NCBI GenBank assembly: GCA_030698495.1
Contig: JAUYKA010000028.1
Span: forward strand, 1 to 35,737
Reading direction: 5' to 3'
DNA from: a bacterium
Lineage (GTDB): Bacteria > Patescibacteriota > Andersenbacteria > UBA10190
Length of the DNA: 35,737 bases
A program made the translations under genes and the position numbers. The notes beneath the pieces were generated by a model. The model was not told where the DNA came from and did not search any database. It saw only the letters and a program-made list of their open reading frames with translations. Positions 1 to 35,737 of the stretch are shown here, one piece after another (the first letter of the stretch is position 1; each line of letters begins with the position of its first letter).

Positions 1-2
1 TA

Positions 3-107
3 GCTGATTTGCGCCGAAAGCTCAAACGTTGGAATATGGAATACAACAACTTGGAACATTGTGGACTCCAGGGAAAAACACCCAACGAAATGCTCATTAA
101 TTCTTAA
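3..107 (+). CDS. C-terminal end of an integrase-type transposase (partial, cut by window start)
   Basis: The reading frame is open from the window edge and ends with TAA at 105-107, giving about 34 residues. It contains a W-N-x-E-Y-N-N segment followed by H, G, and GKTPNE near the end. This is the usual tail of rve-fold transposases of the IS3/IS481 type, where a WxxxYN..RPH..L..xTPxE pattern closes the catalytic domain. The RPH part is degenerate here (EHCGLQG). The catalytic DDE residues would lie outside the window. No terminal inverted repeat can be proved because the other end is missing; the AT-rich stretch at 108-150 may hold the right end. Family-level assignment rests on this short motif only. 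Confidence 0.65.
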   Translation, partial: ADLRRKLKRWNMEYNNLEHCGLQGKTPNEMLINS

Positions 108-161
108 TTACAAAAACCGCCAAATGTCCGTACCTAAAACAGATTTGGTGTGAGCAGATTT

Positions 162-190
162 TTGACCAAATCCTCCTTCCCCCGTACATT
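162..190 (+). promoter_or_regulatory. Promoter of repeat unit copy A, probably leaderless
   Basis: TTGACC at 162-167 and TACATT at 185-190 are separated by 17 bases, and ATG follows at 197, six bases after the -10 box. That places the expected transcription start at the A of the ATG. The same arrangement is present in copy B although the spacer has diverged there, which supports function for the two hexamers. Confidence 0.5.
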
Positions 191-336
191 TGCTCCATGG
201 CTTTACAGATCGGCATACGCAGGACAGCATCCGAACCTTCACGCCGAGCCAAGTCGAAGCGCCGCCCTTCAAATTTACTTTCCCGAAACCCCAGCCCATA
301 AAAGGCCGGATTATTGTAAATTGGGACGAACTTGGC
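162..336 (+). repeat. Copy A of a duplicated promoter plus short ORF unit
   Basis: This block matches 1139-1343 in the same orientation. The first 50 or so bases (-35, -10, leaderless ATG at 197 and the start MALQIGI) are nearly identical, and differences inside those codons are synonymous. Further on, similarity continues at protein level in a different frame (the one containing TTG at 190): FKFTFPKPQPIKGRIIV against FTFTFWPPKPRKARVIV in copy B, with several synonymous codon changes. The open frame goes on to 573, but the part beyond about 375 runs antisense through the DUF4325 gene and is probably not coding. The product is not recognised. See the finding on the conserved frame change. Confidence 0.6.
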
Positions 337-404
337 CACATTAAACGATCAGCCGTGCCAGAAGCAGCGTTTCCCTACACCATTACCCCCCGCCTAATGT
401 TTGA

Positions 405-794
405 TTACTGCACGAAAAGACGTCGGAAAAATCCAAGAGGTGCCGGTTTATCGTGCGTTAACTCGTCAATAGAGACAGCTTTAATTTCGGCTGATTCGAT
501 CGACTGCTGTGGCACTGCCCTATTTGACGCCACTACCCGGAGCATTTTGGCCACATCGCCACTCGTATTCTGAAACTCCACTTGAATCTTGGGATCTTTG
601 TTAGCCAACTGCTCTTTCATTTGCAGCAATTCATGGGCAGCCGAGCGGGAAATAAACTGCACATCGGCAAAATCAAGCTGCACGACAGGTTGTAACTGCC
701 GTTCAACTTCTTCTCGTACAGCCGACATCACATCCCGAGACGAGATAATCGGAGCTACCAGGGTTGCCATATTGATTGTGGTGATTGTGCTCAT
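405..794 (-). CDS. STAS-like domain protein (DUF4325 type)
   Basis: The 129-residue product has the core QLDFADVQFISRSAAHELL around residues 38-55, which matches the beta-strand and helix of STAS-like DUF4325 proteins (LDF..V.FI.RS..DEL). Such proteins usually pair with a GHKL ATPase gene in a two-gene regulatory unit resembling an anti-sigma factor and its antagonist, and the neighbouring gene at 826-1146 is such an ATPase. The start is the ATG at 794. A TATACT hexamer at 801-806 lies exactly six bases before it, so a leaderless transcript is possible, although no convincing -35 is present. The partner ATPase is damaged, so the pair may no longer work. Cytoplasmic; the role is inferred from the family. 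Confidence 0.7.
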   Translation of the reverse strand: MSTITTINMATLVAPIISSRDVMSAVREEVERQLQPVVQLDFADVQFISRSAAHELLQMKEQLANKDPKIQVEFQNTSGDVAKMLRVVASNRAVPQQSIESAEIKAVSIDELTHDKPAPLGFFRRLFVQ

Positions 795-825
795 GTCTAT
801 AGTATAGCGTACCAGTCAACCATAG

Positions 826-1146
826 TTATTCCAGATAACTATATATGTCAACTGGGCCAGTCGGTTTTGGCACCCGATAGGCCACAATAACGCCCTGCCA
901 AGCAAAATCAGGCAAACGGACTATCCGATCATTTCGTCCCCCTGAAATGATCGCCGCGCTGCCCGATAAAAACATAAAACTACCGCCGAGAGCCTTGCAG
1001 ACAACATCCTTCGAGGTCCGTAAACCAAAACCGCGCTCTTTTGTTTTCTTGGTGGATACTCCATGCAACGCCCGTCGCAGCGCGTCTTCATCTCTCAGCA
1101 ACACTCCAAGCTCTTCTTTATATGACGACTGGTAATTTTTGACCAA
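826..1146 (-). pseudogene. GHKL-type ATP-binding protein, C-terminal fragment (5' part missing)
   Basis: The frame encodes only the end of a histidine-kinase-like ATPase domain. Visible are ALHGVSTKKTKERGFGLRTS, which holds the ATP-lid and G2 glycine motif, then LGGSFMFLSGSAAI, then WQGVIVAYRVPKP and a DIYSYLE tail. Family members are normally more than twice as long, with an N-box (E..xNAxxH) upstream, and no such box is present in any minus frame up to 1343. The coherent homology stops near 1134, exactly where repeat unit copy B begins, so the gene appears to have been truncated there. ATG at 1146 is only the first available start. It lies 31 bases upstream of the DUF4325 gene, its usual partner. 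Confidence 0.7.
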
Positions 1147-1167
1147 ACGCTCATTCCCCCGTACATT
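1139..1167 (+). promoter_or_regulatory. Promoter of repeat unit copy B, probably leaderless
   Basis: TTGACC at 1139-1144, a 17-base spacer and TACATT at 1162-1167 precede ATG at 1174 by six bases. The hexamers are identical to those of copy A while several spacer bases differ. Confidence 0.5.
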
Positions 1168-1343
1168 TGCTCCATGGCACTACAGATCGGGATCGGAGCG
1201 TTACCACCCCAACCTTTGAACTGATCCCATTCACCTTTACGTTTTGGCCTCCTAAGCCCCGCAAGGCACGTGTAATCGTCCAGCGCGATCAGCGGGGGAG
1301 AATCGTTCACTCACAGCCACCACCGGCCAAACTCTATCAATAA
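1139..1343 (+). repeat. Copy B of the duplicated promoter plus short ORF unit
   Basis: This is the second direct copy of the unit at 162-336. The ATG frame (1174) begins MALQIGI and stops after 16 residues. The frame conserved with copy A further downstream starts with TTG at 1167 and runs to TAA at 1341-1343, ending in RGRIVHSQPPPAKLYQ. The distance from ATG to the conserved FTFTF segment differs from copy A by 15 bases, so the frame relation is the same in both copies. The stop codon lies directly against the stop of the converging dinD-like gene. The unit's left edge coincides with the breakpoint in the ATPase fragment. The function is unknown. Confidence 0.6.
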
Positions 1344-2192
1344 TCAGGATTCTGATCCGTCAGGTAGGCTTTGAATCATTTCTTTGGCCAACTGCTTCTG
1401 CATCCGGCGATGACGGCTTTCGATTCGTTTTGTATTCTCTGCTGCGGGTAACCGCTCAGGATATATACCGCGCTGCGTAAGCGTCCTGCGAACGCTTTCG
1501 TTGTTTTCATCATGCTCATTTTTCACCACAGATGCGCCGTATAAGCTTTTACTCCGTGAATTAACCGTCGTCATCTCCGTGGCAAGGTCTTTCGCTTTGA
1601 GAGTTACGCTGGGGAGAACATCCGGAAGGGGAACAGCTCGTTTAACGCCTAGCTTTCGCTTCATTTGCCGTGTGTTCAATCCCCCAAAAAGCTTTTCATC
1701 GCCGCTACTTTTAATCCGGGCAATATCAGTGGCATCCCTCACGCCTCGCTTGTATATCTCCGAAACAAACTCCTTCTCCGTTTCCGTCAACTGCCGCCTG
1801 CTCACCAGCCGCTCAATTTCCTCGGCGCTTTGCTCTATCAGCTCCTGCTTGCGCGTCTGAAGCGCAAAGTACATTTGGGCAAAAGCAATCTCTGGAATGC
1901 GTGGATCCCCATTTTGCGCTATTAAATAGCAGGCATACCGACTCAACGTCACATCTTCTATCTCCCGCAAAGCCCCCGACCCCAGTTTGACCATTTTGCG
2001 CACGCCCGCAAAATGGTTGTGGATAAGTTGTCCACTATTCTGACAAGCTTCTTTTGCCCGCTCTATGACCGATTTAAAGCTCCGGTAGCTCTGGTACCCC
2101 AACAGAGGGAACAACTCACGAGCATACCAATACTCATCACCGTTTTCGTGCCGTATATCATCCAGGGTTTGTGCTAATTTCTTTAACTTCAT
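1344..2192 (-). CDS. dinD: DinD-like DNA-damage-inducible protein D
   Basis: The protein has the DinD signature: YWYARELFPLLGYQSYRSF, then VIERAKEACQNSGQ and HF, then an alpha-helical segment IEDVTLSRYACYLIAQNGDPR followed by IAFAQMYFALQTRKQELIE. A BRO-N-like fold is expected for the first 120 residues. The C-terminal third is charged and probably helical. In Escherichia coli DinD is SOS-induced and modulates RecA filaments; copies in restriction loci are common, and their role there is not settled. I chose the ATG at 2192 because family proteins start about 15 residues before the ENGDEYW segment; ATG at 2198 or 2228 and TTG at 2240 are also in frame. No clear ribosome binding site is visible for any of them. 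It is the last gene of the defence cluster. Confidence 0.85.
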   Translation of the reverse strand: MKLKKLAQTLDDIRHENGDEYWYARELFPLLGYQSYRSFKSVIERAKEACQNSGQLIHNHFAGVRKMVKLGSGALREIEDVTLSRYACYLIAQNGDPRIPEIAFAQMYFALQTRKQELIEQSAEEIERLVSRRQLTETEKEFVSEIYKRGVRDATDIARIKSSGDEKLFGGLNTRQMKRKLGVKRAVPLPDVLPSVTLKAKDLATEMTTVNSRSKSLYGASVVKNEHDENNESVRRTLTQRGIYPERLPAAENTKRIESRHRRMQKQLAKEMIQSLPDGSES

Positions 2193-2268
2193 GACCATAT
2201 TGTAAGTCATGCAAAATGGTCTGTCCATAGCTACGGCCAAAACTTATCCCTGCAACATGCACCAACGT

Positions 2269-3369
2269 TCAGGGCTTACCCTTTTTTAGCCGCTGCTTGG
2301 CTAATTCCATCATATCCGCTTCCCTGTCGTACCCCTTCAAACGTCCAGTCAGTACACCGAGCCGATAATGAACCCCATCGCTCATGAGCCGCCAGTTCGT
2401 ATTAGCCAAAAACTGCTTCAGTAGCCGCTTAAAGTCATACTCACTCGACTTGCCCTCACGGTCGCTGCGTTCATCCTGCACGCTGAATGACACCACCACC
2501 TGCTGATCAACATCAGGAGGTGACAATTCCAACTTAATAAATCCGGTATCTTTCATTGCGTCATTAAGCTGCACCCCTAGCTGGGGAACGGTCAGCTTAT
2601 TCATTTTATTGATCTCATCGTAATATGGCCTATCCTTGTCCTTCTGCCTCCACTCCGTAACGAGTCGAGACACATCGTGCATGCTCTGTACACCTTGCAC
2701 ATACCGCTCCGCTTTCTTGCCAGTAGGACAGAAACGTTTGCGATCTTTCTCAAAATTAGGATCTATCGCTTCTTTCTTTGGCGTCATGTCCATTTCCTCC
2801 TTATGCGCATGCCCACAATCAGAGCATTTGTAGCTGGTGGTGATAACGTCACCTTTCCGTTCTGAGTCATCATCAAGCTCACTTCCACAATCAGGGCATA
2901 GATACGGTTTGGGCTTATATTCATCGCCATTCTCAAACATTGCCCGTTTTTCCTTGCATCCATTATCGCAGTCAAAGAAAAACAGAACGCGGTCAGGAGA
3001 ATTAAACAAGTCGTATAAGGTCTTCATACTTGGAGTCATGTGGCCAGCACACCCATTACAGCGAATGCCACGCGGTGGTTGGGCGTTTTCGAGCATCTCA
3101 TCCTTTGCTTTGTCGCCGTCAATCCAATCGTTAATAGTTTGTTCTCGTTTTGAATAGCGTTTACCGATTTCCCACATTAGGCGCAGCTCGGTATTCATTT
3201 TTCGTATAGCATCTTGGGCTGCTTGTGACGGAACCTCCCCCGACTTCTTATCAGGATCAAACTCGTACCCTAAATAAATCCGTTCTATCTCACGGCAAGA
3301 GTCAACGGTTATTCGATCAAATAAATCCTCGTAATGTTGACGTGGACTCAAGTGAACTTCACTCTTCAT
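2269..3369 (-). CDS. Double zinc-ribbon protein of unknown function
   Basis: The product has 366 residues and matches no family I can name. Eight cysteines form two likely four-cysteine metal sites: C104-x2-C107 with C134-x3-C138, and C158-x2-C161 with C182-x2-C185. The first 95 residues are charged and helical. The last third contains a beta-rich stretch (TGFIKLELSPPDVDQQVVVSFSV) ending in a basic tail. There is no signal peptide or membrane segment, so it is probably cytoplasmic. It starts 11 bases after the preceding gene, within the restriction operon. The zinc ribbons suggest nucleic-acid or protein binding, but that is inference from fold type only. Confidence 0.7.
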   Translation of the reverse strand: MKSEVHLSPRQHYEDLFDRITVDSCREIERIYLGYEFDPDKKSGEVPSQAAQDAIRKMNTELRLMWEIGKRYSKREQTINDWIDGDKAKDEMLENAQPPRGIRCNGCAGHMTPSMKTLYDLFNSPDRVLFFFDCDNGCKEKRAMFENGDEYKPKPYLCPDCGSELDDDSERKGDVITTSYKCSDCGHAHKEEMDMTPKKEAIDPNFEKDRKRFCPTGKKAERYVQGVQSMHDVSRLVTEWRQKDKDRPYYDEINKMNKLTVPQLGVQLNDAMKDTGFIKLELSPPDVDQQVVVSFSVQDERSDREGKSSEYDFKRLLKQFLANTNWRLMSDGVHYRLGVLTGRLKGYDREADMMELAKQRLKKGKP

Positions 3370-3380
3370 CGGCCGTAATA

Positions 3381-4229
3381 TTACCCAAGTTCAATTTTAT
3401 CCTCCCAAAAGCTGACTACCGTAATGTCCTGCGGATCATTGATATTTACCTTCAACACCAATTCAAAACCATTGCTTCCATACCTTCCCTTTAATGATTT
3501 TATATGAGTAAGAAAATATCTTCCGGCTCCCCGAGTGCCACTTTCGCCTAAACCAGCCATAACAAAGGAAAAATAAGGCATATCAGGACTTCGCGCCCAC
3601 TTATTTAACGATTTCTTTAAAATTGCGTAGTCATATGGTTGTGAACTATCGATTGCAAATCTTTGCCCATTTCTGTCTAGGATATGAGAGCCATCAGTGC
3701 TAAATCGAGCGCCCTCGGCGCTGAGAATTTGCCTAGTAACAACATTTGAAGTGGGGCCACCTATTGCAAACGTTGTTCTGTTGTACGTCTCTCGTAATTC
3801 ATATCCGCCAGCCTGTAATTCTACCGACCGCAAACCAGGTCTTCCTGATCGCGCTAACAACATTCCTATATCACCGATAACCTGTGCCTCACACTCCGCA
3901 ATAAGTTTCTGAGGCCCACGAATGGTGTTACCGGTCTGAGTCCTATAGGCCACTTCGGTAGTTATTAATGATAGATCTGGCGGCAGTTGATAACTGCCAA
4001 GAGGCACTTGTGGGTCGTTGCCAACATCACGTGTTGGCAGAGGATGGGATTCCGTAGTGCCAACCAGAGCCACGGCTTCAAGACTTCCATAGAAAATCAT
4101 TACAGGATCTGTAGTTGCCTTAAAGCCGATAACTTTGACAAAGGGATTCAAAAAACCAAACAAGACGCTCACGAATGCATCCAATCCCCTCTTGATAGCC
4201 CATTCAGTTAGAATAGTTTGCAGCGGCAT
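3381..4229 (-). CDS. Unrecognised protein of the defence operon with GGP and GESGTRGAG motifs
   Basis: The product has 282 residues. The N-terminal 60 residues are hydrophobic to amphipathic (FVSVLFGFLNPFVKVIGF), without a clear signal peptide. The middle has FAIGGPTSNVVTRQIL near residue 155, then DYAILKKSLNKW, and FSFVMAGLGESGTRGAG near residue 240; the last part is beta-rich (FELVLKVNINDPQDITVVSFW). The glycine-rich turns after hydrophobic strands look like a Rossmann-type alpha/beta sensor or effector domain, but I cannot name the family. It lies 18 bases after a membrane-protein gene and 11 bases before the zinc-ribbon gene, so the three may work together. ATG at 4229 is the only plausible early start. 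Confidence 0.7.
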   Translation of the reverse strand: MPLQTILTEWAIKRGLDAFVSVLFGFLNPFVKVIGFKATTDPVMIFYGSLEAVALVGTTESHPLPTRDVGNDPQVPLGSYQLPPDLSLITTEVAYRTQTGNTIRGPQKLIAECEAQVIGDIGMLLARSGRPGLRSVELQAGGYELRETYNRTTFAIGGPTSNVVTRQILSAEGARFSTDGSHILDRNGQRFAIDSSQPYDYAILKKSLNKWARSPDMPYFSFVMAGLGESGTRGAGRYFLTHIKSLKGRYGSNGFELVLKVNINDPQDITVVSFWEDKIELG

Positions 4230-4247
4230 ATTCCTTTTATAGAAGTC

Positions 4248-4865
4248 TCAAATCTGTGAAATTTTCCATACACTCACGGCCGTCACTGCTAAACTTATTA
4301 CTGCACCTACAACTACTGCATATATAACCACCAACGAGCCGGAAAAAAAGTTGAAGTTCGGCAGCACAATCAGAGAAACAACTATAACGAAAACAGTGAG
4401 TGACAAACTCCTTAACAACGCTGACAGGCTTTCGTTTCTAGCCGATAGCAAATTCTTGAAAATATCCCTTTTCATCTCGAGGTATCCCATGATCCTAAAT
4501 GGTTTAGGAGAATAAAAACTGTGCCACTCGGATTGTATTATTCTCTTCATCTCTGCTGCATACTTCCCAAACATTTGTTGTCCCAAGCCTAAATAATCAT
4601 CTTTGGAATTTAATGTCTCCAAACCCTTCTCATACAACGCCAGAAATTCTCTATGGTTCAAACGTTCAATTTCATGAATCTCGTTGTCCTTATCAAACTT
4701 CGAGGTCGCAAGAAGAATAAACCTTCTCAAATCAAGTCGAACGTCATCAATCCTCCTCGAAACGTGGTCGAGTTTAAATACAGAGAACGTTGCCGCGAGG
4801 GCAATCATAGCCGCGAGAGTTTGGGGAACCGCACTTAGCGTGTAATACCAGTAGTTATTATCCAT
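4248..4865 (-). CDS. Three-segment membrane protein of unknown function
   Basis: The 205-residue protein has one N-terminal hydrophobic segment at about 9-30 (LSAVPQTLAAMIALAATFSVF) and two adjacent ones near the C-terminus at about 151-168 and 172-196. The 120 residues between are hydrophilic, charged and probably helical. Small membrane proteins with an N-terminal S..PQ.LAA.IAL segment and a soluble middle occur in many bacteria as uncharacterised families. It starts six bases after the nuclease gene and is followed by the GGP-motif gene. By analogy with other defence operons it could anchor or execute a membrane response, but nothing in the sequence proves this. Confidence 0.75.
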   Translation of the reverse strand: MDNNYWYYTLSAVPQTLAAMIALAATFSVFKLDHVSRRIDDVRLDLRRFILLATSKFDKDNEIHEIERLNHREFLALYEKGLETLNSKDDYLGLGQQMFGKYAAEMKRIIQSEWHSFYSPKPFRIMGYLEMKRDIFKNLLSARNESLSALLRSLSLTVFVIVVSLIVLPNFNFFSGSLVVIYAVVVGAVISLAVTAVSVWKISQI

Positions 4866-4871
4866 AATGTA

Positions 4872-5564
4872 TCAGCCAACATAACCATTCCGCTCATCGT
4901 AATACGAGCAATTCTTGCACTCCGGATTGTGGCCGGGGTAATCACCGTTAAGCAGTTCCACCATATCTACCAGTTTTTTCTGCAAACCATCTAAATCTAT
5001 ATCAACCAGATCAACGTGACTATCAAATTTCACCTCAACTGACGGATCATTCTTGTCCTTCACGAAGTAGTGGAGGAGATAGGCGCGATCAGATACTTTG
5101 TGGCCGTGATGACGAAACATGAGGCCATACGCCGTCAGCTGATCTATGTAGTATTTTTGCTTATCCTCAGCCGGAGCATTGCCAGATGATTTATAGTCCG
5201 CTGGCACTAGCCGCCCATCAGCTTCAACTAAAACATCATCGATTTTTCCAACTAATCGGTAGCCGGCATCTTCATTTACAACTTCGAGAGATCGAATGTT
5301 TTCCCGCCAGTCGTTTAGTTGGTTCAAATCCTGAAATGGCTGTATTCCCTCATCCTCAAGCTCCTTGGCTTCAGGTGGAAACTTACCGTCAGCTCGGTAC
5401 TTGTCGTAGCGTGCCTTCAAAATGCTATCCATCGCCGTGTTCAGCAGAAGCGGCAATGTTGGCATCCGCCGATAGTGATTATTCACCCAGAAGCACGATT
5501 TACATTCCGTGTAGGCATATAAACTGCTGGGGCTGAGTCGCCATAGACCATCCTTAGTTTTCAT
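4872..5564 (-). CDS. Cas4/RecB-like PD-(D/E)XK nuclease with four cysteines
   Basis: The protein has 230 residues. GKIDD at 106-110 and DYK at 123-125 give the acidic and lysine residues of the PD-(D/E)XK core, and QLTAY at 142-146 is the QxxxY motif of the RecB/Cas4 branch. C21 and C24 near the N-terminus and C216 and C219 near the C-terminus lie where Cas4, AddB and related nucleases bind an iron-sulphur cluster. Length and order match stand-alone Cas4-like exonucleases. There is no cas1, cas2 or repeat array nearby, so an adaptation role is unlikely. It follows hsdR by two bases, so it is co-translated with the restriction subunit and may process DNA ends produced by it, which is inference. 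Confidence 0.85.
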   Translation of the reverse strand: MKTKDGLWRLSPSSLYAYTECKSCFWVNNHYRRMPTLPLLLNTAMDSILKARYDKYRADGKFPPEAKELEDEGIQPFQDLNQLNDWRENIRSLEVVNEDAGYRLVGKIDDVLVEADGRLVPADYKSSGNAPAEDKQKYYIDQLTAYGLMFRHHGHKVSDRAYLLHYFVKDKNDPSVEVKFDSHVDLVDIDLDGLQKKLVDMVELLNGDYPGHNPECKNCSYYDERNGYVG

Positions 5565-5566
5565 AG

Positions 5567-8506
5567 TTATTGCTTCTCGATCTTACGCAGAGCGTAATCG
5601 AACATCTTCTCGCGCACATATTCTCGAAGGTCAGGATTGTTGGTTAGCTGTTCCCAGAGCCGTTGGTCATTTTCATACTGATCGTCATATTTGTCTTTGA
5701 ATGAATCCGCAAACTTAAGACTTGCGCCATGCCGACTGCTATTTTTCACCACGTCCTTGAACTCCTCATCAGAAGCCAATGCCTCCGCCATTTTACTCAG
5801 CGTTTTCTGTTGTTCCTCACCAAATTCCGCGCCCCATTGTTTGTTAACAGTCCGAATAATTTCAGATAACACTTCAGTTTCTTCCTCCTGCTTCTCCAAC
5901 TCACCATCTCCCTCATCTTCCTTAAGATCGGTTTCGCTTTCATCAAGCGCAATAGATCCACTCATTTTTCGCACAACACGAATATCCTCTAGATCAAGCA
6001 AATCCAAAATATTCAGTGGGCCACCACGCGAATCGCGTGGAAGCTTCTTCAGTAAATACTTAAGAAACAAAAACAACTTCTCATGAGATACATCTACAAA
6101 ATCCAATACCGATGCCACAAACGGATAGCTCTTCGTATATCGATAAACCTTCGATTTGAAGAGTTCATATTTCTCCGGCTCAAGCTTAGTAATATCTTCT
6201 ACATAGTGATCCAAGATGGCATTTGCTTTCTCATGCACACCTTCTGATGCGCCACCCAAAACGCTCGCAAACTCATCAAGAGCATCAGTGGGAATAGGGT
6301 AAACTGCTTGAATATCACGACGGAGATCATTCAAAGTATTCACGTCAGTACCTTCCGACAGGATTGTAGTCGTATAGTACGGATCAAACGCTTCTTTTAT
6401 ATCTTCAGCGTCATTAACAAAGTCCAAAACAAATACTTCATCCTTGTCTGGTGCAGTGCGGTTGAGACGACTTAGTGTCTGAACTGCCTGGACACCAGAC
6501 AGCGTCTTGTCGACGTACATAGCAGTTAGTAGTGGCTGATCAAATCCTGTCTGATATTTCTCAGCCACAATTAAGAATTTGTAGGCAGGTTTCTTAAACT
6601 CCTCTGCAGTATGAGACTCTGGAATTCCGCCATTCATACCTGTCTCGGTATAGGTTTCTCCATCAACCTTGATCGAATCAGTAAACGCAACCAGAGACCG
6701 GTATGAAATCCCATGATCTTTGACATATTTATCGAATGCCAGCTTATATCTCACCGCCGCCTCGCGTGACCGAGTTACGATCATTGCCTTGGCATTGCCG
6801 TCAATTCTGCTACTTACCGTTGTGTCAAAATGGGTCATCATAATATCGATTTTTTGTGTAATCGCATCCTCATGCAGATCCACATAGCGAATTATGGTCG
6901 TGAGCGCACGATTTCGTGGCACTTCTGGATCATCCGGTAAATCCTCAATCATTTTGAAGTACCGCTTATAGGTCACATAATTCTTCAACACATCGAGGAT
7001 AAATCTCTCCTCGATCGCTTGCTTCATCGAACACAGGCTAAATGGCCGGTACGACCCATCCTCCATGCGCGTGCCAAATCGTTCTATCGTCTGAGACTTT
7101 GGCGTAGCTGTAAATGCAAAGTAACTCAAATTACCTGGCTGTTTCCGGTTCTCTACTTGCTGGAGTATCCAATCTTCCTCGGTTTCGTACTCGCCACCAA
7201 GAACCTCGTTGATAGTGCGCGAAGTCTCGCCAGATTGCGACGAGTGAGCTTCATCGATAATCAAGCCAAATTTCTTACCCGGTAGCTTTTCTATAATTTC
7301 AGCTACTACAGGAAATGCCTGAATCGTCGTGGTGATCACCTTTGCACCCGACTCTAGCGCATTCTTTAATTGCTGAGACTTACTCGACTTTTCATCAATC
7401 GCCACCAAGTATCCTTGCGTCTGTTCAAACGCGGAGACCGTTTCGCGCAATTGCTGATCCAGCGCGCGCCGGTCAGTCATAACGATCACCGTATCAAACA
7501 CCTTCTCATTGGCATCATTATGCAACTCAGCCAACCGAAAGGCCGTCCAAGCAATTGTCATGCTTTTACCACTACCTGCGCTGTGTTGAACCAAGTAGTT
7601 ATCACCAACACCATTCCTGTTTACCGAGTCGATAATATCCGACACCGTTTTCCGCTGATGAAATCGGGGAAATGCCTGAATCTCAACTGGATACTCCCTT
7701 CCGTCCTTTCCCTCTTTTATTTCGGTAAAAACGTGAATAAAATTCTTTAGCAAATCATGCCAACTGTCCGGCGACCACACATCCTCCCACAAATACTTCG
7801 TTCGGTGACCATCTTCTGACGGGGGATTGCCCGCCCCATTCTTATATCCCTGGTTAAACGGCAAAAAGAAGGTGCTTTGCTTCGCTAACTTTGTCGTAAC
7901 GTAAACCGCATCTGTATCGACGGCAAAGTGAGCCGCACAGCGCCTAAATGTGAACAGTAATTCTCTTGGATCCCTGTCCGTCCTATATTGCCTCATTGCA
8001 TGCCTAACCGTCTGCCCCGTGATTGCGTTCTTTAGCTCCGCAGTAGCAATAGGAATACCATTCACAAAAAGCACTAGGTCTACTGACTGCTCCGTTTTCT
8101 CGCTGAAATACACCTGACGCATCACTGACCAAATGTTCATTTTATATAGTTGCTGCACTTCTGGATTCAACCCACTCGTGGGCTTGAAGTGCATCATCTC
8201 CAAACGAACCGGACCTTCCTCAATCCCATTGCGAAGCACATCAATGACACCACGACTTGATAACTCATTAGCTACACGCTCAATCAATCGCTCCTCCAAC
8301 CTTTCGCCATACATCTCCTCCAGCCGCTCCATTTTTTCTTGTTGTGTCGATCGCAAAAACTCAAACAATAACTCATGATCCAGCACATGCTTCTTGTCGT
8401 AACTACTTTCAGCATCCCGCAGCCTATACCCATGCATATCGCCCAACACTTTAAATATATGCTTCTCAAATGCTTCTTCTTTCAGGTTTTTGAGTGTAGG
8501 TGACAT
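5567..8506 (-). CDS. hsdR: Type I restriction enzyme, R (endonuclease and translocase) subunit
   Basis: The subunit cuts unmodified DNA after ATP-driven translocation as part of the HsdR2M2S complex. The N-terminal nuclease domain shows D143 and E157-L-K159 in an SVDLVLFVNG...TAELKN context. The SF2 motor has Walker A HSAGSGKSM near 309-316, DEAH at 418-421 and FTATPK near 465-470. A QTGFDQPLL stretch and a QTLSRLNR arginine finger form motifs V and VI. The charged, glutamate-rich C-terminal region is the usual assembly domain. At 979 residues it is a normal size and appears intact. The start at 8506 lies two bases after the Trypco2-like gene and the stop two bases before the Cas4-like gene. 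Confidence 0.95.
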   Translation of the reverse strand: MSPTLKNLKEEAFEKHIFKVLGDMHGYRLRDAESSYDKKHVLDHELLFEFLRSTQQEKMERLEEMYGERLEERLIERVANELSSRGVIDVLRNGIEEGPVRLEMMHFKPTSGLNPEVQQLYKMNIWSVMRQVYFSEKTEQSVDLVLFVNGIPIATAELKNAITGQTVRHAMRQYRTDRDPRELLFTFRRCAAHFAVDTDAVYVTTKLAKQSTFFLPFNQGYKNGAGNPPSEDGHRTKYLWEDVWSPDSWHDLLKNFIHVFTEIKEGKDGREYPVEIQAFPRFHQRKTVSDIIDSVNRNGVGDNYLVQHSAGSGKSMTIAWTAFRLAELHNDANEKVFDTVIVMTDRRALDQQLRETVSAFEQTQGYLVAIDEKSSKSQQLKNALESGAKVITTTIQAFPVVAEIIEKLPGKKFGLIIDEAHSSQSGETSRTINEVLGGEYETEEDWILQQVENRKQPGNLSYFAFTATPKSQTIERFGTRMEDGSYRPFSLCSMKQAIEERFILDVLKNYVTYKRYFKMIEDLPDDPEVPRNRALTTIIRYVDLHEDAITQKIDIMMTHFDTTVSSRIDGNAKAMIVTRSREAAVRYKLAFDKYVKDHGISYRSLVAFTDSIKVDGETYTETGMNGGIPESHTAEEFKKPAYKFLIVAEKYQTGFDQPLLTAMYVDKTLSGVQAVQTLSRLNRTAPDKDEVFVLDFVNDAEDIKEAFDPYYTTTILSEGTDVNTLNDLRRDIQAVYPIPTDALDEFASVLGGASEGVHEKANAILDHYVEDITKLEPEKYELFKSKVYRYTKSYPFVASVLDFVDVSHEKLFLFLKYLLKKLPRDSRGGPLNILDLLDLEDIRVVRKMSGSIALDESETDLKEDEGDGELEKQEEETEVLSEIIRTVNKQWGAEFGEEQQKTLSKMAEALASDEEFKDVVKNSSRHGASLKFADSFKDKYDDQYENDQRLWEQLTNNPDLREYVREKMFDYALRKIEKQ

Positions 8507-8508
8507 AG

Positions 8509-8865
8509 CTATATTTCAAAATCGTTACGATTCTCTCTATTTATCGCTTCAATCTGCGCTTGCTGTTGCGCGTCTTCCTCTTTGGTCATTGCTTCTATAT
8601 GGACACCAAATTTTACGCGACTTACTGTTGAATTTTTGTTTTCTTTGGCAATATCTCCACCACCTTCAGCAAATTGCAGAACGCGAATACCAGCCTTGCC
8701 ACTTTTAGAGTTTTTCTCCTCAACAGCAACGGCAATATCAAATTCAACCGTGCGCTGATCCTTTGTATCGGAAAATCTTATATCGCGCCGCGTTTCTCCC
8801 CGAGCTTCATCGACAGCTTTGTCTATACTAACCAATACATTTTTTACGAATTCTTGTAGGTTCAT
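8509..8865 (-). CDS. Trypco2-like small protein between hsdS and hsdR
   Basis: The 118-residue protein begins with a helix (LQEFVKNVLVSIDKAVDEAR). A beta segment TVEFDIAVAVEEK, a glycine-rich middle (FAEGGGDIAKENKN) and STVSRVKFGVHIEA follow. This order is typical of the Trypco2 (trypsin-co-occurring) domain, whose proteins occur beside trypsin-like or other effectors in bacterial conflict systems. No trypsin-like gene is visible here. Its ATG overlaps the hsdS stop by four bases and it ends two bases before hsdR, so it is a true member of the restriction operon. It may be an adaptor or regulator. The family call is from pattern memory and should be tested by a profile search. Confidence 0.65.
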   Translation of the reverse strand: MNLQEFVKNVLVSIDKAVDEARGETRRDIRFSDTKDQRTVEFDIAVAVEEKNSKSGKAGIRVLQFAEGGGDIAKENKNSTVSRVKFGVHIEAMTKEEDAQQQAQIEAINRENRNDFEI

Positions 8866-10148
8866 AGTTTGATTCTTCCTGTTACAGCACTGTAGATAGT
8901 CGAAGCCTTAAACTCCAAAAGTTTTTCTATTTCCTCCGTAGTTTTTTCTATCAAATCATCTATGCGACTTGTCTCTTGATCCAAATGTTTAACTATCTCA
9001 TCTTGCTCACCCCTATCGGGGTATGAACAAATAAAATCCTGAATAAAGAGGGTCGGCACTCTCTGCTGTCCAGCAGACCCGTGCATTTCTAATTCTCCTA
9101 AGCTTCGGAAGAAATGGTTCATTGTCACATAGTAAAGAAACCGTGAATTCAATTCGCCGAGTGGTCTGAGTACATGAAACTCGGTTGAGCCAAAGCCAAC
9201 CCCATTGAGCAAGCCTCTTACCGCTGCCCCTTTGTAGTTCTCAAAGCAGGGAGTGATCTTCGCCACAATAACATCCCCGTTCGCGAAGTACGTATACCCA
9301 GAATAGACAGCATTTAAATCTTTTTCTTCAGATAAATCCAACGCGCCAGTTTCAGAAACCAACGGCATTGGTAAGAAAGTGACTTTAATATTTTCTAAAT
9401 TAGAAACTTTGCTCCTTTTAGGATTTATATCTGTTAAGAAGCGAAGCCTTTTGCGATTCCAACTTTTTGGCGTACTACTCACATTCCCAAGATCAATATC
9501 TATATCCTTACGATATTCACTCTGCTTAACAGCTTCAGTAATAACTGCAACCCGCTGTTGTCTAAGAAGCTCAATAAGTTTTTTCTTTTTCTCGATTACT
9601 TCAATGATTGCTGCAAGCTTATTATCCAGATACTCCACGATTTTTTCTTGTACATCTCGCGGAGGACATAACACTGGCAATTTCTTAAAGTCTGAAAAAT
9701 CAGCCGTTTGCCTAACTCCACCACCCAAGAAGTAAAAGACTTTTTGTTTATCATATGCCCTGAGCAAGTAATTCAAATATTCTGGCTTATAACACCTCTC
9801 CACTTTCACTGCAACATAAGCCGATGTGATAATTCCTCGCTCCCTCACCAAGGCCGATCGCAAACTTTTTTTATCATTCTGGAGATCGGTCAATCTTAGT
9901 ACGATTTGTCCTGGAGCAACTATCTGATATGTCTCAAACGATGCGGGAAGTAAGCCAAAATAACCCTCTATATCTTTTTTTATAATTTTCCCGTAGCTGA
10001 GAGAGAGTAGGTTCTTCTCTTGCAGTCCATCATTCTTTATTTTCGTCTGTGATAAATATGCGCGAGCAGGTTTTACTTCCCAATTCTCTGGATAGTCTTC
10101 AAACCAAGGCAATTGCGATTCTTGAGTTGTGGCTGAAGCAATAGACAT
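8862..10148 (-). CDS. hsdS: Type I restriction-modification, S (specificity) subunit
   Basis: The subunit recognises the bipartite DNA target for the methylase and restriction complex. Two target-recognition domains are visible. The first starts after PWFEDYPENWEVKPARAYL and is followed by a coiled conserved region (VQEKIVEYLDNKLAAIIEVIEKKKKLIELLRQQR). The second starts near KSWNRKRLRFLTDI and ends with a matching helix (DEIVKHLDQETSRIDDLIEKTTEEIEKL). With 428 residues it is a full-length two-domain HsdS. It starts three bases after hsdM. Target specificity cannot be read from the sequence. Confidence 0.93.
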   Translation of the reverse strand: MSIASATTQESQLPWFEDYPENWEVKPARAYLSQTKIKNDGLQEKNLLSLSYGKIIKKDIEGYFGLLPASFETYQIVAPGQIVLRLTDLQNDKKSLRSALVRERGIITSAYVAVKVERCYKPEYLNYLLRAYDKQKVFYFLGGGVRQTADFSDFKKLPVLCPPRDVQEKIVEYLDNKLAAIIEVIEKKKKLIELLRQQRVAVITEAVKQSEYRKDIDIDLGNVSSTPKSWNRKRLRFLTDINPKRSKVSNLENIKVTFLPMPLVSETGALDLSEEKDLNAVYSGYTYFANGDVIVAKITPCFENYKGAAVRGLLNGVGFGSTEFHVLRPLGELNSRFLYYVTMNHFFRSLGELEMHGSAGQQRVPTLFIQDFICSYPDRGEQDEIVKHLDQETSRIDDLIEKTTEEIEKLLEFKASTIYSAVTGRIKL

Positions 10149-10151
10149 AAC

Positions 10152-12188
10152 TTACACTTGTTTCATTAGCTCAAGAATCTTACCCTCAATCTCTTTGATC
10201 TCTGCTTCAATCTCACTCGGGTCACGTGGCGGCACATACTTATAAAAATACCGAGTAAACGGAATCTCGTAACCAACCTTCCCCACTTTACCGTCCTTTT
10301 CATCTACTACGCTTTCGTCGATCCAAGCGTCGGGAATGTATGGCTTCACTTCACGCTCAAAGTACTCTTGAATATCTTCCTTGAGCGGCACACGCTCTAT
10401 GTCTTTCAGCTCGTTATTTGATTCAGGGTTTCTGTCCTTGTCCATGCAAATCTCAGCTTCGTCATTATGCCGACCAATTTCTTTCCAGATGATTTTCTTG
10501 TACTTGGTCGGGACTTTAATGCCAGCATGCTCAAATGACGCCTCTAAGTCATCCAGAAATTTATCTCGGTTCATGTATGTGCTGCCGGACAGACTCTGTA
10601 GGGCTCCAAATATCTTGCCACGCAACTCTTGCCAAACAGTATTCTCCTCTTCGCCTTTCTTTCCTTTTTTCTTGCTGGGTAAATCGTTGAGAAAATCTTT
10701 TTGGTTTTTCACGCGCTCAATTGATTCTTCATTTAGCTCAAACTTCAAACGCAAAGGGCGCTGAATGGTGACTGCACGATAACCAAATTCACGAGTGTCG
10801 AATATTTTCACATTCCCGTTTGTATTTTCATCTACATAATCCTCGACAATTTCTTTGAGATTGCTGTCGGAAATTTCGTATCGCTTATCACCCAAGTTTT
10901 TGCGCAGCTGCGTTTTTCGGTTACGCGCATCTACCAATCGAACTTTGTTTCTTCTGTTGCTTGGCTTGCGAGTAGAAAATATCCAAACGTATGTTGGAAT
11001 CCCAGTGTTAAAGAAAAGCTTTTCGGGTAAAGCAATAATCGTATCAATATAATCCTTCTCAAACAGCCAGCGGCGAATATCACTTTCTCCACGTCCTGCA
11101 TCACCCGTAAAGAGTGGCGAGCCATTTGTAATAATGACTGCATCGCTTCCACCTGCTTCTCGCTCCTTCAATTTTGAAATAACATGCTGAATGAATAGCA
11201 GTTGTCCATCAGAAATACTTGGCAGTCCAGCCCCAAACCTGCCAGCAAATCCCCTTTCTGCCTCGTGATTTACTGCTTTGGCATCTTTCTTCCATTCCAC
11301 GCCATAGGGAGGATTGGAAATAACATAGTCGAACTGTGTACCGACATACTCATCATTTGAGAGTGTGCTTGCCTTACTGTGTTCAGGGTCACCGCCCTTG
11401 ATCCGCTCCGGGTCTTCACCCTTGAGCAGCATATCTGCCTTACAGATAGCATACGTTTGGCTATTAAGCTCTTGGCCGAATAGATAAACATTGGCCTTAT
11501 CGTTGTAGTGATCGAGAATAAATTCTTTACCCACCGTTAGCATTCCTCCTGTACCACAGGCCGGATCGTACAAGGTAATCGATACACCTGCCTTCTGTAG
11601 CTTATCCTTTTCGCCAGCAAACATCAGTGAGGTCATCAACCGCACAACGTCCCTGGGCGTATAATGTTCCCCAGCCGTTTCATTAGACTGCTCAGCAAAA
11701 CGGCGAATAAGGTCTTCGAATGCTGTCCCAATAACATCATTCGGTACCCTATCAGGATGAAGATCTATTTTTTTGAACTCCTTCAGAATCAAATACAGGA
11801 GGTCGCCGCCCTTGAGCCGCTCAAGCTGTACTTCAAATTTGAACTTTTTGAATATGTCCTGAACATTGGGGCTGAAACCATTGATATAATTCCGGGTGTT
11901 TCTCTCGATATGCGTCGGATCATCGAGTAACGTGCTGATAGTAAAAGGAGAAGTATTGTAGAAATCGTATCCGGTAATTCTGCGCAAGATGCTCAAATCG
12001 GACACCTTTCCGTCCAGCTCGTTGTACCGGGTAATAACTTTATCTTTTGTTGGTTCAAGCACCGCATCTAATCGCTTTAGAACGGTAAAGGGTAATATGA
12101 CGTCTTGATATTCATGCGCTTTCCATGAGCCGCGCAGCAAATCAGCTACATTCCAGATCGTATTTGATATGTTCTTGTGGTTACTCAT
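10152..12188 (-). CDS. hsdM: Type I restriction-modification, M (adenine methyltransferase) subunit
   Basis: This N6-adenine methyltransferase modifies the target chosen by HsdS and is required for restriction. The N-terminal helical domain (IWNVADLLRGSWKAHEYQDV) is typical of HsdM. The SAM-binding motif DPACGTGGM lies near residue 208 and the catalytic NPPY near residue 292. The C-terminal extension continues past residue 550 with a charged region and a final coiled segment, as in larger HsdM proteins. I chose ATG at 12188, which overlaps the upstream winged-helix gene's stop as ATGA; an in-frame ATG at 12200 is possible. The gene appears intact. Confidence 0.95.
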   Translation of the reverse strand: MSNHKNISNTIWNVADLLRGSWKAHEYQDVILPFTVLKRLDAVLEPTKDKVITRYNELDGKVSDLSILRRITGYDFYNTSPFTISTLLDDPTHIERNTRNYINGFSPNVQDIFKKFKFEVQLERLKGGDLLYLILKEFKKIDLHPDRVPNDVIGTAFEDLIRRFAEQSNETAGEHYTPRDVVRLMTSLMFAGEKDKLQKAGVSITLYDPACGTGGMLTVGKEFILDHYNDKANVYLFGQELNSQTYAICKADMLLKGEDPERIKGGDPEHSKASTLSNDEYVGTQFDYVISNPPYGVEWKKDAKAVNHEAERGFAGRFGAGLPSISDGQLLFIQHVISKLKEREAGGSDAVIITNGSPLFTGDAGRGESDIRRWLFEKDYIDTIIALPEKLFFNTGIPTYVWIFSTRKPSNRRNKVRLVDARNRKTQLRKNLGDKRYEISDSNLKEIVEDYVDENTNGNVKIFDTREFGYRAVTIQRPLRLKFELNEESIERVKNQKDFLNDLPSKKKGKKGEEENTVWQELRGKIFGALQSLSGSTYMNRDKFLDDLEASFEHAGIKVPTKYKKIIWKEIGRHNDEAEICMDKDRNPESNNELKDIERVPLKEDIQEYFEREVKPYIPDAWIDESVVDEKDGKVGKVGYEIPFTRYFYKYVPPRDPSEIEAEIKEIEGKILELMKQV

Positions 12189-12484
12189 ATATGGCTCCAA
12201 TACTGCTTGACCTCAGTTAGCTGGGTTCTGATTCCATCCTTCGAGTTTTCTACTTCATCCGAAAGTCGCCATAACTTATCGCGACCACCCTGTACCTTAA
12301 CGAGGTAGCCATTTTTATGCAGCGACCCCAATATCGCACCGACTGAGCGACCATTCATATCATCTGTTTTCGTTTTCTCAACTACATCAGATGTGCGAAA
12401 TGATGGCCGACGGAAAGACAAAATAACATCCAGCATTTTCTGCTGCGCTCCCGGCAAATCCTTTATGGTCTTCAAATCACTCAT
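12185..12484 (-). CDS. Winged-helix DNA-binding protein, probable regulator of the restriction operon
   Basis: The 99-residue protein has the layout of a MarR-like winged helix: a first helix (GAQQKMLDVILSF), a TSDVVEKT and RSVGAILGSLHKNGYL helix-turn-helix, and a beta wing (LVKVQGGRDKLWRLS). It opens the restriction operon and its stop overlaps the hsdM start (ATGA). AGGA lies seven bases before the ATG. A perfect palindrome at 12516-12529 lies 32 bases upstream of the start codon and could be its operator. Control genes that delay restriction are common in such operons, so an autoregulatory role is reasonable but inferred. Confidence 0.7.
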   Translation of the reverse strand: MSDLKTIKDLPGAQQKMLDVILSFRRPSFRTSDVVEKTKTDDMNGRSVGAILGSLHKNGYLVKVQGGRDKLWRLSDEVENSKDGIRTQLTEVKQYWSHI

Positions 12485-12515
12485 TCTTTCATCCTATACA
12501 ACCAGAGCAGCCAGA

Positions 12516-12529
12516 GCAAGCGTGCTTGC
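12516..12529. promoter_or_regulatory. Palindrome, candidate operator of the winged-helix regulator
   Basis: GCAAGC, two bases, then GCTTGC form a perfect inverted repeat. It sits just downstream of the expected transcription start of the minus-strand operon and upstream of the regulator gene, a position that suits repression. Confidence 0.35.
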
Positions 12530-12538
12530 CAGAAACAA

Positions 12539-12567
12539 TGGTTATGGCAATATGAGACTACAATCAA
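12539..12567 (-). promoter_or_regulatory. Possible promoter of the restriction operon
   Basis: On the minus strand TTGATT (12562-12567) is followed after 17 bases by TAACCA (12539-12544). The -35 is good and the -10 weak. The predicted start near 12532 puts the palindrome at 12516-12529 in the early transcribed region. Confidence 0.3.
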
Positions 12568-12600
12568 ATTTGCCTAAACCGTGCCTTTTGGCGCGGCATG

Positions 12601-12721
12601 GCATGCAAAGCGTAGGACACACTAAACCCGTCGTTTAGCAGCGTGTCCTACGTCATGCGGGGAAACCCGTATGGGGATCGAAAGGTCCCGGCTGGCGGCG
12701 GGCTTTGTGTTTCTCCACCAG
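12601..12721 (+). ncRNA. Strongly structured RNA candidate, multi-stem with GNRA loops
   Basis: Several stems can be drawn on the plus strand. The outer stem is 12603-12610 with 12703-12710 (CAAAG with CTTTG plus wobble pairs). A long hairpin pairs CGTAGGACAC (12611-12620) with GTGTCCTACG (12643-12652), continued by CTAAAC with GTTTAG. A third stem, CATGCGGG (12654-12661) with CCCGTATG, is closed by GAAA. Directly adjacent, GGGATC (12674-12679) pairs with GGTCCC, again closed by GAAA. CTGG at 12692-12695 may pair with CCAG at 12718-12721 to form a pseudoknot. GAAA tetraloops occur only in this orientation. It lies 30 bases before a plus-strand gene, so it could be a leader element, a ribozyme or an independent RNA. 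I do not recognise the class. Confidence 0.6.
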
Positions 12722-12751
12722 GACAGCTAATTACTAAAAATAATCAAAAAT

Positions 12752-13297
12752 ATGAATAAATTTATAGTTGCCATCGTAGTGATTCTTACATTAACTATTC
12801 TTGGTGGCGGTGCTTATATCTTAGTATTGCGTAATAAACTACCGGCAAGTAGCTCGGTGCCAACCAATAGCGAGACAACTAAGCAAACTAAAGACAATAA
12901 ACGTGGCGAACCAAAAACAGAAGAATTTGTGAGCAAGCGTGTGCAGGAATTCTGGGAGGCCGCCAAGTTCAATGATCATCGGGCCAAATATCGTTTACTG
13001 GACAATCAACTCAAGTCGCAACTATCAGAGGATGAGTATCTTCAGAGGCAGGAATGGCTGGATAAAAACGATTTAAGCGGTGTTATCCAAATTGAGAAAG
13101 CGGAGGTCGGCACGGTTACTCTTCTTGAGAATGCGGCCGAAGTGAGAATAACGATCACTGCCAATACAGGAGAATTTTCTGACATTACCAAACTTATTTA
13201 TGAGGATGGTGAGTGGCATAAGGTATTTGAGTCATACGACACGCTTGGTATTGGTAAATCCTTTGAGGAGTTTGTAGTAGACAACGAAAGCATATAA
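12752..13297 (+). CDS. Membrane-anchored protein of unknown function, NTF2-like outer domain
   Basis: The 181-residue product has an N-terminal hydrophobic segment (residues 5-26, FIVAIVVILTLTILGGGAYILV) without a lipobox, so it is probably a membrane anchor with the rest outside. A low-complexity serine, threonine and lysine linker follows. The rest (FVSKRVQEFWEAAKFNDHRAKYRLL, then beta strands ending in IYEDGEWHKVFESYD) resembles the cystatin/NTF2-like domains found in many extracytoplasmic anchored proteins, where D-G-x-W-x-K is typical. It is followed after two bases by the nuclease-domain gene, so the two are probably co-transcribed. The structured RNA lies just upstream. The function is not known. 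Confidence 0.75.
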   Translation: MNKFIVAIVVILTLTILGGGAYILVLRNKLPASSSVPTNSETTKQTKDNKRGEPKTEEFVSKRVQEFWEAAKFNDHRAKYRLLDNQLKSQLSEDEYLQRQEWLDKNDLSGVIQIEKAEVGTVTLLENAAEVRITITANTGEFSDITKLIYEDGEWHKVFESYDTLGIGKSFEEFVVDNESI

Positions 13298-13299
13298 CT

Positions 13300-14337
13300 A
13301 TGGTGAACCTCAAACCATCTCAACTTTTCACCGGCAAGGCAAAACTGATTACCATTCCAGTCGTGGTCATTGCCGCTCTGGCACTCTGGCCATTTACCAT
13401 TGGAGGGTTACTGGTATATGCCGTTTACCGCTACATGCCGCAAAGCAGACTGCGTAATATTGCCGTTGCCGTTATTGTTATTCCGACTTTGTTCATCGGT
13501 GGCACATGGACGTGGGCATTTTTCTCAAAATCCCCGACACCGCAGGTTACTGAAACCGTGTTGCAGCAATCAGAAGAGACACCGTTAGCTGAAGCCGAGG
13601 AAGTAGCGACGTCTTCGCCTGAAGTGGAGGCAGTAGTCGAAGCTGTGGTTCAACCTGTTGAGACGACACAGGCGGTGTCCACTGAAGTCGAGCAACAGCC
13701 AGCTGCAGTTGAGGGGGTTTTAGTAAAGCGTGTCATCGACGGTGACACTATTGAGCTTGAGACTGGACAAAAAGTCCGTTACATCGGAATAGACACGCCG
13801 GAGACTGTACACCCGGACAAGCCGGTGCAGTGTTTTGGCAAAGAAGCCTCAGCCAAAAACACCAGTTTAGTAGCAGGTAAACGAGTTCGTTTGGAGAAGG
13901 ATGTGTCCGAGACCGATCGTTATGGCCGTCTTCTTCGTTATGTTTATGTGGGGGACACGTTCGTGAACGACTATCTTGTGCGGCAAGGCTATGCTAATTC
14001 ATCTTCATATCCTCCGGACGTAAAATACCAAGAACAATTTAAACAAGCTGAACAGGAAGCCAGGGTTAACAAGCGTGGGTTGTGGGGATCTGCTTGTTCG
14101 GACGGCAGTGGTAGTGCTTCGTCGGGTGCTGCCATAGTAGCGCCCGCTCCGGATACACAGCCGACAACGCCACAGTGCGACATCAAAGGTAACATTACAG
14201 GCGAGAAAATATATCATGTCCCTGGCTGTGCCAGCTACGATAAGACGGTGATTGATACCAGCTCAGGGGAAAGATATTTCTGTACGGAGGCGGAGGCAGT
14301 AGCGGCTGGGTGGCGGAAGGCGAAAAATTGTCCGTAA
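13300..14337 (+). CDS. Membrane-anchored staphylococcal-nuclease-type endonuclease
   Basis: The protein has 345 residues. Two hydrophobic segments at about 17-44 and 52-76 anchor it, followed by a long acidic linker (about 80-138). The SNase domain follows at about 139-265: VIDGDT near 145-150, VRYIGIDTPET with R160, D165 and E168, and DRYGRLLRY with R210. These are the calcium-binding and catalytic positions of thermonuclease. The last 55 residues (CDIKGNITGEKIYHVPGC ... YFCTEAEAVAAGWRKA) form a cysteine-containing domain often fused to such nucleases in CPR bacteria. It probably degrades extracellular DNA or RNA for nucleotide uptake or host interaction; that role is inferred. All catalytic residues are present. 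Confidence 0.9.
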   Translation: MVNLKPSQLFTGKAKLITIPVVVIAALALWPFTIGGLLVYAVYRYMPQSRLRNIAVAVIVIPTLFIGGTWTWAFFSKSPTPQVTETVLQQSEETPLAEAEEVATSSPEVEAVVEAVVQPVETTQAVSTEVEQQPAAVEGVLVKRVIDGDTIELETGQKVRYIGIDTPETVHPDKPVQCFGKEASAKNTSLVAGKRVRLEKDVSETDRYGRLLRYVYVGDTFVNDYLVRQGYANSSSYPPDVKYQEQFKQAEQEARVNKRGLWGSACSDGSGSASSGAAIVAPAPDTQPTTPQCDIKGNITGEKIYHVPGCASYDKTVIDTSSGERYFCTEAEAVAAGWRKAKNCP

Positions 14338-14359
14338 TACTTAGTTATAGGGCTGTGGA

Positions 14360-14815
14360 TTATTTTTTTTCAAAGCTCGCTGGCACCTCGACAATTATCC
14401 TCTCAAATTTTACAGGTTTATTTTCGGGTGAGTTAAAACCACCGTGTTTGTGGCGTCTCACTGGGGCAAGCTCTGGATCATGCTTTTCGAGCCAACGCCA
14501 CGCGCTGTTCACATCGGTACTGAGTGATTCGAAGACTTTTTTGTAGGCAATGAGAGTTGGACGTTGGCGCCACTGATCTATCAGATCGCGAAAGTTGGGA
14601 TTTTGCTTCATCCACCCATGGAGGGTAGATAGGCTTACGCGTGCATAAGCGGCGGCTTGCTGGTGATTGGCACCGATCAAGTAGACCTCTTGGAGCTTTG
14701 TGATCGTTTCTTCATTAAATTTAGTAGGACGACCACAGACGCAGGCTGACTTGGATAGGTGGCAATTCCGACAGTTGGCTGGTCGGCCAACCTTATTTTT
14801 TAGCTGTTCGCTCAT
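14360..14815 (-). CDS. Terminase-small-subunit-like DNA-binding protein with N-terminal cysteine cluster
   Basis: From ATG at 14815 the product has 151 residues. A cysteine cluster C15-x2-C18-x6-C25-x-C27 may bind zinc. A homeodomain-like helix-turn-helix follows (HQQAAAYARVSLSTLHGWMKQNPNFRDLIDQWR), a pattern seen in phage terminase small subunits and related phBC6A51-type proteins. A basic segment and EVPASFEKK close it. An in-frame ATG further upstream (14863) exists, but a perfect extended -10 box ends six bases before the chosen ATG, which favours a leaderless start here. No terminase large subunit is visible, so it may be a regulator of the integrative element. It converges with the nuclease gene. 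Confidence 0.7.
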   Translation of the reverse strand: MSEQLKNKVGRPANCRNCHLSKSACVCGRPTKFNEETITKLQEVYLIGANHQQAAAYARVSLSTLHGWMKQNPNFRDLIDQWRQRPTLIAYKKVFESLSTDVNSAWRWLEKHDPELAPVRRHKHGGFNSPENKPVKFERIIVEVPASFEKK

Positions 14816-14821
14816 GTTTTG

Positions 14822-14830
14822 ATTATACCA
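14822..14830 (-). promoter_or_regulatory. Extended -10 promoter, leaderless start of the terminase-like gene
   Basis: The minus strand reads TGGTATAAT, a perfect extended -10 element, with six bases between its end and the ATG at 14815. Transcription should start at or next to the start codon. No good -35 is present at 17 bases, as is usual with an extended -10. Confidence 0.6.
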
Positions 14831-15048
14831 CCTACCCCCTGTTTCATATCCAAAAACGTCCATTAATCGGAGATTATCGATCTCTGCATTGCCCTAAATC
14901 AACTAATTAAGGCATGTTCAGGACTATTTTTCTTGCATGCATCCAAATACGTTTTCGGATGCCACTATCATTGGTTCTAGGCAGCTCCAAGTAGGCTTTT
15001 CAGTTTGACGGGTGATAAAGTTAGAGGTGAGCTAAGGAGTTAGCAAAT

Positions 15049-16200
15049 ATGAAGATGAAAACAAACTTAAAAATTGATGATGATCTTCAGCCGCCTTTTC
15101 TTGACGAAGATTTGCTACCATTAGATTTTTTCATTCAATTCTGCCATGGGCAGGGGCTGACTCTTGATAAAGATGAGCTTGCGCAATACGAGAAGGAGCA
15201 ACTAATTTACCCCGCCGTGCGCGTGCGGCGAGAATACAGCAAAACATATTCACAATTCACAGATTATCCGACCAGTAAAAAGTTTGTTTGGCATTATGAC
15301 CGCGTACACCCTCATCCATTTCGCAGCCCTAACTGGCTTAAAAAATTCCGACAGAAGAGAATAGTCATCCGACCAACCAAGCACGAGTTCATGCCTTGGG
15401 AGAAATACGATCAATACAAGATTTTCGAGATTAAGCCAACAACTAAACAGCTAAGGCACAACCTTGAGACCTATTACGCTCGCCATCAACTTTTTCCTAT
15501 AAGGTTCGTGAAAAATGCCAAGATATTTCTGGCAGGACTGATACCACCTCAAATTTCTCCAGTTGAGCAAGTGGAGCTACGACAATTCTTGGGTAAGAAA
15601 AGGAAGAATCAACATATCACTAACAGCATACAGGATCGCATCGCTGAATATCATAAACTAGTCAAATTACTGATTGAAATTCAGGGCCTGCAAAATCAGG
15701 AAGCCAAGACTTATAACTCTGCCTACAAGGAAGCACTGGCAGGACATGGTGGCAACCAATCTGCAGCCAATAAGGATCTTGATCACTCCGACGCCTGGAA
15801 GGTCAACAAGCGTGGAGTGTTAGAAATTTTCAACAAGCACCAAATATCGCTACGTGATCTTGAGATATGGCGTTTACTACTGCTTACCTATGGCCCGTAC
15901 CGAATAACCGCAGACAATTATGAAGAGCAATTAGAGATACTAACTAAGCACGTTAAGGAATTTGACTTACTCGACTACCAATACCCATACCAAATAGTCC
16001 ATTATCTGAACTGGTTCATGGAGCGTTGCGGAGGCAAGCCCACAGCAATGCATGACCTATTCGCACGATTCACCAAGTGGAAATCATGCGTCTACTGCAG
16101 AGAATATTTCAGGCCAAGCAAGCCGAATCAAGTTACGTGCGGCAAAAAAAAGTGTAAGCAATACCTCTCAAAAACATGGAAACAATCGATGCGTAATTGA
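15049..16200 (+). CDS. Unknown protein with C-terminal zinc finger
   Basis: The 383-residue product is charged and mostly helical, with no membrane segment. Near the N-terminus, LAQYEKEQLIYPAVRVRRE recalls the helix-turn-helix and wing of MerR-type readers, though that is weak. The C-terminus carries CVYC, then F and a CGKKKC pair within 25 residues, a treble-clef-like zinc finger followed by basic residues (YLSKTWKQSMRN). A good ribosome binding site AAGGAG (15034-15039) precedes the ATG by nine bases, which fixes the start. It opens the plus-strand gene series of the mobile element. It could be a replication or transfer regulator; I do not recognise the family. Confidence 0.75.
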   Translation: MKMKTNLKIDDDLQPPFLDEDLLPLDFFIQFCHGQGLTLDKDELAQYEKEQLIYPAVRVRREYSKTYSQFTDYPTSKKFVWHYDRVHPHPFRSPNWLKKFRQKRIVIRPTKHEFMPWEKYDQYKIFEIKPTTKQLRHNLETYYARHQLFPIRFVKNAKIFLAGLIPPQISPVEQVELRQFLGKKRKNQHITNSIQDRIAEYHKLVKLLIEIQGLQNQEAKTYNSAYKEALAGHGGNQSAANKDLDHSDAWKVNKRGVLEIFNKHQISLRDLEIWRLLLLTYGPYRITADNYEEQLEILTKHVKEFDLLDYQYPYQIVHYLNWFMERCGGKPTAMHDLFARFTKWKSCVYCREYFRPSKPNQVTCGKKKCKQYLSKTWKQSMRN

Positions 16201-16288
16201 TAGCAATCGCTTAATAAAGCGCAGTTGGGAATTCAGACGGAATTCAGTCTGCTGTGGACTATTCTGTGTTTTCATAAGCTTATCACTT

Positions 16289-16543
16289 ATGGAAACTCGC
16301 ACTAAAGAAATTGTTGATTTGGGACTTACCGCCGCGCTTACTACGCGTGGTTTTTTGTTGCTCGATATCCAGCCAGTGGATGCACGACGCTTCGCCTTTA
16401 TTTTTTCCGCCAGCGAAGAGCTCGAGCAAGAAATTCAGAAATATTGGAACAACACACTCACTGTTCCCGCCCAGAGATATTTCGACCAGATAAAGGTAAT
16501 CAAGAACAGGCTTTACGCCCAAAAACAGTATGGCAATAAGTAA
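16289..16543 (+). CDS. DUF5659-domain small protein
   Basis: From ATG at 16289 the 84-residue protein reads T-K-E-I-V-D-L-G-L-T-A-A-L then RGFLLLDIQP, RRFAFIF, EELEQEIQKYWN, and a final helix with IKVIKNRLYAQ. This is the DUF5659 pattern (a lineage-specific small protein of CPR and phage-like elements that opens with T.D...A..L...G). Upstream residues in the same frame overlap the previous gene and are not used. Its stop overlaps the following ATPase gene by 14 bases, so the two are translationally coupled. No ribosome binding site is obvious. The function is unknown. Confidence 0.75.
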   Translation: METRTKEIVDLGLTAALTTRGFLLLDIQPVDARRFAFIFSASEELEQEIQKYWNNTLTVPAQRYFDQIKVIKNRLYAQKQYGNK

Positions 16544-17648
16544 CGATAAAAAAGAACCGCTCCCGACCAAGGAAACGGCTTCTTCGAAGCCAAATATATC
16601 AAATGAGCAACCACAAGGCTACGACGCATTTCTTCAAGCGGGAAAGAAACTAAAGGAGAATAAGGAGGCCATTGCGAAACCGACTAACCTAACCTCACAT
16701 CTAAATACCTTTAGAAACGAGGGGAGGTTAGCTCCGACATACAGCATTACCCAGCTGCTGCTAGAGAAACCAGAACCACTTACCTTTTTCTCTGTACTTG
16801 GGCGAGAAGGAATCTTAGTCAAGGGATGGACAACAATGTTCTCCTCCTATCCCAAACTGGGAAAGACCGAGTTGATATACCAAATCGCCTGTGAGCTAGC
16901 TAGCGCAGGGAATATCATACTAATAATTACAGAGGAGCCAAAACTCGTCTGGCATGTACGAATTCAGCGCGGCGAGACTAATGGCAATAACATCGGCATC
17001 TGCTTCGCGCTCGGTAAAAAGGACATTGTCGAGGAGCTGATTGCAACTACCAGCGCTTCAATAATCATTATTGATACCGTTCGAAGCGTTCTTGGTCTGG
17101 AAAATGAAAATGATAATTCCGAAATCTCACGAGTACTTGCACCGATCATCAACGCAGCCCGCGCGAACAATAAGACGCTGATACTACTTCACCATTCGCG
17201 CAAAGGTGGAGGACAAAACGGCGAAGGCATAACCGGCGGTCACGCATTCCTTGGCATCGTAGATGCCAGCATCGAGATCAGGCCCCTAGACAATAAACCA
17301 CGCCGACGCCTGCTATCAGGAGCTGCGCGCCTATTTCAGATGCCCGAATTGATTTATGAAATGAATGACAACGGAACCTTACAAATTGTCGGCAGCCCCG
17401 AAGACCTAAAACTTGAGTCAGTACAAAAAAATGTTTTGACCATTCTAAATGACGGTTGGCAGTCTACAGCAGAAATAGAAAATCAGCTTACTCCAAGTCC
17501 AAGCCGTTCTCAATTAACAGATGCACTGCAACAACTAGCCACAGACAGAAAAATTGACCGGCAACCGCTTGTCAGCGAGGGCAGCCGCCCTGGCGTGACC
17601 TACAAATGGAAACTGAAGTCTTCGAAAGGAGGTGAGACCAGTGACTGA
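16530..17648 (+). CDS. RepA/RecA-like ATPase (AAA_25 type)
   Basis: The 372-residue protein has a RecA-like ATPase core at about 75-275. Walker A is at 105-113 (SSYPKLGKT), in which the first glycine of GxxxxGKT is replaced by serine, as happens in some RepA-like ATPases (GxPKxGKS form). Walker B is IIIIDTVRS with D182. A LILLHHSRKGGG segment follows, the motif 3 histidine region of plasmid RepA helicases and mobile-element ATPases. The last 90 residues form a winged helix (VLTILNDGWQSTAEIENQL). Such proteins help replicate or maintain mobile DNA. It overlaps DUF5659 by 14 bases and the next gene by eight. Confidence 0.88.
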   Translation: MAISNDKKEPLPTKETASSKPNISNEQPQGYDAFLQAGKKLKENKEAIAKPTNLTSHLNTFRNEGRLAPTYSITQLLLEKPEPLTFFSVLGREGILVKGWTTMFSSYPKLGKTELIYQIACELASAGNIILIITEEPKLVWHVRIQRGETNGNNIGICFALGKKDIVEELIATTSASIIIIDTVRSVLGLENENDNSEISRVLAPIINAARANNKTLILLHHSRKGGGQNGEGITGGHAFLGIVDASIEIRPLDNKPRRRLLSGAARLFQMPELIYEMNDNGTLQIVGSPEDLKLESVQKNVLTILNDGWQSTAEIENQLTPSPSRSQLTDALQQLATDRKIDRQPLVSEGSRPGVTYKWKLKSSKGGETSD

Positions 17649-17985
17649 ACAGGAATCAAAGAAATTTCATGCCTTCGGTAAATCATTTACTCGGGAAGAG
17701 GCTGAATGGCTAATATTCAGTGACAAAAGAACCGATATATCATACGGACGCAATGATGATGTTTTACAGCTCATCCTCCAAGACGGATGGCAAGGCACAT
17801 CCTCATGGAGTGATAAAGAATTACAGGAAGAATTAGATGAGCTGCTCGAGGAGAACATCGTATATCACGGATCTGAATATGAGGAAATGAAGATGCCCCA
17901 GCTGAGAATCAGCGAAGGTCATGGACCTATAAAATTCATACCGTGCGGTGGCTGCGGCCGTCTACGCTGCCACATCAGCGGCTGA
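17641..17985 (+). CDS. Small acidic protein, paralogue of the 18156 gene
   Basis: GTG at 17641 was chosen because GGAGG lies eight bases upstream; GTG at 17632 is the alternative. The 114-residue product contains SFTREEAEWLI, a DND segment, and a WSDKELQEELDELLEE helix. The same order (LNREEAEAVI, DND, WPAKEIRNWLESVE) is seen in the gene at 18156-18443, so the two look like diverged duplicates. A CGGCGRLRC stretch ends the protein, giving three cysteines that may bind metal. It overlaps the ATPase gene by eight bases. The function is unknown. Confidence 0.7.
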   Translation: MTEQESKKFHAFGKSFTREEAEWLIFSDKRTDISYGRNDDVLQLILQDGWQGTSSWSDKELQEELDELLEENIVYHGSEYEEMKMPQLRISEGHGPIKFIPCGGCGRLRCHISG

Positions 17986-17987
17986 AT

Positions 17988-18152
17988 ATGCGCCGAGTGA
18001 AGCCACCAAAGATCCGCTGGCAGAATGCCAACGACGTTCACAGCGAACAGCGTCTCCAATCGGCATACGCCCGGATCTTCGGTCTCGCTCGGAACAAACT
18101 CTTAGCCCAAAAATCAAACAAGAAAACAAACGACATAACCTTAAAGCAATAA
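17988..18152 (+). CDS. Small basic protein of the mobile element
   Basis: The 54-residue product starts at ATG 17988, two bases after the previous stop, and is rich in lysine and arginine. The core HSEQRLQSAYARIFGLARNKLL looks like an amphipathic helix. I recall similar short ORFs before serine recombinases in CPR elements, but that is from memory. The position between two coupled genes, three bases before the next ATG, supports coding. Confidence 0.55.
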   Translation: MRRVKPPKIRWQNANDVHSEQRLQSAYARIFGLARNKLLAQKSNKKTNDITLKQ

Positions 18153-18155
18153 ACC

Positions 18156-18443
18156 ATGAATAACCACAACCAAATCACATTTAAATGTCACAACACTATT
18201 TTGAATAGAGAAGAGGCTGAAGCCGTAATCCTTGAATACGTAATTGACTTGATTAGATACCAAGACAATGACGAGGCGGCGGACGTCATCCTCTCCGCGA
18301 AAAGTATCAAAAAGTGGCCCGCCAAAGAAATAAGGAATTGGTTAGAAAGTGTAGAAAGCGAAAGTATCGCTGACTCTGATGGAAAATTCCACGACCTCAT
18401 TGATGCCTTAGTGGAAAGAGCGCAAACCAAAGGCAATTACTAG
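18156..18443 (+). CDS. Small acidic protein, paralogue of the 17641 gene
   Basis: The 95-residue product begins NNHNQITFKCHNTI and continues LNREEAEAVILEYVIDLIRY, a DNDEAADVIL segment and KEIRNWLESVESES. Its order of motifs matches the 17641-17985 product, so both probably come from an internal duplication. It is acidic and helical with one cysteine. It starts three bases after the preceding gene. The function is unknown. Confidence 0.7.
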   Translation: MNNHNQITFKCHNTILNREEAEAVILEYVIDLIRYQDNDEAADVILSAKSIKKWPAKEIRNWLESVESESIADSDGKFHDLIDALVERAQTKGNY

Positions 18444-18519
18444 CCCCCACTTACCCACATGCCAACATGAATAAACTATGGCAAACTCCTACCCCACTAA
18501 GTCTAATCCTTCTAAAAGT

Positions 18520-18553
18520 CCAGCGGCCACGATTTGGAAGCCGGGGCCGCTGG
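18520..18553. repeat. GC-rich inverted repeat upstream of the recombinase
   Basis: CCAGCGGCC (18520-18528) and GGCCGCTGG (18545-18553) form a perfect nine-base stem with a 16-base loop. It ends 13 bases before the recombinase ATG at 18567, so as RNA it could mask initiation and as DNA it could bind the recombinase or a regulator. No U-run follows, so it is not an ordinary terminator. Confidence 0.5.
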
Positions 18554-18566
18554 CAGATGAAGCACT

Positions 18567-20231
18567 ATGTCATCATCCAACACCAATATTAGGTACGCCA
18601 CAGGTAGCGCGCAACTCCTTATTCCTGCCTGGTATAGGAGGGTGTCTACCAGTGATCAGGAAGACCAACAGACCATAGAAAATCAGGCCATTGATCTTAT
18701 TGAGCGCATCAAGGCCGATGGTCTGGAAATTCAGCCACATCTACAATTCGATGATGACGGCTGGACTGGCACTATTTTAAGACGACCTGGTCTCGATAAA
18801 ATGTTGGAAGCTGCCCGCGCCGGGGAGTTCAATGTCCTCTACGTTTATGACCGAGGAAGATTGGCTCGTGACTTTGTTGATGGTGAAGTGATCGTCCGCG
18901 AGTTGGCGGATTACGATGTTAAATTGGTAACGCTCCACGATCCGCCATCTGACACCCCTGAGCAAAAAGTTATGCAAATGATGAGTGGCGTATTTCATCA
19001 CTATGAGCGTGTAAAGATATTGGAACGCACGCGCCGCGGCAGGGAACGCAAGGCGAAGGAGAAAACGCTAATGTCCGGCCAAGCGTTATACGGATACGAT
19101 CGTATCGCAAAGATAGAAGAGACACCGGCTCATTGGGCAATCAATAAGTATGAACAAAAAGTTGTCTTCGATATTTTTGACTGGTTCGGTCGAAACTCAA
19201 TTTCAATCAACGAGATCCGCCAGAAACTGTACGACAACGGCATTCGATCGAAGAAAGGAAACACGTGGTGGTCTACGAGTGTTATCACCCGGATGTTAGC
19301 TCAGGATGTATATATAACTGGCAAGCATTACTACAATACATCGGAGGCCTGCCCACCCAAGAAACCAATGAAGCAAGGATATAAGCGTGTAAAGAACAGC
19401 AGTAAAAAGCCACGGCCGAAAGAGGATTGGATTTTAGAACAGCAAGTCCCGATACTACTCAACCGACCGGGAGACATGCAGCTGTTCAAGAAGGTTCAAA
19501 AAATGCTGGCGGACAACAAGAAATACGCTCGACAGCGTCGCCGACATCAATATCTTTTATCTGGTTTTATTTACTGTGAATGTGGCAAGCCGCGTGCTGG
19601 CGATGGCAGCAGCCGCCATGGACATCACTACTATCGCTGTACCGAAAGGATTTACTTGCCCAAAGATAAATGTGTATGTGCTGCTATGGGCGTCAATGCA
19701 GACATATTAGACGCCACCTTTTGGAAAGAGTTAACTGACTTTTTAAGCAAGCCTAACTTGCTGCGAGAACAGGCGAAGCAGTGGCTCGTAAATGAAGCAA
19801 AACGTGTAAGCGCATCAGATTCCAAGCGCAACCGTATTCTCAAAGACATTAAGAAAATTAAGGAAACCGAGGAGCGATATCAACGCGCCTACGGCGACCA
19901 CAATATGAGCTATAAGCAATTCGAGAAGCTCATGCGAGAATGCCGCGACAAGAAGGCTGGGCTGCGCAAGCAGTTGAAGGAGCTTGCGTCCAAGATTGAC
20001 GAGCAGCTTGGTATCGACATGAGCCAACTCGATGAACTATGTCGAGAAGCTAAGGTCACACTACAAAAACTTGATTTTAGCAACAAACGTGCCATTATAA
20101 GGGATCTGATTGATAAGATAACTGTATATGGACAGAAGCAAGTTGACATATGTGGTCATATCCCGTTAACCACCGAAAGGTTGGGATCGTATGTTGAGAG
20201 TCGGCATCGTCGGACTGCCCAACGTCGGTAA
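18567..20231 (+). CDS. Large serine recombinase (integrase)
   Basis: The 554-residue protein has an N-terminal resolvase domain with AWYRRVSTSDQ (catalytic S27, supporting R25) and YVYDRGRLARD. The recombinase domain follows (ALYGYDRI ... ITRMLAQDVYITGKHYYN). A zinc ribbon contains CECGKPRAG and YYRC, and a long coiled coil runs at about 410-490. It is intact in size for a phage- or transposon-type large serine integrase. No ribosome binding site is obvious; the first 20 residues precede the usual start of the fold, so initiation could lie slightly downstream. The last 14 codons overlap ychF (from 20191) in another frame. This is expected if the gene ends at the attachment site, so the C-terminal residues may come from the host sequence. 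Confidence 0.92.
   Translation: MSSSNTNIRYATGSAQLLIPAWYRRVSTSDQEDQQTIENQAIDLIERIKADGLEIQPHLQFDDDGWTGTILRRPGLDKMLEAARAGEFNVLYVYDRGRLARDFVDGEVIVRELADYDVKLVTLHDPPSDTPEQKVMQMMSGVFHHYERVKILERTRRGRERKAKEKTLMSGQALYGYDRIAKIEETPAHWAINKYEQKVVFDIFDWFGRNSISINEIRQKLYDNGIRSKKGNTWWSTSVITRMLAQDVYITGKHYYNTSEACPPKKPMKQGYKRVKNSSKKPRPKEDWILEQQVPILLNRPGDMQLFKKVQKMLADNKKYARQRRRHQYLLSGFIYCECGKPRAGDGSSRHGHHYYRCTERIYLPKDKCVCAAMGVNADILDATFWKELTDFLSKPNLLREQAKQWLVNEAKRVSASDSKRNRILKDIKKIKETEERYQRAYGDHNMSYKQFEKLMRECRDKKAGLRKQLKELASKIDEQLGIDMSQLDELCREAKVTLQKLDFSNKRAIIRDLIDKITVYGQKQVDICGHIPLTTERLGSYVESRHRRTAQRR
20180..20231. other. Candidate right attachment site, mobile element / ychF junction
   Basis: The recombinase frame crosses the ychF start and ends inside the first codons of ychF. 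Codon style changes from mobile-element to host style at this point. Large serine integrases often lie directly beside one attachment site, so the crossover should be in or near this stretch. The matching left site was not found in this window. Confidence 0.4.
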
Positions 20232-21336
20232 GTCCACCTTATTCAACGCCCTAACTAACCCGGCCTTCGCCAAGGCTACGGCGGGCGCAGGCAAGCTCGC
20301 CGAGGCGGCTAATTTTCCTTTTACCACTATTGAACCGAACGTCGGTGTAGTGCCGGTACCGGATGAACGCTTAGAAGTACTGACCAAAATGTTTAAATCG
20401 GTAAAAACCGTTCCCACCTCCATTGAATTTGTCGATATTGCCGGTCTGGTAAAAGACGCTCATGCCGGCGAAGGTTTGGGTAATAAGTTTCTCTCCCACA
20501 TCAGAGAAGTGGATGCCATCGTTCATGTCGTGCGCTTTTTCGAAGACGGCAACGTCACTCATGTCGCCAACAAAGTTGATCCGGCTTCCGATGCTGCCAC
20601 TATTGCCACTGAATTGGCGCTGGCCGACCTGGAAACCATCAAACGTCTCATCGCCAATGCCGAGATGGATGTAAAAAAACAAATTAAAAACGCGCCGGCG
20701 CGTCTGGCCGGTCTCCACCAGCTGGAGACTGGCCTGGCCAAAGGCACCCAAGCCCGCGACATCTCGCTCGATGACAAAAACCAAAAAATACTGGGCGCCC
20801 TGCCACTGCTTACGCTTAAACCGGTACTATATGTCGCCAACATAAGCGAACAGCAGATTGCTAACGCCGATGAGATTATAAAAACGCTATCAAGCCAAGA
20901 CAAAAATACCGTCCTCCCTCTATCCGTCAAAATCGAACAGGAATTAATCAGCCTGCCGGACGAAGAGAGAAAAACTTTCTTAAAAGAATACGGCCTGCGG
21001 GATACCGGCTTAAACCGCCTGATAAAATCCTGCTACCAAGTACTTGGTCTCATCACCTTCCTGACCACCGGTCCGGACGAAACTCGCGCTTGGACCGTCA
21101 CTACCGGCAGTACCGCGCCCCAGGCCGCCGGCAAAATCCATTCCGACTTTGAGCGCGGCTTCATCCGTGCCGAAACCGTTGCCTATCAAGATTTAATTGC
21201 AGCCGGCTCCCAACTTCGCCAAGGCTCCGCTGGGCAAGCTTACGCCGCCGCGCGCGCTCAAGGCAAAGTACGCGACGAAGGCAAAGAATATATCGTGCAA
21301 GACGGCGATATCATAATATTCAAGTTCAACGTCTAA
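20191..21336 (+). CDS. ychF: Ribosome-associated ATPase YchF (OLA1 family)
   Basis: This is a conserved P-loop ATPase that binds ribosomes and affects stress responses. MLRVGIVGLPNVGKSTLFNALT gives the G1 loop, FVDIAGLVKDAHAGEGLGNKFLSHIREVDAI gives G3 and surroundings, and the C-terminal TGS region ends GKEYIVQDGDIIIFKFNV. At 381 residues it is about 18 longer than Escherichia coli YchF (363). The excess is explained by two insertions, AFAKATAGAGKLA near residue 25-37 and LRQGSAGQAY near residue 342-351, both encoded by copies of one REP-like repeat. The recombinase gene overlaps its first 41 bases, so any native promoter has been displaced. Confidence 0.95.
   Translation: MLRVGIVGLPNVGKSTLFNALTNPAFAKATAGAGKLAEAANFPFTTIEPNVGVVPVPDERLEVLTKMFKSVKTVPTSIEFVDIAGLVKDAHAGEGLGNKFLSHIREVDAIVHVVRFFEDGNVTHVANKVDPASDAATIATELALADLETIKRLIANAEMDVKKQIKNAPARLAGLHQLETGLAKGTQARDISLDDKNQKILGALPLLTLKPVLYVANISEQQIANADEIIKTLSSQDKNTVLPLSVKIEQELISLPDEERKTFLKEYGLRDTGLNRLIKSCYQVLGLITFLTTGPDETRAWTVTTGSTAPQAAGKIHSDFERGFIRAETVAYQDLIAAGSQLRQGSAGQAYAAARAQGKVRDEGKEYIVQDGDIIIFKFNV
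20265..20301 (+). repeat. REP-like repeat copy 1, in frame inside ychF
   Basis: The stretch beginning CTTCGCCAAGGCTACGGCGG is shared with 21214-21240 apart from a few substitutions and a six-base insertion (GCAGGC). It encodes AFAKATAGAGKLA, a segment absent from normal YchF just before the conserved EAANFPF. Confidence 0.65.
21214..21240 (+). repeat. REP-like repeat copy 2, in frame inside ychF
   Basis: CTTCGCCAAGGCTCCGCTGG followed by GCAAGCT matches copy 1 but is read in another phase, giving QLRQGSAGQAY. It is an extra loop before the final YchF beta strands. Confidence 0.6.
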
Positions 21337-21344
21337 ATAAAAAC

Positions 21345-21385
21345 GTATCGCCCCACAAGGCGATACCAACATTTTGATTTTTTCA
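21345..21385 (+). terminator. Intrinsic terminator after ychF
   Basis: GTATCGCC (21345-21352) and GGCGATAC (21359-21366) form a perfect eight-base stem with loop CCACAA, followed by a T-rich stretch. It starts nine bases after the ychF stop. Confidence 0.8.
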
Positions 21386-21400
21386 TTTTGATTTTTGATT

Positions 21401-21436
21401 TATTAAAAGGCCCCCGAGCACAATACGCTCGAGGGC
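21401..21436 (-). terminator. Intrinsic terminator after the 21443 gene (minus strand)
   Basis: On the minus strand GCCCTCGAGC pairs with GCTCGGGGGC (one wobble) around a seven-base loop and is followed by CTTTTAATA. It lies six bases after the stop of the minus-strand gene and faces the ychF terminator. Confidence 0.75.
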
Positions 21437-21442
21437 ACAAAA

Positions 21443-21853
21443 CTACTTTTTCTTCCCTACCACACGCGAAGTGTCAATCACAACCTTGTGCAGCTTGCGA
21501 GAGTCTTCTCTCCTCGCAGACGGTACAGACTCGAAATCAACCTTGTCATCATCCGAATCCTCGATAGGAATAACCTCGCCGGGTTTCTTGCCCGCCTGCC
21601 TTGCTCGCTGCTGACAGTACTCATCATACTCCCTCACCGCTGCGTCAAGCCGGTTATTGATCGCCTCATCAGCTCTTTGCAGTAATTTGGGAGTCAACTT
21701 ACCACTTTCTTGCGCTTCCCGAAAAGAGGAAGCGACCCTCCCCCTCAATCCTTCCAGCACCTGCTCCCTGGTCAACCCTTCCTTATGTTTCCCGTCCGGA
21801 TAGGTAATCCGAAACCCGCCGTCCAATAGATCGATTTGTACTTTATTCGCCAT
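21443..21853 (-). CDS. Conserved-looking small charged protein, unknown
   Basis: From ATG at 21853 the product has 136 residues; GAGG lies six bases upstream, which decides this start over the longer frame to 21880. The first 25 residues look like a beta hairpin (VQIDLLDGGFRITYPDGKHK). A helical region (REQVLEGLRGRVASSFREAQESG ... LLQRADEAINNRLDAAVREY) follows, and an acidic segment (IPIEDSDDDKVDFE) leads to a basic lysine-ending tail. There is no membrane segment and no family I recognise. The gene has its own terminator and lies between ychF and rpsF on the opposite strand. Confidence 0.7.
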   Translation of the reverse strand: MANKVQIDLLDGGFRITYPDGKHKEGLTREQVLEGLRGRVASSFREAQESGKLTPKLLQRADEAINNRLDAAVREYDEYCQQRARQAGKKPGEVIPIEDSDDDKVDFESVPSARREDSRKLHKVVIDTSRVVGKKK

Positions 21854-21970
21854 AATCCACCTCGTCCTCTGAAACTTCAAAGAGAGCCTTGAAAAGAACC
21901 AAGAAAAGCCACTTGTTATGCTCTAACTACACCCTAAACGTACTCTCTCCGCATCCAAAAAAGCAAGCGA

Positions 21971-22063
21971 TTTATTAGTAGCAAGCAGCAAGTAGTAAGT
22001 AGTACGAGAAAAATACCCCGTCGTCCCCTTGCTACATACTACTTACTACTTACTACTAAATAA
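21971..22063. repeat. Long imperfect inverted repeat with AGTAGTAAGTAGTA units
   Basis: The left arm (about 21971-22004) and right arm (about 22028-22063) are complementary over some 33 bases with a few mismatches. Each arm itself consists of short direct AGTAAGT-type repeats. It lies in the gap before rpsF, between divergent genes. As RNA it would form a long hairpin; as DNA it resembles a small palindromic intergenic element. Confidence 0.65.
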
Positions 22064-22104
22064 GCCTTGCATTTTTCGCCCCAATGGCCTATTCTGGGCA
22101 AACA

Positions 22105-22530
22105 ATGACTGAATACGAAATATCATATATTAGCTCTCCCAACCTCGCCGAGGACGCTCGCGGCGAGCTTGATGCCGCCATTGATTCTTCTGTAGAAAAA
22201 GCGGAAGGCAACATAAGCCATAATTCGGAGAGCATCCGCCGCCGCCTGGTCTATCCGATACAAAAACAAAGTGTCGGCTTCGTGCGCACCCTGCAGGTTT
22301 CTCTTAACCAGGACAAAATAGAAAAATTGCGACAGGATATAAGAAAAATGTCCGGTATTTTGCGTGTCAGCGTACTAGCCACGCCCCGCCGCGCCGAAGT
22401 TTCCACCTCTATATTTGAGGTGACCAAAGAACAACCGGCCGAAAAGAAGCCCACCACACCAGCCAAAGCCATATCCATGGAAGAAGTGGAAGAGAAAATC
22501 GAGGAAGCCCTGGACGAAGAAGTCAAATAA
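22105..22530 (+). CDS. rpsF: 30S ribosomal protein S6
   Basis: S6 binds the central domain of 16S rRNA together with S18, which is encoded two genes downstream. TEYEISYISSPNL, then RRRLVYPIQKQSVGFVRTLQVSL, then KIEKLRQDIRKMSGILRVSVL follow the S6 fold in order. The C-terminus has an acidic and proline-rich extension common in CPR and other bacteria. I chose ATG at 22105 because S6 proteins begin directly at this YE segment; ATG at 22084 would add seven residues and neither has a clear ribosome binding site. It is the first gene of rpsF-ssb-rpsR. rplI, the usual fourth member, is absent, as expected for CPR. Confidence 0.93.
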   Translation: MTEYEISYISSPNLAEDARGELDAAIDSSVEKAEGNISHNSESIRRRLVYPIQKQSVGFVRTLQVSLNQDKIEKLRQDIRKMSGILRVSVLATPRRAEVSTSIFEVTKEQPAEKKPTTPAKAISMEEVEEKIEEALDEEVK

Positions 22531-22553
22531 ATTTTACATTTAGCGAAGCGAAT
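22531..22553 (+). promoter_or_regulatory. Conserved pre-start sequence of ssb
   Basis: TTTAGCGAAGCGA followed by three bases and ATG occupies the gap between the rpsF stop and ssb. Almost the same 24 bases precede rpsR (23124-23147), with two differences. No Shine-Dalgarno sequence is present, so this shared stretch may serve as the initiation signal. Confidence 0.45.
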
Positions 22554-23039
22554 ATGGATCTTAACAAAGCAATGATTATCGGCCGCTTAACCCGCGACCC
22601 GGAAACCAGAACCACCCCCCAAGGCATCACTGTTGCTAATTTTAGTGTAGCCACCAATCGTGTCTGGAAAGACAACCAGGGTAATCAGCGCGACGCTACC
22701 GAGTATCACAACATTGTCGCTTGGCGCCGGCTCGGAGAAATCTGCGCCCAATATTTAGCCAAGGGACGTCAAGTTTACATTGAAGGCCACCTGCAAACCA
22801 GAAGCTGGGAAGGGCAAGACGGCAAGAAAAACTATCGCACGGAGATAGTCGCCGACAACATGATTATGCTTGGCAACCGCTCGGACAACGCCGGCAGCGC
22901 ACCCGCTAAACCCACCTATAGCGCCGTTCCACCTGCGCAAGTCAACATGGATCAACCGACACCCACACCGGCCAACGTCTCCGCTCCTGCCGCCCCCGCC
23001 AGCGATGAAGAAATCCGCATTGAAGATATCCCATTTTAA
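22554..23039 (+). CDS. ssb: Single-stranded DNA-binding protein
   Basis: The OB fold covers residues 1-110: MDLNKAMIIGRLTRDPETR, then TEYHNIVAWRRLGEICAQYLAKGRQVYIEGHLQTRSWEGQDG, and YRTEIVADNMIMLG. The proline- and alanine-rich linker that follows and the acidic tail ending IEDIPF are the protein-interaction end typical of bacterial SSB. At 161 residues it is a normal size. It lies between rpsF and rpsR as in most bacteria. It covers single strands during replication, recombination and repair and works with RecA, which is encoded nearby on the other strand. Confidence 0.96.
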   Translation: MDLNKAMIIGRLTRDPETRTTPQGITVANFSVATNRVWKDNQGNQRDATEYHNIVAWRRLGEICAQYLAKGRQVYIEGHLQTRSWEGQDGKKNYRTEIVADNMIMLGNRSDNAGSAPAKPTYSAVPPAQVNMDQPTPTPANVSAPAAPASDEEIRIEDIPF

Positions 23040-23079
23040 ATAAATGCAAAACGTAAAGCGCAAAACTAAAAATAATTGT

Positions 23080-23122
23080 GTCCCGCTACAGCGGGACTCC
23101 AATATTTTGCCTTTTTCGTTTT
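23080..23122 (+). terminator. Terminator-like hairpin between ssb and rpsR
   Basis: GTCCCGC (23080-23086) and GCGGGAC (23091-23097) form a seven-base stem with loop TACA, followed by a T-rich run. A-rich sequence before the stem is roughly complementary to the T-rich run, so it could act in both directions. rpsR follows, so it may only reduce read-through. Confidence 0.6.
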
Positions 23123-23123
23123 A

Positions 23124-23147
23124 AATTTTACTTTTAGCGAAGCGATT
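23124..23147 (+). promoter_or_regulatory. Conserved pre-start sequence of rpsR
   Basis: This stretch, ending TTTTAGCGAAGCGATT before the ATG, repeats the sequence before ssb with two changes. It also lacks a Shine-Dalgarno motif. Confidence 0.45.
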
Positions 23148-23369
23148 ATGCCTATCAAAAGACAACGCAATACAGTCTGTGTGTTCTGCGCCGAAGGCGT
23201 GAACGAAATTTCTTTCCGCGACACTGATGTTCTGCGCCGCTTCACCAGCAGCCAGAATAAAATTTTGCCTCGCAAAAAAACCGGCTCTTGCGCCAAACAT
23301 CAGCGCAAAATCGCCCGCGAAATAAAACGTGCCCGCGAAATGGGATTACTCGGCTATCGCGGACAATAA
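23148..23369 (+). CDS. rpsR: 30S ribosomal protein S18
   Basis: The 73-residue product has the S18 core ISFRDTDVLRRFTSSQNKILPRKKTG followed by CAKHQRKIAREIKRAREMGLLGY. Four cysteines and histidines (CVFC near the start, C and H near residue 49) match the zinc-binding form of S18. ATG at 23148 was chosen because longer in-frame starts would run back through the terminator hairpin. It is the third gene of rpsF-ssb-rpsR and binds S6 in the 30S platform. Confidence 0.96.
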   Translation: MPIKRQRNTVCVFCAEGVNEISFRDTDVLRRFTSSQNKILPRKKTGSCAKHQRKIAREIKRAREMGLLGYRGQ

Positions 23370-23395
23370 AACGCAAAACTTAAAACGCAAATCGA

Positions 23396-23455
23396 AAAAC
23401 AACAACTAAAAACTTAAAAACGTCGTCAATGTTTTTTCTTTTCAGTTGTAGTTTT
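23396..23455. repeat. AT-rich inverted repeat after rpsR, possible terminator
   Basis: A-rich sequence at 23396-23421 is complementary to T-rich sequence at 23431-23455 with few mismatches, around a nine-base loop GTCGTCAAT. It forms a long, weak hairpin ending in T-runs between rpsR and the RNHCP gene. It may end rpsR transcription. Confidence 0.45.
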
Positions 23456-23486
23456 ACCTTTTTAGCTTTTATTTTTTAGTTTTCTT

Positions 23487-23795
23487 ATGGGCTTCATTCC
23501 CCTCAACGAAGGTTTTACCTGCCAACAGTGCGGGCAAGAAATTCCTCCCGCCCCTGGCACTTTTCGCAACCATTGTCCTATTTGTTTAACTTCAAAGCAC
23601 GTTGACCAAAACATACCGGGCGACCGACAGGCTAACTGCCTAGGCTTAATGCCGGCTCAATCCGCTCAAGGCACCGACCCTGACAAACTGGACATTATTC
23701 ACCGATGTATAAAATGCGGTAAAAAAATCGTCAACCGCCGCGCGCCAGACGACAACACCGACCTATTAATAAATTTGACAGCCAATCCCCACTAA
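23487..23795 (+). CDS. RNHCP-domain zinc protein
   Basis: The 102-residue protein has the signature FRNHCPICLTSKHVD at about residues 27-41, which defines the RNHCP domain. Earlier C-x2-C (FTCQQCGQ) and later C-x2-C (HRCIKCGKK) pairs probably bind two zinc ions together with the central cysteines. The product is cytoplasmic. The function of the family is not established; RNA or nucleic-acid binding is only suspected. No ribosome binding site is clear. It is followed by converging genes of the recA cluster. Confidence 0.9.
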   Translation: MGFIPLNEGFTCQQCGQEIPPAPGTFRNHCPICLTSKHVDQNIPGDRQANCLGLMPAQSAQGTDPDKLDIIHRCIKCGKKIVNRRAPDDNTDLLINLTANPH

Positions 23796-23830
23796 ATTAC
23801 CCTCCCCTAGGGCGGCTTTTCATACTGTAT

Positions 23831-23968
23831 TTACTGTATTTGCCTCCAGCCCCAATAAGCATAAGCCAACAATGCCAAACTGATTAAAAACAACAGCGCG
23901 TAAAACACCGTCCGCCGGCGCGACTGCCGCGGTACCGCCACTCTCATCTCCTGTTCATCCTCCATCAT
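23831..23968 (-). CDS. Small single-pass membrane protein downstream of recA
   Basis: The 45-residue product starts MMEDEQEMRVAVPRQSRRR and continues with a 20-residue hydrophobic segment (VFYALLFLISLALLAYAYWG), ending WRQIQ. The arginine cluster before the segment predicts an N-in, C-out orientation. The ATG at 23968 lies 17 bases after the recA stop and TTAGG precedes it by about five bases. It probably is the last gene of the ftsK-rodZ-recA series. No family is recognised. Confidence 0.6.
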   Translation of the reverse strand: MMEDEQEMRVAVPRQSRRRTVFYALLFLISLALLAYAYWGWRQIQ

Positions 23969-23985
23969 AACAGCCTAACGATGTT

Positions 23986-25032
23986 CTAGTTAGCCAACGG
24001 TTTGTTATCCGCCCTATCCTCCGCCTCCACGGCTGCCCAAATTTCCTTGGCCAACTGGGCTGCTAATTTCTTATCCTGCTGTAAAGTGATTTTTGCCGCC
24101 TCGCGTCCTTGCCCCAATTTAACGGCGCCGTAAGCCAACCAACTGCCGGATTTTTCCACCAGCTTTAGGCGTACACCCTGATCAATCAAGTCACCTTCGT
24201 AACTTATTCCCTGGTTATACATAATATCAAACTCGGCTATCTTGAACGGCGCCGCCACTTTGTTTTTAACCACTTTGGCGTAAACCCGATTGCCGATAAT
24301 TTTCTCGCCCAGCTTTATATTCGCCCGGCGCCTTACCTCAATTCGCACTGATGAATAAAACTTCAGCGCCTTGCCGCCGGTTGTCGTTTCCGGATTACCG
24401 AACATAACACCAATCTGCATGCGCACCTGGTTAATAAATATAACCGTGGTATTGGTCTTAGCTGAAATACCAGTCAGCTTGCGCAGCGCTTTCGACATTA
24501 GTCTGGCCTGTAAACCGATTGAAGCATCACCCATCTCTCCTTCAATCTCCGCCCGCGGCGTCAAAGCCGCCACGGAATCAATCACAATCAAATCCACCGC
24601 CGCCGATAACACTAGTGTCTCGACAATATCCAGCGCCTGCTCACCCGTATCCGGCTGACTTATTAAAAGACTATCCACATCCACCCCCACTCGCTTGGCG
24701 TATTGCGGATCCAGCGCGTGCTCCGCGTCCACGTACGCCACCGTCCCGCCTTTTTTCTGGGCATGAGCCGAAATATGTAGCGCTAAAGTTGATTTACCGC
24801 TGGACTCCGGACCGTATATTTCTATAATTCTGCCCCGCGGCACGCCCTTAATACCCAACGCTATATCCAAAGAAATTGATCCCGTGGAAATTGAATCGAC
24901 ATCAACCCTCCGCGCTTCTCCTAATTTCATAATCGCTCCCTCGCCAAAACGCTCTTTTATACTCTCCACCGCCGCCGCTACCGCCTCTTGACGACTATTC
25001 ACGGACACTGATTTAGTCTGTTGTTGAACCAT
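23986..25032 (-). CDS. recA: Recombinase A
   Basis: RecA forms ATP-dependent filaments on single-stranded DNA, performs strand exchange and triggers the SOS response. Walker [10 protein letters not shown], the VDAEHALDP segment, [22 protein letters not shown] and the L2 region with [26 protein letters not shown] are all present in order. With 348 residues it is a normal size. I chose ATG at 25032; a TTG at 25050 would add six residues. There is no Shine-Dalgarno sequence, and TAAATA lies seven bases before the ATG, so this could be another leaderless start, although a -35 is not convincing. It lies downstream of the RodZ-like gene. Confidence 0.97.
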
Positions 25033-25138
25033 AAACAAATATTTACTCAATTAAAAAATCAACAACGCACAAGCAAAACTCATGCGCCCTCCCGTACTAT
25101 TAGCGTACGCTCGTTACCACTTCCCCGCAACACTAAAG

Positions 25139-25804
25139 TCAATCCCCAGCCAACAAAACGTCTTTCTGGATCACCCTTACTCTACCCGCCCCGTTCTTCG
25201 CCGCCACCCGCAATATATTAATACCCGGATGCAAACGCACTTCTTGCGTAAACGAACCGCCGCTATCCAACAAAACCTGCTCATCGTTTACCGTCACTTC
25301 TGCATCTTTAGCCGCTCTGCCTTCAAGTGTAATTAAACTATCCGTAACTACTCCCCCCGCGGGCGCCGCTACAGCCAAGTCAGGCAAATGAACGAAAGAA
25401 GCCATTTGCCAAGCCACATAACTGCCCACTGATAAGGCCACTAAAAACAACGCCGCCGCCAATATCCATCGCGGCGTCAGAGTTGCCGCTAACCACGATC
25501 TGGGACGGTGAACTCTCAAAGGCACAAACTCACGAGCGCCGCACAACACTCTTTGAAAAGCCCGCTGTGTTTGTTCTGCGTATATTCCTAAATATTTCGC
25601 GTATTGGGCAAAAGCGCCACGAGCATATATCTCTGCCGTGAAAACGGACAGATCGCCGTTTTCCAGCGCCGCCAAATGTTTGGCCGGCACCCTAATCTCT
25701 CTGGCCACCTCCTGACAAGACTTACCGCTGCGCCGACGCGCCTCTTCCAACAAGCGCCCCACAGTAACATCCGGTCTTGTCCGGCACGGTCTTGTACCTA
25801 CCAT
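25139..25804 (-). CDS. RodZ-like membrane protein with N-terminal helix-turn-helix
   Basis: The 221-residue protein begins with an XRE-type helix-turn-helix at about 14-62 (VGRLLEEARRRSGKSCQEVAREIRVPAKHLAALENGD), including the tyrosine-rich FAQYAKYLGI segment typical of RodZ cytoplasmic domains. A membrane helix spans about 112-133. The outer part is a beta-sandwich (LITLEGRAAKDAEVTVNDEQVLLDSGGSFTQEVRLHPGIN), as in glucodextranase-like or Big domains. In other bacteria RodZ links MreB to the envelope; no mreB is in this window. The ATG overlaps the ftsK stop (25798) and AGAGGAAG precedes it, so the two genes are coupled. Confidence 0.85.
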   Translation of the reverse strand: MVGTRPCRTRPDVTVGRLLEEARRRSGKSCQEVAREIRVPAKHLAALENGDLSVFTAEIYARGAFAQYAKYLGIYAEQTQRAFQRVLCGAREFVPLRVHRPRSWLAATLTPRWILAAALFLVALSVGSYVAWQMASFVHLPDLAVAAPAGGVVTDSLITLEGRAAKDAEVTVNDEQVLLDSGGSFTQEVRLHPGINILRVAAKNGAGRVRVIQKDVLLAGD

Positions 25805-28020
25805 ACATCTTCCTCTCTGTGATTATCTTCCCGTTTAGGCGCCAGCGTTGGCATCGGAACAGCCTCACGCGGCACGTATTCAATTTCGTTCGCACCCACC
25901 AGCACTTCCCGCGGTTTATTGCCTTCGGCCTGGCCGATAACACCTTGCTCCTGCAATGTGTCCAAAAGCCGGGCCGCTCTGGCGTATCCCACGCGCAAAC
26001 GCCTCTGTAATAAACTGGCGCTTATTTTCCGGGCATCAAGAGCTAGACGCTTAGCCTCATTTAATAACGCGTCGTCATCTCCACCAACCACCCCCCCGTA
26101 ATCAACGCCCGATTCCGGCATTATAATGGATTCTTCTTCCTCGTATTCAGGCGCTTCATTGTTTTCCACCACATATTTGACCGCTTCCCTGACTTCCTCC
26201 TCTGACACATACCCCCCTTGCAAACGTTTTGGCTTGGTGTTGTCGGCAGCCATATAAAGCATGTCGCCTGTTCCTAGTAGTTTTTCTGCTCCGGCTATAT
26301 CCAAAATAGTGCGCGAGTCAACCTGCGACGCAACCTTAAAAGCTATACGCGTCGGTATATTAGCCTTAATCAAACCGGTAATAACATTAACCGACGGGCG
26401 TTGTGTCGCCAGCACCAGATGAATGCCAACCGCGCGAGCCAATTGACTCAAACGCACCACCGGACCTTCCACGTCGCGCGCGTGCTTGGCCATCAAGTCA
26501 GCCAATTCGTCAATCACAATCACAATAAACGGCAGAGCGCTGTCGGGATTATTAATGTTGTAAGACAGTAAATTACGTGACCCGGACTCTTCCAGTTTCT
26601 TATACCGCTTGTCCATCTCCCCCAGCGCCCACTTCAGCGCATTCAAGGTTTGCCCGGTATCCACAATTACTCTATTGCCCCATAAATGAGGAATACCGTT
26701 ATAAGCGGTTAGCTCCACTCTTTTCGGATCCACCAGCACTAAGCGCAGTAATGCCGGAGAATTGCGATGCATTAATGACATTAATATCGAATGAATGCAC
26801 ACCGACTTCCCCGAATTAGTCGCTCCGGCAATCAAAAGGTGAGGCATCCTGTCCAGCTCGCCTGTAATTACCTCACCCGAGACATCCTTACCTAATGCAA
26901 AGGTCAAAGGTGACTCCATCCGCCGCATTTCTTTTGAGCCCAGCAAATCGCGCAGTCTCACCAAAGCCACTTTCTTATTCGGTATTTCCACGCCGACCAA
27001 ATCGGTGTTAGGTATCGGCGCTTCAATACGCACCGGGTGTGCCATCAGCGCACGCGCCAAGTCGTTCTGCAATGCCGTAATCTGCGACAACCTAACCCCT
27101 TCATCCGGACGTAATGTATACTGCGTTACCGTCGGCCCCACTTTTGCCTTCCCCATCGTTACCGTGATATTAAAATTACTCAAAGTGCTTTCAATTATGC
27201 TTTTATTGTTCTCCACGTCTCCACCTTCCGGCTGCAATGAAGATGAAGACAAAATCTCCAGTGGAAAAGCATTGTAACGCTTATTAGCCGCCCGCAGTTG
27301 TTGACGGCGCAAATCATCTTGTTGCTTCTCTCTCTTAGCCTGCTTATCATCTAAGTGCAACTGGTTGCTATCAGCTGGCGCCGGATGCGCCATGTGGCTT
27401 ATTCTAAAATGAGGCAGTGTCGGTGGCACCACGTCTTCATCACCCTCCTCTGCCGTATTCCTTCTTAACCTGAACCACCCCAGCCAGCCGACAATATCTG
27501 TCGGTGACAAATCAAATGTTATCAGCAGACCAACCACTAAAGCTGCGCCGTAAATCAACAACGACACCAGTGACGACATGGCTAAACTCAAGGGATAACT
27601 TAACATAAACCCCAAAAAGCCGCCGCCTTTTCCTTCGTAAGCCACCTGCAAAGCATCATCAGTACTAACACCCAGTAAATGAAATACGGCCAATAAACCG
27701 ACCACCGCCAGCGCGGCGCCGACAATACGCAGTTTTGCCAGAGGCTCGCGCCCCGGACGCAGTAACCGATAGCCGATATACATCATCAAAAACGGCGTCG
27801 GATAAGCCAGCCACCCTACTAATTGCCTTAAGGCAATTAGTAGGGCCACACCCACCTTGCCCGCCTGATTAAAAAAGCTTAAGACAATTATCACCGCCAA
27901 CAACAGTAAAATCACCCCGACTACCGCCTGTTTCGTTTCTGGACGCAGCCAGCCTGTCTGACGCAGCGTTTGGCCGCCTCGTTGCGAGTGTTTCTTGCGT
28001 CTAAAAGGATTTAAGCCCAT
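25798..28020 (-). CDS. ftsK: DNA translocase FtsK/SpoIIIE
   Basis: This double-stranded DNA pump clears chromosomes from the division septum. The 740-residue protein starts with four or so membrane segments between residues 30 and 170 (VVGVILLLLAVIIVLSFF, IVGAALAVVGLLAVF and others). A charged linker and the motor follow: Walker A IAGATNSGKSV, then LPFIVIVIDELADLMA (Walker B) and LATQRPSVNVITGLIKANIP. The final winged helix (gamma domain) includes ARKISASLLQRRLRVGYARAARLLDTL. The size fits the compact SpoIIIE type. A perfect 32-bp palindrome lies inside the first membrane region. The gene precedes the RodZ-like gene and overlaps it. Confidence 0.96.
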   Translation of the reverse strand: MGLNPFRRKKHSQRGGQTLRQTGWLRPETKQAVVGVILLLLAVIIVLSFFNQAGKVGVALLIALRQLVGWLAYPTPFLMMYIGYRLLRPGREPLAKLRIVGAALAVVGLLAVFHLLGVSTDDALQVAYEGKGGGFLGFMLSYPLSLAMSSLVSLLIYGAALVVGLLITFDLSPTDIVGWLGWFRLRRNTAEEGDEDVVPPTLPHFRISHMAHPAPADSNQLHLDDKQAKREKQQDDLRRQQLRAANKRYNAFPLEILSSSSLQPEGGDVENNKSIIESTLSNFNITVTMGKAKVGPTVTQYTLRPDEGVRLSQITALQNDLARALMAHPVRIEAPIPNTDLVGVEIPNKKVALVRLRDLLGSKEMRRMESPLTFALGKDVSGEVITGELDRMPHLLIAGATNSGKSVCIHSILMSLMHRNSPALLRLVLVDPKRVELTAYNGIPHLWGNRVIVDTGQTLNALKWALGEMDKRYKKLEESGSRNLLSYNINNPDSALPFIVIVIDELADLMAKHARDVEGPVVRLSQLARAVGIHLVLATQRPSVNVITGLIKANIPTRIAFKVASQVDSRTILDIAGAEKLLGTGDMLYMAADNTKPKRLQGGYVSEEEVREAVKYVVENNEAPEYEEEESIIMPESGVDYGGVVGGDDDALLNEAKRLALDARKISASLLQRRLRVGYARAARLLDTLQEQGVIGQAEGNKPREVLVGANEIEYVPREAVPMPTLAPKREDNHREEDVW
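27814..27845. repeat. Perfect 32-bp palindrome inside ftsK
   Basis: CCCTACTAATTGCCTT (27814-27829) is followed without a gap by its exact reverse complement AAGGCAATTAGTAGGG (27830-27845). It codes for ALLIALRQLVG in a membrane segment of FtsK. No spacer and no mismatch are present. Confidence 0.9.
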
Positions 28021-28099
28021 TATCTAACAGCTAATAGATATACTCCTATAGCCTAGCACATTCCGCGCTATTTTACCCTCCCCCAGTATATTAACCCGC

Positions 28100-31000
28100 C
28101 TATTTAGTCGGACCCCGCTGTTCTTGTTCAAAATTCGGGTGCATTTCTTTCTCGTTCGCGATTACGGCCTTAATCTCCCGAGTAAGCCTGGAATCACCGC
28201 GATAACCCGTCCCTACCGGGATCAGACGGCCGATAATAACGTTCTCTTTCAAACCATGCAGCGCGTCTTCTCGCCCCGTTACCGCCGCGTCTATTAACGT
28301 CCGTGCCGTTTCCATGAACGAAGCCGCCGCCAGGAAACTATTAGTCGTCAAAGCCACCTTGGTAATACCCAGCAAAAGCCTTTCGCCTACCGCCGGTTTC
28401 TTATTCTCTTTCTCGGCCACTCGGTTCGCTCGTAAAAACACTTGTAATTCTATTACCCGCCCTGTAGGCAAATCGGTATCACCCGCGTCTTTCACTCTCA
28501 CTCGAGAAAGCATTTGCCGCACAATAATTTCCAGATGCTTGTCGTTAATCGTCTCACCTTGAATACCGTAAACCTGCTGCACCTCACGCAGAATGTATCG
28601 CTGTACCGCTCGTACTCCAGCGCTGGCAAACAAGTCCTGCACGTTCATATGTCCCTCCGTCAGCTGGCGCCCGGCTGTCACGCTATCACCATTAGCAACT
28701 TCCAATGAAGTTGTCAGCGGTACTCGGTACTCACGAACATCTTTGTCACGGCCGCGCAAAAGCAAAGAGCCATCTTTAATAGTGACTGTTCCGGAAAAAG
28801 GCGCTGTTATTTTTTCCGCTTCGATATTAACAAACAACGCTTCACCCTTCTTCACTCGGCTGCCGGATTTTATCCCACGGGCTGTCTCCGCTCCCGCTAT
28901 CAAGAACTCCTGCATTCTTGAGCCTTTACTGGTCACGGTTATCACATTCTCTTTGCCTTCCTCATATATTTTTACATCCCCGTCAATCTCGCTCATTACC
29001 GCCTTACCTTTCGGCTGACGCGCCTCAAACAACTCTTCTACCCGCGGCAAACCTTGAGTAATGTCTTCTCCACCCGCTCCACCTGAATGAAACGTTCTCA
29101 TCGTCAACTGCGTACCCGGTTCACCAATAGCCTGCGCCGCCACCACTCCCACCGCCTCACCGATTTCCACCAGACGATTATGCCCCAAATCCCAACCGTA
29201 ACACGTTTGGCAAATGCCCTTTTTCGCTTTACACGTCACCACCGACCTGATCAAAACTTCTTCCACGCCCAGCTTATCAATTTCCGCCGCGATATCTTCG
29301 TCGACTAGCGTGCCTCGTGGTAACACCGTCTTTCCCGTTCTGGGATGCTTCACTCCTTCCGATAATATTCTACCTAAAGACCGCTGCCCCAAAGTGGATC
29401 CCAGCTCTTCGCTATCCGCCTTATTCAAAATTCCACCTTCGATATCCTGACAATCTTCCTCGCGCACCACCACATCCTGCGCCACGTTCACTAACCGCCT
29501 CGTCAAATATCCCGCCGATGCCGTACGCAGCGCCGTGTCTGCCATACCTTTTCTGGTACCGTGCGTCGACAAGAAATATTCTAGTGCGTTAAACCCTTCT
29601 TTAAAACTGCTTTTAATCGGCAACTCTACCACCCGCCCCGTCGGACCGGCTACCGTTCCTTTCATCCCCATCATCTGTAGTGTCTGCCCCCACGACCCTC
29701 TGGCACCGGAACTTACCATGGCAAATACCGAACTTTCCGGATCCAACGCTGCCTGTGTCGCCTTGCTCATTGTCTCTCTCGCCCTGTCCCAAACCGCCAC
29801 CGTCATCCGATAACGTTCCTCTTCTGTTAACAATCCATCTTCATACTGCTCTCTTATGGCTGTCACTTCCGTTTCCGCCCGCTTAAGTATTTCCTCCTTG
29901 TTCTCCGGCACCCTCAAGTCCAGCATACCCCATGACAAGCCACTATGCGTCGCGAACCGGAAACCAAGATTCTTCATTCTATCAATAAATACCGCTGTTG
30001 CTTCCGACCCGTGATTGCTCAACGCCCGCGCAATAATTTTTTTCAGCTGCCCCTTATCCAAAGCCCGATTAACAAACTCATAACCTTCCGGCATTATCTC
30101 GTAAAATAACAGACGCCCAATTGTAGTCTCCAGCAACTCCGGAGTTTTTCGGGAATTTCCTGCTTGCGGATCCGGCGCTTTAATTGGAGCATTTATCGCT
30201 ACTTGTCCCAGCTCAAACGCCATCACCGCTTCTTCTGTGGAAGCGAAAGCCCGACCACTTCCCTTAGCGCCTTCTTTAGCCATAGTCATGTAATAAATAC
30301 CCAGCACTACGTCCTGTGTCGCCGAAGTTGAAGGCCGCCCATCGGCGGGCTTAAGCAAATTATGGCTGGCCAACATAATTTTATCGGCTTCAAACCGCGC
30401 CTGGGCGGACAACGGCACATGCACCGCCATTTGATCTCCATCGAAATCGGCGTTAAACGGCACCGTTACCATTGGATGAATCTGGATTGCCTTACCTTCA
30501 ATCAGCACCGGCTGAAATGCCTGAATACCAAGACGATGCAAGGTTGGCGCGCGATTAAGCAGTACTTTATGCGTTTTTGTCACTTCTTCCAGTGAATCCC
30601 AGACTTCGGGAATACCTTGTTCTATTAAGCGACCGGCCGAACGAATATTATGCGCCAACTCCCGCTCGATTAATTCATGAATAACAAAAGGCTTGAACAG
30701 CTCCAGTGCCATTGTTTTCGGCAAACCGCATTGATACAGCTCTAAATCCGGACCAATTACAATAACCGAACGCCCGGAATAGTCCACGCGCTTGCCTAAT
30801 AAATTCTGCCGAAACCGTCCCTGTTTTCCCTTCAGCATATCAGCCAAAGATTTCAGCTGCCGGCGCTGGCCGGTTGTGCTCATAGTGGTTGAACCGCGCC
30901 GCGCTGAATTATCAACTAACGCGTCAATCGCTTCCTGCAACATGCGCTTCTCGTTACGGGTAATTACCTCCGGCGCTCCCAATTCCAACAATCGGCGCAG

Positions 31001-32020
31001 GCGGTTATTCCGATTAATAACTCGACGGTACAAATCATTTAAATCCGAAGCAGCGAAACGTCCACCGTCCAGCTGAACCATCGGCCGCAAATCCGGCGGA
31101 ATCACCGGCAGTACTGTTAGAAACATCCATTCCGGCCTGATCTGCGCTTTTATCATCGACTGAATCAGCGATAATCTTCTAATAATTCGCTTGCGCTCTC
31201 CCGCCGCCGCGTCCTGCATTCTCTCGGTTAACGCTTTTTTCATTTTCTCCAAATCCATTTTCTCAAAAATCGCCCGGATGGCTTCCGAACCTATACCCGC
31301 CTTAAAAACATGACCGTATTTCAACGACAGATCCCGATACTCGACTTCCGAAATAACCCCGTATAATTCCAATTTCTCCAAAGAAGATCTTGCCCGGTCC
31401 ACCGCTTCATCCAACTTCTTCAACTGCTCTTTTTCCTCCGTCGACAATTTCTCCTTGCGATTCCCCCTATCCTTGGCGTCTTTTGCTACCTGGGAACGCA
31501 GTTGTTTGTACCCCTGCTTCACCGCCGCCCGTTTAGCCTCCGCTTCCCGATCCAGCCGCTCAATCGATTCCTGTTTAGCCGCTTCATCAACCTCGGTAAT
31601 AATGTATGACGCAAAATAAATAACTTTCTCCAATTGAGAGATATTGATATCCAAAAGCAGGCCCATCTTCGAAGGCACACCGCGCAAAAACCAAATGTGA
31701 GACACCGGTGCCGCCAGTTTGATATGACCCATGCGCTCGCGACGAACAATAGAACGCGTTACTTCCACCCCGCATTTATCACAAATAATACCCTTATAGC
31801 GAATACGACGATATTTGCCGCAGGAACATTCCCAGTCTTTCACCGGTCCAAAGATTCTCTCGTCAAACAAACCTTCCTTTTCCGGTTTCTGCGTGCGGTA
31901 GTTGATCGTTTCTGGCTTAGTTACCTCCCCATGCGACCACTCTAAAATCCGCTCCGGCGATGCCAAACGCAGTCTTACCGATTCAAATGGCGCCTTTGGT
32001 TGCATATTGTTACCCATCAT
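28100..32020 (-). CDS. rpoC: DNA-directed RNA polymerase, beta' subunit
   Basis: The beta' subunit contributes the catalytic magnesium site. NADFDGDQMA near residue 523 holds the three aspartates. The N-terminal zinc ribbon CSCGKYRRIRYKGIICDKCG and the second zinc site CKAKKGICQTCYG are complete. The bridge-helix and trigger-loop region includes SGARGSWGQTLQMMGMKG and GEPGTQLTMRTFHSGG. At 1306 residues it is compact and appears intact. It starts ten bases after rpoB and has two adjacent ATG codons at 32020 and 32017, without a clear ribosome binding site. It is co-transcribed with rpoB. Confidence 0.98.
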   Translation of the reverse strand: MMGNNMQPKAPFESVRLRLASPERILEWSHGEVTKPETINYRTQKPEKEGLFDERIFGPVKDWECSCGKYRRIRYKGIICDKCGVEVTRSIVRRERMGHIKLAAPVSHIWFLRGVPSKMGLLLDINISQLEKVIYFASYIITEVDEAAKQESIERLDREAEAKRAAVKQGYKQLRSQVAKDAKDRGNRKEKLSTEEKEQLKKLDEAVDRARSSLEKLELYGVISEVEYRDLSLKYGHVFKAGIGSEAIRAIFEKMDLEKMKKALTERMQDAAAGERKRIIRRLSLIQSMIKAQIRPEWMFLTVLPVIPPDLRPMVQLDGGRFAASDLNDLYRRVINRNNRLRRLLELGAPEVITRNEKRMLQEAIDALVDNSARRGSTTMSTTGQRRQLKSLADMLKGKQGRFRQNLLGKRVDYSGRSVIVIGPDLELYQCGLPKTMALELFKPFVIHELIERELAHNIRSAGRLIEQGIPEVWDSLEEVTKTHKVLLNRAPTLHRLGIQAFQPVLIEGKAIQIHPMVTVPFNADFDGDQMAVHVPLSAQARFEADKIMLASHNLLKPADGRPSTSATQDVVLGIYYMTMAKEGAKGSGRAFASTEEAVMAFELGQVAINAPIKAPDPQAGNSRKTPELLETTIGRLLFYEIMPEGYEFVNRALDKGQLKKIIARALSNHGSEATAVFIDRMKNLGFRFATHSGLSWGMLDLRVPENKEEILKRAETEVTAIREQYEDGLLTEEERYRMTVAVWDRARETMSKATQAALDPESSVFAMVSSGARGSWGQTLQMMGMKGTVAGPTGRVVELPIKSSFKEGFNALEYFLSTHGTRKGMADTALRTASAGYLTRRLVNVAQDVVVREEDCQDIEGGILNKADSEELGSTLGQRSLGRILSEGVKHPRTGKTVLPRGTLVDEDIAAEIDKLGVEEVLIRSVVTCKAKKGICQTCYGWDLGHNRLVEIGEAVGVVAAQAIGEPGTQLTMRTFHSGGAGGEDITQGLPRVEELFEARQPKGKAVMSEIDGDVKIYEEGKENVITVTSKGSRMQEFLIAGAETARGIKSGSRVKKGEALFVNIEAEKITAPFSGTVTIKDGSLLLRGRDKDVREYRVPLTTSLEVANGDSVTAGRQLTEGHMNVQDLFASAGVRAVQRYILREVQQVYGIQGETINDKHLEIIVRQMLSRVRVKDAGDTDLPTGRVIELQVFLRANRVAEKENKKPAVGERLLLGITKVALTTNSFLAAASFMETARTLIDAAVTGREDALHGLKENVIIGRLIPVGTGYRGDSRLTREIKAVIANEKEMHPNFEQEQRGPTK

Positions 32021-32030
32021 AGATTAGAGA

Positions 32031-35000
32031 TTATGAACGAATTCTAACTTTCTTCCGACTACGCGTACGCTCTTCTTCCTTCGCTCCCACATGTTCGGTT
32101 TGAATACTGTCTATCGGTTTCTCCTGACCCACCAACTCAACATCCAGCGCCAACCCTTTCAACTCCTGTACCAGCACATCAAACGCCGCCGGTGAATGAG
32201 GTGTGCGAATCGGCTCGCCTTTCACAATCGCTTCGTAAGTTTTACTGCGTCCCACCACATCGTCTGACTTGATCGTCAGCATCTCCTGTAGAGTATATGA
32301 TGCGCCGTAAGCTTCCAGTGCCCATACTTCCATCTCGCCGAAACGCTGGCCACCAAACTGCGCCTTACCACCCAAAGGCTGTTGTGTCACCAGTGAGTAG
32401 GGGCCGGTTGAACGCATATGGATTTTATCCTCCACTAAATGATGCAGCTTCATAATATACATCACGCCAACCGTCACTTTGTGGTCAAACTTTTCTCCCG
32501 ACCGTCCATCATACAAATCAACCTTGCCCTCTTCTGGTAACCCGGCACGCTCCAGCTGGCGTCGCACCTCATCTTCTGATACGCCGGCAAACGGTGCCGT
32601 GGCCACATAATAACTCAAGCGCTCCGCCGCAATACCCAAGTGAGTTTCCAAAATCTGTCCGATATTCATACGACTGGCCACACCCAGCGGATTTAGCACA
32701 ATATCTATTGGCGTACCGTCAGCCAAAAATGGCATGTCCTCTTCCGCCATAATTTTGGAAATTACTCCTTTGTTACCGTGCCGTCCGGCAAACTTGTCGC
32801 CAATCTGCAGCTTTCTGGTCTGCGCCACCGAAACCTGTACCTGCTCTATTACTCCGCTCGGCAGCTTATCGCCTGCTTCGCGCGAAAAAGTTTTAATATC
32901 CACAACCTTGCCCATCTCGCCATGCCGCAGATACAACGACGTATCCTTCACGTCCTTGGCCTTTTCTCCAAAAATAGCCCGCAACAACCTTTCTTCCGCC
33001 GTTAAGTCCGTCTCCCCTTTGTTGGTCACTTTACCTACTAAAATATCGCCGGACCGAACTTCAGCGCCAACACGCACAACGCCTTCCTCGTCCAAATTAC
33101 GCAGTTTTTCTTCACTCACATTAGGGATATCCCGTGTTACCACTTCCGGACCCAGCTTCGTGTCGCGCACATCAATAATAAAATCTTCAATATGGATGGA
33201 GCTGTAGCGATCATCTCTCACCACCCGCTCCGAAACCACAATCGCGTCCTCAAAATTACTACCATACCAGGGAATAAAGGCCACCAGTAAATTCTGCCCC
33301 AAAGCGATCTCCCCTTGATCCGTAGAAGAACCGTCGGCAATAATCTGACCACGCCTTACCGTTTGTCCCTTTTTCACCAGCGGACGCTGCACCAAAGAGG
33401 TAGACTGATTACTGCGCAAAAAATTCTGCAGACGATAAATATGTTTTTCTTTTTTCTCGCCACCAACAACAGTAATGTGCTGTCCATCCATTTCCACAAC
33501 CACACCGTCTTCCTGCGCCACTACCACTTGCCCCGAATCAATCGCTGCTCGCGTTTCCATACCTGTGCCCACACGCGGCGCTTGCGGCTTTATCGCCGGC
33601 ACCGCTTGTCTCTGCATATTGGATCCCATCAACGCCCTCTGCGCGTCATCATGCTCAATAAACGGAATTAAACTGGCCGCCATTGACAGCATCTGGCTGG
33701 TAGACACGTCCATGTAATTCACTCTCTCCGGATCAACTTCCGCAAATTGCCCCCGCTCCCGCGCCTCCACTCTGGCGTTGGCAAAAGAATCATCGTCATT
33801 TAACGGCTCACCGGCATGAGCGATAATCATTTTGTCTTCCTTATAAGCGTTCAGGTATTCCACCTTGTCCGTAACCTTACCGTTTTCCACCTTGTAATAA
33901 GGAGTTTCCAGAAAACCATATTCATTCAAACGCGCGTACATAGCCATATGCCCTACCAAACCGATGTTCGGTCCCTCCGGAGTTTGAATCGGACAAATAC
34001 GCCCGTAATGACTGCGGTGCACGTCACGCACCTCAAACCCAGCCCGATGCCGGTCTAGTCCACCAGGACCCATTGCCGAAAGACGTCGCTTGTGCTCCAC
34101 TTCCGACAAAATATTTGTCTGATCCATAAATTGCGACAACTGCGAACTGGTAAAGAATTCCTTAACCGCGGCAATAATCGGCCGGGCGTTAATCAACTGC
34201 GACGGTGTCACTTGCGCCAAATCCATTGTGCTCATCCGATCCTTGGCAATACGCTCCATGCGCATCAACCCCACCCTAAACTTGTTTTGGATCAATTCGC
34301 CGACCGCCCGCACGCGCCGATTGCCCAGATGATCAATGTCATCCGATGGCTCCTGGGAAATATTTAAGCGGATTATTTCACGAATAACGGCTACCAGATC
34401 TTCTACGCGCAACACGCGATGCTCCGCGTCTTGCGGCACCTCCAGCTCTAAACGCTGATTCATCCGATAGCGGCCCACCCGACCGAAATCATAACGGTCA
34501 AACCGGAAAAACATGTCGTGAATCATTTGGCGCGCGTTATCTACTGTCGCCATGTCTCCGGGACGCAGGCGCTTGTACACTTCCTTTAATCCCTCGTCTT
34601 TTGTCTTCGCCGTATCTTTCTTCAACGTCGCATCTATATAAGAAAGTTCCTTATCAACATCAATACCGGCCAAAAGTTTCTTTATTTCCTCGTCCGTCGC
34701 CACCCCGAAAGCGCGCAACAGGGCGGTAATCGCTACTTTTCTTTTGCGGTCTATCTTAACGTAAATCGCGCCGTCCGCCGCCGTCTCCAACTCCAGCCAG
34801 GCACCGCGGTTAGGAATCACCTTGGCCCCGTACCAATTGCGCCCCTTGGTAAAATTAGACGTAAAAAATACGCCCGGCGAACGTATCAGCTGGGCCACAA
34901 CCACTCTCTCCACTCCGTTTACCACAAAAGTTCCGCGTGGTGTCATAATCGGAAACTCGCCCAAATATACTTCCTGTTCTTTCACTTCACCCGTTTTCTT

Positions 35001-35306
35001 ATTCACCAAACGTACCGCGGAACGCAACGGCGCTTCGTAAGTAGCGTTGCGCTCCTTAGCTGTTTCTTCTGTATGCTTGGGCGCATCTAAATAATGATCA
35101 AGAAAATGCAGTTCCAAATTACCGCCGTAATCTTCAATCGGAGAAATCTCGTTAAACAGCTCGCTTAATCCGCTATCAAAAAACCAGCGGTAAGAGTCAA
35201 TTTGCATTTGCAGCAAATCCGGTGAATCAATTGTTCTAGTTTTGGCATCTGAAAAGTCTTGACGGTCGCGTAGGTTAAATAAGTCGGGAGAGGTGGTTTT
35301 TGGCAT
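32031..35306 (-). CDS. rpoB: DNA-directed RNA polymerase, beta subunit
   Basis: The beta subunit forms one half of the polymerase cleft. The rifampicin region reads [30 protein letters not shown], the classical cluster, and [30 protein letters not shown] and [14 protein letters not shown] follow in order. ATG at 35306 gives 1091 residues; a TTG at 35315 would add three. The N-terminus begins [17 protein letters not shown], a common start for CPR beta subunits. rplJ and rplL are not upstream in this window. A promoter at 35559-35588 and a leader of about 245 bases precede the gene. Confidence 0.98.
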
Positions 35307-35552
35307 ATAAAACAAAAATCCCTATTTAATGTAATTAAAACACATAACGTCTTCGATAGGGTATATACGCGTCATCCTCATCTTCCACGCAAGCTGTTAA
35401 TCTTGCCTGTGGAAAACTAGGCATCAATCCAAGACTATAGTTCAGGCTAGGAATAATCCTGTCAACAGAGCCATAAGAGTTTACTCTGCGCCTTGACCAC
35501 ACCTTGATATTTATTTGCTTGATGCACACAAATCAATCTCGTCTTAGACGAT
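35307..35552 (-). other. rpoBC leader region
   Basis: About 245 bases lie between the predicted transcription start near 35552 and the rpoB ATG. They hold a GTG-started 64-codon frame without homology, several short inverted repeats and, near the end, an AT-rich stretch (TTAAATAGGGA). No binding site for a ribosomal protein or other known leader is recognised. Confidence 0.4.
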
Positions 35553-35558
35553 TTATTG

Positions 35559-35588
35559 AGTATAAGAGCATAGAGCCAGCCATGTCAA
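35559..35588 (-). promoter_or_regulatory. Sigma70-type promoter of rpoBC
   Basis: On the minus strand TTGACA (35583-35588), an 18-base spacer and TATACT (35559-35564) form a near-consensus promoter directed toward rpoB. It is the best promoter in the window. Confidence 0.7.
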
Positions 35589-35589
35589 G

Positions 35590-35737
35590 AGTTTTTGGCT
35601 CCTCTCAAAGTATGGTGGTGCAAAACTGGGAATGATGGCTTAACAAAGAGACAGAATGACATTTATTCGTTTCTATCCACTTTCGCGGTAGGTAATAGCC
35701 GCATGCATTCCCAGATAGTTGGTCTTTGGGCACTTTT
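35590..35737. other. Right-end stretch without a recognised gene
   Basis: No frame on either strand gives a recognisable product. A minus frame from the window edge (KSAQRPTIWECMRLL...) is open for about 24 codons and could be the end of an upstream gene, but it is too short to judge. Confidence 0.3.

What the first reader, a model, noticed from the sequence alone, without database searches (positions are those of the whole stretch)
12601..12721. Multi-stem RNA with two adjacent GAAA-capped hairpins and a possible pseudoknot
Five helices can be drawn, two of them directly adjacent and capped by GNRA loops in the plus orientation only, inside a closing stem of eight pairs, and CTGG/CCAG would cross that stem. 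This density of structure is far above that of the neighbouring gaps and resembles a riboswitch, ribozyme or guide-like RNA. I match it to no class I know.
Basis: partly seen in the sequence, partly recalled or inferred. Interest (0 to 1): 0.66.

Follow-up and report, generated by a model that had tools for sequence, protein, structure and literature searches.

The report
LOOT RNA leading phage cargo genes
The folded RNA is a copy of a known but functionally unexplained RNA family (LOOT), and comparing about 200 copies suggests that it is a control leader in front of membrane, nuclease and DNA-methylase genes carried by phage-like elements in ultra-small Patescibacteria.

Summary
The structure is real and is not a new class. 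Window 12571-12689 (+) matches Rfam RF03000, LOOT RNA (85.7 bits, gathering score 46.4).

The helices that Rfam draws covary strongly across 107 homologues. Its CTGG/CCAG belongs to a 3' hairpin that the Rfam model does not cover; across homologues it matches its own partner better than swapped ones (P about 2e-12, n=201), though the window's own copy is unremarkable. The P4 loop is always GAAA and may dock into a conserved CCUAA...AUGG.

Rfam types LOOT as an sRNA gene. Comparison points to a 5' leader: promoter-like motif just upstream, start codon about 55 nt downstream, and downstream genes 77% membrane-anchored against 25% of neighbours.

Half of the loci lie near a large serine integrase, some with terminase or primase genes. 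In two viral contigs LOOT precedes a superinfection-exclusion-like gene. In about a fifth of copies a strand of helix P3 is repeated just before the start codon, suggesting a translational switch; this replicated in 81 new copies. In the window that repeat is only marginal (rank 0.05).

The parts
12548..12565 (+). putative promoter end and RNA start: -10-like CAATAT (12548-12553) and ACAATC (from 12560)
   Evidence: inferred from the family pattern: a TANNNT hexamer ends 6-7 nt before ACAAYT in most homologues that have ACAAYT near P1; the window's own boxes are weak matches
12571..12689 (+). LOOT RNA core, Rfam RF03000
   Evidence: 85.7 bits, gathering score 46.4, full model 1-121
12571..12603 (+). 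P1 (12571-12574/12600-12603) and P2 (12579-12585/12590-12596) with receptor-like strands CCUAAAC (12573-12579) and GCAUGG (12596-12601)
   Evidence: alignment; covariation; conserved strand pairs
12604..12611 (+).
   Evidence: can pair, but no covariation support
12611..12652 (+). P3, the long variable hairpin (12611-12627/12633-12652)
   Evidence: 83.8% of cells paired with many double changes in its lower part
12654..12673 (+). P4 with GAAA loop 12662-12665
   Evidence: 98.3% of cells paired; loop GAAA in 106 of 106 scorable homologues
12674..12689 (+). P5 with GAAA loop 12680-12683
   Evidence: 94.7% of cells paired
12692..12721 (+).
   Evidence: own-versus-swapped pairing energy across homologues; the window's own rank is 0.32
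12752..13297 (+). first gene behind the RNA: 181-aa protein with N-terminal membrane segment, weak DUF3828 match
   Evidence: E 5e-4, below the Pfam cut-off
13300..14337 (+). second gene: membrane-anchored SNase (nuclease) homologue
   Evidence: PF00565 E 5e-27; a 68% identical protein directly follows a LOOT in another Andersenbacteria genome
14360..14863 (-). phage terminase small subunit homologue (element context)
   Evidence: phrog_4102 E 4e-12
16530..17648 (+). AAA / primase-helicase-like gene (element context)
   Evidence: PF13481 E 1e-15; phrog_239 E 4e-5
18567..20231 (+). large serine recombinase (phage-type integrase; element context)
   Evidence: Resolvase + Recombinase + Zn_ribbon_recom; phrog_95 E 5e-83

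Best explanation
The element is a LOOT RNA (RF03000) acting in cis as the 5' leader of a short operon (a membrane-anchored 181-aa protein plus a membrane-anchored nuclease) carried by a phage-type, serine-integrase element in a Patescibacterium (inferred Candidatus Andersenbacteria). Shown by sequence comparison: family membership, covarying stems, a position just upstream of start codons with a promoter-like motif in front, and downstream genes that are mostly membrane-anchored proteins, with nucleases and DNA methyltransferases, near integrases. Inferred: the RNA folds into a compact shape (P4 GAAA loop docking into the P1/P2 receptor) that sets whether the downstream cargo gene is translated. 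In about a fifth of copies the 3' strand of P3 can pair either with the P3 5' strand (start region free) or with a copy of that strand next to the start codon (start region blocked), which would make a strand-exchange switch. The window's leader is in the larger group whose coupling to the gene is not identified.
For: RF03000 match. Covariation 0.580 vs 0.193 shuffled. ATG frame of 60 aa or more within 100 nt downstream in 101/115, vs 22/115 off the other end and 25% at random positions. Membrane segment in 77% of downstream proteins vs 25% of other frames in the same loci, 45/64 in the second set. Integrase near 61 of 123 LOOTs, 43 of 52 tblastn cases upstream on the opposite strand, against about 0.037 expected per locus. 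Superinfection-exclusion-like gene right behind LOOT in two viral contigs. Start-region repeat 27/120, replicated 17/81 vs 1.8 expected.
Against: No transcript data. About four fifths of leaders, the window's included, lack a clear start-region repeat. About half of the loci show no integrase within the stretch fetched. The window lacks identified element ends. The membrane-segment measure is a simple hydropathy cut-off. Homologues are related, so the P values overstate independence.
Confidence: 0.7

Rival explanations
1. LOOT is an independent trans-acting sRNA, as Rfam types it, that sits upstream of cargo genes only because both ride on the same elements.
For: Rfam type 'Gene; sRNA'. Downstream genes are very diverse: 78 clusters among 113 proteins. 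Patchy, multi-copy occurrence.
Against: Tight distance to a start codon on the same strand, median 55 nt, 101/115 vs 22/115 on the other side; gene-specific repeat of a P3 strand beside the start codon. No terminator search was made.
Confidence: 0.12
2. The leader is a constitutive 5' structure that protects the mRNA or helps its translation, without any switch; the start-region repeats have another origin, such as copying during element rearrangement.
For: Four fifths of leaders have no such repeat; P3 words recur in different genomes.
Against: The repeat always lies close to the start codon, with P3 5' and 3' strands still complementary, and the alternative pairing has similar predicted energy; it replicates in new genomes.
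Confidence: 0.2
3. LOOT is part of an invertible promoter (phase variation by the neighbouring serine recombinase).
For: Serine recombinases next to surface-protein and DNA-methylase genes.
Against: No flanking inverted repeats found around LOOT in 13 loci examined, apart from matches unrelated to the leader; the recombinases match phage integrases best.
Confidence: 0.03
4. The RNA is a ribozyme or a guide RNA for a nearby nuclease.
For: Compact fold with GNRA loops and a possible pseudoknot.
Against: No match to any other Rfam family above its gathering score; no constant protein partner among the genes behind it.
Confidence: 0.02

Closest known systems
LOOT RNA, Rfam RF03000
   Same: Full-length match with the same five stems, above the gathering score.
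   Different: This report adds a 3' hairpin P6 outside the model, reads the RNA as a cis leader rather than an sRNA gene, and places it in integrative elements.
Riboswitches and other leaders that work by strand exchange at the start codon
   Same: A fold upstream of a start codon, one strand of which has two mutually exclusive partners in about a fifth of copies.
   Different: No ligand, no constant downstream gene, and the exchanged strand varies with the gene. The window's copy does not clearly show it.
GAAA tetraloop / 11-nt receptor contact (class described in PMC3494683)
   Same: Invariant GAAA loop in P4 and conserved CCUAA...AUGG in P1/P2.
   Different: The receptor letters are not identical to the classical ones as I recall them; docking is not shown.
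Prophage cargo ('moron') and superinfection-exclusion genes
   Same: Membrane-anchored cargo near an integrase; matches to phrog_8545 in two viral contigs and phrog_4980 in two genomic loci.
   Different: Here many unrelated cargo genes share one structured RNA leader; I found no such case in the papers searched.

Membership tests
LOOT RNA (RF03000) | covariance-model score at or above the curated gathering score | tested here: met
   85.7 bits vs 46.4
LOOT RNA (RF03000) | all consensus stems P1-P5 present | tested here: met
   full model 1-121 aligned; stems covary across homologues
LOOT RNA (RF03000) | transcribed as RNA | not testable with these tools
   no transcript data held; only promoter-like motif
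Translational riboswitch / strand-exchange leader | located in the 5' leader of a gene | tested here: met
   start codon 62 nt after the core in the window; 101/115 homologues
Translational riboswitch / strand-exchange leader | mutually exclusive pairing that involves the start region | tested here: inconclusive
   met in 27/120 and 17/81 homologues; in the window only marginal (rank 0.53 ungapped, 0.05 gapped)
Translational riboswitch / strand-exchange leader | binds a specific ligand or factor | not testable with these tools
   needs probing or binding assays
GAAA tetraloop / 11-nt receptor | GAAA loop together with a conserved receptor sequence | tested here: inconclusive
   GAAA in 106/106, CCUAA(A/C)C with (G/A)(C/U)AUGG; the classical receptor sequence was compared from memory only
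GAAA tetraloop / 11-nt receptor | docking in three dimensions | not testable with these tools
   needs probing or a structure
Prophage / integrative element cargo | integrase and phage-type genes in the neighbourhood | tested here: met
   window integrase, terminase small subunit, primase-like gene; homologues; viral contigs
Prophage / integrative element cargo | defined element ends (attachment sites) | tested here: not met
   no direct repeat bounding an element found in window 1-24000; so the window is called element-like, not a delimited prophage

The most novel reading that the evidence does not exclude
LOOT is a riboswitch-like leader class spread by Patescibacteria phages and integrative elements. 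One strand of its variable helix P3 is matched to the start region of whichever cargo gene it precedes, so a single RNA scaffold can be re-addressed to new genes, and it gates lysogenic-conversion and superinfection-exclusion proteins in the host cell.
Probability: 0.35. Interest if true: 0.8.

Novelty: new member of a known kind. Interest (0 to 1): 0.55.

Why it matters
LOOT is an orphan RNA family: the papers held here mention it only for its structure. Placing it as the leader of phage and integrative-element cargo in Patescibacteria gives it a testable role and offers a sequence tag for finding cargo and exclusion genes in bacteria that are hard to culture. The start-region repeat gives a direct, mutation-testable prediction for how part of the family works.

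Tried and rejected
A new RNA class: rejected by the RF03000 match. Closing stem as an evolutionarily supported helix: no covariation; an earlier run of that test used a structure string off by one column and should be disregarded. In some searches P6 was placed on an alignment not fitted to it, so its low paired percentage there is not informative; the alignment-free test was used instead. Small GCU/RGC hairpin before the U run: no covariation beyond shuffles. A first pairing test of linker with 3' tail also showed no own-versus-swapped difference. One search's tally of positions where only one strand pairs is biased by construction (pairs were taken from the P3 fold) and is not used. Invertible promoter: no suitable inverted repeats. 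Start-region repeat in the window: not significant ungapped, marginal with gaps. Plasmid and phage nucleotide similarity: no match. Genome pattern scan with the 3' motif: 16 listed records carry a LOOT at 77 bits or more by the model built here; all but one are labelled as Patescibacteria groups, the exception (L177, labelled Neomarinimicrobiota) may be mis-binned. Of 67 viral contigs found by pattern, 3 hold a LOOT. The paper I recall as the original description (doi 10.1093/nar/gkx699) is not held and could not be read.

Full report
What is there. The stretch 12601-12721 folds far better than shuffled sequence (z -4.3), and the whole unit 12560-12730 does too (z -4.9). A search of all Rfam families gives one match in the window: RF03000, LOOT RNA, 12571-12689 (+), 85.7 bits against a gathering score of 46.4. 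The alignment covers the entire model. The genome holds one copy.

Where it occurs. In the window's class 8 of 13 genomes have LOOT, with 1-4 copies each. In a sample of the phylum 83 of 380 do, with up to 7 copies, and 92 of 335 in a second sample. None of 14 control genomes has it. Contig lengths of two relatives (G012:C30, G009:C3) equal those of records named Candidatus Andersenbacteria, and both relatives are in the window's family, so the window is inferred to be Andersenbacteria, a Patescibacterium.

Structure. I fetched the homologous places found, built a model from 50 of them without the closing stem or P6, and aligned 107 matches. The structure counted, which also included the closing stem and P6, scores 0.580 for covariation against 0.193 for shuffles and at most 0.13 for slid partners. 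P1, the outer part of P2, P4 and P5 pair in 94-98% of cells, the inner part of P2 in 83%, and the lower part of P3 in 84%; the tip of P3 is less regular. The P4 loop is GAAA in all 106 scorable sequences. P1/P2 carries CCUAAAC with GCAUGG or CCUAACC with (G,A)UAUGG, and the two halves tend to change together. From memory this resembles the 11-nt GAAA receptor (class described in PMC3494683), so P4 may dock onto P1/P2; this is inference. If P6 and the closing stem both form, they make a pseudoknot.

A leader, not a free-standing sRNA. In 101 of 115 homologues an ATG reading frame of at least 60 aa starts within 100 nt downstream on the same strand. The same test off the other end gives 22 of 115, and random positions 25%. 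The median distance from the Rfam end to the start codon is 55 nt. ACAAYT lies within 25 nt upstream of the core in 78 homologues, and a TANNNT hexamer most often ends 6-7 nt before it. In the window this would put the RNA start near 12560; the gene starts at 12752. No terminator search was made.

The genes behind it. They are diverse (78 clusters of 113) but share traits. Of the first set 77% have a membrane segment, against 25% of the other reading frames in the same loci (P 1e-25), and 45 of 64 in the second set. Recurrent types are zinc-ribbon proteins, SNases (5), DNA methylases (N6/N4 type 5, plus single Dam-like and Dcm-like ones) and serine proteases. In the window the operon is a 181-aa anchored protein and an anchored SNase homologue. 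A 68%-identical SNase directly follows a LOOT in another Andersenbacteria genome.

The element. A large serine recombinase lies near 61 LOOTs in 52 genomes; by tblastn it is near 52 of 123, in 43 of those upstream and on the opposite strand. Density in 16 genomes is about 3.4 per Mb (49 matches in about 14.6 Mb), so about 0.037 would be expected per fetched locus. Terminase subunits and a primase-like protein recur too; 78 of 124 loci carry at least one of five recurrent element genes. The window has a serine recombinase of integrase type (18567-20231), a terminase small subunit (14360-14863) and a primase/helicase-like gene (16530-17648), although element ends were not found. Three IMG/VR contigs carry LOOT, all with a serine recombinase. 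In two of them the gene right behind LOOT matches PHROG 'superinfection exclusion Sie-like' (E 4e-11 and 2e-24), and one of these also has a terminase large subunit. Among the genomic downstream genes two match a superinfection-exclusion family (best E 8e-42).

A possible switch. Reading the leaders side by side I saw that in some the 5' strand of P3, usually from AAAACC or AAATCC onward, is repeated just before the start codon. In the first set 27 of 120 pass a geometric filter, and scores of 10 or more occur in 26 of 121 own pairs but in under 1% of swapped pairs. The filter was chosen on that set. It was then applied unchanged to 81 new copies from other genomes: 17 pass against 1.8 expected (binomial P 2e-12). 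The P3 3' strand can therefore pair with either copy, at similar predicted energy. The repeat is enriched in leaders with CCUAACC (19 of 40 vs 7 of 78, P 4e-6; 12 of 33 vs 5 of 43, P 0.013). This is what a strand-exchange translational switch would look like. The rest of the family does not show it. For the window the ungapped rank is 0.53, and a gapped repeat AGGACA...ACTAAA at 12720-12738 ranks 0.05.

Verdict. What is added is a cis position, a link to phage-type integrative elements and their membrane, nuclease and methylase cargo, a further 3' hairpin, and a start-region repeat in about a fifth of copies. I did not find these statements in the papers held here, which mention LOOT only for its structure. 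The original description could not be read, so priority cannot be judged. Homologues share ancestry, so the P values are guides rather than exact probabilities.

Noticed in passing
window 5567-12484 (-): A type I restriction-modification operon (HsdR-like 5567-8506, HsdS 8862-10148, HsdM 10152-12200, plus a 99-aa frame 12185-12484) is transcribed away from the LOOT unit.
   Followed up: partly
window 18567-21336: The serine recombinase frame (ends 20231) overlaps the first listed start of a YchF-like GTPase gene (20191-21336), followed by recA, ftsK, rpoC and rpoB; this may be the border between the element and core genes.
   Followed up: partly
L177 332-2220: A contig labelled Neomarinimicrobiota carries a LOOT (116.9 bits) directly before a DNA methylase-like gene, with a serine recombinase nearby: transfer beyond Patescibacteria or a mis-binned contig.
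   Followed up: partly
L089, L090, L116 (genome G102): Identical or nearly identical LOOT cores sit exactly at contig ends, with different genes behind them; assembly breaks at a duplicated leader.
   Followed up: no
P3 of homologues: The same 9-nt P3 words recur in LOOTs of different genomes more often than after column shuffling (346 vs 61); relatedness was not removed. The literature also notes 28 unusual cross-covariations in LOOT (PMC7657543).
   Followed up: partly
window 158-239 and 1135-1216: An 82-nt direct repeat, 80% identical, 977 nt apart.
   Followed up: no
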